A stretch of 64,000 nt of DNA from Desulfatibacillum sp. (GTDB lineage Bacteria > Desulfobacterota > Desulfobacteria > Desulfobacterales > Desulfatibacillaceae). Position numbers and translations under genes: made by a program. Position 1 is the stretch's first letter. Each line of letters begins with the position of its first letter. This document shows, one piece after another, positions 1-64,000 of the stretch. The notes beneath the pieces are model-generated. The model was not told the origin of the DNA, did no database searches, and saw only the letters and a list, made by a program, of their open reading frames with translations. The DNA lies in NCBI GenBank assembly GCA_016342355.1, contig JAEINP010000001.1:1-64000 (forward strand), in the 5' to 3' direction.

Positions 1-44
1 CCTACATTGCGGCCTACATTGCGGCCTACATTGCGGCCTACATT
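1..44 (+). repeat. 12-bp in-frame tandem repeat inside the fic gene
   Basis: Unit cctacattgcgg occurs three times in full and once over its first 8 bases, with no mismatches. In the reading frame of the downstream Fic protein it encodes repeated Tyr-Ile-Ala-Ala. The unit is a multiple of three, so copy-number change would lengthen or shorten the protein without a frameshift. The array starts at the window edge, so its true copy number is unknown. Confidence 0.9.
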
Positions 45-374
45 GAATGCCAAGTGAAAGATTTTTCAAAAAAACTCGCCAGGATGACGCCTTTTTCTCC
101 AAACCTGGCCAGGGAGGAAATTCTCACCAGGCTTGCGAAAATTCATGGGGAGCTAATTATTATTCATCCGTTTAGAGATGGCAATGGCCGCCTGACCCGC
201 TTGCTTTGCGATTTGTTATTGGGGCAGGCCGAGTATGTGCCTATGAAGATATTCGAATTCTACAATGAAGATTTTGTGAGAAGGTATCATGAGGCGATTC
301 AGGAAATGTGGTGCACCTTGGACCATTCCAATCTTGTCAGTCTTTTTGATCCTTTGATTTCAAAGCACCTCTGA
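3..374 (+). CDS. Fic family AMPylase toxin, 5' end outside the window
   Basis: Fic proteins transfer AMP (or related groups) from a nucleotide to target-protein hydroxyls. The complete active-site motif HPFRDGNGR lies at nucleotides 165-191, followed by LTR, so the catalytic His, the phosphate-binding GNGR and the last Arg of HxFx(D/E)GNGRxxR are all present. The frame is open to the window edge through the YIAA repeat. A GTG at 54 could be read as a start, but it has no ribosome binding site and the frame continues upstream, so the gene is treated as 5'-partial. No inhibitory (S/T)xxxE(G/N) motif is seen in this part. A small convergent gene that carries such a motif overlaps its 3' end by 38 bp, which suggests a two-gene toxin-antitoxin arrangement. 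Family assignment is firm; target and toxicity are inference. Confidence 0.88.
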   Translation, partial: YIAAYIAAYIAAYIECQVKDFSKKLARMTPFSPNLAREEILTRLAKIHGELIIIHPFRDGNGRLTRLLCDLLLGQAEYVPMKIFEFYNEDFVRRYHEAIQEMWCTLDHSNLVSLFDPLISKHL

Positions 375-525
375 CCCGTTTTTTTTGTTTGGCCTGCAGC
401 CTGGAAATTTCGATACGGCATTCTTCTGCCGCTTTGCTCATCCCCTCAAGGGCAACGCTTCCCTGAACCGCCTTGAGAATCAGAATATCTCTTTCGGTCG
501 AATCCATTTTTTTATAGAATTTCAT
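337..525 (-). CDS. Putative small Fic antitoxin, convergent with fic
   Basis: Protein of 62 residues, predicted helical and charged. Residues 23-28 read SVALEG, which fits the (S/T)xxxE(G/N) helix motif that class I Fic antitoxins such as VbhA use to place a Glu (here Glu27) against the GNGR Arg and block ATP binding. It lies on the opposite strand and its 3' end overlaps fic by 38 bp; known Fic antitoxins are usually encoded upstream on the same strand, so the order is odd. No clear Shine-Dalgarno precedes the ATG at 525 or the alternative ATG at 507. A perfect TATAAT hexamer lies about 50 bases upstream. The motif is seen; inhibition of this Fic protein is inference. Confidence 0.6.
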   Translation of the reverse strand: MKFYKKMDSTERDILILKAVQGSVALEGMSKAAEECRIEISRLQAKQKKRVRGALKSKDQKD

Positions 526-574
526 AGGTTAAATCCGTTTATGGTGTCCAGTTGAATTAGCTGCATTGAGCTAT

Positions 575-603
575 ATTATACAGGAAAAAAAATAATAATG
601 GAA
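575..603 (-). promoter_or_regulatory. Possible promoter for the antitoxin-like gene
   Basis: Read on the minus strand, TTCCAT (603-598), a 17-bp spacer and a perfect TATAAT (580-575) stand about 50 bases before the ATG of the small gene. The -10 is ideal but the -35 is poor. Confidence 0.35.
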
Positions 604-695
604 TGATAAAAGCATGCTTTGATCATGTCTCCGGGGTTTCGGGCTTTTCGGTTCCGGTGCTATAAATTCGTGAATTCCTTAAAATAATTTCAGAC

Positions 696-2303
696 TTACG
701 ACTTTATTACCTCCAAAACATGGCAGGCCAGCAGATTGGCCGGGCGGGTGGTTTCCACGATGATGACCCGGTCATGCGGGATTTCGTCCGGGGCTTCCCA
801 TTCCGCTTTTTGGGCTTCATACACCTGTATATTGCCGTCGGAAATGGCCTGGGCATCCATAGCCCGGGCCATGATGCGCTCCCGCGCAACCTTTTCCGGT
901 AGCTGGCACACCACCAGGAAGAATTCCGCCCCGCAAGCACCGGCAAGGTCCACAGCCTTTTTACGATAGGGCGCCTTGGTGAAGGTGGCGTCCAGGATCA
1001 CGCTCCGGCTCTGTTCCAAATCCTGAGTGGCTTGGTGCAGCATGCTTTCATACACCTTTTCCGAAACCTTTGGCCCGTATATGCCCTTACTCACCCCCTC
1101 CTTAACCTTTTGGGTTGGGTTTAGGCCATGCATGGTTTTACGAATCACGTCGGTCTGGTAAACCACAGCGCCGGTGAGGCGGGAAATCTCCCGGGCCAGG
1201 CCGCTTTTTCCCGAGCCTGTAATGCCCGCCATGCAAATCAGGGCAGGCCTTTGAAAGGGCGCGGCGTACTTGGCCGCCAGCCAGGCGTATTGGTTGGCCA
1301 TGTCGCCGAGGGGTTCTCCGTTGGCTCGGATGCACATGATTTTGGTCCGCACCAGAGCCCGGTAGCATTTATAAAAAAGCAGGAGTTTTTCCAGATCCTG
1401 GTCTCCGGTGCGCCTGATATAGGCCTCTACAAAGACTTGGGCCAAGTTGGCGGCATCCCGGCATTCCAGGTCCATGGCCAGAAATGCCACTTCGGACGCC
1501 ACGTCCATGCACCGGAATTTCTCGTTGAATTCTATGCAGTCGAACACCCGGATTTTTCCTTTATCCAGACAGATGTTCTGCAAATGGAGATCTCCGTGGC
1601 AGTCCCGGATTTTTTTATCTGCGATACGCTGTGAGAACAATTCCGGGTAGTCTCCCAAAAACGCCATGGCAAAGGCCTCGGCCAGGTCAATGGGTTCGGG
1701 GGGCAATACCCGGGGGATGTGTTGGCGGATTTGCTCCAGGTCCTCGGCCCAGGTTCGGGCGATTGCCCGGGGGAGCGCGTAGGCCTCCACCCGGGGACCT
1801 GTGTCAGCCAGGGCGTGGAAGTCGGCCATGATCCGGGCCAGTTTTTCCATGTGGTCCGGCCTCAGCTTTCCCTGCTCCAGGAGGACGTCAAACATTCCCT
1901 TATCATCCAGGCGCTTCATTTTGACGGCGTATTCCACGGGTTCACCCTGGGGGGATAGGGAATAGCCTGACGGGGAATTGAAATAGATGGGCGCGACTTC
2001 CAGGTAGATGTCCGGGGCCAGCCTGCGATTGAGGGCCAGTTCGTCCTCACAGGCCTGCCTGCGTTTTTTCAGGGTGGAAAAATCCAGAAAGCCCAGGTTT
2101 AGAGGTTTTTTGATTTTGTAGGCAAAATCCCCGGCCACAAAAACTAGGCTGATGTGTGTGGAATGCACCTCTACCCTGTCCACCGGGAAGGGGTAGAAGG
2201 CGGGTTTTGTCATGGCCTCCCCAAGCTGTTCCACGTGAGGCGCAGCTTGGGGGGCCATTTGGTCGGGTTTACTATTGGTCACGGGAAACATCCCCCTGAG
2301 CAC
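696..2303 (-). CDS. Bifunctional APH-like / P-loop kinase protein (COG2187-COG0645 type)
   Basis: Protein of 535 residues with two kinase-like parts. The N-terminal half is aminoglycoside-phosphotransferase-like: Brenner motif HGDLHLQN at 236-243 and metal-binding FDCIEFN at 254-260. The C-terminal part starts with Walker A GITGSGKS at 360-367 and resembles gluconate/zeta-type P-loop kinases. This fused architecture is widespread in proteobacteria as an uncharacterised predicted kinase; the substrate is unknown. Several in-frame Met codons lie in the first 31 residues, so the start is uncertain. It stands alone, 100 bp downstream of an Hsp20 remnant on the same strand. The family is secure and the function is not. 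Confidence 0.88.
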   Translation of the reverse strand: MLRGMFPVTNSKPDQMAPQAAPHVEQLGEAMTKPAFYPFPVDRVEVHSTHISLVFVAGDFAYKIKKPLNLGFLDFSTLKKRRQACEDELALNRRLAPDIYLEVAPIYFNSPSGYSLSPQGEPVEYAVKMKRLDDKGMFDVLLEQGKLRPDHMEKLARIMADFHALADTGPRVEAYALPRAIARTWAEDLEQIRQHIPRVLPPEPIDLAEAFAMAFLGDYPELFSQRIADKKIRDCHGDLHLQNICLDKGKIRVFDCIEFNEKFRCMDVASEVAFLAMDLECRDAANLAQVFVEAYIRRTGDQDLEKLLLFYKCYRALVRTKIMCIRANGEPLGDMANQYAWLAAKYAAPFQRPALICMAGITGSGKSGLAREISRLTGAVVYQTDVIRKTMHGLNPTQKVKEGVSKGIYGPKVSEKVYESMLHQATQDLEQSRSVILDATFTKAPYRKKAVDLAGACGAEFFLVVCQLPEKVARERIMARAMDAQAISDGNIQVYEAQKAEWEAPDEIPHDRVIIVETTRPANLLACHVLEVIKS

Positions 2304-2402
2304 CTGGGTTCAAAACCTGCGTATAAACCCGAGTATACACTTTCTTATTGCATCTGTTGAACTTCTATCTTTAAATTTTTGTTTAGTAACGTTCGCCTCC
2401 GT

Positions 2403-2600
2403 TCATTGGGGCTCTGCTCCGGTAAGATCCGCCGTTACTGCAAGGTCTTCCGGGATTTCCAAAGCCTCTATATACGGTATGCGAAGTGGAGACTTGGTCT
2501 GTAACGGCTTGGTCAGGCTTGGAGACCGGTTCCAAAGCTCCTCCAATTCACTGCCCCTGTCAGTTGCTTCCCCCAGGGTTCTCCATGGTACAAGCTGCAT
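2403..2600 (-). pseudogene. Truncated Hsp20 small heat-shock protein remnant
   Basis: Frame of 65 codons behind an excellent ribosome binding site (AAAGGAGG, about 6 bases before ATG). The N-terminus MQLVPWRTLGEA followed by an acidic stretch and LWNR resembles the start of Hsp20 proteins (M-x-LVPWRxxxE...LWxRF). The end, PYIEALEIPEDLAVTADLTG, matches the entry to the alpha-crystallin domain (PxVDIxExxDxLVVxAELPG). Translation then stops, and neither continuing frame shows the rest of the domain. About two thirds of the expected ~145 residues are missing, including the dimerisation strands and the C-terminal IxI tail. It is probably non-functional, though the intact translation signal means a short peptide could still be made. 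Confidence 0.6.
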
Positions 2601-2645
2601 AAGCGCCTCCTTTCGTATTGAAGAAGGTTTAATGAAAAGCCCGGG

Positions 2646-3374
2646 CTATTTTGGCAATGGCCCGAACTTCATTTCATAAGCCTGTTTGATCAGAGTGGCG
2701 GTTTGCCGGGAGTCCTGGAAATGATCCCGGACAATCACCAAGTCAAATTCCTCATTGGGGGCATCGCTTCTTCCGAAAACTTTTTTGAAGAATTGGGCTT
2801 GCTCCGAGTCTACCCTGTCGATTTCTTTTTTAATGACCTTTTCATCCTGTCCCATGATGCTGGCGACCCGTTTGACCCGGTATTCCTTGGTGCCAACCAG
2901 CCGCACTGCCAGAACCCTGTCCCGTGGCAGGAATAAATGGGCGCCCCGGCCCACAAAAACAAGAGGGCCAAGCCCGGCCAGGGCCACGATGGCCTGGGCA
3001 AGCTGCCTGCTGAAATCATTCAGGACAAAGGAGCCTTCGCCCAGGATCATGTTGAAGAAGTTTGTGCCGGTACCGGGGTACCGCTCATCAAAAATTTTGA
3101 CTGTGCGTGTGGAAAGGTCCGCGGCAATGGAAATGTATTCAATGATTTCCCTGTCCATGACCGAAAGCCCCGTGTCTTGGGCGATGAGATCGGCTATCTC
3201 CAACGCGCCCACCCCGATTTTCCGGGAAAAACAGATGTTGGGGGGAAGCACCAGTTCCTCTTTTCCCATGGCTCTGGCTTCCTTTTCCCAGGCTTGGAAA
3301 AACCGATCCACCAATGATTTTATGTCCGGCCTTTCGGCGTCGTAATATCCGGGCTGGTATTTTTTTTCGCTCAT
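2646..3374 (-). CDS. Cytidylate kinase-like family protein
   Basis: Protein of 242 residues, start chosen at 3374 because AAAGGAGAAGG sits directly upstream; the longer frame to 3467 has no such site. Sequence features fit the cytidylate-kinase-like family (PF13189): an N-terminal SRKIGVGALEIADLIAQ segment in place of the P-loop, a central FVGRGAHLF strand-turn, and a C-terminal lid-like region rich in Arg/Lys around VKRVASIMG. The family is common in anaerobic Deltaproteobacteria-type genomes and its substrate is generally unknown; it is not the housekeeping Cmk. It is transcribed toward the Hsp20 remnant. Function beyond nucleotide or phosphoryl chemistry is not claimed. Confidence 0.85.
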   Translation of the reverse strand: MSEKKYQPGYYDAERPDIKSLVDRFFQAWEKEARAMGKEELVLPPNICFSRKIGVGALEIADLIAQDTGLSVMDREIIEYISIAADLSTRTVKIFDERYPGTGTNFFNMILGEGSFVLNDFSRQLAQAIVALAGLGPLVFVGRGAHLFLPRDRVLAVRLVGTKEYRVKRVASIMGQDEKVIKKEIDRVDSEQAQFFKKVFGRSDAPNEEFDLVIVRDHFQDSRQTATLIKQAYEMKFGPLPK

Positions 3375-3682
3375 GTCCTTCTCCTTTGGATTGCAGGGTT
3401 GGCTGTTTAGTAATTGCCCTGGCCTGCCCTTTACCAAAGCAATGGGCGTGCCATGTTTTTTCTGCAAACCGGACGAAGAATTGTTTTGGAATAATTCATG
3501 ATTTCAGATTGTTATAAATGTGAAATGGGGAGGGGGGAAACCAGGGCTGCGAAGGGGTGTCGTAATCTTTTCCAGGCTGTAAAAAGTGTATGCATTTTAG
3601 GGCCGGTGGGGAACCGCTTTTCTTTTTTGTAAATTTAGTGTATCTCTCAACCAATACCATTCTTACAAACTGTGGGGAAAAT
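3375..3682. other. Divergent intergenic region
   Basis: 308 bases between the divergent kinase-like and ModE-like genes. It holds the kinase ribosome binding site and AT-rich stretches on both sides suited to two promoters, but no hexamer pair convincing enough to call. No RNA fold or repeat was recognised. Confidence 0.5.
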
Positions 3683-4048
3683 ATGCCTCTAAAAGATAAA
3701 AACACGTGCGTGCGTTCAAAAATCTGGCTACAGAATAAAGAGGGCGAGGTTATCTTCGGTCATGGGCGCATCAAGATTCTTAAGGCTATCCAGGAGCATG
3801 GCTCCATTAATGCCGCGGCCCAAAGTCTGAGTATGAGTTACCGGGGCGCTTGGAAAAGGATCAAGAACGCGGAGGAACGCCTGGGCCATTCCTTGTTGGA
3901 AAGCAAAATAGGCGGGCATGCTGGCGGAGGGTCCAAGCTCACGCCCTTTGCCCTGGAACTTATGGAGCGGTTTGAATCCATGCAGGAAAAGGTGGAGATC
4001 ATGGCGGACTGCACTTACGAGGATCTTTTTTCAGACCTTCTTCCCTGA
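3683..4048 (+). CDS. ModE-type winged-helix DNA-binding protein, no molybdate domain
   Basis: Protein of 121 residues. Start set at 3683, where GGGG stands about 7 bases upstream; an upstream in-frame ATG at 3590 lacks a site. Residues ~15-100 form the LysR-like winged helix of ModE (KILKAIQEHGSINAAAQSLSMSYRGAWKRIKNAEERLG, then a wing and the GGxxLT segment). Full ModE proteins carry two TOBE-type molybdate-binding domains after this (about 260 residues); here the chain ends after the HTH, as in many stand-alone ModE-N proteins of sulfate reducers. It probably represses or activates molybdate or tungstate genes, though none lies next to it. Confidence 0.85.
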   Translation: MPLKDKNTCVRSKIWLQNKEGEVIFGHGRIKILKAIQEHGSINAAAQSLSMSYRGAWKRIKNAEERLGHSLLESKIGGHAGGGSKLTPFALELMERFESMQEKVEIMADCTYEDLFSDLLP

Positions 4049-4191
4049 CGGACAAGCGGGTTTTGGCGAGAAAAACGCAGCAGATCACCGCCCCACCTTG
4101 CCTGCTATGGATTTCCCCGCCATAAAGGCGCCTCTCCTGAACAAAGCCACCATCGGCAATTTCGCATAGGTGACGGCCAGATTATCCGGGT

Positions 4192-5361
4192 TTATTTTTT
4201 TTCTGCTTCAAGAACATAATTTTTCCCGCTGATTAGCCAGAAAACCAGGGCTGTCCCGCCTGTCAGGGTCGCCAATATACCCAGGACCGTTATTTTGTCG
4301 GGCCATTCCAGGGAGATAAGCCACATGCCCACCGCGCCAAGCATGGAATAGGCAAAGACCATCAGGGACGATGCGCTGCCCACGTCGGTGTGGATTTGGT
4401 CCAGGGCCAGGTTGGTGCACGCGGGCCTGAATACCCCAAAGCAAAAAACAATGATCCAGATGGGAAGGGCCAAATGCCACGGGCTGGTGTGAGGGTTGAG
4501 CATCAGGAGCAGCCCTCCTGTGGTAACCCCGGCCAAACCCCAGCCTATGATAATCTTGTAGGAGGTTATGCGGGACAGGCGGTTCATGACTATGGGGCCA
4601 ACCATGAACCCGGCGGAGGTGAAGGCGAAAAAATACCCGAATTCCTGCTCGGTCAGGCCGAACACCTTGATATACAAGTGGGAAGAAGAGGCGATGAATG
4701 CGAAAAAGGGCAGGCCCAAAATAGCCATGGCCACATTGAGCTTCATAAAGCGACCGTTTTTCATCACATGCCAGTACCTGAAAAAAACCTGGGCCGGGGA
4801 AATCCTTGTAAGGTCCTTGAGGGATTCCTCCATAAAGAAAATACCGGCCAGGGCGATCACACCCAGGCAGGCCTGGGCCACAAATAGCCACGGCCAGGTG
4901 AACCACTTTAGCATCCAGCCGCCGAAGATGGGTCCCACCATGGGCGCCAGGGCCATGATGCCTACCATGTGGGCTAAAACGCGTCCCCGTTCAATGCCTT
5001 GGAATTTGTCCTTGCAAATGGCCATGGCCAGGGTCTGGGACGAGGCTGCCCCGGCGCCTTGCAGGGCGCGGGCGGCAATCAGGACATACACCGAGGGGGC
5101 CAGGGCGCAGCCCAGGCAGGCAACCGTGTAAATGGCGGTGCCCGCCAGCAACAGGGGGCGCCGTCCGTAGCGGTCCGACAAAGGGCCGTACACGATGATA
5201 AACAGGCAAAAAGAGGCAAAAAAGGCAATGAGGGTCAGGTTGACCACCACCATGGGCTGATGCCATTGGTCCGCCAGGTTGGGCAGGGCAGGCAAATACA
5301 TGTCCGTGGACAAGGCGGGAAAGGCCGTAAGAAAGGCTAACAGGGCGATGGTACGTTTCAC
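4192..5361 (-). CDS. Bcr/CflA family multidrug efflux MFS transporter
   Basis: Protein of 389 residues with about 12 membrane spans. The signature STDMYLPALP in span 1 is typical of the Bcr/CflA drug:H+ antiporters. Motif A reads GPLSDRYGRRP in the loop after span 2, and a Gly/Ala-rich motif C lies in the ALQGAGAASSQTLA region. The preferred start is a GTG at 5361 with CGGAG 7-8 bases upstream; a longer frame to 5412 adds charged residues without a better site. It is likely an inner-membrane proton-driven exporter; the substrate cannot be read from sequence. No regulator is adjacent other than the convergent ModE-like gene. Confidence 0.9.
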   Translation of the reverse strand: MKRTIALLAFLTAFPALSTDMYLPALPNLADQWHQPMVVVNLTLIAFFASFCLFIIVYGPLSDRYGRRPLLLAGTAIYTVACLGCALAPSVYVLIAARALQGAGAASSQTLAMAICKDKFQGIERGRVLAHMVGIMALAPMVGPIFGGWMLKWFTWPWLFVAQACLGVIALAGIFFMEESLKDLTRISPAQVFFRYWHVMKNGRFMKLNVAMAILGLPFFAFIASSSHLYIKVFGLTEQEFGYFFAFTSAGFMVGPIVMNRLSRITSYKIIIGWGLAGVTTGGLLLMLNPHTSPWHLALPIWIIVFCFGVFRPACTNLALDQIHTDVGSASSLMVFAYSMLGAVGMWLISLEWPDKITVLGILATLTGGTALVFWLISGKNYVLEAEKK

Positions 5362-5528
5362 TGCATGACTCCGATCAATAAAAAAAACATCCTCCTCAGG
5401 CCCGGGAAACACAAATATCCCGTGCCAGGGATGGTTGATGGGAATTCAAAGCCACTAAGCCCTTTTTTGCAAGCTAATTTTCACATTCGTCCAAATGTAT
5501 TTATTGCAAGACCGATCATGCAGGTCGG

Positions 5529-6185
5529 CTATTCCGGATGATCCCATTCCAGGACAGTGCCTACTCCGCCTTCCCGATAAGCCATGGGGAACAGATTCCG
5601 GATCATCAATGCGTGCTGAGTGCAATGGGTGGGACAAACCAAATCCAGGCCCCATAACAGATTTATGTCGGTAAAACCGTGGAGGCCCCCCACCAGGGAG
5701 GTGACCTTGCCGAAAGAGGATGCGGCATCCAGGATGGTTCCCACGCCCGGATGGGAACACCCCACCACAACCAGCATTCCTTCCCGGGTGCTGACCACCA
5801 AAGCCTGTTCGGAGTCTCCCAGTTCTCCCGTGGAGTGGATGCCGGGAAAAATTTCCCGCGGCCTGGAGAGATTGACCACGCTGGAAGCGCCCGAGAAACC
5901 CGGGCAGGACTTGGGTACATACACAGGCACGGGATGCTGGGCCAACAAACCCTCCAGGCCTCCGGCATGGTCGAAATGATTGTGGGAGATGACCACGGCC
6001 TCGATTTCGTCCAAAGTGATCCCCAGAGCTTTCATATTGGCCGACAAAATGTCCCACCGATGCCCGGTATCAAACAAAAGAGTGTGGCCATGGGCGCGGA
6101 CCAGGGCGGCAAAGCCCCAATGGGCTTCCACCCCATCCCGGGCCGCGGTGTTATCGTACACAATGGTGACGCTGATTTTTTCCAT
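5529..6185 (-). CDS. Metallo-beta-lactamase fold hydrolase (COG1237-like)
   Basis: Protein of 218 residues. Metal motif HNHFDHAGG near residue 70 gives the HxHxDH signature; later GCSHPG and GGLHGF supply further metal-site His residues. The pattern is that of the COG1237 group, which includes the archaeal 7,8-dihydropterin-6-methyl-4-(beta-D-ribofuranosyl)-aminobenzene-5'-phosphate synthase. The real reaction in bacteria is mostly unknown. It starts 5 bp after the stop of the CGGC-domain gene, so the two are almost certainly co-transcribed and probably translationally linked. Confidence 0.88.
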   Translation of the reverse strand: MEKISVTIVYDNTAARDGVEAHWGFAALVRAHGHTLLFDTGHRWDILSANMKALGITLDEIEAVVISHNHFDHAGGLEGLLAQHPVPVYVPKSCPGFSGASSVVNLSRPREIFPGIHSTGELGDSEQALVVSTREGMLVVVGCSHPGVGTILDAASSFGKVTSLVGGLHGFTDINLLWGLDLVCPTHCTQHALMIRNLFPMAYREGGVGTVLEWDHPE

Positions 6186-6190
6186 GCTGT

Positions 6191-6571
6191 CTATCTCAAA
6201 ACCTCGACAATGTGCCCTTTGGGCAAGTGCCCTGTGCCGGCCACAACCGGCAGGCCGCTGGCCTCGTGGGCCTTTTTCATGAGTTCCGGAAGTTTAGCGC
6301 AGAACCCGCCTTGCTCGGCAACCCATCCGTCCTCCGTTTTTGTGGAAAACAGGCAGGTGGGAAAATGGATGAATTCAATTCCCTTCTTGGCCATGGCGGA
6401 AGCCAGTTCTCCAATATTGTCTCCGGGGCAGCGGCATGTAAAAACGCCCAGGAGTTGGGGCTCTTCATAGCCCTTGTAGGCTTGGGCTTTTCCAGCCAGA
6501 GGCTTGATGCACCCAACCAGTGGGCAGGCGGTTTCATTTTTTTCACACCGGATGATTCCTATTTTTTCCAT
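6191..6571 (-). CDS. CGGC domain-containing protein
   Basis: Protein of 126 residues, start at 6571 with AAAAGGA about 6 bases upstream. Cys pattern: IIRCEKN near the N-terminus, then CPLVGC, then FTCRCPGDN, and FPTCLF farther on. This matches the CGGC family (PF08821), a putative metal-binding domain of anaerobes, with the canonical CGGC replaced by CRCPG. The role is unknown; clustered Cys residues suggest metal or redox chemistry. It is the first gene of a two-gene unit with the downstream metallo-hydrolase. Confidence 0.82.
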   Translation of the reverse strand: MEKIGIIRCEKNETACPLVGCIKPLAGKAQAYKGYEEPQLLGVFTCRCPGDNIGELASAMAKKGIEFIHFPTCLFSTKTEDGWVAEQGGFCAKLPELMKKAHEASGLPVVAGTGHLPKGHIVEVLR

Positions 6572-6979
6572 TTTATGTCCTTTTTGATAAATCTGGTGTT
6601 CGATAGCTGTAAATATAAAAAAAACGCGGGACCGCAATCCCATAGGTCTGATCTTTGCATCAAACGGCTCTATATTCAACGTCCACTTTTACGGCCCACG
6701 GGAAAAATCCCCATAGGGTTCTGGACAGGAGCCATGGGATGTGTTTTATGGTACGTCGTTTTTTCATAGGGCCTTGCATAGGTTAAAGGCGGCCAAAATG
6801 CAATGCCAATTGGGGGCGTTTTTTTGTCTATGGCGCAAAAAGCCGGGGAGAGCAAAAAAATGTTGAATTTTTTCCACACAATAACAGCCTGTTAATCAAA
6901 TTCAATGCTTTGGCGCAGGCATAACCATTCCCTTTTTACTTTGAAAGTGGCATTACCCTAATAGCAGGGACGCATATCC
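6572..6979. other. Intergenic region upstream of the putative 6S RNA
   Basis: About 400 AT-rich bases without a convincing gene. The left part must hold the minus-strand promoter of the CGGC operon. The right end (about 6933-6965) contains TTTACTTTGAAA followed by TACCCTAATAG, a plausible but non-ideal promoter for the RNA that begins near 6970. Short reading frames here have no ribosome binding sites. Confidence 0.45.
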
Positions 6980-7135
6980 CCAGTGTTTGATTCCGCGTCA
7001 ATGCTCCCGATTTTGGAAGTGGCGCCTGGCCAGGATGGCCGCTGGCTGCCACACAGGGGAGCTTGCTTAGAATCACGAATTCCGCCCACCGGGTTCCATC
7101 GGTTGCGATGGCCCGACAGGCAGGAATCTAATATT
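6980..7135 (+). ncRNA. ssrS: Putative 6S RNA (ssrS)
   Basis: The fold follows the 6S plan. A closing stem pairs GATTCC (6989-6994) with GGAATC (7123-7128), extended by GCGTC/GAC. An inner stem pairs GCTCCC (7003-7008) with GGGAGC (7067-7072). A strong apical hairpin is closed by GTGGC (7019-7023) and GCCAC (7048-7052), with GGCC/GGCC inside. The large central bubble has a hairpin on its 3' side (CCATCG gttg CGATGG, clamped by CGGG/CCCG). The bubble strand carries GCTTAGAATCACG and CGCCCACC, which resemble conserved 6S segments. Length is about 150 nt. 6S RNA sequesters sigma-70 RNA polymerase in stationary phase. No terminator separates it from the PocR gene 20 bases downstream, so a structured 5' leader is the alternative. 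Confidence 0.68.
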
Positions 7136-7154
7136 AGAAAGGAAGACATACATA

Positions 7155-7673
7155 ATGACCCTAACCGATGTAATGACTTTGGAAGAATGGGAAGCCCTTG
7201 TTGGTGATATTCAAGCGAAATATGGGCTGGACTGCTCGGTGTCGGACCCTGATGGAGGCCATGTCACCCATGCAGGAAAATGGTGCAACAAGCTGTGCCC
7301 GGAGATAAAAAAATGCCCCGAGGCCTTGGGGAGCATTTGCGCCATAGCGGCCCAGAGTTTTACGGCCCAGGCTCGTCAGACCCGGCAACCTGTGGTGAGC
7401 GAATGCGACGCGGGTATGGTCAAGGTTTCGGTCCCGATATATCTGGAGGACGAATTCCTGGGCACTATTGGCGGTTGCGGCCTTTTATTCGAGGACGGCG
7501 AAGTGGAGGATTTTCTGGTTCAAAAAACCACGGGGCTTTCCGAAGAGATTGTGGAGGAACTGATCGCCAGCGTTCCCATTATATCTGAATCCAAGGCAGA
7601 GGAATGCGCCCAGTATATTGAAGCCCGTTTAAGGGAAGCCACCCGGGCGGAGGATGAAAACATAAGCTGTTAA
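7155..7673 (+). CDS. PocR sensory domain protein
   Basis: Protein of 172 residues consisting almost wholly of a PocR ligand-binding domain (PF10114), seen from the spaced Cys residues in WCNKLCPEIKKC...SIC...SEC, the VSVPIYLEDEFLGTIGGCGLLF core and the C-terminal helix. In PocR this PAS-like domain precedes an AraC HTH; here no DNA-binding or kinase part follows, so it is a stand-alone sensor. GAAAGGAAG lies 8-10 bases before the ATG. It directly follows the 6S-like RNA and is followed after 13 bp by a 133-residue unknown protein, probably in one operon. The ligand (a small organic molecule or metal) cannot be told. Confidence 0.85.
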   Translation: MTLTDVMTLEEWEALVGDIQAKYGLDCSVSDPDGGHVTHAGKWCNKLCPEIKKCPEALGSICAIAAQSFTAQARQTRQPVVSECDAGMVKVSVPIYLEDEFLGTIGGCGLLFEDGEVEDFLVQKTTGLSEEIVEELIASVPIISESKAEECAQYIEARLREATRAEDENISC

Positions 7674-7686
7674 TGAGGAGGATTTT

Positions 7687-8088
7687 ATGCAGGAACTGGA
7701 AAAATTCATAGGAGAATGGGAAGACACCAACGGATTGAAAGGCGTATTTTTGCACCTGAAAAAGATTCTTGATTCCCAGGACGGTGCGGAATTGTCATTC
7801 AACGCACGGCCAGGGGTTTCATATTCCCTGCGGGCAACCCACCCCGCCCAAAAGGACAGGCCCCTTTATGTGATGGTGGACGTGGTGGATGACGACCCGG
7901 CGGACCGCTGGCTTTCCGTATGCTTTTACGGCGATATGATAACGGACCCGGACGAATTGGGCGACCTGATACCCGAAGGCCTTTTGGGCCAGGACGGCTA
8001 TTGCTTTGACGCGGACGAGCCGGACATGGACAAGGCTGAATACCTGGCGGCCCGCATAGGCGAGGCTTACGCAAGCGCCATCAAATAA
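7687..8088 (+). CDS. Conserved-looking hypothetical protein
   Basis: Protein of 133 residues with a perfect GAGGAGG ribosome binding site overlapping the region just after the upstream stop. Acidic, soluble, no signal or membrane span. The middle reads as alternating strands (LYVMVDVVDDDPADRWLSVCFYGDMI) and the C-terminus as one helix (KAEYLAARIGEAYASA). I do not recognise the family. Its tight coupling to the PocR sensor and the shared terminator suggest that the pair works together, for example as a sensor and its partner. It is followed at once by a strong terminator. Confidence 0.75.
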   Translation: MQELEKFIGEWEDTNGLKGVFLHLKKILDSQDGAELSFNARPGVSYSLRATHPAQKDRPLYVMVDVVDDDPADRWLSVCFYGDMITDPDELGDLIPEGLLGQDGYCFDADEPDMDKAEYLAARIGEAYASAIK

Positions 8089-8093
8089 GCAGA

Positions 8094-8143
8094 CACGGGG
8101 ACAGTCGCCTGGAAATCCGGGCACCTGTCCCCGTGTTTTTTTT
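8094..8143 (+). terminator. Intrinsic terminator of the PocR operon
   Basis: Perfect 11-bp stem, CACGGGGACAG (8094-8104) with CTGTCCCCGTG (8125-8135), 20-base loop, then eight T residues. On the minus strand it also lies past the stop of the convergent peptidase-like gene. Confidence 0.92.
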
Positions 8144-8151
8144 ATGATGTC

Positions 8152-8946
8152 TTAGTTTTTAAATTCAAAGTCCGGACTCACGGACTTGAAAAACTCCACG
8201 CACAAGTCCCTTTTTTGGCGTATGCGGGGGTACTGGGAGGCCAGGGTGTCCAGTTCCCGCCTTCGGGTGAACAGCCAGCCCGCATAGACATTGAAATCAT
8301 CCTCCACACAGCTTTGGCCGTAACTCACCAAAAAACCACGTGAAAAAAGCTCGTGACTCAGGGAGTTATGGGCTTTGCCCTGAGATTCGATTTTCTCAAT
8401 CATGTTCCGGCTGCCTCCCGCGTATTTCCACCCCGGCGCATTGGTCTGCTCCCATTGTTCCTTGGGAAAGGGATGGCTTTTCATGAGCAGGCTGGAAAAC
8501 TCGTGGTGGAGGGTGGAAAGCACCGTGGCTTGGCTCAGGTGCGGGGAAACCAGCACATACAACCACATGGAGTAGTAGGTTCCTCCTATGGAATGGCCCA
8601 TCATTTCCAAGCGCCCCAACAAAAAAATATCGGTGAGGTGTTGGGTGATGACATCCGGCGGATAAGCATCCATGAACTCCCTGATTATTGGTAAGGCCTG
8701 CTGCACCTGGTTGAGGCTGGCCTGCTGTCCGTGCACATACCCGGCCTTGTCGCGCCACATCCGGGGGAAAAAATCCCGGTGGGAAAATACATAGTGAACG
8801 CGCACCCCATAGGCCTTGGCCAGGAATTCGATTTCCCCGGCGGCCTCCTGGCTTTCGCTGGCCAGGACCGGGCCAACGGCAAAGCCCCAGATCAATACCC
8901 ACAATAAGGCCCATCTACTTACCCGGAAAAATGTATGCATCCTCAC
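8152..8946 (-). CDS. Secreted metallopeptidase-like protein
   Basis: Protein of 264 residues with a clear signal peptide (basic start, hydrophobic WALLWVLIWGFAVGPVLA, cleavage near ASES). The centre has VLSTLHHEFSSLL, which resembles the active-site helix of putative zinc metallopeptidases, but the HExxH pattern is incomplete because Ser replaces the second His. An acidic HELFSRGF segment farther on could supply another ligand. It is probably periplasmic. It stands alone between a terminator and the next operon's control region. Function is uncertain: a degenerate peptidase, or a family with a different ligand set. Confidence 0.65.
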   Translation of the reverse strand: MRMHTFFRVSRWALLWVLIWGFAVGPVLASESQEAAGEIEFLAKAYGVRVHYVFSHRDFFPRMWRDKAGYVHGQQASLNQVQQALPIIREFMDAYPPDVITQHLTDIFLLGRLEMMGHSIGGTYYSMWLYVLVSPHLSQATVLSTLHHEFSSLLMKSHPFPKEQWEQTNAPGWKYAGGSRNMIEKIESQGKAHNSLSHELFSRGFLVSYGQSCVEDDFNVYAGWLFTRRRELDTLASQYPRIRQKRDLCVEFFKSVSPDFEFKN

Positions 8947-9186
8947 CTCCCTTTAGGGACAGTTTAACCCAATTCCCCTGCGGGGTCAAAAATGGCGTGT
9001 TTTCAGGTAGGAAGGGCCTGGATCAGGACAGGAGCCGAGTTGTTTTTGAGCTTGGGTGGGGCAGTTTGAGTGCTGCGTTTTCGGGGTTAGTCCCCATTCT
9101 TCCATGCAAACATGAATAAAACCGCATAATATCAGCTGTCTACATTTTGAGGGCGGTGGGCGGGAACCCTTTTCACCGATTTTTTC
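8947..9186. other. Divergent intergenic region, left part
   Basis: Together with the next 128 bases this separates the peptidase-like gene from the FAD-oxidoreductase operon (about 370 bases in all). I see no gene in this left part; it should contain the minus-strand promoter of the peptidase-like gene. The right part holds the promoter/operator listed separately. Confidence 0.5.
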
Positions 9187-9246
9187 TTGACACGATGCGT
9201 CGTAGGGTGGCATGAAGTAACCAATGGTTACTAACCGTCGGTTACC
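9187..9246 (+). promoter_or_regulatory. Promoter and double-palindrome operator of the FAD-oxidoreductase/SDR/tetR operon
   Basis: TTGACA at 9187-9192 is followed after 18 bp by a weak CATGAA. Abutting it, two interlocking palindromes cover 9216-9244: AGTAACCA-A-TGGTTACT (9216-9232) and TAACCG-T-CGGTTA (9232-9244). They share the half-site GGTTA(C) four times in alternating orientation, with centres 14 bp apart, a layout typical of TetR-family operators that bind two dimers. The TetR gene at the end of the operon is the obvious candidate to bind it. The palindromes are seen; the regulator link is inferred. Confidence 0.7.
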
Positions 9247-9314
9247 ACGCGGGTCGGCCAAACCCGCAAACGTCAGTCACTTAAAAACCATTCACCGACG
9301 ACAGGAGGGGATTT

Positions 9315-9701
9315 ATGAAACTATGGTCCAGAGGCTTAGGGAGAACGGAGGTCAGCATGGACTTCCGGTACTACAAGGTGGTCAAAGACCCGGAAACAGG
9401 CAACGTGTGCATTGTGGGGGCCATGCGCGATCCGGTCAATTGGGAGTTTCGCGTTATGATGGAGCCCGAGGACATCGGAGGCTTTGCCAAGATGTTCTTC
9501 AACTGGGCCATGCTATGGCTCGTTGCCGCCAATGCTTTCCGCTACATCGTATATCTGTTCAAGCGCAAGCAATACGTGGAGGAGGGGGAGCCCATCGAGG
9601 AAAAGGTTTTCCGTGCATACAACACCATGATGCGCAGAGGCAGGCCTTCAGCAACACAGCCGGCCAAGGAGGGATCGAAAAGGTGCCTGAATACGATGTG
9701 A
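9315..9701 (+). CDS. Small single-span membrane protein, first gene of the FAD-oxidoreductase operon
   Basis: Protein of 128 residues behind GGAGGGG. An alternative start at 9357 (MDFRYYK) has its own good site (ACGGAGG), so the first 14 residues are uncertain. The N-terminal half looks like a small strand-rich domain (YYKVVKDPETGNVCIVGAMRDPVNWEF). One membrane helix follows (FFNWAMLWLVAANAFRYIVYLF), then a charged tail. I do not recognise the family. Its 3' end overlaps the next start by 19 bp, so translation is coupled; it may anchor the oxidoreductases to the membrane. Confidence 0.78.
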   Translation: MKLWSRGLGRTEVSMDFRYYKVVKDPETGNVCIVGAMRDPVNWEFRVMMEPEDIGGFAKMFFNWAMLWLVAANAFRYIVYLFKRKQYVEEGEPIEEKVFRAYNTMMRRGRPSATQPAKEGSKRCLNTM

Positions 9702-11398
9702 TCATTATTGGGGGGGGGATGAGCGGCCTGTGCTGTGCGGGATATCTTGGACGGGCTGGCTTGAAAACACTGGTGCTGGAAGCCCGGGGGGAATGCGGCG
9801 CCCATTGCGAGACCTGCGAGCCAAGTATTCCTGGATTCTTGCATAACCTGCACACCACATGGATGATTACCGCCACAAGCCCGGCCATGGGGGATCTGGA
9901 CCTGGAGCGGTTCGGCATGGAGTTCGTGGCGTCTGACATTGCCTACGCCAAAACCTTTGGGGACGGGAAAAACGCACTGTTATGCACCGATCCCCTGGAG
10001 ACCGCAGCGCATTGGGAGAAACTCTCGGGAAAAGACGCCGCCATGATGCACAAGGTCGTACAGCATTTTTTGCCGGAGATATTTCATATTCAGGATATTC
10101 TGCACAACTATCTGTTTTGCGGGCCAAGCATAGAGGCCGAGGCGGCGGTGGGAGCCTTTTTAAATGAGTTCTTTCAGCAAGCCGGAGTGAATGTCACCCG
10201 GGAACAAACCCAAAGCATGAACGGATTCGAGCTGCTGGACCTGATGTTTGAGTCTGAGCACATCAAGACCATGATACAGTCGCTCTCCTGGATATCCGGG
10301 GTGGCCCCTTCCCATCGGGGGCTGGGAGCCTTGGGCGTGGCCTTGATGGGTCTCATGACCGGCCCCATTTTCCCTGTCCACCTTTTGAAAGGAGGGTCCC
10401 ATGGCGCCACGCACGCCCTGGTCAAGGCTGCAAAGGCCTATGGGGTTAAGATCCTCCCTTCCTGCCCGGTTTCGGAAATCCTGGTGGAAAACGGCGTGGT
10501 TCAGGGAGTCCGGCTTGCGGAGGAAGGCATATACGGAGGCCGGACAATCACGGCGGCCAAGGTGGTGAGCAATCTCACGGCGGCGCCGACCTTTCTCAAT
10601 CTCATCGGCGAAAAGCATCTGGGTTCTGAGATGGCTGGCAGAATCAGCCGATTCTCCTATGACGAGCAGAACCTTATTGGGGTTTACTATTCCTTGTCCG
10701 GCAAGCCCCATTTCGCCTCGGCCCAGTTTGACGACGCCATTGACCGTTGCGTCATGGGTTATTTCGGGGGCGATGATACGGAAAAGATGAAAGCCCTAGC
10801 CACCAGCCTTGGCAACCGCAGGATTCACGACCCCGTGGTGGCCAACTGGTTTATCCCCACAGCCGTGGATTCCAGCCAGGCGCCTCCCGGCTGTCACACT
10901 TCCTTTGTGTGGTTTGACGTTCCTCCGGCCCCGGTGGGGTGGAAAGAAAGAACCCTTGACGGATTCGCAGCCTGGGACCGCATCAAACACGACTTGGCCG
11001 ATACCATCACCGACGCCTACGAGTCATACGCCCCGGGGTTCAAAAAGCTCATACTCGACCGGGTGGTGTATTCCCCCCTGGACATGTTTCGGAACAATCC
11101 GTCGGCCATCCATGGCAACTGTTTTGGGGGCGCCATCAGGCCGGACCAGTTTTATTTTGACAGGCCGGTCCCCGGGGTGTGCGTGGGGGGCGGGTCCAGG
11201 ACCTTCATGAAAAACCTGTACCTGTCCAATTCCATACATCCCTTTGGCGCCTCGTGGATGGCTTCTGGGTATATCGCCGCGTGCGAGGTCGCCCAAGACT
11301 GCGGTGTTAGGGATCAGCTTTGGTGGAAGGACAAGGCCTTTGACTGGCTGCTGGCCAACGGGGCAAGGATTCAAGCCCAGACAGAGGGGGCGCAATGA
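9683..11398 (+). CDS. Phytoene desaturase-like NAD(P)/FAD oxidoreductase (COG1233), copy 1
   Basis: Protein of 571 residues starting at the GTG at 9683, preceded by AAGGAGGG; the frame extends farther upstream but through the previous gene. Residues 5-35 form the FAD-binding Rossmann fold (DVIIIGGGMSGLCCAGYLGRAG, then LVLEAR with the ribose-binding Glu). The C-terminus has the second dinucleotide-site strand PVPGVCVGGGSRTFMKNLYLSNSIHPFG typical of the carotenoid desaturase/isomerase superfamily. The substrate is unknown; no phytoene synthase is nearby, so carotenoid synthesis is not supported. It ends in an ATGA overlap with a paralogue. Confidence 0.87.
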   Translation: MPEYDVIIIGGGMSGLCCAGYLGRAGLKTLVLEARGECGAHCETCEPSIPGFLHNLHTTWMITATSPAMGDLDLERFGMEFVASDIAYAKTFGDGKNALLCTDPLETAAHWEKLSGKDAAMMHKVVQHFLPEIFHIQDILHNYLFCGPSIEAEAAVGAFLNEFFQQAGVNVTREQTQSMNGFELLDLMFESEHIKTMIQSLSWISGVAPSHRGLGALGVALMGLMTGPIFPVHLLKGGSHGATHALVKAAKAYGVKILPSCPVSEILVENGVVQGVRLAEEGIYGGRTITAAKVVSNLTAAPTFLNLIGEKHLGSEMAGRISRFSYDEQNLIGVYYSLSGKPHFASAQFDDAIDRCVMGYFGGDDTEKMKALATSLGNRRIHDPVVANWFIPTAVDSSQAPPGCHTSFVWFDVPPAPVGWKERTLDGFAAWDRIKHDLADTITDAYESYAPGFKKLILDRVVYSPLDMFRNNPSAIHGNCFGGAIRPDQFYFDRPVPGVCVGGGSRTFMKNLYLSNSIHPFGASWMASGYIAACEVAQDCGVRDQLWWKDKAFDWLLANGARIQAQTEGAQ

Positions 11399-12993
11399 AA
11401 AACAGAGAATGTGACGTGGTGATTATCGGAGCTGGTCCCAATGGCCTTATGTGCGCCGGGTATTTGGCCAAGGCCGGGTTGGATGTGGTTCTCCTGGAGG
11501 CAAGGCACGAGTGCGGCGGCGGCCTGGACACGCTGGAGTTCGGCGGTTTTCGCCATAACACCCATGCCATATACCATATGATGGCTGAAATCATGCCAGC
11601 CTTCCATGACCTTAACCTGGCTGACCGGGGGGTGAAATTCATTTATCCCGAGGTGCAGGCCGCCTATGTGAGCAAAAATTCCAAGCCCCTGGTTTTTTAT
11701 CGTGATCCCCAAAAAACCGCCAAACACATCGCCAAATTTTTTTCGTCCGAAGACGCGGAAAAGTTCCTTAAAATGTACCGGGACTTTGCGGAATACTCGG
11801 AGAAAATATTGATCCCCTGCACCTATGTGCCTGCGGTGCCTCCGCTTGAACAGGTTCAGGCCCTGGAGGCCGCCAAGGACGATGTGGGCAGGCGGTTTTG
11901 CCAGGTGGCGGAACTCACGCCCCTGGAGATGCTGGAGACCTACGGGCTGTCCGATCCTGTGAAGGCAGGGGTTCTCAACCTGTTTTCCATGTGGGGCTTG
12001 TCCCCGTTTGAGGCCCTGGGTTACATTTTCCCCCTGTATGTATACCGGATGACCAACGCGGCCTTGTGCGCGGGAGGTTCGCATCGATTGTCCTCGGGGG
12101 TTCACAAGGCTGTTTTGGAGGCAGGGGGGGAAATCCGGGATATGTCCCGGGTGGCGAAGGTAATCATGAAGGACGGCAGAGCCAGCGGCGTGGTGACTAC
12201 GGAAGGCGTGGAAATCACGGCAAAGGCGGTGGTCTCCACTGTGGATCCCAAGCAGAACTTTTTGGAATTTTTTAATGAGGATGAAATCCCCGACGACCTG
12301 GTCTATGCAGCCAAACAATGGCAATGGGAGGAAACCTCCTTGTTTGGGGTGCACGTGGGACTGAAGCAGGCGCCCAAATATGTGGGTTCGGAGGATTGCG
12401 CGGACGTGAACCGGGCCATGATCGTGTTTTTGGGAGTTAATGACACGGAAGCTATCCTGGACCATGACGCCCAACTCCACGAAGGTCTCTTGCCGGACCA
12501 TCACCATGGACATGTCACCTGCGCCTCACTTTTTGATCCTATCCAGGCCCCTCCCGGGTTTGTTTCGGGTAGGTGGGAATCCCTGGTCCCCTTTGATGTA
12601 GACTGGGACGCTATCAAGGACGACTATGCCAAGCAGTGCATGGATGAATGGAAATCCTACGCCCCGAACCTGGATGTTATGGACGCCTTTGTGTATCCCC
12701 CCACCTATATAGAAAAGAAAATAATCAACATGGTGAAAGGCTCCATCAAGCAGGGGGCTTACATTCCTTTGCAAATGGGCTATTTTCGTCCCAATGATTC
12801 GTGTTCCCAGGTTCGGACGCCCATTGAAGGCTTTTATGTCTGCGGGGCCAGCGTGTATCCGGGCGGCATGATTATTGGAGGTCCTGGCTACATAGGCGCA
12901 AACATAATCACCGAGGATTTTGGCCTCACCAAAGCATGGGACGAACCGGGAATTGTGGAAACTGCCAGAGAAAGAGGCTTGATTGCATCCTGA
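11395..12993 (+). CDS. Phytoene desaturase-like NAD(P)/FAD oxidoreductase (COG1233), copy 2
   Basis: Protein of 532 residues, start within the ATGA overlap at 11395. The N-terminal FAD fold is DVVIIGAGPNGLMCAGYLAKAG with Glu in LLEARHECGGG, and the C-terminal FAD segment is PIEGFYVCGASVYPGGMIIGGPGY. It is a diverged paralogue of the upstream gene rather than a recent duplicate. Coupled translation suggests that the two form a heteromer or act in sequence on one hydrophobic substrate. It is followed 32 bp later by an SDR. Confidence 0.87.
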   Translation: MKNRECDVVIIGAGPNGLMCAGYLAKAGLDVVLLEARHECGGGLDTLEFGGFRHNTHAIYHMMAEIMPAFHDLNLADRGVKFIYPEVQAAYVSKNSKPLVFYRDPQKTAKHIAKFFSSEDAEKFLKMYRDFAEYSEKILIPCTYVPAVPPLEQVQALEAAKDDVGRRFCQVAELTPLEMLETYGLSDPVKAGVLNLFSMWGLSPFEALGYIFPLYVYRMTNAALCAGGSHRLSSGVHKAVLEAGGEIRDMSRVAKVIMKDGRASGVVTTEGVEITAKAVVSTVDPKQNFLEFFNEDEIPDDLVYAAKQWQWEETSLFGVHVGLKQAPKYVGSEDCADVNRAMIVFLGVNDTEAILDHDAQLHEGLLPDHHHGHVTCASLFDPIQAPPGFVSGRWESLVPFDVDWDAIKDDYAKQCMDEWKSYAPNLDVMDAFVYPPTYIEKKIINMVKGSIKQGAYIPLQMGYFRPNDSCSQVRTPIEGFYVCGASVYPGGMIIGGPGYIGANIITEDFGLTKAWDEPGIVETARERGLIAS

Positions 12994-13025
12994 CCTTTGC
13001 CACGCCCATGGGTGAAAGGAGTGTC

Positions 13026-13847
13026 ATGGTGAACCTGGAGAATAAAATCGCCATAGTGACCGGCGCTGGCGCTGGCATAGGCCGCGCCTTGTGCCTGGAA
13101 TTGGCTCAGGCTGGCGCGTTGGTTGTGGCGACGGACATTAATGCGGACAAAGCTATGGAAACAGCCGCATTGATCGCCAGCTCAGGGGGAAAGGCCGAGG
13201 CCTTTCCCCTGGATGTGACGTGCGAAAAAGATGTCCGGGACATGGTTTCCCGGACTGTCGAAAAGCACGGGCGCCTGGATTTGATGTTCAACAACGCTGG
13301 GGTGTCCATGGGAGGGGAGGTTCGGGACATGACCTCGCAACATTTTGCCGGAATCCTGGACGTCAATCTGTCGGGCGTCATTTACGGAACCCTGGCAGCC
13401 TATGAGGTGATGATACGCCAGGGGTTTGGGCACATCGTCAACACGGCGTCATACTATGGTCTTGTGCCGCTTCCCCTGAGCACCCCGTACAACACCTCGA
13501 AATTCGCGGTGGTGGGATTTTCCACATCCCTCCGCGCCGAGGCTGCGGGCCTGGGGGTAAAAGTGAGTGTGGTGTGTCCCGGTTACATCCAAACTGATCT
13601 GATCAAGGACGGCGTTCTGGTGCGCTCCACACCTGAGGATGCACTGGCCCAGGTGCCATTTAAACTATACAGTGTGACCAAGGCGGCCCGTAAAATAATC
13701 AGAGGCATAAACCGGAACCAGGCCGTGATAGTTTTTCCCTTGCACGCCAGACTCCTGTGGTGGATTACCCGTATTCATCCGGAAGTCCTGCCCTTTGCCT
13801 CCCAATGGATGGTCAGGAGGTTTCGCAGGCGATACAGGCGTCCCTAA
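13026..13847 (+). CDS. Short-chain dehydrogenase/reductase (SDR)
   Basis: Protein of 273 residues. Start at 13026 is set by GAAAGGAG five bases upstream. Classical SDR motifs are all present: cofactor loop TGAGAGIG, then ATDIN at the end of strand 2 (Asp favours NAD(H)), FNNAG, and the catalytic Ser in NTASYYG with YNTSK (Tyr/Lys). The C-terminus has a hydrophobic then Arg-rich tail (LLWWITRIHPEV...RRFRRRYRR), which suggests membrane association. It probably oxidises or reduces a hydroxyl or ketone on the substrate handled by the two upstream FAD enzymes. Likely under the same TetR control. Confidence 0.9.
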   Translation: MVNLENKIAIVTGAGAGIGRALCLELAQAGALVVATDINADKAMETAALIASSGGKAEAFPLDVTCEKDVRDMVSRTVEKHGRLDLMFNNAGVSMGGEVRDMTSQHFAGILDVNLSGVIYGTLAAYEVMIRQGFGHIVNTASYYGLVPLPLSTPYNTSKFAVVGFSTSLRAEAAGLGVKVSVVCPGYIQTDLIKDGVLVRSTPEDALAQVPFKLYSVTKAARKIIRGINRNQAVIVFPLHARLLWWITRIHPEVLPFASQWMVRRFRRRYRRP

Positions 13848-14026
13848 TTGTCAGGCCGCCCTTCTGGACTTAAAGCCCCCTATTGTGTATCCTAAACCCT
13901 CATTTGGAATCCTGGCAAACAGGGTTGCAGCCTGCTCCCAACTCCCTTGCCGGGAAGGAAGGGCGGTGGTTTCAGCCTCATTGGGTTCCGCATCGAATCA
14001 CAGGGCATCCGGCATAAGGAAACACA

Positions 14027-14698
14027 ATGGGGGCTTCCCAAAAAAAGGGCGCTGGCAAAGCGGGATTGAATCGCAGGGACAAAGTGTTGGAGGCGGCGCG
14101 AGCCCTTTTTTTTGAAAAAGGATACCGGGGCGCCACCGTGGAGCAGATCGCCAAGCGGGCAGGATTCAGCAAGCGTACGGTTTATCTGGACTTCAAAAAT
14201 AAGGATGACCTTTATATGAGCGTATGCGCTCAGGGAATGGAAATCCTTGTAAAGGACATGGAAACCGTTCCCGTCGGGATATTGGACACCGACGAGTTTG
14301 TGGACGCCTTTCTGGATGTTCTGACCCGGTTCTCCCAAGAGCATGAAAAGTATTTGCACATGTTCACGGTGGAAGCCACGCCAGACTTGGTGGCCAATTG
14401 TTCGGAGGACGTCAGGCGCAGGGTGATTGAACTGGAACAGGCTGGCTACGGGATTGTGGTGGCCCAGATCGAAAAGGGGATTCAGGATAAAACTTTTCCC
14501 GAGTTTGACCCCATGGAGGCGGCAGGCATTTTTTTGGGTTCCGTGACAGGGGTTATTCTTCTTTCCCTGGGAGGAAGCCAGACCATTTTCTCCCGGGAAA
14601 CCCTGGAGTCCATGGCCAAGAGAGCAGGCAGGCTGCTATTGCGGGGTCTGGCCCATCCGGAAAAACGAAAACTGTGGCTGTGGGGCGGCAAAAGATAA
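14027..14698 (+). CDS. TetR/AcrR family transcriptional regulator
   Basis: Protein of 223 residues. The N-terminal HTH is complete: RDKVLEAARALFFEKGYRGATVEQIAKRAGFSKRTVYLDFKNKDDLY (residues ~17-62). The ligand domain is helical and ends in a basic tail. ATAAGG stands 7 bases before the ATG. A 180-base gap after the SDR may allow a separate promoter. It probably controls the preceding operon through the palindromes at 9216-9244; TetR proteins of this context usually sense a hydrophobic substrate or acyl-CoA. A strong terminator follows and ends the plus-strand block before the phage cassette. Confidence 0.9.
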   Translation: MGASQKKGAGKAGLNRRDKVLEAARALFFEKGYRGATVEQIAKRAGFSKRTVYLDFKNKDDLYMSVCAQGMEILVKDMETVPVGILDTDEFVDAFLDVLTRFSQEHEKYLHMFTVEATPDLVANCSEDVRRRVIELEQAGYGIVVAQIEKGIQDKTFPEFDPMEAAGIFLGSVTGVILLSLGGSQTIFSRETLESMAKRAGRLLLRGLAHPEKRKLWLWGGKR

Positions 14699-14740
14699 GG
14701 CTCTGCAACCGCTCCATCCATGGAAGCCAGTTATTCAGAA

Positions 14741-14780
14741 GGGGGAAAACACTTACCAACCCATGCTTTCCCCCTTTTTT
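14741..14780 (+). terminator. Intrinsic terminator after tetR
   Basis: GGGGGAAA (14741-14748) pairs with TTTCCCCC (14767-14774), 18-base loop, followed by six T. It separates the plus-strand operon from the convergent phage cassette, whose last gene ends at 14795. Confidence 0.9.
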
Positions 14781-14794
14781 GATGGTTCACATAA

Positions 14795-15241
14795 TTATTT
14801 TGTTTTCCATTCCCTAACCACTTTTTCACCGGTCCGGCCCACCACATAGCCTCCTACCCCGATTTTCATGAGTTCCCACAAGGCCGGTGGAAGTTCCAGC
14901 ACCTTTACGCTTCCTGGGAAAAAAAGCTGCCCATAGGGAACCAGCAGGTAATTATTCACCACAATGGCCACGATGGACATCATGAGGACAGGCCGCCAGT
15001 TCCTCTGAAGCCAGCTTTCGCCCCGGGCTTCGGCCTTGACAATATCGCCCTGGACCTCAAACAGCCGGGCCCCGGTTTCCTGGGCGATTCCCTGGAGGTC
15101 CAGGAGTTTTTGCTCCACCAGGGCCTTGTCCTCCTGGGAAAGCTCCCCCGTGATGGCGGCCCGGATGTCCTTGGCAAGGCTTCCCAGGCCGGTTGCTATT
15201 TCGCCGATTCCCAGCCCGGCCACCTTGGACAAAATATTCAT
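14795..15241 (-). CDS. GTA-type 3TM holin family protein
   Basis: Protein of 148 residues. The N-terminal ~75 residues are amphipathic and helical; then come GESWLQRNWRPVLMMSIVAIVV, a second hydrophobic stretch, and PPALWELMKIGVGGYVVGRTGEK. The WxQRNWRPxLM and LWxLMxIGVGGYVxGRxxEK pattern is that of the holin domain named for gene-transfer-agent release (PF11351). Such holins let lytic enzyme reach the wall or release particles; no endolysin is seen beside it. Last gene of the cassette. Confidence 0.82.
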   Translation of the reverse strand: MNILSKVAGLGIGEIATGLGSLAKDIRAAITGELSQEDKALVEQKLLDLQGIAQETGARLFEVQGDIVKAEARGESWLQRNWRPVLMMSIVAIVVNNYLLVPYGQLFFPGSVKVLELPPALWELMKIGVGGYVVGRTGEKVVREWKTK

Positions 15242-15254
15242 GGCGCCCTCCTGT

Positions 15255-15479
15255 TTACTTTACCAAATCCTTGAAAAACTGCCAGTAGATCACGACCACC
15301 CCCGCCCCGCCCAGGACTCCCCCGGCGAAGCTGAGGGTCCGGTGAACCCATTTCCGGTTTTCCAGGGCCACCAGCCGCGAATGGATGGTGTGCAAGTATT
15401 CGTAGAGGGTCCAGTCCCGTTGTTCCGGGCTCATTTTGTCTATCCAGTAGTCCCGGTCGATCATGTCGAATCCGTTCAT
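15255..15479 (-). CDS. Small single-span membrane protein of the phage cassette
   Basis: Protein of 74 residues. Start at 15479 is chosen because GGGAGG stands 5 bases upstream; the longer frame to 15581 overlaps the previous gene without a site. An N-terminal helical part (EQRDWTLYEYLHTIHSRLVALENRKW) is followed by one membrane helix (LSFAGGVLGGAGVVVIYWQFF). The layout resembles XhlA-type lysis accessory proteins. Placed 13 bp before the holin gene, it is probably part of the lysis or release module. Confidence 0.7.
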   Translation of the reverse strand: MNGFDMIDRDYWIDKMSPEQRDWTLYEYLHTIHSRLVALENRKWVHRTLSFAGGVLGGAGVVVIYWQFFKDLVK

Positions 15480-15501
15480 GACGGCCTCCCTTTGCCCTCC
15501 C

Positions 15502-16287
15502 TTATGTAAAGAGGGAGAAAAAGCGGGTGAGGGAATCCAGGGACCCGGGTTGATAGGTCGCACCCTGCACCACAGGTTCAAAGGCGGTGGTTTCCAGACC
15601 CAGGTTCAGGTAGGAAAGCCAGGGGTTGTTGTAGGGCTGCTCATCGGCCCATTTCCGGTATTCCTCCAAAAGCTGGTCCCCGGTGATCTCCCTTTGGGTT
15701 TCGCCCGCGTAGAGGGCTGTATCAATGGGCGCCTGGGCGTAATCCAGGGCTAAAGGCAGGGATTCCAGTTGCCTGTTCAGGTGGGATTGCTCCGCACCAT
15801 ACAGGCTTTGAGACAGGCTGGCCGCTAGGTCCGCGCTGAGATCCGCCCCGCTTTCCGTGATGGCGCGGGTGGCGGCCCCGGACGATCCGGCATTGGCGGC
15901 GATATAATGCTCCTGGATTTCGGGCAAAATTTTATCCTGCCAGTTTTGGATCATGGGGTCTTTGACCGAAGTCTCCCAGGTTTCCCGAGTGCTTGTGCCA
16001 TCGAAATCCTCCAGCAGGGCGCCCAAGGCGTTCTGCCCCTGACCGTAAGAGCCCTCCCCCTGGATCAGGCTGGATACCAGGTCAAAGGCCTGCTGTTGAA
16101 GGGGGCTGGTTCCTGCGTTGATTTGTCCTCCGTAGGATTCCACGCCCTGGCCCAGTTGCGAAGCCAGCAATTGGTTCAGGTTGATGAGGTTGTTTTTTTG
16201 AACGGGCAAAAGCGTGTCCACATTGCCCATGAATTTGGCGTCCTCGGTGGAGCCAAAAAGAAAATCTCCAAAATCTCCCATTGTCAT
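15502..16287 (-). CDS. Phage internal/structural protein, unknown function
   Basis: Protein of 261 residues, Gln/Ala/Leu/Ser-rich and mostly helical, without signal or domain I can name. Segments such as NQLLASQLGQGVESYGG and GSSGAATRAITESGADLSADLAASLSQSLYGAEQ resemble internal virion or ejection-type proteins of short-tailed phages. Its ATG (16287) lies in an ATGA overlap with the GNAT gene stop; an alternative Met two codons later is possible. Assignment rests on position and composition. Confidence 0.7.
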   Translation of the reverse strand: MTMGDFGDFLFGSTEDAKFMGNVDTLLPVQKNNLINLNQLLASQLGQGVESYGGQINAGTSPLQQQAFDLVSSLIQGEGSYGQGQNALGALLEDFDGTSTRETWETSVKDPMIQNWQDKILPEIQEHYIAANAGSSGAATRAITESGADLSADLAASLSQSLYGAEQSHLNRQLESLPLALDYAQAPIDTALYAGETQREITGDQLLEEYRKWADEQPYNNPWLSYLNLGLETTAFEPVVQGATYQPGSLDSLTRFFSLFT

Positions 16288-16754
16288 GCCTCCATGAGTA
16301 TGGTTTCCGACCGTTTAAAGCCCACTTTTTCCAGGGCCCGGGGCCGGGTGGTCCGGAAAACGATTCCGCTGAGTTTTTGTCGGGAGCGGATTTTTTCCAG
16401 GATGTTTTTGGCCTCTTCCACGATACCCTTTCCCTGAAACTCCTTGTCCACGCTAAGCATGTGCACGTGGATTTTTTGGTCCAAAGGGTTGATGGTGGCC
16501 CATAAAAAACCCATGATCTGCCCAAAGGCCGGGGAAGCCGGGTCCATAGGTGCAAAAACACCCAGGAGGTTGAATGGGTTCCGGCAGATCATGGGGCCTA
16601 ACCTGAACAGCCTTTCCGGGCTGCATTGCCGGGGTTTGACCTGCTCCACAAGACGGCGGGGAACCAGGGAAAAGTCCGAAACAGGGATGTATCGGAGACC
16701 TGTTCCCCTGGCCTTGGCGCCTATGGGGTGGGATTGTTCCAATAGGGTATCCAT
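16284..16754 (-). CDS. GNAT-fold acetyltransferase-like protein in the virion module
   Basis: Protein of 156 residues. The C-terminal half shows the GNAT core: strand GFLWATINP, strand VHMLSVDKEFQGKG (the QGKG part of the acetyl-CoA loop Q/RxxGxG/A), helix, and the final ALEKVGFKRSE with the typical GF strand-turn. GNAT-like proteins between tail and internal-protein genes are known in several short-tailed phages, with unclear roles. Its start overlaps the preceding gene by 34 bp. Confidence 0.72.
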   Translation of the reverse strand: MDTLLEQSHPIGAKARGTGLRYIPVSDFSLVPRRLVEQVKPRQCSPERLFRLGPMICRNPFNLLGVFAPMDPASPAFGQIMGFLWATINPLDQKIHVHMLSVDKEFQGKGIVEEAKNILEKIRSRQKLSGIVFRTTRPRALEKVGFKRSETILMEA

Positions 16755-16987
16755 TTGTTTTCCTCTATTTCAATCCAGCCGGTGTTATTTGCGTTATTTG
16801 CGCTGCCCATTTTAATGGCGCCATCGCCGGTACTCGGGATGGCGGTGGCCCGGGTGGCGTTTGTGTTGATCGCCTGGGCCAGTTCCTCCAGGATTTTTTT
16901 CAGCCTTCGGGTGTGGGTGCGGAAAAATCCTGCGAGGTCGGCGCTTTCGCTGTAAACCGGCAGGTCACAGGTGGGGGGTACTTTCAT
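16721..16987 (-). CDS. Small phage structural-type protein
   Basis: Protein of 88 residues, start at 16987 with GGGAGG 9 bases upstream. A helical N-terminal half (SADLAGFFRTHTRRLKKILEELAQAIN) is followed by a Asn/Gly-rich stretch ending NNTGWIEIEENKWIPYWN. No family recognised. It overlaps the upstream large tail protein by 4 bp (ATGA) and the GNAT gene by 34 bp, so it is firmly within the operon. Confidence 0.68.
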   Translation of the reverse strand: MKVPPTCDLPVYSESADLAGFFRTHTRRLKKILEELAQAINTNATRATAIPSTGDGAIKMGSANNANNTGWIEIEENKWIPYWNNPTP

Positions 16988-18597
16988 GGTATGATCCTCC
17001 CGGCGGGTTTGAACCACGGCATAATGGCGTGAATCCTTATGTTCTGGCCTTCAGCCTTGTGGTACAGACGGATGCGATGGAAGGCCCCGGTTGCGCCCGA
17101 ATACAGCCTTACCCATGCCTTTTCCCCTTCCCGGTCAAAGGCAAGCTGACGGGTAAGGTAGGCTGTCTGCCGGGTGTCCTTGAAAAAATCCACGTTAAGA
17201 GCCTGGGCCGGGCTGGTTTCCAGCAAAAAATCCACATAGCCCAGCCTGGCTTTTACACCGTATTCCCTGAAGGGATTCCATCGGCCCGAAACCACATCAA
17301 AGCCGATTTCCCCGTTTTCTCCGTCCGAGGCCGAGTTGTTAAGGCGATGCACATTGCCCGCCCGATCCCCGGCCAGGACCATGGGATACCCTGCCTGGAC
17401 TGAATTGGTCACCCATTTTTCCGCACAGGCTTCCCAGGTTTCGTCCGACATGTCTTTAACCGGATCAGGCGGGGAGGCCAGCCATATGGTGTTCTGGTCC
17501 AGGGTATGCAAACCCAGGCAGTTGAATGCCAGGTTAAAGATGCTCCAGGACCAGTTTTCGTAATTCAAGACCAGGACCCGGTCTGCGGATTCGCTGCCGG
17601 CAAAGGGAAACAGCAGCCAATACTGGCTTTGGTCTTCCAGGACCATGCCAAAGCAGGCGTTCATATGTTCCTGGTCAAAACCCAGGGCCAGGTCCGGGAT
17701 TTTTTCGTCCACGCGGCAGGCGTCCATGCCGTCCGTAAGCACTGGCCCTGCTTTGCCCAGGGCCAGGCTGTTATCCTGGAAGGCCACTACGGAAAAAGGG
17801 GCGCCACATCCGTCCACGGAGGATACTTTTTCCCATCGGAGGGGCAGGTCGCTGCCTCCTGTGTATCGCAAAAGCCAAACGGAGTTTGAAAACCAGGCCA
17901 CAATTTCGTCCCGCAGGGAGGCCACGCCGCGCAATGTTTCGCCGGTGGGCGCGTCCACAAAACCGTCGTTGGTCCAGTCTTCGGGGTTGCCGGGTTTGCA
18001 CCATCTGGCCCGTTGCAGGTGAAGCGTCCCGTCTTCCAGGGTGGCAAACAGGATAAGCCGTTCCTTGTGCACCATAAGGAAGGCGCACTGGTCCACATAG
18101 TCTCCGGACCCGGAAAGGTCGGGGCGCAAAGCCTGGAAGATGGAGCCGTTGTAAACCTGGATGCCGTCCGTGCCTGTTCCATCCCCGGACACCGTTTCAC
18201 CCATGACCGGCAGGTTGTTGGTCATGAAAACCTTGCCCTGCCAGTTGGCCCAATGGATGAAATCCGTTGGCTGGCCGGTCCATACGGGATTTGACCCCCG
18301 TTGGGCATGGGAAACCATGGTCAGGCCAGTGCTTACATGTTCATAGAGATAGGACTGGTCCGCCACCAGTTGGATTCTGGCGCCCTGGCTGTCCATCAGG
18401 TGGAAGATGCCCGTGATAGCCAGGCCCTGGCCCGTGGACATGAAAGATGTGTATCCCCGGCGTTTTTCCAGAACTCCCCGGTGGATCATTGCATCTTCCA
18501 TGGTTGTAAAAGCGTCCTTGGGCAGCAGCCAGGGTTCCTTGCCAAGTTCCAGGCCTGTGGAAAAGTCGGCGATCAAAAAGGGCTGGTAGGAGTTCAT
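16984..18597 (-). CDS. Large phage tail/stabilisation-type protein
   Basis: Protein of 537 residues from the ATG at 18597 (GAGGTG 4-5 bases upstream); an ATG at 18609 overlapping the upstream stop is the alternative. It is strand-rich with repeated W/F motifs (DFIHWANWQGKVFMTNN, GNPEDWTNDGFVDAPTGETLRG, YWLLFPFAGSESADRVLVLNYENWSWSIF), which suggests a beta-propeller-like fold as in head-tail stabilisation or tail tubular proteins of short-tailed phages. Position after the adaptor and collar genes agrees. Exact orthology is not claimed. Confidence 0.7.
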   Translation of the reverse strand: MNSYQPFLIADFSTGLELGKEPWLLPKDAFTTMEDAMIHRGVLEKRRGYTSFMSTGQGLAITGIFHLMDSQGARIQLVADQSYLYEHVSTGLTMVSHAQRGSNPVWTGQPTDFIHWANWQGKVFMTNNLPVMGETVSGDGTGTDGIQVYNGSIFQALRPDLSGSGDYVDQCAFLMVHKERLILFATLEDGTLHLQRARWCKPGNPEDWTNDGFVDAPTGETLRGVASLRDEIVAWFSNSVWLLRYTGGSDLPLRWEKVSSVDGCGAPFSVVAFQDNSLALGKAGPVLTDGMDACRVDEKIPDLALGFDQEHMNACFGMVLEDQSQYWLLFPFAGSESADRVLVLNYENWSWSIFNLAFNCLGLHTLDQNTIWLASPPDPVKDMSDETWEACAEKWVTNSVQAGYPMVLAGDRAGNVHRLNNSASDGENGEIGFDVVSGRWNPFREYGVKARLGYVDFLLETSPAQALNVDFFKDTRQTAYLTRQLAFDREGEKAWVRLYSGATGAFHRIRLYHKAEGQNIRIHAIMPWFKPAGRIIP

Positions 18598-18605
18598 GGC
18601 GCACC

Positions 18606-19400
18606 TCATGTCTTGATGACATACATTACAGCCACATTCTTAGGCCGGGTTTCGTTTCCTCCCACAGCGTCCGGAGACACCGCGCTCATGCCGCTGTCGT
18701 TGTGTCCCACCGGTCCATGGCCGTCAAAAGTAATCAGGTTGGTGTCATCATAGTGGGAGTGGCTTTCAAATTCGTCAATTTGTTTGGTGCCCACGTAATC
18801 GCCGCAGGTGCCGTCGCCCCGGTCGAACCGGGAGGAGGCATCGGGATCGGAACCTGAACCGTGGCTCCACCCGCGCAGGAAATAGCCTCGTAAATCCGGC
18901 AGGTTAAAGGTTGTAGAGCCGTCTCCCATGCCGTACATCGTGGAAATGACGCTGAACAGGTTTTCGTGGGTGGAGCGGGAAATGGCTGCGCCGTTGCATT
19001 CCAGCCAGCCCGAAGGGGCGATGGGTCCCATAAAAGCCACCACGGAGCCGGTGGGGTTGATCAGATTTTCGTCCGGGGTGTAGTTGATGGCGCCCTGGGC
19101 CGTGAGGGTGAGTACGTTGCCGTCTTCGTCCTTCCAGTGGAGTTCGGCTTTGTCTTCCACGTCCAGGGTGTAAAGCACGCCTTTGTCATCCTCGGTGGAA
19201 GGATTGGAAGCCAGGGGTTGATGAAAGGTGACCTGGGCATGTTCCCCGTGATCTCCGTCCTCGCCTCCCAGCTCCATATAGTGGTCCCTGGCCATTCGCT
19301 GGCGGATGGCGGACTTCAGGGTGCGTATAACCCCGGCGCCCGCGCTTATGTTGTCGCTGTTTGCCGGGATGGTTTCAAAAGATGAGTCCCAGGTTGTCAT
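18606..19400 (-). CDS. Phage tail collar domain protein
   Basis: Protein of 264 residues. The first ~90 resemble a tail-fibre or baseplate N-terminus (WDSSFETIPANSDNISAGAGVIRTLKSAI). Residues ~115-185 are a tail collar domain (PF07484): GSVVAFMGPIAPSGWLECNGAAISR followed by FNLPDLRGYFLRGW. The His/Asp-rich end (SHSHYDD) is also usual for collar proteins. Probably part of the receptor-contact apparatus. Confidence 0.88.
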   Translation of the reverse strand: MTTWDSSFETIPANSDNISAGAGVIRTLKSAIRQRMARDHYMELGGEDGDHGEHAQVTFHQPLASNPSTEDDKGVLYTLDVEDKAELHWKDEDGNVLTLTAQGAINYTPDENLINPTGSVVAFMGPIAPSGWLECNGAAISRSTHENLFSVISTMYGMGDGSTTFNLPDLRGYFLRGWSHGSGSDPDASSRFDRGDGTCGDYVGTKQIDEFESHSHYDDTNLITFDGHGPVGHNDSGMSAVSPDAVGGNETRPKNVAVMYVIKT

Positions 19401-19439
19401 GGTTTCCTCCTGTGGCCGGAAAGTGTGGGATAGTGGTTT

Positions 19440-20081
19440 TTAGAAACCCGGCGCAGACCTTTTGTCCGGGGGAATCTGCCTGACCTGCTTCCTTGCAATG
19501 GAGTTAAGGTGAAAGGAATAGGCGTCGCGCAGGTTGGAGGCTTCACTGTCCTCCCCGTTTTCCTGTAAGATTTCCATGGCAGTTCCATAAGCGATGAAAG
19601 GTCCCCACTTGGCGTCCGCCGGGGAATCCGTGTCGTCTTCCAAGGCGTCCAATGTGGTGGTGGCTGCCGCCCGGAAAGTGTATTCCCTGTCAGGGCGGGG
19701 GCGCAGGGTCAGGGTTCTGCCATAGATCAGGCAGGCCCTGGGCCGGTCTCTTTGGGTGTCGGATTCGGGAAAAAGGCGAAAGAACAGGTCCTGATCGCTT
19801 AAAAGATCCAGGATGGTGACCATTCCGCCCTCATCCTTTAGGGTAAAGGGTTTTTCCAGGGAAAGGACGGAGGATTCCAGGGCATACTCTCCAGAATCCG
19901 TGCTGGTAAGGGCTATTTCGCGCCAGGTTTGAATTTCACGGACGTTCACTTCCTGGGGAAGCATATGCACGTAAAATTGATTGATGGCTCCCAGTAAATC
20001 CTCTTCTGAAAGCTGGCCAATATCAGGCCTGCCTGTGAGCTTGCGTACCTTGGCCTTAATGTGGGACAGGTTCCAGTCCAT
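19440..20081 (-). CDS. Phage head-tail adaptor-like protein
   Basis: Protein of 213 residues, helical at both ends with a central strand region. The segment LIYGRTLTLRPRPDREYTFRAAATTTLDAL, followed by an Asp-rich loop and KWGPFIAYGTAMEILQENGED, matches the gp4/gp6-like adaptor family of short-tailed phages that sits under the portal. Gene order (after capsid and small proteins, before the tail genes) fits. No anomalies seen. Confidence 0.75.
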   Translation of the reverse strand: MDWNLSHIKAKVRKLTGRPDIGQLSEEDLLGAINQFYVHMLPQEVNVREIQTWREIALTSTDSGEYALESSVLSLEKPFTLKDEGGMVTILDLLSDQDLFFRLFPESDTQRDRPRACLIYGRTLTLRPRPDREYTFRAAATTTLDALEDDTDSPADAKWGPFIAYGTAMEILQENGEDSEASNLRDAYSFHLNSIARKQVRQIPPDKRSAPGF

Positions 20082-20108
20082 GGTTTAAGTCCTTATGTTT
20101 AAAAGGGA

Positions 20109-20411
20109 TCAAACCCCGGCTCCGGGAGTGGAAACCGGGTGGCAGGAAAAACGGTGCACCGTGCCGATGTTCACGGATTTCATCTGCCCTGTTGCCGGAT
20201 CGGACCGGTATTCCATGCGAGGAGTGGACAGACTATTGAGATGCCGGACAACCTTTTCCGGCAAGTCGTATTCCTTTCCGTCTTCCAATGGTCCGAAATG
20301 CACTCCTTCGTAGTTGAAGGAAACATCCACTCCGCGGGTTTCGTTGTTCATGAATTGAATGCGGACCAAAGGTCCAAGATCCGGGCTGGTGCTTCCGGCT
20401 GTTTTTGCCAT
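20109..20411 (-). CDS. Small phage structural-type protein
   Basis: Protein of 100 residues with a strand-rich centre (VRIQFMNNETRGVDVSFNYEGVHFGPLEDGKEYDLPEKVVRHLNSL). The GKEYDLPEKVVRHLNSL part resembles short proteins found between capsid and adaptor genes in N4-gp56-capsid phages. No named function. Tight spacing to both neighbours supports it being real. Confidence 0.68.
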   Translation of the reverse strand: MAKTAGSTSPDLGPLVRIQFMNNETRGVDVSFNYEGVHFGPLEDGKEYDLPEKVVRHLNSLSTPRMEYRSDPATGQMKSVNIGTVHRFSCHPVSTPGAGV

Positions 20412-20465
20412 GGTTGTTTTCCTTTCGAGGCCCGGGGGAACAAGCCCCCGGGCTGATGGGTTTTA

Positions 20466-20879
20466 TCAGGCGATGTCGCCCAGGTCTTCCAGGCGCAAGC
20501 TCCGATGAGCCCGCACAAGGATGATGTCGTCGTCATTCATGAAATCGGCGGCAATGCTGATTCCGGAAAACCCCTGGGCCCGAACCGGGTCCGAGTCGTC
20601 GTTCTCCGTGCCCGGGTCGTAGGTCACTGCCTGATATGTGGAAATGTAACCTCCGCTGTTTTTAAGCTGGATGGAACTGGCGCCTGTGGAGCCGCTGTCG
20701 GCAATGCGGTTGTGCCAGATCTCCCGGCCCTCCTGCAAGAGGGGGGACCACTCGATTTTAAAGGGGGCTCCATAGGTGGCGTTCAGGTTGTAAACCTCCG
20801 CGTAATCCGGGATAAACCCCAGTTCCAAATTGCAGGGGTTGCCGTCGGCCTGGAATTTGATGGTGACTGATTCATGCAT
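20466..20879 (-). CDS. Phage structural-type protein next to the major capsid
   Basis: Protein of 137 residues, predicted mostly strand (TIKFQADGNPCNLELGFIPDYAEVYNLNATYG). Small beta proteins directly after the capsid gene often act as capsid decoration or head-fibre proteins. That role is inferred from position only; no motif proves it. Confidence 0.68.
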   Translation of the reverse strand: MHESVTIKFQADGNPCNLELGFIPDYAEVYNLNATYGAPFKIEWSPLLQEGREIWHNRIADSGSTGASSIQLKNSGGYISTYQAVTYDPGTENDDSDPVRAQGFSGISIAADFMNDDDIILVRAHRSLRLEDLGDIA

Positions 20880-20928
20880 GGTTATCTTGCCTCCATGAAA
20901 GGTGGCGCCCGGTTGGGGCGGCAGTGGA

Positions 20929-21873
20929 TCAGGAATGGGTGGCCTTGAGAATGTGAATGAACTCGTCGTTAAGGATGCGGGCTACAAAGGCCATCTTCCA
21001 GCCCGAAGTGGCGCGCTGGTCCAGGGGATCATCCGACCCTCCGGCGCCAAAGCCCTTGCGCACGTTCTTGAGGGAACCCTCCAGGTCCGAAACCCCCAGG
21101 CCGTCCTTGGCCAGGATGGGCAGGTAATATTGGGTGGGACTTCCGGCCACTTGGTAGGCTTCGGAAGTCATAAGCCAACGCACATTGCCGGTAGCTCCCC
21201 ATTCCGCGTCCATGACCGAATCCTGGGACCCGTATTCCACGGTGGCCTTGAATCCCTCCACTCCTTCCAGGTCATCCACCAGGTCCGTATGCATGATTCC
21301 CCAATAGGCCCGACGCACCGGGGATGTGCCTGTGCCCTGGCCCGCATCGATCCGGGGGGCGATCATTTTGGCGTTGTAACCCAAAAGGATTTTGACAATG
21401 GAGTCGATGTCGCCCTTGGTGACTTCCGTGGGGGTGCTGCCGTTGCTTCCCTTGGAAGCGCTGGTGGAGCTGGCGCAGGCGGCAATGATGTCCCGCACGA
21501 TTTCGTCCCGGGTCTGGCCAGCCTGGAATCCCAGCTTTTCCCCGGCAATGGTCCATTCTTCGTCTTCCACGGTCTGGTCCACCACGTCAGTGATGTGCAC
21601 AAAGTCTCCGTACCAGGAAATGGTGGCGGAAAGGTCGGTTTTGGAAAGCCTTTGGCCGGGGGGAGTGACCCCTTCGGTCAGGGGGGTGGTGGCGGTGGAC
21701 AGGTTGGAATACCGGCGGAATTTGATGGTGTTTCCGCTCTTTTGGGGCAAGGGCCTGTTTTGGGCGAATAGCTCGTGCACCAGTTCGGGCTTGGCTGCGT
21801 CCAGGAGCACCTTGTCATAAAACAGGCTCACTGCGGGGTCCACCTGGGTGGTTGTGGTCAGGTTGTCTGCCAT
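20929..21873 (-). CDS. N4-gp56 family major capsid protein
   Basis: Protein of 314 residues with the recognisable pattern of the N4 gp56 capsid family: YDKVLLDAAKPELVHELFAQNRPLPQKSGNTIKFRRYSNL near the N-terminus, then PLTEGVTPPG, the TISWYGDFVHITDVV strand, and GYNAKMIAPRIDAG plus YWGIMHTDLVDDLE in the HK97-like core. A GGAGG ribosome binding site overlaps the last codons of the scaffold gene, as expected for a highly expressed gene. Self-assembles into the head shell with the adjacent scaffold. Confidence 0.9.
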   Translation of the reverse strand: MADNLTTTTQVDPAVSLFYDKVLLDAAKPELVHELFAQNRPLPQKSGNTIKFRRYSNLSTATTPLTEGVTPPGQRLSKTDLSATISWYGDFVHITDVVDQTVEDEEWTIAGEKLGFQAGQTRDEIVRDIIAACASSTSASKGSNGSTPTEVTKGDIDSIVKILLGYNAKMIAPRIDAGQGTGTSPVRRAYWGIMHTDLVDDLEGVEGFKATVEYGSQDSVMDAEWGATGNVRWLMTSEAYQVAGSPTQYYLPILAKDGLGVSDLEGSLKNVRKGFGAGGSDDPLDQRATSGWKMAFVARILNDEFIHILKATHS

Positions 21874-21876
21874 TGT

Positions 21877-22593
21877 TTAACCTCCAATTTTGATTTTTCC
21901 GGCCTTGACCTGTTCCTTGTATGCGGAAAATTCGGCTCCGTTCATTTTGGCTATCCGGTTGGCGGCGGAAATGCCTGTGCCTCCGGCGGCCGCGCTGGCG
22001 GAACCGGGTTTTTCGGAATTGGCCAAAATTTTCTGCATCTGGGAAGCCACATCACCCTGGCCCGCGTTTCGGGCCGAGGGCGAAAGCCTGGCGATGGAGT
22101 AGGCCGTGGCCAGGGGATTCCCGCTGTACCGGATTACGTCCATGAGGCCGGGGTTGTTTTTAAGCACCTGGGGCAAATGTTCCTTGATAGTTTGTGCAAA
22201 ACCGGGATTGGCCATGGCAAAGGAAAGCTGGGAGGCCAGGGCCTCCATTTGCCTGGCCTGCCCTTGCATGGCCTTTTTGGCCTGGCCCACGGTCAGGGGG
22301 GCGTCCTCGGCCATGCCATCCAGGGGATCGGGCTTTTTGGCGGCGCCCTGGCGAGTCAGTTCCAGTTGCCTGCGATAGAGGGCGGCCTGGTCCCTGGCGC
22401 TTTTCAATTCCTCTCTAACGCTTTGGACTACAGACAGGGGCACGGTTTTGGGAGCGCCGTCCTGGCTGCTATCCGGGGAGGATTGGGCGGAATTTCCGGC
22501 AATCCCTGCGGGGGTGTCGGCCCCGGTTTGGTGGTTTGCTTCCCCGGCGGCGGGAATGTTTTGTGCGCCCGTAGTGGGTTGGGGGTTTTCCAT
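21877..22593 (-). CDS. Phage scaffolding-type protein
   Basis: Protein of 238 residues with a low-complexity Ala/Ser/Gln-rich N-terminus, a central coiled-coil-like part (VREELKSARDQAALYRRQLELTRQ) and a basic C-terminal helix with GEFSAYK-like residues ending in KIKIGG. This composition and the position directly before the capsid gene are typical of scaffolds. It ends 3 bp before the capsid start. Function inferred from context and composition. Confidence 0.75.
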   Translation of the reverse strand: MENPQPTTGAQNIPAAGEANHQTGADTPAGIAGNSAQSSPDSSQDGAPKTVPLSVVQSVREELKSARDQAALYRRQLELTRQGAAKKPDPLDGMAEDAPLTVGQAKKAMQGQARQMEALASQLSFAMANPGFAQTIKEHLPQVLKNNPGLMDVIRYSGNPLATAYSIARLSPSARNAGQGDVASQMQKILANSEKPGSASAAAGGTGISAANRIAKMNGAEFSAYKEQVKAGKIKIGG

Positions 22594-22684
22594 GCAATTC
22601 TCCTTCTCGCCCGTGAAGGCGGCCTGTCCCTGGCCCCTTCCCCCGGCGGCGGTTGCAAAAAATGTTGTTTGGTTCCCTTTGTTT

Positions 22685-23077
22685 TCAGCCGTGAATGATG
22701 GGCATGTGTCTGGCGATACGAGCGATTTCAGGCACCAGTTCCGCCGGAGGGGCCTTGATGATGCTTGGCCTGTCCAGGGGCAGTACCCACAATCGTTTGG
22801 CCCTGCTATTTCGGTTGTCGATGAAAAAACACATGGTCCCGAGCATTTTGGGCGGTTGTGCGCTGGAAAGCACTATGGTGGTCCGAATACGCCTTTCGTC
22901 CATGGGGTCCTGGCGGCTGGCGACCAGAAGGTAGTAGGCTTTCTTGTTTTGGTTGGAGTCCACCACTTTGCGAATCCTGCCCATGACCTCCTTTCCCATC
23001 ATGGCGCGGGCATCGCCCATGAGCAGGGTGGAGTCAGGGGAAAACAGGGCGGGTTCCCGGATGATGATCTGGGGCAT
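22685..23077 (-). CDS. Phage protein between portal and scaffold
   Basis: Protein of 130 residues. Start at 23077 is fixed by AGGAGG 6 bases upstream; the frame continues far upstream as a shadow of the portal gene. It overlaps the portal 3' end by 44 bp. Basic, with strands and helices (KAYYLLVASRQDPMDERRIRTTIVLSSAQPPKMLGTMCFFIDNRNSRAKRLWVLPLD). I do not recognise the family. No catalytic motif is visible. Confidence 0.72.
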   Translation of the reverse strand: MPQIIIREPALFSPDSTLLMGDARAMMGKEVMGRIRKVVDSNQNKKAYYLLVASRQDPMDERRIRTTIVLSSAQPPKMLGTMCFFIDNRNSRAKRLWVLPLDRPSIIKAPPAELVPEIARIARHMPIIHG

Positions 23078-24965
23078 GGTTTGCCTCCTTTTGCATGGTG
23101 CGGATGATGGGCATGGCTTGGCGGAGTTGGTCCCGGTCCATTTCGGCGATGTCCCTGGCTGTGCGTACCCGTTCCCCGGCTTCGGCTGTGAGGTTTTTCC
23201 GGGCCTGGGTCTGTTTTTGGGCTGCCCCGGCCAAATCGCTCCGGATACGCGCCCTGGCAAGCTCTTCCTGAACCCTTGCCAGCGCCGCCTGGCTTTGGGA
23301 TGCCTTTGTCCGGGCTTGTTCTTCGGCTTCCACCATGGTTTGCAGGCGGCCTTTGTCCTCAATGGGAGCGGCGTCCAGGATGGCTTTCCAGGGAATGGGC
23401 GCACCCATTTGTTTGAGGCTCACAAGCTGGGCAAAGTACATTTGGCGCTGGGTGTCGGAAAGGACTCCTTCCACGGGAATGGCGTCGTATTTTCCGAAAT
23501 CGCCGGTGAAGAATTCCCGGGAAGGCTGTTGGCCCAGGATGCGGGCGACCTTCTGGGGGGTGTAGTTGGCCTGGATCAGCTTGATGAGTTTGTGACCCAC
23601 CAGTTTTTTGGCAAGGCGATAGTTGTCGAAAATGTCCTGGAGGATGGTCAGTCCGGCTGCCTGGCGCATTTTGGCGAGAATTCCGGCCACCTGCATGGTG
23701 TCGCTCTCGGCCATGCCGAACAGTTCTGAATTGGCTCCGGGAATTTCCATGATATCCCGGTCCAGTGTTTCGGAAAGCTGCATAAGCCCTGCGGGGATGT
23801 CGGGCGGCAACAGGCGCTGGGCCTGGTCCATGTCCCCTTTCATCCAGACCACTTGGCCCTGGCCGCTTTGATACAGGGCTTCGGGGTTGACCACGCTGTT
23901 TTCCCGGGCTTTCCAGCCTGTGGAAATCTGGGAGTCTATGATGTCCAGCATTTTGGAACGCCGCTTGTTCACCTCGGTCTGGGGGTCCCGCATGCACCGG
24001 ACGATTCCCTGGAGTTTCCAGCTTGCCTGGTCGTATTCGGGCTCGAAAAAGCCCAGGATCGGCACAAAGGGAAAGTCTTCCAGGCCTCCGGGTTCCGGCC
24101 CCTGATGGATGAGCTGGTCTTCAACGAACACGGCAAGCTCCACGCTTCGGCGCATGGTCTCCAGGATTTTCAAGTGAGGGTGGGAGGAAAGGAGGCGTTC
24201 CAGGGCCGGAGCGTCTCCTTTCCAGGGTAGGCTTTGGCCGGTGGAGGGGTCCAGAAGGATGGTGAGGGGTTTGTGGGTGCGGGTCCAGAATTCGTCGTAG
24301 CGAAACAGGTTGTCCCCGGCGGAGCCCCGGGCAAGGGCGCCGTATTCGTATTTGCCGTCGGCCACGCCTTTGGGTTTGAGCTTGTCCATCATGTGCCTTT
24401 TGCTTGCGGGGAGGATGGCCCGGATGGCGTCTTTGGAAAGGAGTTCCCTGCGGCAGATGTAACCGCAGTCCGAGAGATCCCGTTCAGAAAAGGCGGGGTC
24501 CAGCAAAAAGCGGTTATAGGGCACCCGTTTGATTTTTATGTCCCCGTTCAGAGGATCGTGGGAGTAGTCCACATACAGGTTGACCAGGTTGATGCCGGTT
24601 TTTAGAGCGCCTCCGGCAAAGGCGTCGGACATGATGTGGTAGGCGTTGCAGGATTGCATCTGCCACTGACACAGGGCGGAAAGTTGGGTGGCGGTGGTTT
24701 GGTCCGAGCCTTCCACCGGGTCCACCTTGAGGGCCAGGCGATTTTTGCGCTGGTACCCTTCGATGAGTTTGACCACTCGGCGGACCTTATTGAAAACCAG
24801 GGCGCTCCGGCGTTGTTTTTCCAGGTATTTCTTGGCGGAGGCGTCCCACTGGTCCCCCAGCATGACGGAGAGGTCGGTTTTGGCTTCGGAAAGAAAGGGC
24901 GCCCAATAGGCATGGGCTCTTTCGTAGGCTTGGGCGAAATCCTTTTTAATGTCGTTGTCGCTCAT
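23034..24965 (-). CDS. Phage portal protein (podovirus type)
   Basis: Protein of 643 residues. The N-terminal half has the usual portal pattern (DLSVMLGDQWDASAKKYLEKQRRSALVFNKVRRVVKLIEGYQRKNRLALKVDP), with conserved W and G residues and a later DQLIHQGPEPGGLEDFPFVPILGF segment. The C-terminal ~110 residues form a long charged coiled coil (EEQARTKASQSQAALARVQEELARA), as in P22-type portals where it makes the barrel. It forms the dodecameric DNA channel and docks the large terminase encoded 34 bp upstream. Confidence 0.87.
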   Translation of the reverse strand: MSDNDIKKDFAQAYERAHAYWAPFLSEAKTDLSVMLGDQWDASAKKYLEKQRRSALVFNKVRRVVKLIEGYQRKNRLALKVDPVEGSDQTTATQLSALCQWQMQSCNAYHIMSDAFAGGALKTGINLVNLYVDYSHDPLNGDIKIKRVPYNRFLLDPAFSERDLSDCGYICRRELLSKDAIRAILPASKRHMMDKLKPKGVADGKYEYGALARGSAGDNLFRYDEFWTRTHKPLTILLDPSTGQSLPWKGDAPALERLLSSHPHLKILETMRRSVELAVFVEDQLIHQGPEPGGLEDFPFVPILGFFEPEYDQASWKLQGIVRCMRDPQTEVNKRRSKMLDIIDSQISTGWKARENSVVNPEALYQSGQGQVVWMKGDMDQAQRLLPPDIPAGLMQLSETLDRDIMEIPGANSELFGMAESDTMQVAGILAKMRQAAGLTILQDIFDNYRLAKKLVGHKLIKLIQANYTPQKVARILGQQPSREFFTGDFGKYDAIPVEGVLSDTQRQMYFAQLVSLKQMGAPIPWKAILDAAPIEDKGRLQTMVEAEEQARTKASQSQAALARVQEELARARIRSDLAGAAQKQTQARKNLTAEAGERVRTARDIAEMDRDQLRQAMPIIRTMQKEANHAPDHHPGTRPVFP

Positions 24966-24999
24966 GGGTTCCTCGGGGGTTGGAGGTTTCCGGTAATTT

Positions 25000-26331
25000 T
25001 CAAATTCCAGCGGGTGGGGCGAATTGCCGGTACATGCGGCAGGCTTCCGAAGCCGTCATGCCTGTGGCGGAGCGTTGGCACAGGTCCAGGCCTACGGCCA
25101 GATACCGGAAGGCGTCGGCGGCATGGCTGGTCCAGTCGTGATGGGGGATTGCGCCAAAGCATGCGGTGCGATCGTTGTACACCCGGCGATACTGGCGGAG
25201 GGCTTCCAGGCCCGGGGCGCATTTGTTTTGGTCGAACCAGCATTTGGGAATGATCAGCCTTGCCGCGTTGATTCCGTCCGCCAGAGGGAGGTTGGGGGCT
25301 ACGGTGAAGGAAATACCCAGGCTTTTGGCCACTTCCAGGCGGCTTTTACCTGTGCCCAGTTCGCGCACCCGGATGTCGTGGGGCGCCAGGTGGGTTCCGT
25401 AAAGGTGCTGGCGATCCCGCAGGGCGCGCACGTAGTAATCCAGGCCCTGGCCGGCAGCTTCCAGGTAATCCACGATGCGGATTTCGCCCCCGGGGGCGGC
25501 CTGGAAAAACCATACGGAGGTGGAGTCGCTCATGCCCAGGTCCCAGGCTGTATGGACCGGGAGGCTGGGCTCCACAGGCACGGAGGTGATGCGTCCTTCT
25601 TTTTCCGCCTGGGCGATTTGGGGCCCGTAATAGGCGCCGATGATGGCGGCGGAAAAGCTGCACTCGAATTCCTGTTCGTATTGTTCCGGTGTCATTTCAT
25701 TTTTGGCGGCGACCAGTTCCTCCTGGTTCACAATGCCGGTTTCCGAGGCCCGGTACATGGCGCAAAACCAGTCCGGGTCCTGCCTGGCGAACTGGTAAAG
25801 CTCATAAAAGGCATTGTGGCCCCGAGGTGTGCCTATGAACATGGCCCATCCCAGGCGGTCGGAGAGAGCAGGACGGATGATCTCGCCCCAGACTCTTTCG
25901 GGCATCTGAGCCATTTCATCCAGAACCACGCCGTCCAGGTAAATGCCCCTGAGGCGATCCGGGTTGTCCGCTCCCAGCAGGGAGATGCGGGCGCCGTTTG
26001 GCAGGTCGCACCGCAGTTCTGTTTCGTGAAAAGTGGCGCCCTCCAGGGCTCCGGCGAATTTCTTTAAATAATCCCACACAACGCTTTTTGCCTGTTTGTA
26101 CAGGGGGGCTATGTAGGCGTACCGGGGGGCTGGCAGGGCGTTCCGGCAGGCCTTCATGATGAGTTCGTTCACAGCGGCCACGGTTTTGCCGAACCTGCGG
26201 TGGCAGACCAGCACGGAAAAGCGCTTTTTGTTCTGGTGGATTTGCCACTGGTGCGCACGGGGGCGGTATGGAATGACCACATTGCGCGGGGCCTGCTTGC
26301 CTCCGGAACTATGCGCCGCATTATTGTCCAT
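25000..26331 (-). CDS. Phage terminase large subunit
   Basis: Protein of 443 residues. ATPase part: Walker A CHRRFGKT at 43-50 and Walker B VVLDEM at 135-140, then the coupling motif GTPRG. Nuclease part (RNase H-like): AWDLGMSDSTSVW near 268 and a C-terminal HHDWTSHAADAFRYL near 405-419, which supply the acidic metal ligands. All key residues are present, so the packaging motor looks functional. It starts 3 bp after the small-subunit stop. Confidence 0.92.
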   Translation of the reverse strand: MDNNAAHSSGGKQAPRNVVIPYRPRAHQWQIHQNKKRFSVLVCHRRFGKTVAAVNELIMKACRNALPAPRYAYIAPLYKQAKSVVWDYLKKFAGALEGATFHETELRCDLPNGARISLLGADNPDRLRGIYLDGVVLDEMAQMPERVWGEIIRPALSDRLGWAMFIGTPRGHNAFYELYQFARQDPDWFCAMYRASETGIVNQEELVAAKNEMTPEQYEQEFECSFSAAIIGAYYGPQIAQAEKEGRITSVPVEPSLPVHTAWDLGMSDSTSVWFFQAAPGGEIRIVDYLEAAGQGLDYYVRALRDRQHLYGTHLAPHDIRVRELGTGKSRLEVAKSLGISFTVAPNLPLADGINAARLIIPKCWFDQNKCAPGLEALRQYRRVYNDRTACFGAIPHHDWTSHAADAFRYLAVGLDLCQRSATGMTASEACRMYRQFAPPAGI

Positions 26332-26334
26332 GCT

Positions 26335-26550
26335 TTAGAAATCCTCCCCGGCCCAACGGATTTCCACGGGGCCTTGTTGTTCTTCCCTTTTTCCAAACAT
26401 GCCCAAATGCTTTCCCATGAGTTCCGCAGCCCGAACCGCCGTGGAAAACTGCCTGGACTCCATGGCCCCTTCCCTTGCCTCCTGTAGATAGCGGATGATA
26501 TCCTCCATGCGGAGGTCTTCTTCAGGGATGGAGAACGGTTGCTGGCTCAT
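26335..26550 (-). CDS. Putative terminase small subunit
   Basis: Protein of 71 residues from the ATG at 26550 (AGGAG 6 bases upstream). Helical: PEEDLRMEDIIRYLQEAREGAMESRQFSTAVRAAELMGKHLGMFGKREEQ. The A-x-xAAELMGKHLGMFG pattern occurs in short small-terminase proteins, where it oligomerises or contacts the large subunit; an HTH for DNA recognition is not obvious. Position directly before the large subunit supports the call. It overlaps the preceding 56-residue gene by 29 bp. Confidence 0.72.
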   Translation of the reverse strand: MSQQPFSIPEEDLRMEDIIRYLQEAREGAMESRQFSTAVRAAELMGKHLGMFGKREEQQGPVEIRWAGEDF

Positions 26551-26692
26551 GGTTGTCTCCTGGCAGGCCCATAAACCAGTCCTCGTCCAGTTCTTCTGAA
26601 ATGCCGCTGCTGGAAATGGACCGGGGCTCCCCCAACACGCCGTCCGGGTCGTCGCTATACCCGTATTCGTCGAACAGATCTTCCCATTCCAT
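26522..26692 (-). CDS. Short acidic protein at the head of the phage operon
   Basis: Protein of 56 residues, first gene of the cassette, with AAAGGAG 6 bases before the ATG. Very acidic (MEWEDLFDEYG...DDPDG...EELDEDWF). No homologue recognised. Its overlap with the small terminase gene and the strong ribosome binding site argue that it is real. Acidic mini-proteins at operon heads can be DNA mimics or regulators, but this is speculation. Confidence 0.65.
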   Translation of the reverse strand: MEWEDLFDEYGYSDDPDGVLGEPRSISSSGISEELDEDWFMGLPGDNHEPATVLHP

Positions 26693-26727
26693 GGTATTCT
26701 CCTTTGTAATAGGGCGGATTTTTTAAA

Positions 26728-26739
26728 AGGAGCGCTCCT
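26728..26739. promoter_or_regulatory. Perfect 12-bp palindrome upstream of the phage operon
   Basis: AGGAGCGCTCCT, 36 bases before the first ATG of the minus-strand cassette, followed on that strand by TTTTAAAAAA. It could be an operator or a weak terminator; its position between promoter and first gene favours a control role. Confidence 0.4.
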
Positions 26740-27146
26740 CCAATTGGCTATAAGCATATCATGGGTTTTGGCATGGTTCGGTCTATGCACAGCTATGGAC
26801 AGGAGGGAGCGGTCCAGGATCAATTAAAACTATTGACAGGGTTGCCGGGGAGGAAAATGGCGTCATTAATCAACTATTATCAAACTTGATTTCATACGGA
26901 TGGGTGCATTCAAATATGTTCAGGGTAATGTTTTCTGCAGGGCTGTATAAATAACAGGAGTGAAACTAAACGCAAAGCAGGGCTTCATACAGAGGCCCGG
27001 AGCAACGGGTTCGCATGTTGTGGAAGACGAGCTTAAAGATAGACGCGGAACGCATCAGGGACCAGGGCATAACCGCCTTTCCTATGAAGCCCGTTGTGCG
27101 GCGGCAGATGGCCCTGGCGCTGAGGGCGGCCCCGGGTCAGGCCGCT
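26740..27146. other. Intergenic region right of the phage cassette
   Basis: About 400 bases between the cassette and the ybjN-like gene. A 53-codon plus-strand frame (27015-27176) has a protein-like sound but no ribosome binding site. No integrase, tRNA or direct repeat matching the left edge (14.70-14.79 kb) was found by eye. Confidence 0.4.
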
Positions 27147-27557
27147 TCATCCCAAGGGGCCGTGAAATCTGGCTAATTCGGTTCCAAACAACCCCATGGC
27201 ATGCTCCAGCCCGCGCAATGAGGCCTCGATCATATGCTTGGTCAGGCGGTCAAAGGGATGGGTGGCCCTGAACAGGAGGACTCTTGAATTGGCATCAATG
27301 GCGAAGCCTCCATACAGGATTTCCCGGTTGATCTGAAGGACTCTTTTGAAAAACGCCTCGGTGTTGTTCTCTGGAACCACCGAGACAATCTGCTGCATGA
27401 TGAGCACCTCGGCAACGCAGTCAAAAACCATGTTCACAATGGAGTTGGCTTCGTCGCTGGCCACTATCAGGCCCCGGCTTTCATCTTCCTTGACTATGGT
27501 CAGTCCCAGGTCTTCCAAAAAGTCCCGGGTTCTTATATGGTTCCATGACCCGGTCAT
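27147..27557 (-). CDS. YbjN domain-containing protein
   Basis: Protein of 136 residues with GGAGGAAGAC before the ATG. The sequence follows the YbjN/type-III-chaperone-like fold: LTIVKEDESRGLIVASDE, NMVFDCVAEVLIMQQIVSVVP, ALFxRxLQINREILYGGFAID, then VLLFRATHPFDRLT and a final helix. Family members are small cytoplasmic proteins with chaperone-like structure and unclear targets. It starts 27 bp after the secreted TPR protein gene on the same strand, so the two form an operon. Confidence 0.82.
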   Translation of the reverse strand: MTGSWNHIRTRDFLEDLGLTIVKEDESRGLIVASDEANSIVNMVFDCVAEVLIMQQIVSVVPENNTEAFFKRVLQINREILYGGFAIDANSRVLLFRATHPFDRLTKHMIEASLRGLEHAMGLFGTELARFHGPLG

Positions 27558-27584
27558 GTCTTCCTCCCATCAAACCACAGGGTT

Positions 27585-29570
27585 TTATTGCCCGGCGGAT
27601 AAGTGATCCAAATAGTTTTGTGCGTCTTCACTGCCAGCATTGGCGGCGCTTACAAATTCCACCATAGCGGCATCTTTTTGCCCGGAAAGAAGCAATATAC
27701 GCGCCCTTCCGTACAGATACACGGGGTGGGCCGGACGGGCTTCCAACGCCTTGTCCGTATGGTCCAGGGCAAGCTGGAATTCCCCCAGTTCCGTATAAGC
27801 CAGGGCAGCCGCAAAATTGGCTGCCGGGCTGGCGGGGTCCAGTTTCAAGGCCTGTTTATACGTTTTGATGGCGGCATTGGGGCCGCCGTACATGGCGGAG
27901 AGGTTGCCCTTTTCCACCAGATCGCCCACTTCCCGTTCAAGGAGCTCCTCGGGAGTCAGCTCCGGCTCCACATACTCCGGTACTTCTTCATATTTCGGCT
28001 TGAACAGGTCGTCGCCCGGCTGGAGCACCGCGTCCCCTTCCTGACGGGAAAAGCCGGTTGCCCCTTGGCCTTGGGGTGACATCTTGGCGAACAACTGGGC
28101 CATATCCATGATTTCGGTGGGATTCATGGCAACTTCTGTCCGAGCTTTGCCGGCGCCCATGTCCATGGTGATATGCATTTTGGTTTTGGGCACGGTATCC
28201 GGCAGCTTGCTTCCCGGGGTGTTTTGCGCGGCCAAGGTCATTATTTCACCCAGGTTCATTTCCATGGTGAGCAGGGGGCCGGAGGCCTTGCCGGGCTTGA
28301 GGGCTTTGGCCTTGCGTATGACCTGGGCCAGCCGGGCGTCTGTATTGGCAATGAAAACCATGCCATCGCTGGCCGCCATACGAATATCCATATTGCTGAT
28401 GCCTCCGCCCGGGGCAGAGGGGCCTTGGGGAGGCATTGTGATTTCGGCTTTCATTCCCTTGACATCCAACCCGGCGACCTTGCTGTCCTTGGTGCGCTTC
28501 CAGACGGCCGCCCCCGGCATTTGGGAAAGCTGAGGGTTATTGGCGGTCATGTCCACAGTGCACTGGATCATTTTTTCTATGATGATGGACGCGGCCGCCT
28601 GCTCCTTGATGCACCAGATGCCTTCCATTTTCATGGCATCCGCTTCCAGTGATATGCCAGCCACATACTCCCCGGTCATTTCCGCCACCGGTAGGCTGAG
28701 GCAGTCAAAGTCGATGCCCATTTTGGCGTAAAAAGGACCCAGCGTATCCGTCATCAAATCCATAAATCCTTTTACCTCGTAAGGCCTGGACCGATACAGG
28801 ATGGAGCCAGTAGGATGGTAATCAAGTAATTGAGACTCACCCGGAGGCGGTTGGACCATGGCCCGGGCCAGTTGGGTTCCGGGAAGGGCCTGGCCTTCAA
28901 AGGACAAGGCTGCTTTGGATCGGGAAATGGAAACCCCCATGCCAAAGGATTGGAGTTGCTTGAAAAGATCCAAGATTCCTTTAACCATGAGCTGGGCGTC
29001 CTCCGGGGAAATGGTTTCCGGGGCGCCTGGCTGGGGTGCTTGCATTTGCAGCATGCTTTGTGAAATGGACGACTCCATTTTGGCAACAAGGGCGGCGGCG
29101 GGAATCTCCACGGAGATGGTGTCCTGTCCTGCGGTTTTGGCGGACTCAGTCAGCAAGGCCCGGGTGATGTCGCCGGGTACAGGTCCCGAGGGCGGATAGG
29201 CAATGAGGTAATAGCCGGGGCCGATCTGGGCCTGGGTCAATTGCTGGAAAACCTGGCTGGTTTTCACAAAAGGGACAATGGCGTATACCGTGGGCGCCTG
29301 CTGGTCCAGGGAAATCATGGCCACGGCGGTTTTGGCCGGGTCGATCCAGTCGGTGTTTCCCAGCATGGCCCGGACAGGCAGGGTGACCGGTTGGCCCTGA
29401 TTTGCCTGGGCGCCCCATTCGTCTATGATGTCCAGGGTTTGCGCCACATCTTTTATGCGAACCACTGCCATGTCTTCCAGGGCCGCTTGGCCCCAGGCGG
29501 GAAAAGCGCTTACAGCCAGCAAGGCGAACACTAAGGCAACGATCCATGCCCGGAGGGATTGCGTTTTCAT
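27585..29570 (-). CDS. Secreted protein with C-terminal TPR repeats, unknown function
   Basis: Protein of 661 residues, start at 29570 behind AAAAGGAG. Clear signal peptide (KTQSLRAWIVALVFALLAVSAFPAWGQA, cleavage before ALED). Residues ~30-500 are a strand/helix domain that I cannot name, with paired half-repeats such as AAALVAKMESSISQSM and VAGLDVKGMKAEITM. Residues ~550-655 contain about three TPR units (AIKTYKQALKLDPASPAANFAAALAYTELGEFQLALDHTDKALEARP). It is likely periplasmic or cell-surface. Co-transcribed with the ybjN-like gene. Confidence 0.75.
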   Translation of the reverse strand: MKTQSLRAWIVALVFALLAVSAFPAWGQAALEDMAVVRIKDVAQTLDIIDEWGAQANQGQPVTLPVRAMLGNTDWIDPAKTAVAMISLDQQAPTVYAIVPFVKTSQVFQQLTQAQIGPGYYLIAYPPSGPVPGDITRALLTESAKTAGQDTISVEIPAAALVAKMESSISQSMLQMQAPQPGAPETISPEDAQLMVKGILDLFKQLQSFGMGVSISRSKAALSFEGQALPGTQLARAMVQPPPGESQLLDYHPTGSILYRSRPYEVKGFMDLMTDTLGPFYAKMGIDFDCLSLPVAEMTGEYVAGISLEADAMKMEGIWCIKEQAAASIIIEKMIQCTVDMTANNPQLSQMPGAAVWKRTKDSKVAGLDVKGMKAEITMPPQGPSAPGGGISNMDIRMAASDGMVFIANTDARLAQVIRKAKALKPGKASGPLLTMEMNLGEIMTLAAQNTPGSKLPDTVPKTKMHITMDMGAGKARTEVAMNPTEIMDMAQLFAKMSPQGQGATGFSRQEGDAVLQPGDDLFKPKYEEVPEYVEPELTPEELLEREVGDLVEKGNLSAMYGGPNAAIKTYKQALKLDPASPAANFAAALAYTELGEFQLALDHTDKALEARPAHPVYLYGRARILLLSGQKDAAMVEFVSAANAGSEDAQNYLDHLSAGQ

Positions 29571-29588
29571 TGAATTCTCCTTTTGCAT

Positions 29589-29767
29589 CAGGCTTGGCAG
29601 TCAGGGAAAAAGGGCGTCAACCCCCATTATTCTTTCGTACTAATACCATACCGGGGCTTTCCTGTCTTTCGAAAATAGCGGTTTTGCCCGTGAAACCCGT
29701 CACATGCCCGATTTCCTGTTGAGCCGGGTATATTGTCCGGGTCGGTTGGTCAGAAGCATTTTTAGGC
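29589..29767. other. Divergent intergenic region
   Basis: Left part of the roughly 530-base region between the secreted TPR gene and trpB2. It should hold the minus-strand promoter of the TPR gene. No gene or repeat recognised; the trpB2 promoter and leader follow. Confidence 0.4.
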
Positions 29768-29795
29768 TTGACACAGGGAAATTTCCTATGATAAA
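29768..29795 (+). promoter_or_regulatory. Promoter of trpB2 with internal palindrome
   Basis: TTGACA (29768-29773), 16-bp spacer, GATAAA (29790-29795). The spacer contains the perfect palindrome GGAAATTTCC (29777-29786), well placed for a repressor. Predicted transcription start near 29802 leaves a ~300-base leader. Confidence 0.6.
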
Positions 29796-29914
29796 TGCCA
29801 CCTATTATGGGAAACCTCAAAACAAATACCGGATTTTGGTGGTGGCGCAGCTTACTTAGCCCGTGAGGTGCGTCTTGCGATCTTTCCCATAGACGATCAT
29901 TAAAAAATGGAAAA

Positions 29915-29979
29915 CGCGGGCAGCCTCAAAGTCCGCGATTTGTTTAACCGCGGGCCAAAATCGGCTTGGCGGTTTTTTT
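29915..29979 (+). promoter_or_regulatory. Possible attenuator hairpins in the trpB2 leader
   Basis: CGCGG (29915-29919) can pair with CCGCG (29933-29937), which can alternatively pair with CGCGG (29949-29953). Next comes a short hairpin GCCAA (29954-29958)/TTGGC (29966-29970) and, after GG, seven T, so it looks like a weak intrinsic terminator inside the leader. No leader peptide with clustered Trp codons and no T-box sequence is seen. Confidence 0.35.
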
Positions 29980-30101
29980 GTTTTAACGGCCGGTCCCCGA
30001 GAATGCCCGAACGGCTGTTCACTGAACATACCCTGCTTGAAAGGGAATCAACCAACCACGGGCCGCCTTTAGGCCCAAATCACAGAGAAGGGGAGACTAT
30101 C

Positions 30102-31478
30102 ATGGCTTCGCACAAAATTCTTCTGTCAGAAGACGAAATGCCCAGGCAATGGTACAACATTTTGGCAGACATCAAGATGAACCCGCCCTTGGGACCGGAC
30201 GGCAACCCTGTTTCTCCGGACCAACTGGCGCCGGTGTTCCCCATGAACCTCATTGAGCAGGAAGTGAGCTCCGAGCGCTGGATCGACATTCCCCAGGAGG
30301 TCATGGACATTTATACCCTGTGGCGGCCGTCTCCCCTGGTCCGGGCCACCCGCCTGGAAAAGGCCATTGGCACCCCGGCCCGCATCTATTTCAAGAATGA
30401 AGGCGTGAGCCCTGCCGGAAGCCACAAGCCCAACACCGCCGTGCCCCAGGCTTATTACAACAAGCAATTCGGCATCAAAAAGATCACCACCGAGACCGGC
30501 GCAGGCCAATGGGGCAGCGCCCTTTCCTTTGCCTGCTCCCTGTTTGGGCTGGAGTGCACCGTGTATATGGTGCGCATCTCCTTTGACCAGAAGCCCTACC
30601 GCAAGGCCATGATGGGCGTATGGGGCGGAAAATGCATCGCCAGCCCCAGCACCACAACCCAGGCAGGACGGGACGCCCTGGAAAGAGACCCCAACACCCC
30701 GGGTTCCCTGGGCATCGCCATCAGCGAGGCCGTGGAAGCGGCGGTGGGCGACACCACGGGCCAGACCCGTTATTCTTTGGGCAGCGTGCTCAACCACGTC
30801 ATGCTCCATCAGACCATCATCGGCCTGGAAGCCAAAAAGCAACTTGCATTGGTGAACGAATACCCGGACATCGTTATTGGATGCGCAGGCGGCGGCAGTA
30901 ACTTTGCCGGCATCGCCTTTCCCTTTGCCCAGGACAAAATCAACGGCAAACATTTGGAAATCTACCCGGTGGAACCGGCGGCCTGCCCCACCCTGACCAA
31001 GGCCCCCTTTGTTTACGATCATGGCGACGTGGCCGGATACACCCCCCTGCTGCCCATGCACAGCCTGGGACACGCCTTTGTGCCAGCCCCCATCCACGCA
31101 GGCGGACTCCGCTACCACGGCATGGCCCCCACGGTCAGCCAGTTGGTGGATGAAGGCCTTATGGAAGCCAAATCAGTGAATCAGCTTGATTGTTACGAAG
31201 CCGGTCTTATGTTTGCTAGGAGCGAGGGACATATTCCCGCGCCCGAAACCACCCACGCCATTGCCCAGGTTATCAAAGAGGCCAGGCAGGCCAAGGAAGA
31301 AGGCAAGGAAAAGGTCATCCTGTTTAACTGGAGCGGACACGGCGCCCTGGACCTTGGCGCATACGAAAAGTACTTGGCGGGCGAACTCCAGAACTTCGAG
31401 TTGACCGATGCTGAAATGAACGACGCTATGGAGATTTTCAAGAATTATCCCAAACCCGAGCATCTTAAGAGCAAATAA
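30102..31478 (+). CDS. trpB2: Tryptophan synthase beta chain, TrpB2 type
   Basis: Protein of 458 residues, start at 30102 with GGGGAG 7 bases upstream. PLP lysine lies in [11 protein letters not shown]; the phosphate-binding [11 protein letters not shown] loop and the closing NWSGHG segment are typical. The length and the extra N-terminal stretch (residues 1-70) mark the TrpB2 family, which condenses indole or a related nucleophile with serine and does not need TrpA. No trpA or other trp gene is adjacent, so it may salvage indole. It is preceded by a long leader with possible attenuation and followed directly by a small Cys-rich gene. Confidence 0.93.
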
Positions 31479-31742
31479 ATGAACGAAAGAGACAATCCCA
31501 TGGTAAGACGCTGCCCCCGTTTAGGGAGCAGCGTCCACTTTCCTTACTGCCTCCGGTGTGGGGAAAATAACGGCGTTTGCTTTAAGGTCTTTGATTGCTG
31601 GTGGGAAGTCTTTGATGTGGTGGGATACTTGAAGGACACCCTCCCCCCCGAGGAGTTCCAACGGCTGGAGGCCATGCGCGAGTCCGGCCCCAAGTCCAAG
31701 GTGGCCTCCCTGCTGGGCGTGGTGGAAAAGGTTTCGAATTAG
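31479..31742 (+). CDS. Small Cys-rich protein following trpB2
   Basis: Protein of 87 residues; the ATG directly follows the trpB2 stop. A second start at 31500 (MVRRCPR) is also possible. Four Cys residues in CPRLGSSVHFPYCLRCGENNGVC could form a zinc or Fe-S site, followed by FDCWWEVFDVVGYL. I recall similar small proteins in sulfate reducers but no assigned function. Operonic with trpB2; a GC-rich hairpin follows. Confidence 0.7.
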   Translation: MNERDNPMVRRCPRLGSSVHFPYCLRCGENNGVCFKVFDCWWEVFDVVGYLKDTLPPEEFQRLEAMRESGPKSKVASLLGVVEKVSN

Positions 31743-31754
31743 AATAGAAAGAGC

Positions 31755-31782
31755 GGCCGGGACCTGCTTGAGGGTCCCGGCC
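31755..31782 (+). terminator. GC-rich hairpin after the trpB2 unit
   Basis: GGCCGGGACC (31755-31764) pairs perfectly with GGTCCCGGCC (31773-31782), 8-base loop. No T tract follows, so it is a pausing or processing hairpin or a weak terminator rather than a standard one. Confidence 0.5.
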
Positions 31783-31821
31783 CCCTGACTGCTTATCCAT
31801 CAAACACACGAGGAGGTTCCT

Positions 31822-32442
31822 TTGATTATCAGACAACTGGCCGTCGGCCCCCTGCAAGCCAACTGCTTTATCGTGGGATGCGACAAAACCAAAGAGGCCG
31901 TGGTCATAGACCCGGGCGGGGATGCAGACAAGATCCTCATGACCCTGGCCCAGCACAAGCTCACCCTCAAGGCCATATTGAACACCCATGGGCATTTTGA
32001 CCATGTGGAGGGCAACAAGGGCGTCAAGGACGCCTCGGGCGCGGATATCTACATCCACGAAGAAGACGCTCCCATGCTCCAGATGGTTTCATCCCTGGCG
32101 GCCAGCTTTGGCCTGAGTATGGAAAATTCCCCTCCGGCGGACAAATTTTTGAAGGAAGGGGACAAAATTTCTTTTGGCGAGGAAAGCCTGGAGGTGGTCC
32201 ACACTCCCGGCCATTCCCCTGGGGGCGTGTCTTTTGTGGCGCCCGGCGTGGTTTTTGTGGGGGACACCCTGTTTGCCGGATCCATTGGAAGGACCGATCT
32301 TCCCGGCGGCAGTGAGAATCAGCTCATTGAGGCCGTGAAGAAAAAACTCTTCATCCTGAGCGACGATTGCGTGGTGTGCCCCGGCCATGGACCGGAAACC
32401 ACCGTAGGGCGGGAAAAAATGTATAATCCTTTTTTCAGATAA
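31822..32442 (+). CDS. MBL-fold hydrolase, glyoxalase II-like
   Basis: Protein of 206 residues. It begins with a TTG at 31822, fixed by a perfect AGGAGG five bases upstream; no ATG or GTG fits the N-terminal strand IIRQLAVGPLQANCFIVG. Metal ligands: THGHFDHVEG, TPGHSPGG, GDTLFAGSIGRTD and CPGHGPETT, all as in the hydroxyacylglutathione-hydrolase-like (YcbL) group. It probably hydrolyses a thioester. Ends 34 bp before a strong terminator. Confidence 0.9.
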   Translation: MIIRQLAVGPLQANCFIVGCDKTKEAVVIDPGGDADKILMTLAQHKLTLKAILNTHGHFDHVEGNKGVKDASGADIYIHEEDAPMLQMVSSLAASFGLSMENSPPADKFLKEGDKISFGEESLEVVHTPGHSPGGVSFVAPGVVFVGDTLFAGSIGRTDLPGGSENQLIEAVKKKLFILSDDCVVCPGHGPETTVGREKMYNPFFR

Positions 32443-32476
32443 TCCCTGCTGTCAGAAACATGTCCAAGCCTATCAT

Positions 32477-32513
32477 GGGGAGGCGGGATAATTTCCCGTC
32501 CTCCCCACTTTTT
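32477..32513 (+). terminator. Intrinsic terminator after the glyoxalase II-like gene
   Basis: GGGGAGG-CGGGA (32477-32488) pairs with TCCCG-t-CCTCCCC (32494-32506), one bulged T, followed two bases later by five T. Strong stem directly after the stop codon. Confidence 0.9.
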
Positions 32514-32515
32514 AT

Positions 32516-32543
32516 TAAAGCCCCGTCAAAATTCTGCCGAAGA
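32516..32543 (+). promoter_or_regulatory. Possible sigma-28 (FliA) promoter
   Basis: TAAAGCCC (32516-32523), 12-bp spacer, GCCGAAGA (32536-32543), close to the FliA consensus TAAAGTTT-N11-GCCGATAA. It lies 64 bases upstream of an orphan flagellar-rod-type gene, which makes the resemblance more meaningful. Confidence 0.5.
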
Positions 32544-32607
32544 CACCAACAGGAAGGCTTGCAATAGTGCAAACAGACTTCCATTAATTCTGGCAGGAGT
32601 GTGGGGC

Positions 32608-32961
32608 ATGATTTCAGGAATCAACGCATCGGTATCGGCGCTTAACGCCTACGGCAAAAAGTTCCAGTCTACCGCCAACAATACCGCCAATTTAAACACG
32701 GATGGCTACAAAGCCACCCGGGTGACCCTGTCCGAAACCGCCATGGGCTCGGTGGACGCCAATGTGGCAAAGGTCAATACCCTTGGGTCCATGATGGAAG
32801 AACTCACCTCCAGGGGAAGCGTTATGGTGGAAACATCCAATGTGGATCTGGTCACGGAAGTGACCAACCAGATTGTTGCGGCAAGGGGTTATGAAGCCAA
32901 CCTGGCTTCGGTTAAGGCCTTTGACGAAATGCTGGGGTCTGTCCTGGACATCGTGAAGTAA
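32608..32961 (+). CDS. Flagellar basal-body rod family protein (FlgC-like), short
   Basis: Protein of 117 residues; start at 32608 with AGGAG 8 bases upstream (a GTG at 32599 adds three residues). The N-terminus MISGINASVSALNAYGKKFQ followed by STANNTANLNTDGYKATRV is the flagellar rod N-domain, and NVDLVTEVTNQIVAARGYEANLASVKAFDEML is the rod C-domain. FlgC is normally ~140-150 residues with a central part; here that part is short. No other flagellar gene lies nearby. It may be a divergent rod protein or an adapted secretion component. Confidence 0.87.
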   Translation: MISGINASVSALNAYGKKFQSTANNTANLNTDGYKATRVTLSETAMGSVDANVAKVNTLGSMMEELTSRGSVMVETSNVDLVTEVTNQIVAARGYEANLASVKAFDEMLGSVLDIVK

Positions 32962-33208
32962 ATTCCGCAGGCACGGCCTGCGTCACGCCATAAATGAAAA
33001 CCGGGGAGGCCTTGGCCTCCCCGGTTGCGTTTGAAAATTTCCAACCCTCTGGGCTTTAGCAGGATTACCGATTGGGTGCTCCACAGAGTTTTTCATTACT
33101 CGAGCATAATGTTTTCCTCAATCACCTATAGGAACACTTTCAAAGAGATATAAAAAATCCTTAAAACGGAAACGACCCATTTTTTCCCAAAATTTTTCGT
33201 TACATCAT
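32962..33208. other. Convergent intergenic region with two hairpins
   Basis: Contains a small inverted repeat CGCAGGC/GCCTGCG (32966-32982), the strong terminator listed next, and about 180 AT-rich bases with nothing recognised. Confidence 0.6.
32997..33024. terminator. Bidirectional terminator hairpin between flgC-like and CBS genes
   Basis: Perfect inverted repeat CCGGGGAGGCC-tt-GGCCTCCCCGG (33001-33024) with AAAA on its left side, which reads as a T tract on the minus strand. It can end both the flagellar-type gene and the convergent ahb/CBS operon. Confidence 0.8.
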
Positions 33209-33817
33209 TTATTGCCACACCCCTATCACTTCGTATCCGGCTTTTTCCAGGGCTTGGCGAATGCCTTCCTCGCCATTGGCTGACAAGCGGAAATAGTAGA
33301 TGTTTTCCGCGGTGCGGTGCGGGGCCAGGCCCACGCTGATAACATGTCCGCCGCTTTGCTGGATGATGGTGGAAACCTTGGCAAAGGCGTCGGGTTCCTT
33401 GCCCACCTTCACGTCCATGCGCACGCTGTGGGTCAGGATGCCCATCATCTCCACAAAGGCTCGGAGAATATCCGTCACCGTAATAATGCCCAGCAATTTG
33501 TTTTGGTCGTCCACCACGGGCATGCCGCCGATTTTCAGGCGATAGATAAGCTGGGCAGCGTCTTCCACGTCATCCTCGGGCTTGACGGTGACGGGATTTT
33601 TGATCATGAGGTCTTGAAGGCACAGATCGCCCACCATGGAAGGAATCAGCCCCTGTTTCAGGTCGGAAAGAGTCACGAATCCCCGGAGGATTCCTCCCTT
33701 TTCCACAACGGGCAGATGCCGGATGGAATTCCCTTGCATCAATCGGATGGCGTCTGAAATGGAGGCGTTAACATCCACGCATATGGGGTTTTTGACCATC
33801 AGGGATTGAATCCGCAT
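33209..33817 (-). CDS. CBS-pair plus ACT domain protein (AcuB-like)
   Basis: Protein of 202 residues. Two CBS motifs: IQSLMVKNPICVDVNASISDAIRLM...HLPVVEKGGILRGFVTLSDL (1-60) and LQDLMIKNPVTVKPEDDVEDAAQLIYRLKIGGMPVVDDQNKLLGIITVTDIL (~68-125). The last ~70 residues resemble an ACT fold (MDVKVGKEPDAFAKVSTIIQQSGGHVISVGLAP). Such proteins sense adenine nucleotides or SAM. It follows ahbD by 18 bp on the same strand, so it may regulate heme synthesis, but this is inference. Confidence 0.88.
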   Translation of the reverse strand: MRIQSLMVKNPICVDVNASISDAIRLMQGNSIRHLPVVEKGGILRGFVTLSDLKQGLIPSMVGDLCLQDLMIKNPVTVKPEDDVEDAAQLIYRLKIGGMPVVDDQNKLLGIITVTDILRAFVEMMGILTHSVRMDVKVGKEPDAFAKVSTIIQQSGGHVISVGLAPHRTAENIYYFRLSANGEEGIRQALEKAGYEVIGVWQ

Positions 33818-33835
33818 CTGTATTCTCCTTGAATG

Positions 33836-34954
33836 TTATCCGGTATTGGCCGGGTCGTAACTGCACAGGGGTTCGGGGGCCATGTAGTCGCCGGTGGCCT
33901 CAAAGGCCCTGGCACGACAGCCGCCGCAAACCTTTCTATAATGGCATTCGCCGCACTTGCCCTTCAACTTGTCAAAATCACGCAAATTCTGAAAAACAGC
34001 CGAATTCTTCCAGACCTCGGCAAAGCTGGCCTTGGTGATGTCCCCGCACTCCACGGCCAGAAAACCGCAGGGCTGGACAATGCCGGTGTGGGAGACAAAG
34101 CAGAATCCAGTGCCTGCCAGGCAGCCCCGGGTGACTGCGTCCAGGCCGTGGGTCTGAAAAGTCACTTTTTCCCCGTCCTCTTTGGCGCGCTGCCTTAAGA
34201 TGCGGTAGTAGTGTGGCGCGCAGGTGGCTTTTAGCTGAAGCGGGGTTTTGTCGCGTTGGTCATAAAACCAGTTAAGAGTAGCCTCGTATTGTTCTGCGCT
34301 GATTTCCTGGTCCAGGATATACTTGCCCCGGCCTGTGGGAACCAACAAAAAGATGTGATGGGCCACCGCCCCCAGGTCCACGGCCAGTTGCTGAATGGCT
34401 TCTATCTGGTCCAAATTCTGCTGGGTAATGGTGGTGTTGATCTGGAAGTCGATCCCCGCTCTTTTGGCGCATTCTATCCCTTTCAGGGAAGCGGCGAAAG
34501 CGCCTTCCACACCCCGGAATTTATCGTGGATATCCGCGGAAGCCCCGTCCAGGCTGATGCTGATGCGGCCAATGCCCGAGTCCGCCATTTTTTGGGCGTT
34601 TTCGTCATTGACCAGGGTTCCGTTGGGGGCCATGACCATTTTGAGGCCTTTGTCCGTACCGTACTTGGCGACTTCAAAAATATCCGGCCTGAGCAAAGGC
34701 TCGCCACCGGTAAGGATGACTATGGGTTGGCCCACTTCCGCAATGCCGTCCAGCAGGGTAAAGCAAGCCTGGGTGTCCAGTTCCCCGGGATAGGGTCCCT
34801 TTTCCGCCGCAGCCCGGCAATGGACGCAGGAAAGGTTGCAGTTCCGAGTGATTTCCCAGGCCACCAAACGCGGAGGGCCGGGCATGCCGTTTTCCTGAGG
34901 ACCAGGGCCATGTCCGTGAGGGTGGCCGGGTCCTTTTCCGTGGGGATGATTCAT
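33836..34954 (-). CDS. ahbD: AhbD, radical SAM heme b synthase
   Basis: Protein of 372 residues from the ATG at 34954, in an ATGA overlap with hemB. An N-terminal His/Gly/Pro-rich stretch (about residues 2-24) precedes the radical SAM core: CNLSCVHC (CxxxCxxC), GGEPLLRPD and the SISLDGA strand. A C-terminal SPASM-type cluster region has [18 protein letters not shown]. In sulfate reducers AhbD converts iron-coproporphyrin III to heme b by two oxidative decarboxylations. The linkage with hemB and ahbC makes the call firm. Cytoplasmic; oxygen-sensitive by family. Confidence 0.88.
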
Positions 34955-35928
34955 CCTTTGTTCAGTTCCTCCGCTGCTTCCAGGGCGAAATAGGTCAAAA
35001 TCATGTCTGCGCCAGCGCGGCGGATGGAAAGGAGGCATTCCATCATGGCCTTTGTGCCGTCCAGCCAGCCCATTTTTGCGGCGGCCTTGATCATGGAATA
35101 CTCCCCGCTCACGTTGTAGGCTGCTAAGGGCAGGTCGATTTCGTTAGCCACTTGGGCGATGACATCCAGGTACGCCAGGGCGGGCTTGACCATAATAATG
35201 TCCGCGCCTTCCTCCACATCCATGGTCACTTCCCGAATGGCTTCCCGGATATTGGCCGGGTCCATCTGGTAGGTGCGCCTATCTCCGAATTGGGGGGCCG
35301 AGTGGGCCGCTTCCCTAAATGGTCCGTAAAAGGAAGAGCAATACTTGGCCGCATAGCTCATGATGGGTATTTGGGAATAGCCTTCCTCGTCCAGCAAGCC
35401 CCTGATTTCAGCCACCCTGCCGTCCATCATGTCCGAAGGAGCCACCATATCGGCCCCTGCCTTGACATGGGAAAGGGCGGTGCGCGCCAACAGGTCCAGG
35501 GAGGAATCGTTGTCTATGATGCCCTTTTCCACCACGCCGCAATGGCCGTGGTCCGTGTATTGGCAGAGACAAACATCCGTGATCACCACCAGATCGCTGA
35601 CTTTGGATTTGATTTCCGATACGGCCTTTTGCACAATCCCGTTTTTGGCGTAAGCGCCGGACCCCATGGGATCTTTTTTTTCAGGCACACCAAACACGAT
35701 GATGGCGGGAATACCTGCGTCCCGCGCCTGCTTGGCGGCCTTTACCAAGTTGTCCACGGAATAGTGAAACACCCCGGGCATGGCGTCGATGGGTTCCGCC
35801 ACGTTTTTGCCTGGTACGGCAAACAAGGGCAGAATCAGATTGTCGGTGGTCAGGCGCGTTTCGCGCACCATGCGTCTCAGGCCTTCGCTGGCCCTTACCC
35901 TGCGGCCTCTATAATCAGGAAAAAGCAC
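34951..35928 (-). CDS. hemB: Delta-aminolevulinic acid dehydratase (porphobilinogen synthase)
   Basis: Protein of 325 residues, full length for HemB. Active-site lysines lie in [14 protein letters not shown] and [10 protein letters not shown]. The [14 protein letters not shown] segment carries the three Cys ligands of the zinc-dependent type. It condenses two ALA into porphobilinogen, the first common tetrapyrrole step. Placed between ahbC and ahbD (overlapping ahbD by 4 bp), so an early and two late steps of heme formation are co-expressed. Confidence 0.96.
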
Positions 35929-35992
35929 GATGCCTCCTTAATTGGTTCAATACATAAGGTGATGGGTTTGCCTTGGAACCTGTCCCGCCAAA

Positions 35993-37177
35993 TCAGGCGA
36001 TGCCGATTTCCTCGTCCGTCAGGTAACAGGCCGGGTCCGGCGCCCAGACATCATTATAGACCGCTTCGGCCCGCACACGGAAGTTTCCTCCGCATATGTC
36101 CAGCCACTTGCATTTGCCGCAACGTCCCGTGACGTGATCCTTTTTCGTTTTAAGCTGTTGCAGGAACTCATCCTCGGGATCGGTCCAGATTTGGGAAAAA
36201 GGGCGGTCCAGTACATTGCCGAAAGTATGGTGACGCCAAAACTGGTCCGCGTGGACCTTGCCGTCCCAACTCACGCATCCTATGCCACGGCCCGAGTTGT
36301 TGCCCTCGTTCATTTGGAGCAATTCCAGGACTTCGGCGGCCCGCTTTTCGTCCTCCTGGAGCATGCGCAGATATACATAAGGACCGTCCGCATGATTATC
36401 CACGGTCAAAACCTCGGTGGGTTTGCCCCGGTCGTGGAGGCTTTTGGTGCGATCCATAATAAGATCCACCACCTGACGGGTCTGGTCCAGGGTGAGGTCC
36501 TCTTCCACCATTTTGGAGCCACGGCCCGAATAAACCAAATGATAAAAGCAAATACGGGGGACTTCCCGCTCTTCCAGGAGATCGAATATAGCCGGGATTT
36601 CCAGGGCATTGGCCTTGTTGATGGTAAAACGAAGCCCCACCTTGATGCCTGCATTTTTTGCGTTTTCAATGCCTTCCAAAGCCATTTTAAAAGCGCCTTT
36701 GACGCCCCGGAACTTGTCGTGAACCGCTTCCATGCCGTCCAGGCTTACACCCACGTAGGATAAGCCCACTTTTTTGAGGGTTTGGGCCATTTCCTTGGTA
36801 ATGAGGGTGCCGTTGGTGGAAATGACCGCCCGCATACCGTGCTGCACCGCATAGTCGGCCAATTCGGGCAAGTCTTCCCGCATGAGGGGTTCGCCGCCGG
36901 AAAACAAAACCACCGGGCTGCCGAACTCCGCAAGATCCCGGATCAATTCCTTGCCCTGCTCAGTAGTTAGCTCGTCCGGGGCCGTGCCTGCTGTGGCTTG
37001 AGCATAACAATGCACACACTTGAGATTGCAGCGGCGAGTGGCGTTCCACACAACCACGGGCTTTTTATCTTTTGAAAACTGCAAGAGATGAGAGGGCAGT
37101 TGGCCGCTGTGCCTGCTGTAACGCAGGGCGTCCGAAGGTTCCACGGTCCCGCAATATAATTTGGATATTCCTATCAT
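35993..37177 (-). CDS. ahbC: AhbC, radical SAM 12,18-didecarboxysiroheme deacetylase
   Basis: Protein of 394 residues from the ATG at 37177; a GTG six codons earlier is also possible. The N-terminal ISKLYCGTVEPSDALRY motif is characteristic of AhbC. The radical SAM motif is CNLKCVHC, followed by FSGGEPLMRED and GVSLDG; the C-terminal auxiliary cluster motif is CGKCKWLDICGGNFRVRA. In the siroheme branch AhbC removes two acetate side chains from 12,18-didecarboxysiroheme to give Fe-coproporphyrin III, the AhbD substrate. First gene of the hem operon. A long hairpin lies 29 bp upstream. Confidence 0.9.
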   Translation of the reverse strand: MIGISKLYCGTVEPSDALRYSRHSGQLPSHLLQFSKDKKPVVVWNATRRCNLKCVHCYAQATAGTAPDELTTEQGKELIRDLAEFGSPVVLFSGGEPLMREDLPELADYAVQHGMRAVISTNGTLITKEMAQTLKKVGLSYVGVSLDGMEAVHDKFRGVKGAFKMALEGIENAKNAGIKVGLRFTINKANALEIPAIFDLLEEREVPRICFYHLVYSGRGSKMVEEDLTLDQTRQVVDLIMDRTKSLHDRGKPTEVLTVDNHADGPYVYLRMLQEDEKRAAEVLELLQMNEGNNSGRGIGCVSWDGKVHADQFWRHHTFGNVLDRPFSQIWTDPEDEFLQQLKTKKDHVTGRCGKCKWLDICGGNFRVRAEAVYNDVWAPDPACYLTDEEIGIA

Positions 37178-37205
37178 GGCGTATAAATTCTCCACAAATT
37201 GATTA

Positions 37206-37243
37206 ACCGGTCCGGGCAGGCGGAGTCGCCTACCCGGACCGGT
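37206..37243 (-). terminator. Long composite hairpin between the clpX-like gene and ahbC
   Basis: ACCGGTCCGGG (37206-37216) pairs perfectly with CCCGGACCGGT (37233-37243); inside, AGGCG and CGCCT form a second stem around GAGT. It lies 84 bp after the clpX-like stop and 29 bp before the ahbC start on the minus strand. The T tract is poor, so it may terminate the upstream gene or act as a control element for ahbC. Confidence 0.6.
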
Positions 37244-37327
37244 AAAATTTTACAATAACTCACGAAAGGGGGACTTGCCAAGGGCAAAGATTGACTGGGG
37301 CATGGACTCCCGGACCGGCCGGGCCTG

Positions 37328-39106
37328 TCAGGCGGGATCGGCGTCCTTTACATCCCCGGGCAATGCGGGCGTTAAGGACCGCCTGATCAGGTCCGCCAGG
37401 AAAGGCTCGGGGTTGGCCACGGCATCTCTTCCCAGCAGGAAATGGTCCTTGTTTGTCTTTTCCCGGGCCAATTTGAGACCGTGCTCAAAATCCGAAACCA
37501 AACGCGGAAAAAATCCCTCCACACCGTTTTTGCTCTGGCTGTAATGATAAATCACATAGTCCACGGCATCATCGTCCAGGGTGATATTGATCCCGTGATC
37601 CTGGAAAAACCTGATTTCCAGCTTTTTGACCCGTTTGTAATCCCTGACAATTTGTTCAAACACGGTTTTTACGTCCGTGGGGGTGTGGCAATAAAAAGCC
37701 CCGATAAGGTCAATACGCGAGGGAGTCAGTTTAAGGCTGTAGCGCTCCGACAAGGTGGCCTTGTTTTCCTTTATATATTCGCATACGGTTTCCTTTTCTT
37801 CCGAAGCAACCCGTCTGAAAAGTTCCGCCCACTTGGGATCTCCCCTCCGTGACAGTCTTTCTTCCAGGACTTTTTCCGGATTGATCACCACTTCCTCTGT
37901 GACGGAAAACTCTCTAATATCCGTGGAAGGCAGGCATTTTTCAAAAAGCAGCAGGGCGTTTTCTATGGCGCTAACCAAGCCTCTGGCGCCGGTTTTTTCT
38001 TCAAAGGCCTTTTGGGCCAAAGCCTTCAACGCATTATCCGTAAACCGGATATCCACCCCATACGCCCCGAAATCCAGTTTTTTGCCGATGATCAAGGGGT
38101 TGTTGGGATTTTTCAGGATGATGTGGAGGTCTTCCGCTTCCAGGGACTCCAGCACCGTGACCACAGGCAGTCGGCCCACGAATTCCGACTCAAACCCGTA
38201 TTGAATGAGGTCCTGGGATTTCACATGCCGGAGGTATTTAAAATCATCCTTCTGGCTGGTGATCTTGGCGGAAAAGCCCATGCTTTTTTCGTTCATGCGT
38301 TTTTTGATGATCTCGCCCAAATCCCCAAACGCCCCGCTCATGATAAACAGGATGTTTTTGGTATTGATGCGGGAGGCGTCCCGCTGGCCGGTGCGGCGAA
38401 AGCGTTCCAGTTCCTGGATCATGGAGACGGGATCATGGGGAACCTTGAGTTCCACCTCAGTCTCCTCCATGGGTTTGAGCAAGGCTCGCTGGACACCGGT
38501 CCGGGATACATCCGCGCCCATCATGTTTTGGGCGGCGGCGATCTTGTCGATTTCGTCTATATAGATGATGCCGTATTGGGCCAGTTCCATGTCATCATCC
38601 GCTTCCCGCACAAGATCCCGCACCAGGTCTTCCACGTCCCCGCCCACATAGCCGGTTTCGGAAAACTTGGTGGCGTCGCCCTTCACAAACGGCACGCCAA
38701 TTTTTTTGGCGATGAGTTTGATCAGGTATGTCTTGCCCACGCCTGTGGGTCCCAGAAGCAGAACGTTGTTCTTTATACTGCCCACCAGGTCCGGGCCTTT
38801 GGCATCCGACTCCATGGCGCGCCTTACCCGGTTGTAGTGGGTGCATATTTTTGTGGCCAGCACGGCCTTGGCCCTATCCTGCCTGACTATGTATTGATCC
38901 AGGTAGGAAATCAGTTCTTCGGGCTTGAGGTTGAAATTGAATTTGGAACCTTCCTTGGGGGGATTGTCCACGACCTCGCCGTCCTGTTCAGGCAGGGCCA
39001 GGGGGGATATGATTTTCACCTTGTCCCCGAAGCGCTGGGTCAGAAAATCCGACAATTCACGTTCCACATCTTCGGGTTGGGGATGTTTTTCATTTTTGAT
39101 GCTCAT
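37328..39106 (-). CDS. ClpX-like AAA+ unfoldase without zinc-binding domain
   Basis: Protein of 592 residues from 39106 (GGGAGA 4 bases upstream). AAA+ core: Walker A GPTGVGKT at 119-126, pore loop GYVGGD near 152-157, and Walker B IIYIDEIDK at 180-188, followed by the ARK/sensor region EFVGRLPVV. The Cys4 zinc domain of ClpX is absent; an unrelated 60-residue N-terminus replaces it. The loop at the ClpP-contact position reads SMGFSA instead of IGF. About 190 extra C-terminal residues follow. It is a distinct ClpX paralogue family of anaerobes; partner protease and targets are unknown. Transcribed toward ahbC. Confidence 0.87.
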   Translation of the reverse strand: MSIKNEKHPQPEDVERELSDFLTQRFGDKVKIISPLALPEQDGEVVDNPPKEGSKFNFNLKPEELISYLDQYIVRQDRAKAVLATKICTHYNRVRRAMESDAKGPDLVGSIKNNVLLLGPTGVGKTYLIKLIAKKIGVPFVKGDATKFSETGYVGGDVEDLVRDLVREADDDMELAQYGIIYIDEIDKIAAAQNMMGADVSRTGVQRALLKPMEETEVELKVPHDPVSMIQELERFRRTGQRDASRINTKNILFIMSGAFGDLGEIIKKRMNEKSMGFSAKITSQKDDFKYLRHVKSQDLIQYGFESEFVGRLPVVTVLESLEAEDLHIILKNPNNPLIIGKKLDFGAYGVDIRFTDNALKALAQKAFEEKTGARGLVSAIENALLLFEKCLPSTDIREFSVTEEVVINPEKVLEERLSRRGDPKWAELFRRVASEEKETVCEYIKENKATLSERYSLKLTPSRIDLIGAFYCHTPTDVKTVFEQIVRDYKRVKKLEIRFFQDHGINITLDDDAVDYVIYHYSQSKNGVEGFFPRLVSDFEHGLKLAREKTNKDHFLLGRDAVANPEPFLADLIRRSLTPALPGDVKDADPA

Positions 39107-39532
39107 GATGTCTCCCATACTGGGGTTTTTGTAGACTTTTTCGCGGGCTTGCCGCCTCATGGGTTAAAACATAAGGCTTCTCGCGCCAAGCGCAAGGGGA
39201 TGTAATACATAGGCATTATGAACAGTAGGTTAGTCAGGATAACGCCCTAATTGTCCATGTGAAAAAAACGTCCTGCACCGGCAATTTTCAGGGGGTTGGA
39301 CCGGGGTGTTTGTCCGTGTCGGATTCCCCGGAGGGAGAAACCTGCATACTCGGGATAAGGGCCTGCCCTCTCTCAGAAGTGTACGGTTCTCCCTTTTTCC
39401 ATAAATTTCCCCTCCCTCCCCCGGCCGGGCAATATTTCTTGACACAGGCCCGGCCAAAGAATAACTTCCCCAAGTAAGAGGATTTGTTTTGCACCCATTG
39501 CAACCTACCCAGGTCAGGCAGGAGTCCGTACG
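39107..39532. other. Divergent region between the clpX-like gene and tatB
   Basis: 426 bases. It holds the tatB promoter (listed next), a promoter region for the clpX-like gene not resolved by eye, and GC-rich inverted-repeat fragments around 39415-39455. No gene supported. Confidence 0.5.
39439..39467 (+). promoter_or_regulatory. Promoter of tatB-tatC
   Basis: Perfect TTGACA (39439-39444), 17-bp spacer, TAACTT (39462-39467). Leader of about 60 bases to the tatB ATG. Confidence 0.5.
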
Positions 39533-39946
39533 ATGTTTGGCATAGGCATGCAGGAATTGGTCGTCATCCTTTTGGTGGCCCTGATATTCATAGGCCCCAA
39601 AAAGCTGCCGGAAATCGCCCAGGCCCTTGGCAAGGGTTTCGCCGAATTCCGCAAGGCCACCCAGGAGTTCAAGGATACCCTGAACATTGACAATGATGTT
39701 TCCCAGGTGAAAAGCGCTTTCAAGGACATGCAGGACGAGGTCAAGGGCGCGGTATCCGACGCCAAGAAAACCCCCAAAATCTGGGAGGATCCTCCCGTAA
39801 ACGGCAACGTGCCTAAAGCCGATACGGTTTCCGCCAATGCCCCGGAAAACCCCGAAGATCCGTACAAGGCCCAGGATGTCGAAACCGATGAGGACCAAGC
39901 CTCTGCGGCAGACACCAACCCCAACGAGGACACCCGGGAATCATGA
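39533..39946 (+). CDS. tatB: Twin-arginine translocase subunit TatB (TatA/B family)
   Basis: Protein of 137 residues. Start MFGIGMQELVVILLVALIFIGPKKLPEIAQALGKGFAEFRKAT gives the N-terminal membrane helix, the Gly-Pro hinge and the amphipathic helix of the TatA/TatB family; the MFxIG start and Glu at residue 8 favour TatB. A long acidic Pro/Asp-rich tail follows. It overlaps tatC by 4 bp. It may serve both TatA and TatB roles if no separate tatA exists; the rest of the genome would tell. Inner membrane. Confidence 0.9.
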   Translation: MFGIGMQELVVILLVALIFIGPKKLPEIAQALGKGFAEFRKATQEFKDTLNIDNDVSQVKSAFKDMQDEVKGAVSDAKKTPKIWEDPPVNGNVPKADTVSANAPENPEDPYKAQDVETDEDQASAADTNPNEDTRES

Positions 39947-40686
39947 CCGAAGAAAAACAGATGCCCCTGACCGAGCACCTGGAGGAACTCCGGAGCCGCC
40001 TGATTATTTGTGTGGCGGCCATTCTTGTGGGGTTTTTTATAAGCTACGGGTTTAAGGAGCAACTCTTCGCCCTCATAGCCCGGCCCCTGTCCATAGCCAT
40101 GGGAGGGAAAGGCCAGCTGATCTTCACCAGCCTTACCGAACCTTTTATCGCCTATCTCAAGGTTGCGTTTTTCGGGGGAATCATCCTGGCCATGCCGGTG
40201 CTTTTGTACGAGACATGGTCTTTTGTGGCCCCTGGCTTGTATTCCAAGGAAAAAAAGGTGGTGTTCCCCCTGGTTTTTTTGGGATGCCTGTTTTTCGCCG
40301 GAGGCGCCAGCTTCGGGTACTTTGTGGTTTTCCCCATGGGGTTCAAAGTGCTGCTTGCCTTTGGCGGGGATGTGGCCCAAGCCCTGCCTTCCATGAAAGA
40401 GTACCTGGGCCTTGCCACCAAGCTGCTTATCGCCTTTGGCATAGTTTTCGAACTGCCCTTGTTTATTGTGACTTTCGCCCGCATGGGGTTGGTCACACCC
40501 CGGATGTTGAGGAAAAGCCGCAAATACGCCATTGTTATCTTTGTAATATGCGGGGCGGTGCTCACTCCGCCCGACCCGTTCAGCCAATTGATGATGGCCA
40601 CGCCCCTTCTGGTGCTGTATGAAATAAGCATACTGGGCGCGGTGATTTTCGGAAAAAAACCGGAGCCGGAAACTGATATTGATTGA
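39943..40686 (+). CDS. tatC: Twin-arginine translocase subunit TatC
   Basis: Protein of 247 residues with six membrane spans. Conserved elements: MPLTEHLEELRSRL at the N-terminus (signal-peptide recognition), the periplasmic FTSLTEPF loop, the ETWSFVAPGLYSKEKK loop, and LTPPDPFSQLMMATPLLVLYE near the end. It binds RR signal peptides with TatB and exports folded, cofactor-bearing proteins such as hydrogenases. Its stop codon overlaps the -35 of the next promoter. Confidence 0.96.
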   Translation: MTEEKQMPLTEHLEELRSRLIICVAAILVGFFISYGFKEQLFALIARPLSIAMGGKGQLIFTSLTEPFIAYLKVAFFGGIILAMPVLLYETWSFVAPGLYSKEKKVVFPLVFLGCLFFAGGASFGYFVVFPMGFKVLLAFGGDVAQALPSMKEYLGLATKLLIAFGIVFELPLFIVTFARMGLVTPRMLRKSRKYAIVIFVICGAVLTPPDPFSQLMMATPLLVLYEISILGAVIFGKKPEPETDID

Positions 40687-40711
40687 CACCCGGCGCCCGG
40701 CTTGGTAGGTT
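40683..40711 (+). promoter_or_regulatory. Promoter of the tetraheme cytochrome gene
   Basis: TTGACA (40683-40688) overlaps the tatC stop; 17-bp spacer, then TAGGTT (40706-40711). Leader of about 95 bases. Confidence 0.45.
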
Positions 40712-40812
40712 ACATGCGATCAAAACCTGAGCCCTGGTAGCGAAACGCCATCCGGGTTGGTAAAGCACAAAGCACTAAAACGCACCAGAACGGAAAGGGG
40801 GTTTAACGACCA

Positions 40813-41292
40813 ATGAAAAATGGAAAAATGATCAAAATCCTGATGCTGGCCTCTATTGTCTCTTTATTTTTGGCGGCAGGGCTTCTTGCAAGTTCCTGTC
40901 CTGACGTCATCCCCATGCAGAACGCTTCTTACGACAGCCACAGCAAAGGGGTCGTCCAGTTCACCCATACCAAGCATTACAAGGACTATGGAGCAAGCTG
41001 CGGCGACTGCCATCATGACGCTCAAGGCAAACCTCTCGCCGACCTGAAAGAAGGCGACGCGGTCCAGGGCTGCATTGAATGCCACAAGATCGCCGGCGAA
41101 GTGCCCAAGGACATGAAAAAGGACATGCAGAAATTGTCCAAAAAAGAAAAACTGGCCAAGGAACTGGAATACCATGCGGAAGCTCTGCACATGAATTGCC
41201 GGGACTGCCACAAGGCCTTCAACAAAGAAAAAGGCCTGAGGGGCGCTGACGGAGCTCCCACAAGCTGCTCCGCGTGCCATCCCAAGAACTAA
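40813..41292 (+). CDS. Tetraheme cytochrome c3 family protein
   Basis: Protein of 159 residues. Signal peptide in the first ~27 residues. Four CxxCH heme sites: CGDCH, CIECH, CRDCH and CSACH, with further His residues (FTHTKHY, YHAEALHMN) for bis-His ligation, as in class III cytochromes of sulfate reducers. A Lys-rich spacer of ~45 residues separates hemes 2 and 3, longer than in type I c3. Periplasmic electron carrier, probably between hydrogenase or formate dehydrogenase and membrane complexes. A strong terminator follows. Confidence 0.93.
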   Translation: MKNGKMIKILMLASIVSLFLAAGLLASSCPDVIPMQNASYDSHSKGVVQFTHTKHYKDYGASCGDCHHDAQGKPLADLKEGDAVQGCIECHKIAGEVPKDMKKDMQKLSKKEKLAKELEYHAEALHMNCRDCHKAFNKEKGLRGADGAPTSCSACHPKN

Positions 41293-41320
41293 TTCCTGGT
41301 TGGGCGGATTGAAATTTGAA

Positions 41321-41352
41321 GAGGCAACGCCCTTGGCGTTGCCTCTTTTTTT
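41321..41352 (+). terminator. Intrinsic terminator after the cytochrome gene
   Basis: GAGGCAACGCC (41321-41331) pairs perfectly with GGCGTTGCCTC (41335-41345), loop CTT, followed by seven T. Confidence 0.96.
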
Positions 41353-41510
41353 ATCCTTTTGAATTGCCAACTCGTTCCATCCTTCCCTATCCCAATTCCC
41401 GGTTTTACAATATTGCAGCCTTTACCAGCTTCACCACTGATTATGGGGCCTTGACTTGCCTGCATAGGCAGGGCATTCTGCTATTTTTGACCAATTCCTA
41501 CAGGTGGCCC

Positions 41511-44500
41511 ATGGATTACTGGATTGATGTAGGCGGCACATTTACGGACTGTTTGGGTTGGGATGGCAAATCCCTTTCCCGATGCAAAGTTTTGTCCAGC
41601 GGCAGGGTCAAGGGAAGGGCGGTTATCCACCCTGGTTCCGACAGAGTTTTCGATGATCTCCGCACAAAAGAACCCTCAAGATTTTTTGTCGGCTACCTGT
41701 TCACAGCCCTCTCCGTATCAGGCGAATCCTTATTCCAAAGCCGGGTCCGGGATTTCTCAGGTGGACGATTCACCCTGGAAGATCCCCTTCCTTCAGCCCT
41801 TCAGAAGTCTTTTTCCTACGAAGTCACGGCCAATGAGCCAGCGCCAATCCTAAGCATTCGCATGCTTTCGGGGTTGGCCCTGGATAATCCTCTTGGGGCC
41901 GTATCCATCCGCCTGGGAACCACCCGGGGCACCAACGCCTTGCTGGAAAGAAACGGTGGACCCGCAGCCCTGGCAATCACAAGTGGTTTTGGGGATCTTC
42001 TATCAATTGGGACTCAGGCAAGGCCAGATTTGTTCAGGCTGGACACCCAAAAGCCGGAGCCTTTGTTTTGTGAGGTGGTGGAAATTCCCGAGCGCATGGA
42101 CACTTGGGGGAAGGTCGTCCAACCCCTGGACGCAGATGCTACCCGGGACATTTTGAAAAGCCTGATCGACAAGGGAATCAACAGCCTTGCCGTCTGCCTT
42201 CTCAATGCCTTCGCCAACCCGTCCCATGAACATATGGTGGAAGACATCGCCCGGGACCTGGGATTCGAGAATATTTCCGTATCCAGCAGATTGAGCCCCA
42301 CCATTAAGGCTCTGGATCGGGGCGACACCGCCATGGTGGACGCCTATTTGGCCCCTGTACTGGGCCAGTACATGAATCAAATCCGGAGCTTGGCGCCCGA
42401 GGCGGATGTCAAAATAATGACATCTGCTGGCGGACTTATTGACGCGGACCACTTTCAGGCCAAGGACAGCATTTTAAGCGGCCCGGCTGGTGGCGTGGTT
42501 GGTTTTGCCGACGTAGCCGCAAACCATGACCGGCCAAAGGCCATTGGATTTGACATGGGCGGCACGTCCACAGACGTCAGTAGATTTGATGGGGAGTACG
42601 AAACCCAATATTCGGTTCAAAAGGCCGGAGTGCGCATAGTATCTCCCATGATGGCCATAGAAACCGTGGCGGCCGGGGGAGGTTCCGTTTGCCTGTTTGA
42701 CGGGGTGACCCTGTCTGTGGGGCCGGGTAGCGCGGGCGCCCATCCCGGGCCTGCCTGTTATGGCCGGGGAGGTCCCTTGACCGTGACGGACATCAATTTT
42801 TATTGCGGCAAGGTGGATTCCTCCCACTTTCCTTTTCCCTTGCACAGGGCGCCCGTGGAGGCCCTTCTGGGGGAAATGGCAAACCTGGCGCCAAAGCCCA
42901 TGTCGCATCGGGAACTGGCGCGGGGATTCCTGAAAGTCGCCAACCGGAAAATGGCGGACGCCATCAAACGCATAAGCGCTGCCCGGGGTTATGATCCAAA
43001 GGATTACCTGCTTGTAGCTTTTGGGGGCGCTGGCCCTCAGCATGCCTGCTCCGTGGCCCGGGAGCTGGGAATACGGGAAATCTGCGTTCCTGGACTGGCC
43101 GGGGTCCTGAGCGCCTGGGGTATTGGGGTGGCTGATGTGCGTTGTTTTGCTGAGGAGAGCTTTCTCAGGCCCCTGGAGCCTGCTTCTTTTGATCCGGGCG
43201 GCATGCTGGTTCAGCGTTTTCAGGCAATGGAGGACCGGTTAAAAAAGGAAGTCGCCTCTCAGGGAATATCCGCAAACAACATTGGACAGCCCATCCGCAT
43301 ATTGGATTTGCGATACAAGGGAGAGGAAACCGCCATTTCGGTCAAAGAGCCTGCGGACGGCGACTGGACCAGTTCTTTTGAAAGCCAGCACAAACAGTTG
43401 TACGGGCACATTCATGAGGGCAGAGACATAGAAATCGCCGCCATCAGGGGGGAGTGCGTGGGGACCATCCCCAGGCCGGGAAAAGAATTTGTAGCGGAAA
43501 TCCCGCGCCTTCCTTTGCCCCAATCCGTCAAATGGGTTTGGTTTGAAGGGCGGGAGATGGAAACCGGGATCTTTGCCGAAACTTCCTTACTGCCAGGGGA
43601 CCGCATATCAGGGCCAGCCATCATCACCCAGGATCTTTCCACGGTTATCATTGACCCGGGGTTTGAAGCCCGGCTTACGGGCCAGGGAGACTTGTTCATC
43701 ACAGACCAGGGAAAAGGCAAGGATATTGATCAAGCGCCCACCCATAGAGACCCCATTACCCTTTCCCTGTTTAACCACCATTTTGAGCATATAGCCACCC
43801 AGATGGGGGTGATCCTCAGGCGGACAGCCTTGTCGGTCAATGTGAAGGAACGCCTGGATTTCAGTTGCGCAATCCTGGACTCCATGGGGAACCTGGTGGT
43901 CAACGCGCCGCATATTCCGGTACACCTGGGCGCCATGAGCCGGACCGTCCAATCCCTGCTGGAAAAAGTCGCGAAAATCAGGCCCGGCGACGTTTTTCTT
44001 ACCAATCATCCTGCCTTGGGCGGGTCTCATCTTCCGGACCTGACGGTAATCACGCCCGTGTTTGACGAACAGGGTCGGGAGTTGCGTTTTTTTACCGCTT
44101 CCCGGGCTCATCATGCGGAAATTGGCGGGGTGCAGCCGGGCTCGTGCTATCCCTTTGCCAAGAGCCTTGTGGAAGAAGGCGTGATTTTTTCCCATCTGAA
44201 GATTGCCGGGGATGGTGGATTCCTGGAAGTTGAATTGAGGACGGCGCTGTCTCAAAGTCCTTATCCTTCCCGCAACCCGGACGAAAATGTGGCGGACATC
44301 CGTGCCGCCATGGCAGCCAACCAAACCGGCGCGAGAGAACTGTCCGCCATGACGGCCCGGCACTCTTGGCCGGTAGTCCTGGCGTACATGAGGCACATTC
44401 GGGATGCCGCCGAGGAGAAAACCCGGGCCGCCCTGCGGGCCTTGCCTGACGGAAGGCATTCTTTCCGGGACTGCCTGGATGACGGTAGCCCGGTGGTTGT

Positions 44501-45302
44501 CGCCATAACCATAAGCGGGGATCATGCGGTCATCGATTTCACCGGCACAGGGCCTGTGAACGCCAACAGCCTGAACGCTTCCGAGGCCGTTGTCACTGCC
44601 TGTGTGCTCTATTGCCTGCGGTGTCTGATTAAGGAGGACATTCCCCTGAATTCCGGGGTGTTGAGCCCGGTGGAGATCATCGTGCCCACGTCCATGCTCA
44701 ACCCCCCTTCGAACGACGATCCCGCCCTTTTGCCCGGGGTAGTGGGGGGCAATGTGGAGGTTTCCCAAAAGATAGTGGATATCCTTTTCGGAGCCTTGGG
44801 CATTGCTGCGGCCAGCCAGGGAACCATGAACAACCTCATTTTTGGCAATACCAGCCTGAGCTATTACGAGACCATATGCGGCGGGGCGGGCGCGGGACCC
44901 GGATTTGCCGGAGCCCATGCCGTGCACACCCACATGACCAACACACGCATAACTGACGTGGAAGTGCTGGAGCGCCGTTATCCGGTCAGGGTGAGGCGAT
45001 TCTCCATACGCCGGGGATCAGGCGGAGAGGGTAAGTTTCCCGGGGGTTGCGGGGCAGTCCGGGAGTTGGAGTTTTTGGAGCCCATGGAGATTTCCCTGTT
45101 GACACAACGGAGAACCACCGCGCCCTTTGGCATGGCAGGGGGGGCGCCGGGCAAGCCCGGCAAGAATCTGATTTTGCGAAAAGGGGAGGAGATCCCGGAG
45201 GTTCTATCCTCCCTGGCCCAGACTCGGGCAAATGCCGGAGATCTATTAATCATCAAAACTCCAGGCGGAGGGGGACACGGCAAAAAAGGCAGAAGTGCTT
45301 AA
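41511..45302 (+). CDS. 5-oxoprolinase / hydantoinase-type fusion (HyuA-HyuB)
   Basis: Protein of 1263 residues from the ATG at 41511 (only a weak GGTGG site); a longer frame upstream runs through the cytochrome terminator. N-terminal ASKHA part: DYWIDVGGTFTDCLG and FDMGGTSTDVSRFDG are the two nucleotide-binding loops (HyuA, residues ~1-720). The C-terminal part (from about DPITLSLFNHHFEHIATQMG) is HyuB. The one-chain form with this length is typical of ATP-dependent 5-oxoprolinase, which opens pyroglutamate to glutamate; hydantoinase activity cannot be excluded. Its stop codon shares TTAA with the convergent neighbour. Confidence 0.92.
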   Translation: MDYWIDVGGTFTDCLGWDGKSLSRCKVLSSGRVKGRAVIHPGSDRVFDDLRTKEPSRFFVGYLFTALSVSGESLFQSRVRDFSGGRFTLEDPLPSALQKSFSYEVTANEPAPILSIRMLSGLALDNPLGAVSIRLGTTRGTNALLERNGGPAALAITSGFGDLLSIGTQARPDLFRLDTQKPEPLFCEVVEIPERMDTWGKVVQPLDADATRDILKSLIDKGINSLAVCLLNAFANPSHEHMVEDIARDLGFENISVSSRLSPTIKALDRGDTAMVDAYLAPVLGQYMNQIRSLAPEADVKIMTSAGGLIDADHFQAKDSILSGPAGGVVGFADVAANHDRPKAIGFDMGGTSTDVSRFDGEYETQYSVQKAGVRIVSPMMAIETVAAGGGSVCLFDGVTLSVGPGSAGAHPGPACYGRGGPLTVTDINFYCGKVDSSHFPFPLHRAPVEALLGEMANLAPKPMSHRELARGFLKVANRKMADAIKRISAARGYDPKDYLLVAFGGAGPQHACSVARELGIREICVPGLAGVLSAWGIGVADVRCFAEESFLRPLEPASFDPGGMLVQRFQAMEDRLKKEVASQGISANNIGQPIRILDLRYKGEETAISVKEPADGDWTSSFESQHKQLYGHIHEGRDIEIAAIRGECVGTIPRPGKEFVAEIPRLPLPQSVKWVWFEGREMETGIFAETSLLPGDRISGPAIITQDLSTVIIDPGFEARLTGQGDLFITDQGKGKDIDQAPTHRDPITLSLFNHHFEHIATQMGVILRRTALSVNVKERLDFSCAILDSMGNLVVNAPHIPVHLGAMSRTVQSLLEKVAKIRPGDVFLTNHPALGGSHLPDLTVITPVFDEQGRELRFFTASRAHHAEIGGVQPGSCYPFAKSLVEEGVIFSHLKIAGDGGFLEVELRTALSQSPYPSRNPDENVADIRAAMAANQTGARELSAMTARHSWPVVLAYMRHIRDAAEEKTRAALRALPDGRHSFRDCLDDGSPVVVAITISGDHAVIDFTGTGPVNANSLNASEAVVTACVLYCLRCLIKEDIPLNSGVLSPVEIIVPTSMLNPPSNDDPALLPGVVGGNVEVSQKIVDILFGALGIAAASQGTMNNLIFGNTSLSYYETICGGAGAGPGFAGAHAVHTHMTNTRITDVEVLERRYPVRVRRFSIRRGSGGEGKFPGGCGAVRELEFLEPMEISLLTQRRTTAPFGMAGGAPGKPGKNLILRKGEEIPEVLSSLAQTRANAGDLLIIKTPGGGGHGKKGRSA

Positions 45303-46549
45303 AGGTCCCTGCCGTAATGCAGGGCCTGTTTGTTCACTGAAAAGTTCATTTCCCTATGAACGTATTCACTACCCTGGAGGGCGAAAGGCACGAAAACCAA
45401 GCTGCCTTTTTGGGGTGTGACTGTGATGTCCGGGAGTTTGAGCATCATGGTTTCCCTGGGTTTGGCAAAGGTGGCGATGCAGATTTTCACGCTTTGGGCA
45501 GCTTCGTTCAGGGGCAGGTTCACAGGATGGGTTTCCCCTTCGGGCAATTTATCTTTCAGTTCCCCGGGAAAGGGGGTGGAGGTAATGTGCCTTGCAAGAC
45601 GCAGGAAGAGTTGGGGGTGGACCTTGAAGGCGGGGATCCAGAAGAAGAATTCCTGCTCCTCCATATCCAGGGTAAGGGCCTTGGGCAGGTTCGCCACCCG
45701 CACCATATCCGCCACAGTGGCCAGATCTAGCCCTTCCACGGTTGCCTTGATCCGCCAGAAAGGCAGATATTTGCCGCCTTTTTCCAATTCACCGATAGTA
45801 TTGACAGTCACCTGCTTGAAGCGTTCTTCCTTGGGTCGCCATGCTTTTTCGCAATTTTTGCACAGAAACACGCAGCTATCCTTTTCTCCGGTGACGTCCC
45901 AGCCGCAGTGGGGGCACATGGCGGATAGAAAACTGGGTTGCCATTTGTGATCGGAAACCAGTTCCGGGTCTATGGTTTCGGCGTGTTGGGGCATTTGTCC
46001 CACGGGTTTTTTCAAAACCGCATCATAAAGCTGCCCGCCTCGCACAAAATAGGGGGCATAGATAATGCTGGTGGTGTCTCCTATGTAGGCTTTTTCAAAG
46101 GAATTTTCCCTGAGGGCATCCACTTGGGCGCCCCGGAGGGTGGCTTCAATGACTCCCAGAGCGTCTTTAAAAGGAATTTTAGGCGCCAGGTAGGTTCCGG
46201 GAACCTCCCTGGTGGCGAAGCGCAGGTGGAGAAGTTGTGGCCGGAGGCCCAGGGTCATGGGGGCGTAGTCCAGCCCTACAGCCTGGGTGGAGGAGTCCAG
46301 AATCTTGGGATGGATTTTGTCCAATGCGGCGGCAAACAGGGTGCCTTTAAAGCGCCAGTAAGGGATGTACACCACCTGGCCTGGCTGTTCCCCCAGGTCC
46401 ATGCAATACCGGAAAGGCCCCCGGGAGGTGATGTGCAGGCGAACCTTGCAAAAGGGGCATGCCAACACTCGGTCGGTTTCTGCCAGGGTTACGGGCCCAC
46501 CGCACTGGGGGCAAGGGTGATCAATCCTCCAGTCCAAGTTTCTCTCCAC
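45299..46549 (-). CDS. Double zinc-ribbon protein of unknown function, SPFH-linked
   Basis: Protein of 416 residues. Two CxxC...CxxC ribbons: CPQCGGPVTLAETDRVLACPFC (residues 13-34) and CPHCGWDVTGEKDSCVFLCKNC (mid-protein). The stretches between and after are strand-rich without a recognised domain, with repeated YIPYWRFKG / YLPFWRIKA motifs suggesting an internal duplication. No signal peptide. Its start overlaps the end of the SPFH gene by 29 bp, so the two are translated together and probably form a complex. Confidence 0.8.
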   Translation of the reverse strand: MERNLDWRIDHPCPQCGGPVTLAETDRVLACPFCKVRLHITSRGPFRYCMDLGEQPGQVVYIPYWRFKGTLFAAALDKIHPKILDSSTQAVGLDYAPMTLGLRPQLLHLRFATREVPGTYLAPKIPFKDALGVIEATLRGAQVDALRENSFEKAYIGDTTSIIYAPYFVRGGQLYDAVLKKPVGQMPQHAETIDPELVSDHKWQPSFLSAMCPHCGWDVTGEKDSCVFLCKNCEKAWRPKEERFKQVTVNTIGELEKGGKYLPFWRIKATVEGLDLATVADMVRVANLPKALTLDMEEQEFFFWIPAFKVHPQLFLRLARHITSTPFPGELKDKLPEGETHPVNLPLNEAAQSVKICIATFAKPRETMMLKLPDITVTPQKGSLVFVPFALQGSEYVHREMNFSVNKQALHYGRDL

Positions 46550-47672
46550 AGCTATTACAGAATTTGGAATTGGTCAGGTTTTCCGCGCCGCACTTTTGGC
46601 AGAAGGAGGCCTGGGCCTTGCCGTTTACGGGGGTTCCGCAGCGGCTGCAAAACTTGGCCGAGGGCGGCAGGTTTTTGTTGCATTTCAGACACTGGGTAAA
46701 AACCAACTGCTGGTGCCCGCACTGGGGGCAGAACCGGGCATCCTTGGGGATCTGCTGGCCACAATCCGGGCATGCCTGGCTGGGCGCTGCCGGAGCTTGA
46801 CCGTTTTGGGGAGGCTGTTGGTTGTTCTGGTGCAACAGGCTGGAAAACATGCCTGGCATCATGACGCCCATGCCCATACCCAGGCCCGAGGAGGCCTCGC
46901 CCGAGGACTCAGCGGCTTTTTCCATGGCCATGGCCGCTTTCATGGCCATAAGTTTGTTCATGTCGTCAAACAGTCCCAGACGGCTTTTGTCATCAATGGC
47001 CTGCTGGACGTCCGGGGGCGGGGTAATGGCCCGGATATACAGGTGGGAGAGGGCCAGACCGAAATGGGAAAGGTCGTCGGTCAGTTTTTCCAGGAGGCCT
47101 TTGGCCAGTTCTTCGTAGCGGCCCGGAAGGTTAAACAGGGAGTCCAGATTTTCGCCCAGGTGGTCGTTGAACCGGGAGACAATGACCCTGTTGAGGTAAT
47201 CCTCAATTTCTTCGGTGGTATACACACCCTGGGTTCCCACCAGACGGTTGATGAAAAGTACCGGCTGCACCACCTGGACATTGAATATGCCAAAGGCGCG
47301 CAAGCGTACCAAGCCAAGTTGGGAGTCCTTGAAGGCGACCGGGTCCCGGGTTCCCCATTTGAGGTCGGTGAAGGTCTTCATGTTGACCATGTAGACCTCG
47401 GCCCGCAAGGGGCTCTGCATGCCCCAGGGGATACTCAAAATTTTGGTGAGCACGGGAATATTGTGGGTTTTGAGGGTATGGCGGCCCGGGCCTATGGCAT
47501 CGTAGGCCCTGCCCTGGTAAAAAAATACGGCGGCCTGGCTGTCCCGGACCGTAAGTTGCGCGCCGAACTTGATCTCCCCGGAGCCATCCCGGGGGATGCG
47601 CTGCACCATTTGTTTTCCAGTTTCGTCAAACCACTCGATTACTTCCAGAAAGACCGCATTATTCTCACCCAT
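46521..47672 (-). CDS. SPFH domain protein with C-terminal zinc ribbons (YdjI-like)
   Basis: Protein of 383 residues. Residues ~10-240 form an SPFH/stomatin-like domain of the virion-core/YdjI type (IPRDGSGEIKFGAQLTVRDSQAAVFFYQGRAYDAIGPGRHTL; VYMVNMKTFTDLKWGT). After a Met/Gly/Gln-rich linker come three ribbon pairs: CPDCG/CPQCG, CLKCN/CSRCG and CQKCG/CNSCG. No N-terminal membrane anchor is visible. In Bacillus YdjI recruits PspA-type proteins to membranes; here a zinc-ribbon partner replaces that neighbour. Membrane-stress role is inference. Confidence 0.85.
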   Translation of the reverse strand: MGENNAVFLEVIEWFDETGKQMVQRIPRDGSGEIKFGAQLTVRDSQAAVFFYQGRAYDAIGPGRHTLKTHNIPVLTKILSIPWGMQSPLRAEVYMVNMKTFTDLKWGTRDPVAFKDSQLGLVRLRAFGIFNVQVVQPVLFINRLVGTQGVYTTEEIEDYLNRVIVSRFNDHLGENLDSLFNLPGRYEELAKGLLEKLTDDLSHFGLALSHLYIRAITPPPDVQQAIDDKSRLGLFDDMNKLMAMKAAMAMEKAAESSGEASSGLGMGMGVMMPGMFSSLLHQNNQQPPQNGQAPAAPSQACPDCGQQIPKDARFCPQCGHQQLVFTQCLKCNKNLPPSAKFCSRCGTPVNGKAQASFCQKCGAENLTNSKFCNSCGEKLGLED

Positions 47673-47788
47673 GAAACCGCCTCCTGTATAAACTTATAGT
47701 AGGGCTGCATGCCCCGGTATGGGGAATGTCTATGGACTATTGGAAAAGTGAAAAAAGATCAAGGTCCACGGGATATGTTTCCCGCTGT

Positions 47789-48319
47789 TTACTCAGTAGC
47801 CATCCGGGTGATCTGTTGCACCTGGGGATTGCTCATCAACTGCATGAATTTCGGGTTGGCCATGAGGGCGTTCACATCCCCTGCCGAGACTGCCGCCATG
47901 ATAGCGGGGTCGGAAAGGATTTCCATGAATTCCGGGTCAGCGGACAGGGAGCCAATCGCACCCATGATATCCGGGTTGTTCATCATCTGCTGCCCGATGG
48001 CCTGGCTTTGCCTTGCCACGTCACTGTTGGACATGCCGCCGGAAATCCCCGAGGCGCCAGGCGAGGCTGCCGCGGACGCTTGACCGCTTCCTGCGGAACT
48101 GGACTGGGTGTTGATGGAGCTGATTTTGGATTCGTGAATTCGGATGACCCCAAGGGAGGGGGACCGTATACTGTACACCCTGCTGGCATGGGCTATGATA
48201 GTGCCGCGAATTACGCTTCCATCCTTGAGATGAAAGTCCGAAACCATGTCCGCCAATACGCTCCCTGCAAAAAAAAACAGGGTCGCCAGAACCACCAATG
48301 ACCATCTACCACGTTTCAT
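47789..48319 (-). CDS. Secreted STI1-like repeat protein
   Basis: Protein of 176 residues, start at 48319 with GGGGAA 5 bases upstream. Signal peptide (RGRWSLVVLATLFFFAGSVLA). Residues ~25-60 look like a small strand domain (FHLKDGSVIRGTIIAHASRVYSIRSPSLGVIRIHESKI, reminiscent of RNA/Sm-like or PRC folds). After a Ser/Gly/Ala linker, NPDIMGAIGSLSADPEFMEILSDPAIMAAV...NPKFMQLMSNPQVQQI is an STI1/Hop DP-type helical repeat. Exported; possibly chaperone-like. Precedes the SPFH operon by 116 bp on the same strand. Confidence 0.75.
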   Translation of the reverse strand: MKRGRWSLVVLATLFFFAGSVLADMVSDFHLKDGSVIRGTIIAHASRVYSIRSPSLGVIRIHESKISSINTQSSSAGSGQASAAASPGASGISGGMSNSDVARQSQAIGQQMMNNPDIMGAIGSLSADPEFMEILSDPAIMAAVSAGDVNALMANPKFMQLMSNPQVQQITRMATE

Positions 48320-48460
48320 GGCTTTTCCCCCAATACCTCTGCTGTACGGGATAGGCCCGCTAACCACTCCAAACTTGGTAATTTTAACAGCCCCTTGCGC
48401 CCGGGCGCAAGGGAATATTTTAAGAAAGGGGGATAGTGTGAAGCACTTCACATCATTTCC

Positions 48461-48973
48461 CTACTTGGCATCCTTGGCCTGAGCTTCCAGGATGATTTCG
48501 GTGGTCATTTTAGCCACCTCGCCCACAAGGGTGGAGCATTTTTCCAACAATCCGGCCTTCATGCCCGCTTTCATTTCTTCCGGGTCGTACAGGTTGTAAA
48601 AGCGGCCAAAAAACGCAGTCTGCAAATCAGCGCAACGGCAGGTTCCATATTTTTCCACAAACCGGTCATGCAGCTTTTTGGAAAGCAGATTGGCTTTCAC
48701 CAGCTTCATGAGATCGCCAAAGTCCGCCTTGTCGCGTCCGAAAAAATACCCGATGGCCAGGACTCCCCCGGAAAGAGCCCCGCAATGGCCGTCGCCTGTC
48801 AGGCCGACTCCGTCCGCCAAACCCGTGGCAGCCTTGAAAACGGCGTCATCCTGCACACCCATGGCGTCAAAGATCCCGGCCAGGGTGCATTGAGGGCACC
48901 CGCCGCTTTGCATTTCATACTGCTTGGCTTTGTTAAACGCCACTTTTGCGATTTCATTTTGGTCGCTTGTCAT
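48461..48973 (-). CDS. C_GCxxG_C_C family redox protein
   Basis: Protein of 170 residues; AAGGAGG 6 bases before the ATG at 48973 decides the start. The family signature is visible: SGGCPQCT near the N-terminus, GLTGDGHCGALSGG (GCxxG-type), and later YGTCRCADL. These conserved cysteines define the C_GCAxxG_C_C family (PF09719), thought to be redox-active in anaerobes. Cytoplasmic; no signal. Partner enzyme unknown. Confidence 0.88.
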   Translation of the reverse strand: MTSDQNEIAKVAFNKAKQYEMQSGGCPQCTLAGIFDAMGVQDDAVFKAATGLADGVGLTGDGHCGALSGGVLAIGYFFGRDKADFGDLMKLVKANLLSKKLHDRFVEKYGTCRCADLQTAFFGRFYNLYDPEEMKAGMKAGLLEKCSTLVGEVAKMTTEIILEAQAKDAK

Positions 48974-49070
48974 AACCAACCTCCTTGCAGTTGAATAAGA
49001 TATTACGGATTTATCAGTATGGTAGCATACCAAATCCAGGGAACCATTTTTCTTCACAACATGCTGGTTA

Positions 49071-50255
49071 TCATAGTTTTTCCATCGCTGCAATCCGGGC
49101 CAGGGCCATGGGCAGGACAGGCAACAGGTATTTTTCCCAGGATAGGTAGGAAAAGGCCATGAGGACAAAAAAAAGGATCAGGGCCAGATCCAGCACAAAG
49201 CCCATGTCGAACTCTTTTTTTACAAAACCCTTGCCCAGGCTTTTGAAAAACCCAAGCACCAGGGGTATGCCTGCCAAAAAGAACCCATACAGCACCATAT
49301 GATAAAACCACGCCTTTGTGGAAACAAGGCTGAGGAAGCGGTGGAAAAATCCTGTAAAAACCAACCCGTACCGAAGGCCCGAAGGCGACGCTCCGGCCGG
49401 AAAGATCAAGTACAGCACGGACAAGGCCACGGCAAAACCCATGGCCCATGGCACATAGATGGATTCGGCCTTGTACACCAGATAGGGCAGCATATACACG
49501 GCCAGCATGGCGACATACAGGGTGACGAATCGGGGGTGAAAGCCGGTCATGCCGTCCACCCAGGCAGCCCGGGTGGCGTTCTGGGGGCAAACGCCTCCCC
49601 ACACCACGATCATGAGCAAGGCCAAGGGAAAAACCGATACCACCGAGGCGACGATCATTTTATAGGCCCGCCCCTGACGGTTGACAATCAGCCGCAATAT
49701 GGCCGCCACTCCCACTGCCAAAGGAAAAAACACAAAATACTGCCTGCATAGCAGGGCCAGGGCCATGAACGTCCCATACAGCCAGGGTTTTTCCCCTTTA
49801 AAAGCCAGGACCGCGCCGAACAAAAACAATAGAGCCATCATGTCTGTGTACACAAGCACGGACAAGGCCATCATATACGGGTTGACCGCAATGAACAAAG
49901 CACCAACAAGGGCCTGCTTTTTGTTGTTCAGCGTATCATAGAGGAAATAATGAATCAGGCTGAGGGCGCCAAACCCCACCAGCAACGATAAAAACCGCAA
50001 TGTGGGCATACCAAAACCTAAAAAGCGCCCCCAAAGCCCGTAAAGGATAAAGGGGAGGGGACCCGAGGTCTCGTTATATCCGGCCAGATTTTCCAGGGAA
50101 ACGCCGGACCCGAACAGCTTGATGGCCACCAGAAAATGCACCTCATCATGGACCGGCGCGCCGTAAAAGCCAACCACCTGCTGGGCCAGGACAATGCTTG
50201 CCGCATATAGTGCGGTGGTGGCGATCAGGAATATGGTCAAGGATCTGATGTACAT
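49071..50255 (-). CDS. Polytopic membrane protein, GT-C glycosyltransferase-like
   Basis: Protein of 394 residues from the ATG at 50255 (the frame extends to 50330; neither start has a strong site). About 10 membrane spans. The first extracytoplasmic loop has HDEVHFLVAIKLF, with an Asp-Glu pair where GT-C enzymes keep the catalytic acid, followed by NETSGPLPFILYGLWGRFLG. The pattern fits lipid-linked-sugar glycosyltransferases of the GT39/ALG10-like type. Substrate unknown. Divergent from the tandem membrane-protein pair, possibly serving one envelope-glycan pathway. Confidence 0.7.
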   Translation of the reverse strand: MYIRSLTIFLIATTALYAASIVLAQQVVGFYGAPVHDEVHFLVAIKLFGSGVSLENLAGYNETSGPLPFILYGLWGRFLGFGMPTLRFLSLLVGFGALSLIHYFLYDTLNNKKQALVGALFIAVNPYMMALSVLVYTDMMALLFLFGAVLAFKGEKPWLYGTFMALALLCRQYFVFFPLAVGVAAILRLIVNRQGRAYKMIVASVVSVFPLALLMIVVWGGVCPQNATRAAWVDGMTGFHPRFVTLYVAMLAVYMLPYLVYKAESIYVPWAMGFAVALSVLYLIFPAGASPSGLRYGLVFTGFFHRFLSLVSTKAWFYHMVLYGFFLAGIPLVLGFFKSLGKGFVKKEFDMGFVLDLALILFFVLMAFSYLSWEKYLLPVLPMALARIAAMEKL

Positions 50256-50446
50256 GCCAGGCTTTCGCGGGTTGCGCCGCAGGGTGGCCGGTTGTTGGGC
50301 CGCCACACGCGCACAAGGAAGAAATATCACGCCAAATAACTGAAAAAAAAGTTTCCGGGCCGTGTTCTGAATGATTGTTACCTATCACACCATGGCCCAA
50401 TAGTACAAACGTGGCTGTAATCCCGGGCGATTATTGAAAATGTCCC

Positions 50447-50476
50447 TTGATTAACCCATGGGATTTCTACTAATAT
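50447..50476 (+). promoter_or_regulatory. Promoter of the tandem membrane-protein genes, giving a near-leaderless mRNA
   Basis: TTGATT (50447-50452), 18-bp spacer, TAATAT (50471-50476). The ATG at 50484 lies where transcription should start, and no Shine-Dalgarno precedes it. Confidence 0.5.
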
Positions 50477-50483
50477 CGCTTCC

Positions 50484-51995
50484 ATGGACAAAAAAAACGC
50501 CACTTTGCCGCGTCTGGCCGCCTTGGGGCTGAGCATCCTGTCCGTGGTTATGATCCTGATAGCGCTGACAGACACCTTTGCCGAGCCTGATTTGTGGGGA
50601 TACCTGAATTTCGGGCACCTGTTTTTCAACGAGCCCGGATTTCCCTTTCAGGACGCCTTTGCCTACACGCCCACCCATTCAACCTGGGTTTTTCACGAAT
50701 GGCTGACCGGTGTGGTCCTGTTCCGGCTTCAGCAGGCCGTGGGATTCGGCGGCATACAGGTTTTAAAATACCTCCTGGGTGGCCTGACAGCTTTTTTTCT
50801 GTATGCTACGGCAAAAAAATGCGGGGCAGGGAATGGGTGGCCCCTGGCGCCCGTGTTCCTGGCCGGGGCATTTTTTTCCTGGGCCTTTCCGGCGTTCCGG
50901 GCTTTATCCTTTACCTATTGCTTCTATGCCCTGTTTCTGGCTGTCCTGGAAACAGCCCGGCTTAGGGAAAATTTTTCCCGCCTGTGGGCGCTGCCTCCCA
51001 CCATGCTGTTGTGGGTGAATCTCCATGGAGGCTTTTTGGCAGGCCTGGGGCTGGTGTTTCTGTATGCCCTGGGCCGGGCCGTGGAGGGGCGGCGGTTTTC
51101 GCCCTATTTGAAAATCCTGGGGGTGTGCGGGCTCATTACTCTTATCAACCCCTATGGAACGGGGCTGTGGCAGACCATCCTGGGCCACTTGTCAGCGCCC
51201 CAGCACGGAATCCGGGAATGGCTTTCCGTACCAGGAGCCATATACCATTTCGGCCCTTCGTATGATTTGCTTATTTTTCTGGCCTGCCTTGGCCTGGGGG
51301 GAACACTCCTGGCCGCCACCCGCCCACGGGACCACGTTGCGGTTTTGGTCCTGGGTGCCACCGCCCTTTTGGGCCTGATCCATCACCGGCACATGCCATT
51401 TTTTATTTTGGGATTCGCAGTCTTTGCTCCGGCCATGCTCCGGCAAATCCTGGAGGAATTAACTCCCGGGAAATTCAAGCCCCATATAACGATCCCCGTG
51501 GTCCTCTTTGCCGGGGCCATGTTATTTTTTAACGCACAATATTTTATGGATAAAACCCCCCTGGCCTTTGCCGGAGGCAATCCCCTGGCCCTTAAAACTC
51601 CGGCGGCCCCTTATGCGCCTGGAACGGACTCTCTATTTTACCCTGTGGGTGCGGTGGGTTATTTGGAAACCGCCTCGTTTTCCGGCAATATCCTGCCTTA
51701 CGCCACCTGGGGAGGCTACATTAGCTGGCGACTCTACCCCAGGTGCAAGGTGGCCATGGATTTGCGGTTTGAAACCGTATATCCCAAAGATATCCGGGAC
51801 GAATATTTTGAGTTTTTACGATGCGGGCCGGGCTGGACGGATTTTCTAAACAAATATCCCCATGACATGGTCCTGGTTTATGCCGGAGACAATCTCCACA
51901 AGGCCATGGCCCGTCAGTCCGGTTGGGAGGAAATTTATCAGGACCCCTTTACGGTCATTTTTGCCAGGAGAAGAACGGAGACGCCCCGTGCCTGA
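50484..51995 (+). CDS. Polytopic membrane protein, GT-C-like, paralogue 1
   Basis: Protein of 503 residues, ~10 spans followed by a ~130-residue soluble C-terminal domain. Shared with its neighbour: EPDLWGYLNFGHLFFNEPGFP, HEWLTGV, LWVNLHGGFLAGLG, LINPYGTGLW, HHRHMPFF, and in the soluble part ATWGGYISWRLYPRCKVAMDLRFETVYP. The Asp in the first loop (AEPDLWGY) is in the place of the GT-C catalytic acid. Family uncharacterised; probably transfers or flips a sugar for envelope glycans. The next gene starts within its last codons (8-bp overlap). Confidence 0.75.
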   Translation: MDKKNATLPRLAALGLSILSVVMILIALTDTFAEPDLWGYLNFGHLFFNEPGFPFQDAFAYTPTHSTWVFHEWLTGVVLFRLQQAVGFGGIQVLKYLLGGLTAFFLYATAKKCGAGNGWPLAPVFLAGAFFSWAFPAFRALSFTYCFYALFLAVLETARLRENFSRLWALPPTMLLWVNLHGGFLAGLGLVFLYALGRAVEGRRFSPYLKILGVCGLITLINPYGTGLWQTILGHLSAPQHGIREWLSVPGAIYHFGPSYDLLIFLACLGLGGTLLAATRPRDHVAVLVLGATALLGLIHHRHMPFFILGFAVFAPAMLRQILEELTPGKFKPHITIPVVLFAGAMLFFNAQYFMDKTPLAFAGGNPLALKTPAAPYAPGTDSLFYPVGAVGYLETASFSGNILPYATWGGYISWRLYPRCKVAMDLRFETVYPKDIRDEYFEFLRCGPGWTDFLNKYPHDMVLVYAGDNLHKAMARQSGWEEIYQDPFTVIFARRRTETPRA

Positions 51996-53469
51996 ATTTG
52001 TCCATCCAAAAATCGCAGGCTGGTCGGCCTTTGTTCTGGTGGCGGGGGCCTATGCCATTGGTTTGATCACCAGCATTGCAGATCCGGACATGTGGGGATA
52101 CCTGGCCTTTGGATACACATTCTGGACCCAGCCGGGCTTTCCTTACCTGGACCCCTTCTCCTACATGCCCACAAACCCCGTGTGGATTTATCACGAATGG
52201 CTGACCGGCGTGATTTTTTTCCCGTTGTACGCCAGCTTTGGGGACGCGGCTCTCCAGATTTTACGTTACGGGCTGGCTGCAGGCGCCCTTGGGTTTGCCT
52301 TTGCCGCAGCAAAAAAGCGGGGCGCTTCCCCTGCGGCGGCCTTGTTGGGTTTGTTCTTTCCGGTTTTTGCCATTTCTGCGGGATACGCCCCGGTGCGCGC
52401 CCAGGTGTTTACCTATTTCTTTTTTGCCCTGACAATATATCTCTGCGAAGACTGCCGCAAAAGCCAACAGTTTAAACGCCTTTGGCTGCTTCCGCCCCTG
52501 GTTCTGGTCTGGTGCAACCTGCACGGTGGTTTTGTGGCAGGGCTGGCGATTATTGGCCTCTACGGGTTGGGCCAAGCCCTTTCGCGGAGGGTATTCAAGC
52601 CCTATCTGCTAATCCTCGTTCCCTGCCTTTTAGTCACACTCATTAACCCTTACGGGTGGGATTACTGGCCTTATCTGATTAAGGCCATTCTTATGCCCAG
52701 GCCGGAAATAACGGAATGGATGTCTTTGTGGCGGGCATACAAGCTGGGGCAAGCGGTCCTTGTCCTGCCCTTGTATATTGGAATGCTGCCCTTGTGCATC
52801 CTGTTTTGTGTGGGACCTTTGCGAAGGGACCGGACCGCTATCCTGGTCCTGGCTGCCACGGCCTGGATGGCCTTTTCCCATGTGCGTCACCTGCCTTTTA
52901 TGGGACTGGCAATGGCTGCCCTGTTGCCTTCGGCAGCGGGATATTTTTGGAAAAACAATTTGCGGGGCAAGGTATTTGTTCTTTTCGCCGTCATCATTCC
53001 ACTGGCTCACCTCACGATTATTAACGGGATGGTGGCATACAACAGGCTGGATAGCCCCGGGCTTTTCCGGACGCCCCTGTCTTTGGAGGTTCTTCCATCC
53101 AGTAAGGTTTTGGGCGGCCAAATGGCCTACCCCACCACCGGAATCGCATTTCTTAAGGAAAATGGAATTTCGGGTAATATTCTGACGGAATTTGAATGGG
53201 GACAGTTTGTTATGTGGACGCTGCCGGACAGCAAAGTGGCTATGGATGGCCGGTACGAAACGGTGTATCCTGACTCTGTTTGCCGGGAGTTTTTTGCCTT
53301 TGTTTACGGCAGTCCGGGCGGGGCGCAGTATCTGGAGAAATATCCCCACGAAATAGCCCTGTTGAAAACCGGAGCATTAACCAGCGCCCGGGTAAAACAA
53401 TCTCCCGAGTGGACCCGGGTATACGAAGGCGACGGTTGCGCGGTTTTTCTTCGAAAAAAGAACTCGTAA
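51988..53469 (+). CDS. Polytopic membrane protein, GT-C-like, paralogue 2
   Basis: Protein of 493 residues from a GTG at 51988 (CGGAG 8 bases upstream; GTGCCTGA overlaps the previous stop). It repeats the layout of paralogue 1: ADPDMWGYLAFGYTFWTQPGFP, HEWLTGVIFF, VWCNLHGGFVAGLA, LINPYGWDYW, HVRHLPFM, then the soluble FEWGQFVMWTLPDSKVAMDGRYETVYP. Motif order is fully conserved but overall identity looks moderate, so the duplication is old. Likely acts with paralogue 1 in one complex or pathway. Ends 4 bp from a convergent GT39 gene. Confidence 0.75.
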   Translation: MPEFVHPKIAGWSAFVLVAGAYAIGLITSIADPDMWGYLAFGYTFWTQPGFPYLDPFSYMPTNPVWIYHEWLTGVIFFPLYASFGDAALQILRYGLAAGALGFAFAAAKKRGASPAAALLGLFFPVFAISAGYAPVRAQVFTYFFFALTIYLCEDCRKSQQFKRLWLLPPLVLVWCNLHGGFVAGLAIIGLYGLGQALSRRVFKPYLLILVPCLLVTLINPYGWDYWPYLIKAILMPRPEITEWMSLWRAYKLGQAVLVLPLYIGMLPLCILFCVGPLRRDRTAILVLAATAWMAFSHVRHLPFMGLAMAALLPSAAGYFWKNNLRGKVFVLFAVIIPLAHLTIINGMVAYNRLDSPGLFRTPLSLEVLPSSKVLGGQMAYPTTGIAFLKENGISGNILTEFEWGQFVMWTLPDSKVAMDGRYETVYPDSVCREFFAFVYGSPGGAQYLEKYPHEIALLKTGALTSARVKQSPEWTRVYEGDGCAVFLRKKNS

Positions 53470-53473
53470 AAAA

Positions 53474-54997
53474 TTAGCTGTTTTTACGGACATCCTTACC
53501 TTTGGGAGGCTCCCATCTTAGCCCGCCCTTGAACCCATAGGCCTTGTAGAGATACACGGTGCGTACAAGCTCCGGTTCTGTGGTGAAAGGCCTTTTGCGG
53601 TATAGGGGCAGGGCGACCGGCGCGCTAACTTTTTCAAAAACCCGGCGCAGTTTTTTCATTTCATCGGGATGCCGGGAGACCCCCACTGCGTCCTGGCCCA
53701 GCAGGTCCTCGTCTTCCCACCAGTAATCATACACATTGGGCCGCTTCCATTTGTTGATGGAAACCGTCTCCGGCTGCCCGGGCGCGTAAAAGGCCAGTTC
53801 ACTGGCTTCCTGGTATCTGAATCCGAACAAGAAAGTCTTGCCGGGCTCCGGCATTTCCGCCTGCATGCTGGCGGCCTTTTGCCCGATTTCGTCCCAGCCT
53901 CCCAGTTCCATGGCGGCTCTGTCCAGTTTGGGGGAAAGGGGAAGAATGGGGAAAACCGCCTGCACCAGGACTATAATGGTGAATGCGTAGGAAATCCCCA
54001 AGGTCCATTTCCATAAACGGGGCTTGGAGTTGGAAAAAAAACGGGCAGCCAGAACACAGGCGCCCAAATAGGCGGCCCCGGGCCAGTTGCCGTATATTCT
54101 TGTATGGAAGGAAAGCAGGGTAAAGCCTGCAAACATGGGAAATGACGTCCAGAACAGCAACGGAACAATCCATTTTTTGTGATTGTAATTCCCTTTGATT
54201 ACCCGAATCCAGGCCCACAAGGCCAGGATGAAAACCAGGGGCGACAACAACGCAGCCTGGCTTCCCATGAGGTCCCCGAAATATTTGATATGCAGTGAAA
54301 ACCCTTGGCCTGCCCCGCCGATGTACGCCACGTGGCGGGCGGAATTCCAGCCGTTGGAAGCGTTCCAGTAGAGGACCGGGGAGAACAGTATAAAACCGAA
54401 AAACACCCCAGCATAGGGCTTGATGGATTTAAGCCGCTCCCTGTGGAGGCTGGAAAAAATCATGTAGAGAAGAAGGCCTGGTCCGAAAATGACCATGGTG
54501 TACTTGGCCAACAAGCCGAATCCGTACCAGAAGCCCGTGGAAAGCCATTGTTTCCAGGTGTGCTCTTCGCAGGCCTTGGCCCCGTGATAGGTGGCGCCCG
54601 CCCAGGCCATGGCCTGGAGCCCGTCGCAAGTGGCCAGAAGGCCGCCCACGTTGAACTCCAGCACGCCTTGGGTCAGAACAGCCACGGCCAGGGCGGTCCG
54701 GCCTGAAAAATATCGCCCGGTCAGGGCTGCCATGTAGGCGCTGGCAACGCCCATGGAAATGACGGAAGGCAGGCGAACGGCAAACTCGGTGTTGCCGAAT
54801 AGCTCCGTGCTCAGCCGGATGGCCCAGCCCAGGAGCGGCGCCTGATCGTGGTATCCCCAGGCAAGATGCCTGCCCCATTGCCAGTAATTGGTTTCGTCCG
54901 GGGTCAGTAAAAAGGTCGTCGAATACGCCAGGCGGAACAGGGTCCACCCCAGTATCCAGGCCCAGGCCAGCCTCATGTACCGGGAATTATCTTCCAA
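53474..54997 (-). CDS. Glycosyltransferase family 39 (ArnT/PMT-like) membrane protein
   Basis: Protein of 507 residues with ~10-12 spans. The first loop contains LTPDETNYWQWGRHLAWGYHDQAPLLGW: the DE pair and the YHDQAPL segment are hallmarks of GT39 enzymes that use polyprenyl-phosphate sugars (as ArnT). Start at 54997 or at Met8; the stop of thrS is 3 bp away, so it is co-transcribed downstream of thrS. The C-terminal ~140 residues are soluble (GKTFLFGFRYQEASELAFYAPG). Acceptor (lipid A, protein or polysaccharide) unknown. Confidence 0.88.
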   Translation of the reverse strand: MEDNSRYMRLAWAWILGWTLFRLAYSTTFLLTPDETNYWQWGRHLAWGYHDQAPLLGWAIRLSTELFGNTEFAVRLPSVISMGVASAYMAALTGRYFSGRTALAVAVLTQGVLEFNVGGLLATCDGLQAMAWAGATYHGAKACEEHTWKQWLSTGFWYGFGLLAKYTMVIFGPGLLLYMIFSSLHRERLKSIKPYAGVFFGFILFSPVLYWNASNGWNSARHVAYIGGAGQGFSLHIKYFGDLMGSQAALLSPLVFILALWAWIRVIKGNYNHKKWIVPLLFWTSFPMFAGFTLLSFHTRIYGNWPGAAYLGACVLAARFFSNSKPRLWKWTLGISYAFTIIVLVQAVFPILPLSPKLDRAAMELGGWDEIGQKAASMQAEMPEPGKTFLFGFRYQEASELAFYAPGQPETVSINKWKRPNVYDYWWEDEDLLGQDAVGVSRHPDEMKKLRRVFEKVSAPVALPLYRKRPFTTEPELVRTVYLYKAYGFKGGLRWEPPKGKDVRKNS

Positions 54998-55000
54998 TAA

Positions 55001-56911
55001 TCAGAACTCCACCAAATCGGGGTTTCGGGACTGGACGTGCGGAATCACCTTTTCCAGAAGTCCCTCCAAAGTCACTCCGTATTTTACCTTGCCGTCCAGG
55101 GTGCGGACCGCCAGGGTTTTGTTGGCTTCTTCCTTGGCGCCTACCGTGAGCATGAGGGGAATTTTGGACAACTGGGCGTCCCTCACCTTTTTGTTGATGC
55201 TTTCGGCCCGCAGGTCGATTTCCATGCGCATGCCCGCTTCCTCCAACCTGGCCTTTACTTCTTTGGCATATCCGGCCACATCGTCGTTCATGGCAAGGAT
55301 AACGGCTTGGCACGGGGCCAGCCACAAGGGGAATTTGCCCGCATAATGCTCGATGAGTATGCCCAAAAAGCGCTCGATGGACCCGTAAATGACCCGGTGG
55401 ATCATGACGGGCCTGTGGCGCTGGTTGTCCGCCCCCACATAGGTGAGGTCAAACCGCTCGGGCAGGTTCATATCCAACTGAATCGTGCCGCACTGCCAGG
55501 TCCGGCCCAGGGCGTCTTTGATGTGGATGTCTATCTTGGGGCCGTAAAAAGCGCCGTCCCCTTCGTTGATCTTGTATTCCCTGCCGGATTTGTCCAGGGC
55601 CGATTTGAGCCCTGCCGTGGCTTTTTCCCATTGCTCGTCCGTGCCTATGGATTTTTCCGGTCGGGTGGAAAGCTCCAGGTGAAAGCCCAGGCCAAAAGTG
55701 TTGTACATTTTTTCCACCAGTTGCAGGACCCCGATAATCTCGTCCTCGATCATGTCGGGCGTCATGAAAATGTGGGCATCGTCCTGGTGAAAGGCCCTGA
55801 CCCGGAACAGGCCGGAAAGGACCCCGGAAAGTTCATGCCGGTGGACCAATCCGATTTCCCCGGCCCGGATGGGCAGATCATTGTAGGAATGGTGCCGGGT
55901 TTTGTACAAGAGCATGCCGCCAGGACAGTTCATGGGTTTGATGGCGTAGTCGAAATCCTCGATGAGGGAGGTGTACATGTTTTCCCGGTAGTTTTCCCAA
56001 TGGCCGCTGCGCTCCCACAGGCTTTTATTAAGCATGATGGGGGTTTTGGTTTCCACATATCCGGCTCTTTTATGTTCTTCCCGCCAATAGGCCAGGAGGG
56101 CGTTCCACAATTCCATGCCCCGGGCATGGAAAAAGGGCATGCCGGCGGCTTCTTCGTGAAAGCTAAAAAGGTCCAGGGCTGTTCCCAGCTTTCTGTGATC
56201 CCGTTTTTTGGCCTCTTCCAGGACATACAGGTAGTTTTTCAACTCCTTTTTGTCAAAAAAGGCCGTGCCATAAAGGCGTTGGAGCATGGGCCTTTCCGAA
56301 TCCCCCCTCCAATAAGCCCCGGAAACCTTCATGAGCTTGAGGGCTTTTACCAGTCCTGTATCCGGCACATGTGGGCCGCGGCACAGATCGGAAAAGCCTC
56401 CCTGTTCGTATATGGTTATGGTTCCGTCTTCCAGTTCGCTTATGAGTTCGGTTTTAAACGGGTTGTCCTTGTAGAAATCCATGGCTTCGGCTTTGGTCAT
56501 GGCCTTTCTGACAAAAGGTTTTTTTGCCTTGATGACTTTATTGACTTCCTCCTCAATTTTGGAAAAATCGTCTTCCGAAATGGGGGGCATGTCGATATCA
56601 TAATAAAAGCCGTCCTCAATCACCGGGCCTATGGTCAGCTTGGCCTGGGGATACAGGTTGAGAATCGCCTCGGCCATCACATGAGCGGCGCTATGGCGCA
56701 TGATATGGAGGCCCTGCTCGTCCCTGGTAGTGATGAAAACAACGGAAGTATCGGTATCAATAGGCGTGGACAGGTCTGTCAAGCGGCCGTCCAGTTCCAT
56801 GGCGACGCAATTTCTGGCAAAACCTTCCGAGATGCCCTTGGCCACATCCATACCGGACATGGGGCCTTCAGACTCCACAATTTTTCCATCAGGCAGGGTA
56901 ATTTTAATCAT
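55001..56911 (-). CDS. thrS: Threonyl-tRNA synthetase
   Basis: Protein of 636 residues, start at 56911 with TGGAG 6 bases upstream; the frame extends 14 codons farther. Domains in order: TGS (IKITLPDGKIVE), the editing domain with HSAAHVMAEA and SDLCRGPHVPDTG, the class II catalytic core with MNCPGGM (zinc Cys), the motif 2 region RAGEIGLVHRHELSG and motif 3 GSIERFLGILIEHYAGKFPLWLAP, and the anticodon domain. Complete and normal in length. The usual partners infC-rpmI-rplT are not adjacent; instead a GT39 gene follows directly. Confidence 0.97.
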   Translation of the reverse strand: MIKITLPDGKIVESEGPMSGMDVAKGISEGFARNCVAMELDGRLTDLSTPIDTDTSVVFITTRDEQGLHIMRHSAAHVMAEAILNLYPQAKLTIGPVIEDGFYYDIDMPPISEDDFSKIEEEVNKVIKAKKPFVRKAMTKAEAMDFYKDNPFKTELISELEDGTITIYEQGGFSDLCRGPHVPDTGLVKALKLMKVSGAYWRGDSERPMLQRLYGTAFFDKKELKNYLYVLEEAKKRDHRKLGTALDLFSFHEEAAGMPFFHARGMELWNALLAYWREEHKRAGYVETKTPIMLNKSLWERSGHWENYRENMYTSLIEDFDYAIKPMNCPGGMLLYKTRHHSYNDLPIRAGEIGLVHRHELSGVLSGLFRVRAFHQDDAHIFMTPDMIEDEIIGVLQLVEKMYNTFGLGFHLELSTRPEKSIGTDEQWEKATAGLKSALDKSGREYKINEGDGAFYGPKIDIHIKDALGRTWQCGTIQLDMNLPERFDLTYVGADNQRHRPVMIHRVIYGSIERFLGILIEHYAGKFPLWLAPCQAVILAMNDDVAGYAKEVKARLEEAGMRMEIDLRAESINKKVRDAQLSKIPLMLTVGAKEEANKTLAVRTLDGKVKYGVTLEGLLEKVIPHVQSRNPDLVEF

Positions 56912-57124
56912 TTTCCGCTCCACGGGTTTGTTAATTATTTGCGAATGCCGCATGCCCTGAAACTAAGGGATAACCGCGCCGTGGTCAAGGCTATTGTGGC
57001 GAACCGGAGAGAATATTCCCACAAACCCGAAAAAAATGTAATTAATGGTAAATAACAGGGGTTTAATAGCCGATAGAACACCCACGGCCGGGACGATGAG
57101 GTTGACTTTGGAATGTTTTGAAAG
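56912..57124. other. Divergent region between thrS and a small membrane-protein gene
   Basis: Together with the promoter below this spans about 300 bases. No T-box, leader peptide or hairpin typical of synthetase control was recognised upstream of thrS. AT-rich on both sides. Confidence 0.5.
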
Positions 57125-57153
57125 TTGACGCAAAATGTCTTCCCCTTTATAGT
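57125..57153 (+). promoter_or_regulatory. Strong sigma-70 promoter
   Basis: TTGACG (57125-57130), exact 17-bp spacer, TATAGT (57148-57153). About 55 bases to the ATG at 57215. Confidence 0.72.
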
Positions 57154-57214
57154 CCAGATACATTGAGAGTGAATTTGGCGCAAACCTGTTAGATTAGATT
57201 GGGAGACTATAAGG

Positions 57215-57502
57215 ATGGATTGGGTTCAACTGGAAGCGATTTACGCCACGCAGCTAACTATTCCTTTGTACCAGATCGGGCTGTTGCTGCTCATCAGCAC
57301 CCTGGCCCTGCTGTTCGGAAGGATCAAGGTGGCGCTCCTCAATAATTATCTCTTTTCCCTGTACTGGGGATACATTCTTAACCGGGACGTCCTGGTGGGA
57401 GATAATCTGGAGAATGTCAGCTATTTTACGGTCCTTTATTTCGGGTTTGGCATTATCATCGCCATTTTGGCCCTTGTGGGCTTTATGACCCACAAAGACT
57501 AA
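57215..57502 (+). CDS. Small two- to three-span membrane protein
   Basis: Protein of 95 residues with hydrophobic segments at ~18-38 (LYQIGLLLLISTLALLFG), a middle amphipathic part (VALLNNYLFSLYWGYILNR), and a C-terminal span (YFTVLYFGFGIIIAILALVGFM). GGGAG lies 10 bases before the ATG, and a strong promoter stands upstream. No family recognised. Single-gene transcription unit. Confidence 0.75.
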   Translation: MDWVQLEAIYATQLTIPLYQIGLLLLISTLALLFGRIKVALLNNYLFSLYWGYILNRDVLVGDNLENVSYFTVLYFGFGIIIAILALVGFMTHKD

Positions 57503-57511
57503 TCGCCCGGC

Positions 57512-57546
57512 AAAAAAAAATCCCCAAAGCGCCATGGCTTTGGGGA
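57512..57546 (-). terminator. Intrinsic terminator of the lipoprotein gene
   Basis: TCCCCAAAGC (57521-57530) pairs with GCTTTGGGGA (57537-57546); on the minus strand the hairpin is followed by nine T (57520-57512). It lies 67 bp past the minus-strand lipoprotein stop and may also act weakly on the plus-strand gene. Confidence 0.88.
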
Positions 57547-57613
57547 TGATTGGCCCGGCTTTCAGCAGGTCGAACGGCTTTAAACAGGATTCACCGGGTA
57601 GTCAATTCCTCTA

Positions 57614-58630
57614 TTAATTCTGCTCCTCCATTGCGGGTTCCTCGCATAAATGCCACTCCTTTTCGTCAATATACTTAAAGTAGCATATATGCTGTATGTC
57701 TGCACCCTCAACAAGGTCTCCATGCGTGGTAACGTCGTCTGAGGCATCGGCCTTCCGCTTTTTTTGGGTAGTATCAATCATCTGCCATGTGGGGAAGACC
57801 TCATATTCCATTTTTGAGTATTCAATCCACGGCAGTCCTGATGACACGGATACGTCGAGCAATTGATCCCCGGGATAAAACACGTTCCAGGCATATGGGC
57901 TTAAATCAACACTCCCGAATGCAACCACTTTATCGTCAGCCTTGAATGCCACTGAGGCATCAGGTCCGTAGATTGGATCCGTACCTTCCACCTGGACACT
58001 AAATTTGAGCCCAACGGTGGCTCCCGCGGGATTGTTTGGGGAGGTGGAAAACAGCTCAGAGTCAGTTATTTTGAGGATGCCTTTGGGAGAAACTATCGAT
58101 TTTCCCATTTCGCCTATTGAGAAGGAATAGTTCGCCGTGAACTTTTCAATATCCTGCGGGGATATTCCGGCCCTTGATGAGAAAGCAGCAGTTTCCCCCG
58201 GGGCAAGGGCATAGTAGTTGTATCTTGTTTGGGGGGATTGGACGATTCTGCCAGAGACGGGATAGGCATTGCAGGAGCCCAGAACCTCACCTGCAGAATC
58301 GGTGAAGGATATGATCAGTGCCAGGACGTATATGATATCCTCCCCGGTATTTATGACCTCTCCCAAAAACACCAGTTTTCCATTGGAATCTGTTATCAAG
58401 TTTTCGGAACGGATGCTTAAAAAGTTTACTCCGGACCCGTCAGACCCTTGGTCGGTCGTTCCCGAGTTTGGATCCGCCGAGGTGCTGGAGCCCCCTGACG
58501 TCCCTGTGTCGGGTATTCCCCCTGCCCCTTCGGGTCCGCAGCCTGCGTTAAAAACAAGGCTAAAAAAAAGCGCCGCGATAAAACACAGGCAGCTTATCCG
58601 TATTCGGGAACCATACAGTGTGGGCAGCAT
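57614..58630 (-). CDS. Putative surface lipoprotein, unknown function
   Basis: Protein of 338 residues. Signal of lipoprotein type: basic start, hydrophobic ISCLCFIAALFFSLVF, then NAGC with Cys at ~31, although the lipobox lacks the usual Leu at -3. A Gly/Ser/Thr-rich linker follows (PDTGTSGGSSTSADPNSGTTD). The rest is strand-rich (FLGEVINTGEDIIYVLALIISFTDSAGEVLG looks like a FxxLxE/Ig-like domain, probably present twice). The terminal part has IQHICYFKYID. Function unknown. An 11-bp inverted repeat lies 55 bp upstream. Confidence 0.75.
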   Translation of the reverse strand: MLPTLYGSRIRISCLCFIAALFFSLVFNAGCGPEGAGGIPDTGTSGGSSTSADPNSGTTDQGSDGSGVNFLSIRSENLITDSNGKLVFLGEVINTGEDIIYVLALIISFTDSAGEVLGSCNAYPVSGRIVQSPQTRYNYYALAPGETAAFSSRAGISPQDIEKFTANYSFSIGEMGKSIVSPKGILKITDSELFSTSPNNPAGATVGLKFSVQVEGTDPIYGPDASVAFKADDKVVAFGSVDLSPYAWNVFYPGDQLLDVSVSSGLPWIEYSKMEYEVFPTWQMIDTTQKKRKADASDDVTTHGDLVEGADIQHICYFKYIDEKEWHLCEEPAMEEQN

Positions 58631-58684
58631 TTAGAGAACATCCTTTCTTGGCGTGAAAAAATATACAGTGGAAGGAGGATTGGC

Positions 58685-58715
58685 GGTTCTGAAAAAACTG
58701 GCAATTTTCAGAACC
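58685..58715. repeat. Perfect 11-bp inverted repeat upstream of the lipoprotein gene
   Basis: GGTTCTGAAAA (58685-58695) and TTTTCAGAACC (58705-58715) around a 9-base loop. Located 55 bp before the lipoprotein start on its promoter side; possible operator, or a terminator-like hairpin for the upstream FmdB gene. Confidence 0.65.
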
Positions 58716-58871
58716 CGGTGCGCCACCTTCTGGCCGGGGCGGCTCCTGGCAAGCCCAAGCGATCTCCAAACCACGCATAATTAGATTTAAAGATGAACGG
58801 GCAAACAAATTTTGTCAAGTATTTTCAGTATAAAAGATTGAAAACCCAAGCCTGAATCCTGATTTTTTTTG

Positions 58872-59186
58872 TTAATCGCTGATTGTTTTTGAGAGGTCGG
58901 GCACGGTTTCCGGTTTGCCTTGCTCCATATACCTGTTGTCTCCTGACCTGGCTGTAACATTTTCGTAAACTCCGTCGTCCCGCTTCACCAGCTTGGTAAA
59001 GCCCAGATCCCTTAACTCGCTGTTGGTTTTGGGGGTGTTGATGTTGGTGCGGGATATGAGCTTGCGGACAGGTTCTCCGCACTCCGGACAGCGGGTCAGG
59101 GCTCTCTCGTGAATGGACTGTATCGCTTCAAAAACAGGTCCCCGGCCGCAAGCCTTGCCAACGTGTTCGTATTCATAGATGGCCAT
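58872..59186 (-). CDS. FmdB family zinc-ribbon regulatory protein
   Basis: Protein of 104 residues, start at 59186 with GGGAG 6 bases upstream. It begins MAIYEYEH like FmdB proteins; the usual first CxxC is changed (GKACGRGPVFEAIQSIHE) but RCPECGEPVRKLISR, the second half of the ribbon, is intact. The C-terminal half is charged and unstructured. FmdB was first described near formamidase genes as a putative regulator; most members are uncharacterised. Divergent from the first cyclase gene. Confidence 0.85.
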   Translation of the reverse strand: MAIYEYEHVGKACGRGPVFEAIQSIHERALTRCPECGEPVRKLISRTNINTPKTNSELRDLGFTKLVKRDDGVYENVTARSGDNRYMEQGKPETVPDLSKTISD

Positions 59187-59264
59187 GGATATCTCCCTGA
59201 AAAGCATAAGTAAACAGTGCAAAACCAAGGCTTATGCTGATTTGTACGGACATGAAGTCCATTT

Positions 59265-59294
59265 CTTGACACTAGTTCAGTCTATCCCCTATAT
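59265..59294 (+). promoter_or_regulatory. Sigma-70 promoter of the GAF-cyclase-like gene
   Basis: TTGACA (59265-59270), 18-bp spacer, TATATT (59289-59294). The leader to the ATG at 59403 is about 100 bases. Confidence 0.7.
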
Positions 59295-59402
59295 TGATTC
59301 CATAATACCGCGCTTTTGTGCTTTTGTCCACGGAGCACACAGTTTCCCTGCACGGACCTCTTCTTGGGTCCCACCTCGATTAAAGAGCATAAGGAAGATA
59401 CC

Positions 59403-61055
59403 ATGGCATCAACCATCAATTTTAAACGACTGGTACAGGTGGAAGCGACCAATGTGATAGAGGATCTGGTTGAAGCTCTCAAAGTATCTGTTTTGTTAGC
59501 CGATTCTGCAAAAAGAACATTGTGGGGCGATGAAAAGGCAAGGAGCCTCGGAGGCGAATTCCCTGTCTGGCTGGCGGGGCGCATAATTGGGTATGTCCTG
59601 GGGCCTCCCCTGGTTTATAGCTTGGCATCCCTCCTTTCTTATCTTTCTCAGCAGGAATTGGACAAGCGGGAAGCCACGGATAAAATCCTGGACAAAGAGT
59701 CGGAATTGAGCCTGATCCGGGACATCAACTCCAGGGTGGCCGCCAGCCTGGATGTGGCGGAGATCGCCATGGCCCTAGTGGACGAAGCCACCAGTTTTGT
59801 GGAATCCACCGGAGCTTCAGTCATGCTTCTCAACGAGGAGACCGGCCGCCTGGAAATCGCCGCTGCTTTTGGTCGAAAATTTGATGACCGTCCCGTATTG
59901 AGGCCAGGCGTTGGTATTGTGGGGGATGTGCTTTTGACCGGAGTTCCCGAAGTGGTCATGGACGTGACCCTGGACCCCAGATTTGTACCCGGCGCCTATC
60001 CGGTTTGCTCGCTAATTTGCGTTCCCATTACCACCGGCGAACGCGTGATCGGGGCCATAAACATCAGCAATCAGCGTCCTGCCAATTACGGGGAGGCGGA
60101 GGTCAAACACGTCCTGGCCCTTGCCATGCATGCTGCTACCGCCATTGAAAAGGCCCGGCAGCATGAGCGGGTCCTCAACGGAAAACCCAAACAGCCTCTG
60201 ATCCAGGGTTTTGCCCAACTTCTGGATAAACCGGGTAACGGCGACCTGGCCCCCGGCGACTCCTGCAAAGAGAACATTTCCGTTCTGTTTTGTGGGATAC
60301 GTTCTTATGCGGAACATTACAGTTCCATGACCCCCAGGGAAAATTTTGTCTTTATCAATGATTACCTGGAAGCCATCTGCCTCCCGATATTAAGAAGCAA
60401 AGGTATTTTAGGGCGGTTCGAGGGGGACGGGGTTATGGCCCTCTTTCCCGACCAGGACGGCAAAGGTCCGGATCAGGCAGTTATGGCGGCCATAGAGATG
60501 CACCGGGATTTGCGCGACTTTTCCGAACGGCGCAGGAAAGCCTCAAAAATGCCCGTGGAAATGGGAATCGGCCTCCATACCGGCTTGGTTTCCGTGGGTG
60601 TCATAGAACTTCAGGAGGATCTGAAAAGCACGGTCCTGGGAGATTCGGTGGGAATAGCGGCAAGAATGGAACGGCTCTCCAAACTTTACGGCCTGCGGGT
60701 AGCCATTTCCGGCAATACCTATGATGCCCTATCCATGAAACCCTTGGCCGGAATCCGGGAGGCAGACATGGTTACCATACCAGGAAAGGAAATCACCCTT
60801 ACCCTGTATGATGTCTACGGGGCAGACCCGGACGGTATCCGCGAAGCCAAACAAAAACACCAAGCTGCCTTCAACGAAGCCCTTGGGCTGTTCAGGCACA
60901 GGGAATGGGGAAAGGCCGGACGCATATTTTCACGCCTCTGTGAGTTCATGCCCTTTGACCGGCTTAGCATGATTTATTGGAAGCGATGCCAGGCATTCAA
61001 AAAATCACCCCCAGGAGAAAGTTGGGTTGGGGTTTCCAGGATTTCTGCTTTTTAA
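59403..61055 (+). CDS. GAF domain plus degenerate class III nucleotidyl cyclase domain
   Basis: Protein of 550 residues, start at 59403 with AAGGAAG 6 bases upstream. Residues ~105-250 are a GAF domain; ~285-460 form a class III cyclase homology domain. Key residues are lost: the first metal Asp (FxDI) is Gly298 in FCGIR, and the transition-state Asn (VNxAxR) is Gly417 in GDSVGIAARM. The second metal Asp (GDG, 341-343) and Arg421 remain. Homodimers should therefore be inactive. A helical TPR-like tail follows (~490-530). An intact cyclase follows 500 bp downstream, so this protein may be a regulatory partner. No membrane span is evident. Confidence 0.85.
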   Translation: MASTINFKRLVQVEATNVIEDLVEALKVSVLLADSAKRTLWGDEKARSLGGEFPVWLAGRIIGYVLGPPLVYSLASLLSYLSQQELDKREATDKILDKESELSLIRDINSRVAASLDVAEIAMALVDEATSFVESTGASVMLLNEETGRLEIAAAFGRKFDDRPVLRPGVGIVGDVLLTGVPEVVMDVTLDPRFVPGAYPVCSLICVPITTGERVIGAINISNQRPANYGEAEVKHVLALAMHAATAIEKARQHERVLNGKPKQPLIQGFAQLLDKPGNGDLAPGDSCKENISVLFCGIRSYAEHYSSMTPRENFVFINDYLEAICLPILRSKGILGRFEGDGVMALFPDQDGKGPDQAVMAAIEMHRDLRDFSERRRKASKMPVEMGIGLHTGLVSVGVIELQEDLKSTVLGDSVGIAARMERLSKLYGLRVAISGNTYDALSMKPLAGIREADMVTIPGKEITLTLYDVYGADPDGIREAKQKHQAAFNEALGLFRHREWGKAGRIFSRLCEFMPFDRLSMIYWKRCQAFKKSPPGESWVGVSRISAF

Positions 61056-61084
61056 GGCCGGATTCTGACTTTTAAGAAAGGACC

Positions 61085-61483
61085 ATGTGGATTATACTTG
61101 CCCTTGTCTGCGGGTTTTGCCTGGCAACCTAGGACATACTGTGCAAAAAGGCCCTGGCGCAAACTGACATCCTTACCGTCACCTGGACAAGGCTGGCATG
61201 TGCCAACCCGTTTTTAGCTATGTCCGCGTTTTCCGGGCAGGCGCCCCGGAATTTGCCCTTACTTATTGCCTGGGTGCTGGCCCTGGCGCCCCTGGAAATA
61301 GGCTTGCTTTATGGAATCACAGTTTTCAGGGAAAAGGACGCGGGCTACCGAATACCAGGGAGCCTTGTAATGCAGGGGGATGTGATTCTTCTTGGTTTTG
61401 GGGGGAGGATGAGGCACTGCCATGAGTATTTTGTGTCAAGTTATTTGCAAAGACTTTTTTTTGTTGCTAATTGTTCATCTTGA
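61085..61483 (+). pseudogene. EamA/DMT-type transporter pseudogene
   Basis: One frame encodes MWIILALVCGFCLAT, then TAG (61130-61132), then DILCKKALAQTDILTVTWTRLACANPF..., matching the first spans of EamA drug/metabolite transporters. After LLIAWVLALAPLEIGLLYGIT the sequence jumps to FREKDAGYRIPGSLVMQGDVILLGFGG, which resembles the last span of the same family (xERxxxRIPGSLLMxxGVxLI). The middle ~200 residues are missing. A nonsense codon plus a large internal deletion make it non-functional. It fills most of the gap between the two cyclase genes. Confidence 0.72.
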
Positions 61484-61544
61484 TGCAACACTGCTCCCGC
61501 TGGCGAAAGCTGGAAGTTTGTATTTTCGAATCAAATATACTTCA

Positions 61545-61550
61545 TATAAT
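61545..61550 (+). promoter_or_regulatory. Perfect -10 hexamer next to the second cyclase start
   Basis: TATAAT at 61545-61550, 11 bases before the ATG at 61562. No convincing -35 at normal spacing and no Shine-Dalgarno, so any transcript would be almost leaderless. Confidence 0.4.
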
Positions 61551-61561
61551 GCGTTGTAATT

Positions 61562-63046
61562 ATGGAAAATATCGATCCTGTTGTCCAGAATACTGAAAAA
61601 CGGATCTGGCATCTGATACTGATGTCGGTAGCGGTTATTCTCTATTTGACACTGGGCTTACTCAGCCTGAAATTCACAGGCCACTGGCCCACTACCGAAC
61701 AGGGGGATGTGCCGCCCAGTTTTATTAACTACTTTATCGCCCTGTCTATCCTTATTTTGTTGTTCTGCGCCTATGTAATCTACCAGCAAAGAAACCTACT
61801 TCGGTTTTCCCGCACCTTTTCCATTGAACGGAAAACCAGGGAAACCCTTTCCCGAAACGTGGAGGTTCTTAGGGCCCTCCTGGAAGTGAGCTCCGGCATT
61901 AATTCCCAAAAGGAATTGCCAGACATCCTGGATACCATCACCCAGGAGATGCTTACCTGCTTTCGGGCCGATCATTCCTCCATCATGCTTCTGGACCATC
62001 GCTCCAAAATCCTGGCCACCAAGGCCTCGTTTGGAACTGGCGCCGAGTACGCCCAGGACGCCCTCATCCCCCTGGGAAAAAGCATTGCCGGATGGGTGGC
62101 TGCCAATTCCCAACCCTTGCTGTTAAACGGCCGGGTGGATATTTCGGCATTTCCCGGGACCATGCAAAAAGAACGGACCATCAGTTCCTCTTTATGCGTA
62201 CCATTGAAAATGGCCGATAAAAATGTCGGCGTGCTCAATGTCAACCTGGTGGACAGAGACTGGACATTTTCGGAGGATGACCTCAAACTCCTCACTATCT
62301 TTGCCAACAACGCTGCTGTGGCCATCCATAACTCGCTGTTGTTACAGGAAAAGGAGCGCCGGATTCGACTTCAGACTATGCTGGGTCAACTGCATTCTCC
62401 TCAAATTGTCGCCCAGTTGGTGGACAAGATAGAAGATGGGCAGCGTCCCAACGTGATCCGCGAAAAAGTTAAGCTGACCATCCTTTTTTCAGATATCCGG
62501 GGCTTTTCCGATATGCTCAATGTGGCCGAGGCCGAAGATATCATGTCTTTTCTAGATGAATTCTATAACGTAATGAATAAGGCTGTCTTTGATAACGAAG
62601 GCAGTATTGACAAATTTATCGGCGATGAGGTCATGGCTTTTTTCGGGGCTCCCATTGCCCTGGAAAACCCCTCGGACAATGGTTTGCGAACAGCCCGGGA
62701 AATGGTTACCTACTTCCAGGAACTGCGGCGGAAATTCGCAAAGCGCTCCCCGGCCTTTGCCAGGTTGGGTTTAGGGGTGGGCATGAACACCGGAGAAGTT
62801 TTTGTGGGTAATGTGGGTTCCAAAACCCGCTATGAATATACGGTCATAGGAACAGCGGTTAACCTGGCCAGGAGATTGTGCGCTTCAGCCAAGGGAGACC
62901 AGATTTTTACAACGGCTGAAACGCTCAAGCACATCAGTTATGATGTCGGCGCCAAGCATGTGGGAGATATGACCTTCAAAGGTATACGGGATCAAGTTCA
63001 TGTACATGTCATCGACATGCGCCGAAGGAAAAAGGACCCTGCATAG
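61562..63046 (+). CDS. Membrane-bound GAF-adenylate/guanylate cyclase (class III)
   Basis: Protein of 494 residues. Two membrane spans (~17-37 and 55-75) enclose a short periplasmic loop. A GAF domain (~105-260) and a class III cyclase domain (~300-490) follow. Both metal Asp residues are present (LFSDIRGFSDML, Asp311; KFIGDEVMAFFG, Asp355), as are Lys351, Asn434 and Arg438 in YTVIGTAVNLARRL. It is expected to make cAMP in response to GAF ligands or membrane signals. It is a paralogue of the degenerate protein upstream. Translation may be leaderless. Confidence 0.92.
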   Translation: MENIDPVVQNTEKRIWHLILMSVAVILYLTLGLLSLKFTGHWPTTEQGDVPPSFINYFIALSILILLFCAYVIYQQRNLLRFSRTFSIERKTRETLSRNVEVLRALLEVSSGINSQKELPDILDTITQEMLTCFRADHSSIMLLDHRSKILATKASFGTGAEYAQDALIPLGKSIAGWVAANSQPLLLNGRVDISAFPGTMQKERTISSSLCVPLKMADKNVGVLNVNLVDRDWTFSEDDLKLLTIFANNAAVAIHNSLLLQEKERRIRLQTMLGQLHSPQIVAQLVDKIEDGQRPNVIREKVKLTILFSDIRGFSDMLNVAEAEDIMSFLDEFYNVMNKAVFDNEGSIDKFIGDEVMAFFGAPIALENPSDNGLRTAREMVTYFQELRRKFAKRSPAFARLGLGVGMNTGEVFVGNVGSKTRYEYTVIGTAVNLARRLCASAKGDQIFTTAETLKHISYDVGAKHVGDMTFKGIRDQVHVHVIDMRRRKKDPA

Positions 63047-63178
63047 AAAATGCTGTATTTTGGTAGCTGAATCTGGTAAACCTAATCACCCGGGATTGCC
63101 CCGCATTGTGATTGTTTTGCATCGCGTGGGCAAGGGCCCACCGGATACTGAACGGACTCCCAAGCCACAGAGGCGCAG

Positions 63179-64000
63179 ATGGATCTGAGAACACGAATAC
63201 AAAATCTGTTCAAGGAAGCAGAGATCTACCGTCAGCAAGGGCTCTATGGGGAAGCCAAAAAGAAATATCTCATCGTCGCTAATTTTCTCAAGAAAAACGA
63301 TAATATAACTAACCGTGATCAACTGCTGGACGCCATATCCAAAAAAATTTCCGCTATTGATAAAGATATCAGTGAACTGGACGATGTAGCCAGCCCCGAA
63401 GAAATGGCTTCTTCCAATGTCCAGGACCTTGTAAAAGGCTTTTTTTCCAGTTCTTCCTCCCAAAATAAAAACAAGGGCGCAGTGGCTTTTAAAGGAGCCG
63501 TAGCCCTGGCCCAATTGCGGCAGTTTGAAAGAGCCCTGGTAGAGTTCGATCGCTTGGTGCCAAACGAATCTGTTCGGGTGCCCGCCGCTAAAAACGTGCT
63601 TAAATGCTATATGGCCCTGGGCGCCCCGGATAAAGGCATCGCACAATATGACAGCTGGCTCCGGGACGACATGTTTACAGACGAACAAGTCGAATCCGTC
63701 CGGGTTTTCTTTGAAGACCTTCTGAAAAATAAAGGCCTCTCCGTCAACCTGGAACGAAGGCACGGGGTGGCTCCCATGGTTCCTTCAGCTCCCCAAAGCG
63801 CACCCAAACCCCCTCCCGTGGAAACCGAACCCATCTCGTTTTCGCCGGAAGACACATCGGCTATCATGGAAGCCGCCGAAGCTGCTGCCGAAGAAGCCAT
63901 GGACGAGGATCCCATCGAAATTTGTTCCCTGGAAATTACCTACGACGCTGGCCCGGAAAAAGGCCAGACTGTGGAACTGGAGGTGGATCAACAGATTGGA
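63179..64000 (+). CDS. TPR protein, possibly with FHA domain; 3' end outside the window
   Basis: Start at 63179 (AGAGG 5 bases upstream); open for 274 codons to the window end. The N-terminal half is helical with TPR-like repeats (LFKEAEIYRQQGLYGEAKKKYLIVANFLKKN; AVALAQLRQFERALVEFDRLVPNESVRVPAAKNVLKCYMALG). A Pro/Glu/Ala-rich linker follows, and the last visible residues, LEITYDAGPEKGQTVELEVDQQIG, resemble the first strands of an FHA domain, whose IGR motif would come next. It lies 130 bp after the cyclase on the same strand, so it may belong to the same signalling unit. Confidence 0.8.
   Translation, partial: MDLRTRIQNLFKEAEIYRQQGLYGEAKKKYLIVANFLKKNDNITNRDQLLDAISKKISAIDKDISELDDVASPEEMASSNVQDLVKGFFSSSSSQNKNKGAVAFKGAVALAQLRQFERALVEFDRLVPNESVRVPAAKNVLKCYMALGAPDKGIAQYDSWLRDDMFTDEQVESVRVFFEDLLKNKGLSVNLERRHGVAPMVPSAPQSAPKPPPVETEPISFSPEDTSAIMEAAEAAAEEAMDEDPIEICSLEITYDAGPEKGQTVELEVDQQIG

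Follow-up and report, generated by a model that had tools for sequence, protein, structure and literature searches.

A podovirus-type packaging and short-tail cassette at an ancestral site in Desulfatibacillum, a candidate gene transfer agent lineage

Results

Cassette content and extent

A compact cassette of 17 packaging, head and short-tail genes, all on the minus strand at positions 14795-26692 of the window (the whole 64,000-nt stretch of Desulfatibacillum DNA analysed), is a strong candidate for a new lineage of gene transfer agents (GTAs), judging from its genes and their conservation. We consider it probable that the cassette is what remains of a podovirus, domesticated and passed on vertically, i.e. 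a GTA-like viriform. Comparison with relatives shows that the genus carries, at one ancestral site, the genes for packaging, head and short tail of a still-extant podovirus clade, and that selection has kept what is left of the phage. Particles made from it would, we infer, package and transfer random host DNA.

The features are listed in Table 1. The terminase small subunit (TerS) gene lies close to the right end, at 26692, where a small acidic ORF overlapping the TerS start has its ATG, and the GTA_holin_3TM gene comes last, ending at 14795. The cassette is single-copy in its own genome, by DNA search and by search with the major capsid protein (MCP). Another strain's copy is held in IMG/VR as an 11.9-kb UViG.

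Table 1. Features of the cassette and its upstream region (window coordinates)
Feature	Position	Strand	Evidence
Upstream region, a candidate operator with CTGTNNATAG in three direct repeats	26693..26843	-	alignment with D. alkenivorans
Small acidic ORF, 56 aa	26522..26692	-	overlaps the TerS start from upstream; also conserved in D. alkenivorans; N-terminus resembled in G005
Terminase small subunit (TerS), 71 aa	26335..26550	-	C-terminal part only; phrog_51 match E 0.0014
Terminase large subunit (TerL)	25000..26331	-	PF03237 E 7e-8; phrog_2 E 1e-39
P22-like portal, 643 aa	23034..24965	-	PF16510 E 2.8e-77; dN/dS 0.081
orf130, between portal and scaffold	22685..23077	-	D. alkenivorans 82%; homologues in virus contigs
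Putative scaffolding protein	21877..22593	-	portal-capsid position; phrog_14606 (unknown function) E 0.002; homologues in virus contigs
Major capsid protein (MCP)	20929..21873	-	phrog_1357 E 2.8e-46; PF25209 E 1.6e-6; dN/dS 0.053
orf137, conserved head-module protein	20466..20879	-	D. alkenivorans 80%; dN/dS 0.096
orf100, conserved head-module protein	20109..20411	-	D. alkenivorans 86%; same-position homologues in virus contigs
Head-to-tail adaptor, 213 aa	19440..20081	-	AlphaFold pLDDT 88.5; Foldseek matches
Tail collar/fibre protein	18606..19400	-	PF07484 Collar E 4.5e-23
Tail hub/nozzle, 541 aa, P22 gp10-like	16984..18609	-	phrog_3287 E 2e-28; AlphaFold pLDDT 77.7
orf88, small protein	16721..16987	-	D. 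alkenivorans 72%; weak homologues in L102, L092
GNAT-like protein	16284..16754	-	PF00583 E 5e-4, barely past cut-off
orf261, virion-module protein	15502..16287	-	dN/dS 0.116; L079, L093, L104 homologues 32-33%, same position
orf74, small protein	15255..15479	-	D. alkenivorans 86%; dN/dS 0.050
GTA_holin_3TM holin, 148 aa	14795..15241	-	PF11351 E 1.8e-15; phrog_3427 E 2.9e-26; dN/dS 0.058

An earlier note, made from the letters of this DNA, had described an intact packaging and short-tail cassette of podovirus type ending in a GTA-type holin, and each part of this held up: the frames are open with families assigned by Pfam and PHROG profiles, the PF11351 match identifies the holin, and the P22-like portal together with the adaptor and hub folds supports the podovirus assignment. 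The TerL motifs CHRRFGKT, VLDEMAQ, AWDLG and HDWTSHAADAF, which we take to be its ATPase and nuclease motifs, are intact in alignment with viral relatives. Structure prediction bears out the podovirus identity of adaptor and tail hub: in Foldseek searches the adaptor model matched tail-complex proteins of A4, SU10, VP1, Pa223 and KHP30 (best E 2e-8; T7 gp11 E 0.02), and the hub model matched the tail hubs of Pa223, VP1 and SU10 and P22 gp10 (best E 1.5e-25). A GNAT-like homologue follows the hub in 12 virus contigs; the protein belonged to the phage module ancestrally. No family was found for orf74 in Pfam and PHROG profile searches. Pfam describes PF11351 as 'for gene-transfer release'; the family was not found in the related genome G005 (below) or in 10 viral records, so that the GTA-type holin is not a clade-wide trait.

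A tailocin is a tail without head and packaging genes, and this identity was ruled out by the presence and conservation of terminase, portal, scaffold and capsid. Since all four are retained, selection appears to act on DNA packaging itself.

Missing phage functions

Of the ORF products flanking the cassette in the window, 34 were scanned with Pfam; they are metabolic, regulatory or without family, and no integrase, recombinase, replication protein or lysin is among them. With these and the cassette genes profiled, the earlier note's statements that such genes are missing beside the cassette and that host genes resume at its flanks are borne out. The integration/excision and replication genes that mark an active or satellite prophage were thus found neither in the cassette nor among the 34 flanking products. 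There are no tRNA genes within the window, and no exact repeats of 10 or more bases are common to 14401-14900 and 26501-27250; the contrary signs that the note had named, end repeats or a linked integrase or replication module, were therefore looked for and not found. Two lysin families were searched, PF05838 and PF00959, and both are missing from the two Desulfatibacillum genomes.

GTAs are described as making caudovirion-like particles from Caudoviricete-derived proteins, with mostly random host DNA inside; their genome is fully endogenised, often over several loci, and a small head prevents its full packaging; they are mostly inherited vertically, co-diversify with their hosts and deliver the encapsidated DNA to other cells (PMC9662315). 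Here, descent from Caudoviricete proteins is seen by similarity for terminase, portal, capsid, collar, hub and holin, together with the adaptor and hub folds, and the cassette is fully endogenised, occupying a fixed chromosomal site with no integrase or end repeats found.

Conservation in a sister species

The D. alkenivorans cassette occupies the identical site with the same neighbours and is colinear over 17.7 kb at 78.6% DNA identity. All of the main genes (16/16) are open there, which at ~78% identity is more than chance would be expected to leave. Values of dN/dS between the species are 0.05-0.18 in 15 genes, dS being saturated for orf100, and median dS is 1.13 in the cassette vs 1.08 in eight flanking host genes. 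The sister-species comparison and the test for purifying selection that the earlier note had proposed thus both came out in favor of domestication; vertical inheritance is observed within the genus, sampled as two species and one further strain. Relative synonymous codon usage correlates with that of the host at 0.94 for the cassette vs 0.36-0.80 for three viral relatives, although such similarity can alternatively reflect a donor phage pre-adapted to the host.

These values bear on whether the locus is an ordinary defective prophage heading to decay, as its missing phage functions and its presence in IMG/VR as a UViG might suggest. A neutral remnant is expected to lose frames over a dS of ~1, and here the frames have stayed open under constraint like that of the flanking host genes; we rejected this reading, which we regard as very improbable. 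We hold a capsid-forming phage satellite, or a split temperate phage with genes elsewhere and still mobile, to be equally improbable. Small size, self-contained packaging genes and the existence of related phages would suit either, but no integrase or end repeats were found, and the placement is orthologous, with flank-like dS and a single copy; the mobile satellite was rejected for the lack of integrase and end repeats and for the orthologous placement. The domestication reading is supported by the shared site, purifying selection and lack of linked integrase or replication genes.

Phage relatives and the ejection-type module

A podovirus clade in IMG/VR (L079, L092, L093, L102, L104 and others; contigs up to 64 kb) shares with the cassette the order TerL-portal-scaffold-MCP-orf100-adaptor-hub-GNAT-orf261, as far as the contigs reach. 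Five contigs (L063, L066, L079, L093, L104) differ in having an additional gene that separates orf100 from the adaptor. TerL relatives that reach far enough mostly lack a portal or capsid resembling those of the window, which makes TerL by itself a poor guide. Past orf261, the viral relatives extend into an ejection-type module that the cassette does not have; the protein downstream of orf261 is 1632 aa in L104, at least 2037 aa in L079, 1863 aa in L093, 856 aa in L092 and 500 aa in L098. PHROGs has no family for the three giant ones.

Thirteen ejection-type phage proteins had no match on the 230-kb contig, on the contig of G001 or in the stretches of G005 and G008. The largest one tested also had no match in the whole own genome, in a search that fast-evolving counterparts could escape, while the same query does recover its equivalents, at 44-52%, from two further phage records. 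The missing linked module makes delivery of DNA doubtful. This is where another use must be weighed, that of a domesticated particle which packages host DNA and does not deliver it, serving in killing or signalling; PBSX is the model for a killer-type particle. The absence of the ejection-type module both here and in the G005 cassette favors such a use, as does the retention of a collar/fibre protein and holin. We nevertheless think it unlikely, for Pfam and PHROG profiles recognise neither a toxin nor an immunity gene in the cassette, and purifying selection on TerL and TerS implies that packaging matters.

Distribution and phylogeny

The cassette is present in four of nine genomes of the family, which we take to be Desulfatibacillaceae for the host and related genera. 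Patchy presence in relatives had been named beforehand as a sign against domestication; the distribution is indeed patchy at family level, while within the genus both species share the site. The CrtI-CrtI-TetR block neighbouring the cassette is kept in three other genera (G005, G006, G007), with no cassette beyond TetR. In one of these, G005, a cassette of the same clade lies at a different site; it likewise lacks the ejection-type module and has a linked lysozyme. PF00959 adjoins it, is also found in a matching G008 fragment, and PF05838 is present in G005 as well. G196 has a more distant module with a longer TerS, which we took as phage; the portal of G297 is 24% identical.

In the MCP tree, the window cassette, G001 and L007 form one clade (support 100/100), and extant viral contigs fall between the Desulfatibacillum and G005 cassettes (99/99). 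The proximity of these contigs would fit similar phages having inserted independently, time and again, at a single hot spot with no vertical descent, but the single clade, the match of dS to the flanks and the conservation of the ~150-bp upstream region as well make this the least credible alternative. A single family-wide domestication is disfavored by the same interposed contigs, which favor two recruitments, so the G005 cassette is probably a separate one. The viral contigs, being fragments, might themselves be resident cassettes. The portal tree, made by a quick method and with some branches flagged as long, places G005 beside the viral contig L082, whose sequence spans only part of the portal; it leaves undecided the branching among this pair, the Desulfatibacillum clade and the L063-L066 plus L069 group.

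We offer tentatively, as less than an even prospect, that two genera of Desulfatibacillaceae each drew gene-transfer particles from the same podovirus clade in separate recruitments, and that the replication, integration and ejection-type modules are missing from both; such a minimal podovirus GTA would then deliver DNA in a new way or serve a non-delivery use.

Reduced TerS and upstream repeats

GTA TerS proteins are reported to be shorter than those of phages, to be encoded upstream of TerL and to lack the N-terminal DNA-binding domain (PMC6854486), a reduction to the C-terminal part also described in PMC11841831. The cassette TerS has this form: it lies directly upstream of TerL, its match to phrog_51 (length 261) is confined to positions 199-225, and it lacks the N-terminal part found in many relatives. 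The form is not exclusive to GTAs. The 109-aa viral TerS of L014, L018, L019, L020, L021, L028 and L029 have no evident HTH (7 of the 30 viral loci where TerS could be picked by eye, the remaining loci showing no evident TerS), so the reduced TerS is supportive only, and we dropped it as stand-alone proof of a GTA. Longer viral TerS match PHROG HTH families weakly.

The ~150 bp upstream of the cassette are conserved in D. alkenivorans. The CTGTNNATAG repeats there have spacings of 37 and 10 in both species, with one copy differing by one base, and the triple cluster is unique within the 230-kb contig.

Discussion

As a GTA, the cassette might work as follows. Through the conserved CTGTNNATAG repeats, a host regulator would turn the operon on in some cells, and small heads would assemble from scaffold and capsid. 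With a TerS that has no recognisable DNA-binding part, TerL could start packaging at many places and the heads would fill with pieces of the host chromosome, to be sealed by adaptor, hub and collar/fibre. Lysis of the producer would fall to the holin together with a muralytic enzyme that is unlinked or belongs to the host, and relatives might take up the DNA.

GTAs are hard to distinguish from broken prophages. Here the phage clade is still extant, two species have the site occupied, three related genera have the neighbouring block free of the cassette and one of these shows a probable second recruitment, so the losses and retentions of domestication can be read gene by gene. Desulfatibacillum are moreover cultured anaerobes in which transfer is testable. 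In the open-licence literature we found no report of the cassette or of a Desulfatibacillum GTA; PMC5334351 mentions both terms.

Comparison with known systems

RcGTA is siphovirus-like, unlike the cassette with its P22-like portal and podovirus adaptor and hub. Points in common with RcGTA and other Rhodogtaviriformidae, as these are described, are vertical inheritance and a reduced TerS; their genes are scattered over several loci (PMC9662315, PMC6854486).

Dd1 of Desulfovibrio desulfuricans has a short tail. We compared it by description: its host is likewise a sulfate reducer, and its predicted TerS (Ddes_0720, 125 aa) is described as having no DNA-binding domain (PMC6854486, PMC11841831). 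The cassette may help to supply a genetic counterpart for this old observation in sulfate reducers.

The earlier note's expectation that a podovirus-type GTA would be new did not stand, since the podovirus-like FpGTA of Faecalibacterium was published in 2026 (PMC12946183). As described there, FpGTA resembles the cassette in its compact 10.5-kb operon with TerS, TerL, portal, scaffold, capsid and short-tail genes and in a TerS without obvious DNA-binding domain; its fibre and lysis genes lie in a second, unlinked operon (PMC12946183). It differs in its Firmicute host and in being known from particles, ~9 kb of packaged DNA and proteomics, whereas the cassette is known from genes alone (PMC12946183). 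FpGTA itself was compared by description; two human-gut contigs with an FpGTA-like layout have MCPs 34-35% identical to that of the cassette. The podovirus-like GTA is thus already a known type, of which our candidate is a new variant, and if the cassette is a GTA, podovirus-type GTAs would extend beyond Faecalibacterium.

Cassette content and particle type

The cassette reads from right to left, in the order small acidic ORF, small terminase subunit (TerS), large terminase subunit (TerL), P22-like portal, orf130 (such ORFs being named by length in residues), putative scaffold, major capsid protein (MCP), orf137, orf100, 213-aa adaptor, collar/fibre protein, 541-aa tail hub, orf88, GNAT-like protein, orf261, orf74 and GTA_holin_3TM holin (see table). 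The small acidic ORF overlaps the TerS start and is conserved in two genera. In a predicted-fold search the adaptor model (pLDDT 88.5) hits podovirus portal-tail complex proteins at a best E of 2e-8 and, only weakly, T7 adaptor gp11 at E 0.02; for the model of the 541-aa protein (pLDDT 77.7) the hits are podovirus tail hubs, P22 gp10 among them, at a best E of 1.5e-25. By these models the cassette is a short-tailed particle module, as the earlier note had claimed. The note had also claimed that integrase, replication and lysin genes are absent beside the cassette, and a Pfam scan of 34 flanking ORF products agrees: none of them falls in a phage family for mobility, replication or lysis.

Coordinates of the cassette, associated features and related loci
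Feature	Location	Strand	Counterpart or loci
Cassette	window 14795-26692	minus	
Small acidic ORF	window 26522-26692	minus	
CTGTNNATAG repeats	window 26783-26839	minus	G001 C84 20184-20240
Extra gene in G001	L032:359-2404		
g5 cassette, G005	C17, ~23.7-39.4 kb		L033, L034, L048
g5 cassette, G008			L035, L129

Vertical descent and selection

In the nearest genome, G001, of a sister species that is probably D. alkenivorans, the cassette occupies the same site; 17.7 kb align with the window at 78.6%, with more aligned pieces on the right, and the same genes adjoin it on both sides. G001 has one extra gene, a sensor histidine kinase as judged by eye, directly between the cassette upstream region and the right flank. 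All 16 main cassette genes are open in both species. Between them, dN/dS is 0.050-0.175 for 15 cassette genes (dS is saturated for orf100) and 0.055-0.181 for eight flanking host genes, and median dS is 1.13 in the cassette vs 1.08 in the flanks. The checks proposed earlier, for vertical inheritance in a sister species and for purifying selection, thus both came out positive. Another Desulfatibacillum strain carries a copy of the cassette, at 94% identity to that of G001, in IMG/VR record 2522572160_000005 (11.9 kb), which is catalogued as a virus and is probably a domesticated element so filed.

The CrtI-CrtI-TetR block to the left of the cassette is also found in four other genomes (G003, G005, G006, G007; TetR identity 42-62%). 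The G003 contig ends at TetR; in the other three, where DNA beyond it is visible, the cassette was not found there, its best match having E 0.075. G007 has genes from the two cassette flanks no more than ~5 kb apart, with one block in the opposite orientation to that in the window. The simplest reading is that the cassette entered after the split of the genera and before that of the two species, and has been retained since.

Upstream repeats

The region upstream of the operon is conserved in the two species over about 150 bases. It includes three direct CTGTNNATAG repeats, whose spacing of 37 and 10 bases is identical in both, one G001 copy being one base off. No other cluster of this kind occurs in the 230-kb contig, and CTGTNNATAG is present 5 times in the window vs 0.64 expected. 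The repeats are candidate binding sites for an unlinked activator.

A related cassette in a second genus

Within the family, 4 of 9 genomes have portal matches, namely the two from the window's genus and the two from genus g5 (G005 and G008). In wider, overlapping genome samples, the portal profile hit 11/389 genomes at order level (E 1e-10; seven outside the family, only G196 of these strongly) and 5/389 at class level (E 1e-30), and the MCP profile hit 3/395 at phylum level (E 1e-20). In G005 the cassette keeps the window's gene order but sits at another site with different flanks, and none of its 10 flanking products (five per side) falls in an integrase family or another phage family. It runs on into genes for secreted or spike-like proteins, for a small membrane protein and for a lysozyme, all colinear in a G008 fragment. 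Between G005 and G008, dN/dS is 0.19-0.50 in 9 of the 10 whole or partial genes tried, less strict than in Desulfatibacillum.

In the MCP tree, viral contigs L063-L066 and L069 group with Desulfatibacillum to the exclusion of G005 and G008 (99/99); in the portal tree G005 pairs with viral contig L082, the rest of the branching order being left open. Because of these placements we take the Desulfatibacillum and g5 cassettes, with moderate confidence, to be two separate recruitments, that of g5 probably being a separate domestication.

Phage ancestry and a missing module

Scans of virus contigs gave 24 loci with TerL, 16 with MCP and 31 with portal, with the record of the other strain's own cassette recurring among them. 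Since 12 virus contigs (L079, L085, L089, L092, L093, L095, L097, L098, L099, L101, L102, L104) carry a GNAT homologue after the hub, the GNAT-like gene is a member of the phage module and no host acquisition. After the orf261 homologue, L079, L093 and L104 encode one or two 250-412-aa proteins and one giant (at least 2037, 1863 and 1632 aa, respectively), L092 has 359- and 856-aa proteins, and L098 has 501- and 500-aa proteins. From position and size we read these as ejection proteins; three such proteins tested fell in no PHROGs family. The giants find one another between phages at 44-52%. In the cassette, orf74 and the holin come directly after orf261. When 17 proteins from this part of the phages served as queries, the four orf261 homologues had matches on the window contig; the remaining 13 had none there, on the G001 contig, or in the G005 or G008 stretches. 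A gene of ~210-236 aa that separates orf100 from the adaptor in L063, L066, L079, L093 and L104 is likewise absent from the cassette.

Terminase and proposed working

The window, G001 and G005 all retain the TerL ATPase and nuclease motifs. Three cassettes have a TerS of 71 aa; that of G005 would be ~105 aa with a start at the ATG of MPRPKK. In 30 viral loci, with TerS picked by eye, the frames measure 109-212 residues between stops (a contig end truncates one of them), with HTH-like N-termini in several and none in seven frames of 109 aa. Window TerS matches only positions 199-225 of the 261 in phrog_51, and that of the other strain (L007) positions 150-224. A TerS without its DNA-binding part is proposed as typical of GTA terminases by Sherlock et al. 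(PMC6854486) and in a review (PMC11841831).

The retention of terminase, portal, scaffold and capsid together suggests that packaging is under selection. A TerS without sequence specificity would be expected to result in headful packaging of host DNA. The holin would imply lysis as the release route, its muralytic partner being presumably either unlinked or from a family outside those searched. Delivery would be the weakest step, since ejection-type proteins are absent in linkage.

Comparison with known systems

Of the six features in the GTA definition of PMC9662315, three are found here, vertical inheritance within the genus only, and the other three are experimental matters; we therefore call the cassette a GTA-like viriform candidate, short of a proven GTA. 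Against named phages, the ten best TerL matches are from pelagiphages (52-54%). MCP has 30 matches among phage records (the ten listed at 31-35%, with short human-gut contigs at the top) and portal 71 (the twenty listed at 22-26%). Two gut contigs filed as phages, L132 (MT836159) and L133 (MT836324), have MCPs 34-35% identical to the window's and, by eye, a compact TerL-portal-MCP cassette flanked by host-like genes. They look like elements of the type of FpGTA, the podovirus-like GTA of Faecalibacterium, and their layout is similar to that of FpGTA I. As described in PMC12946183, FpGTA is the nearest published parallel in kind to our cassette.
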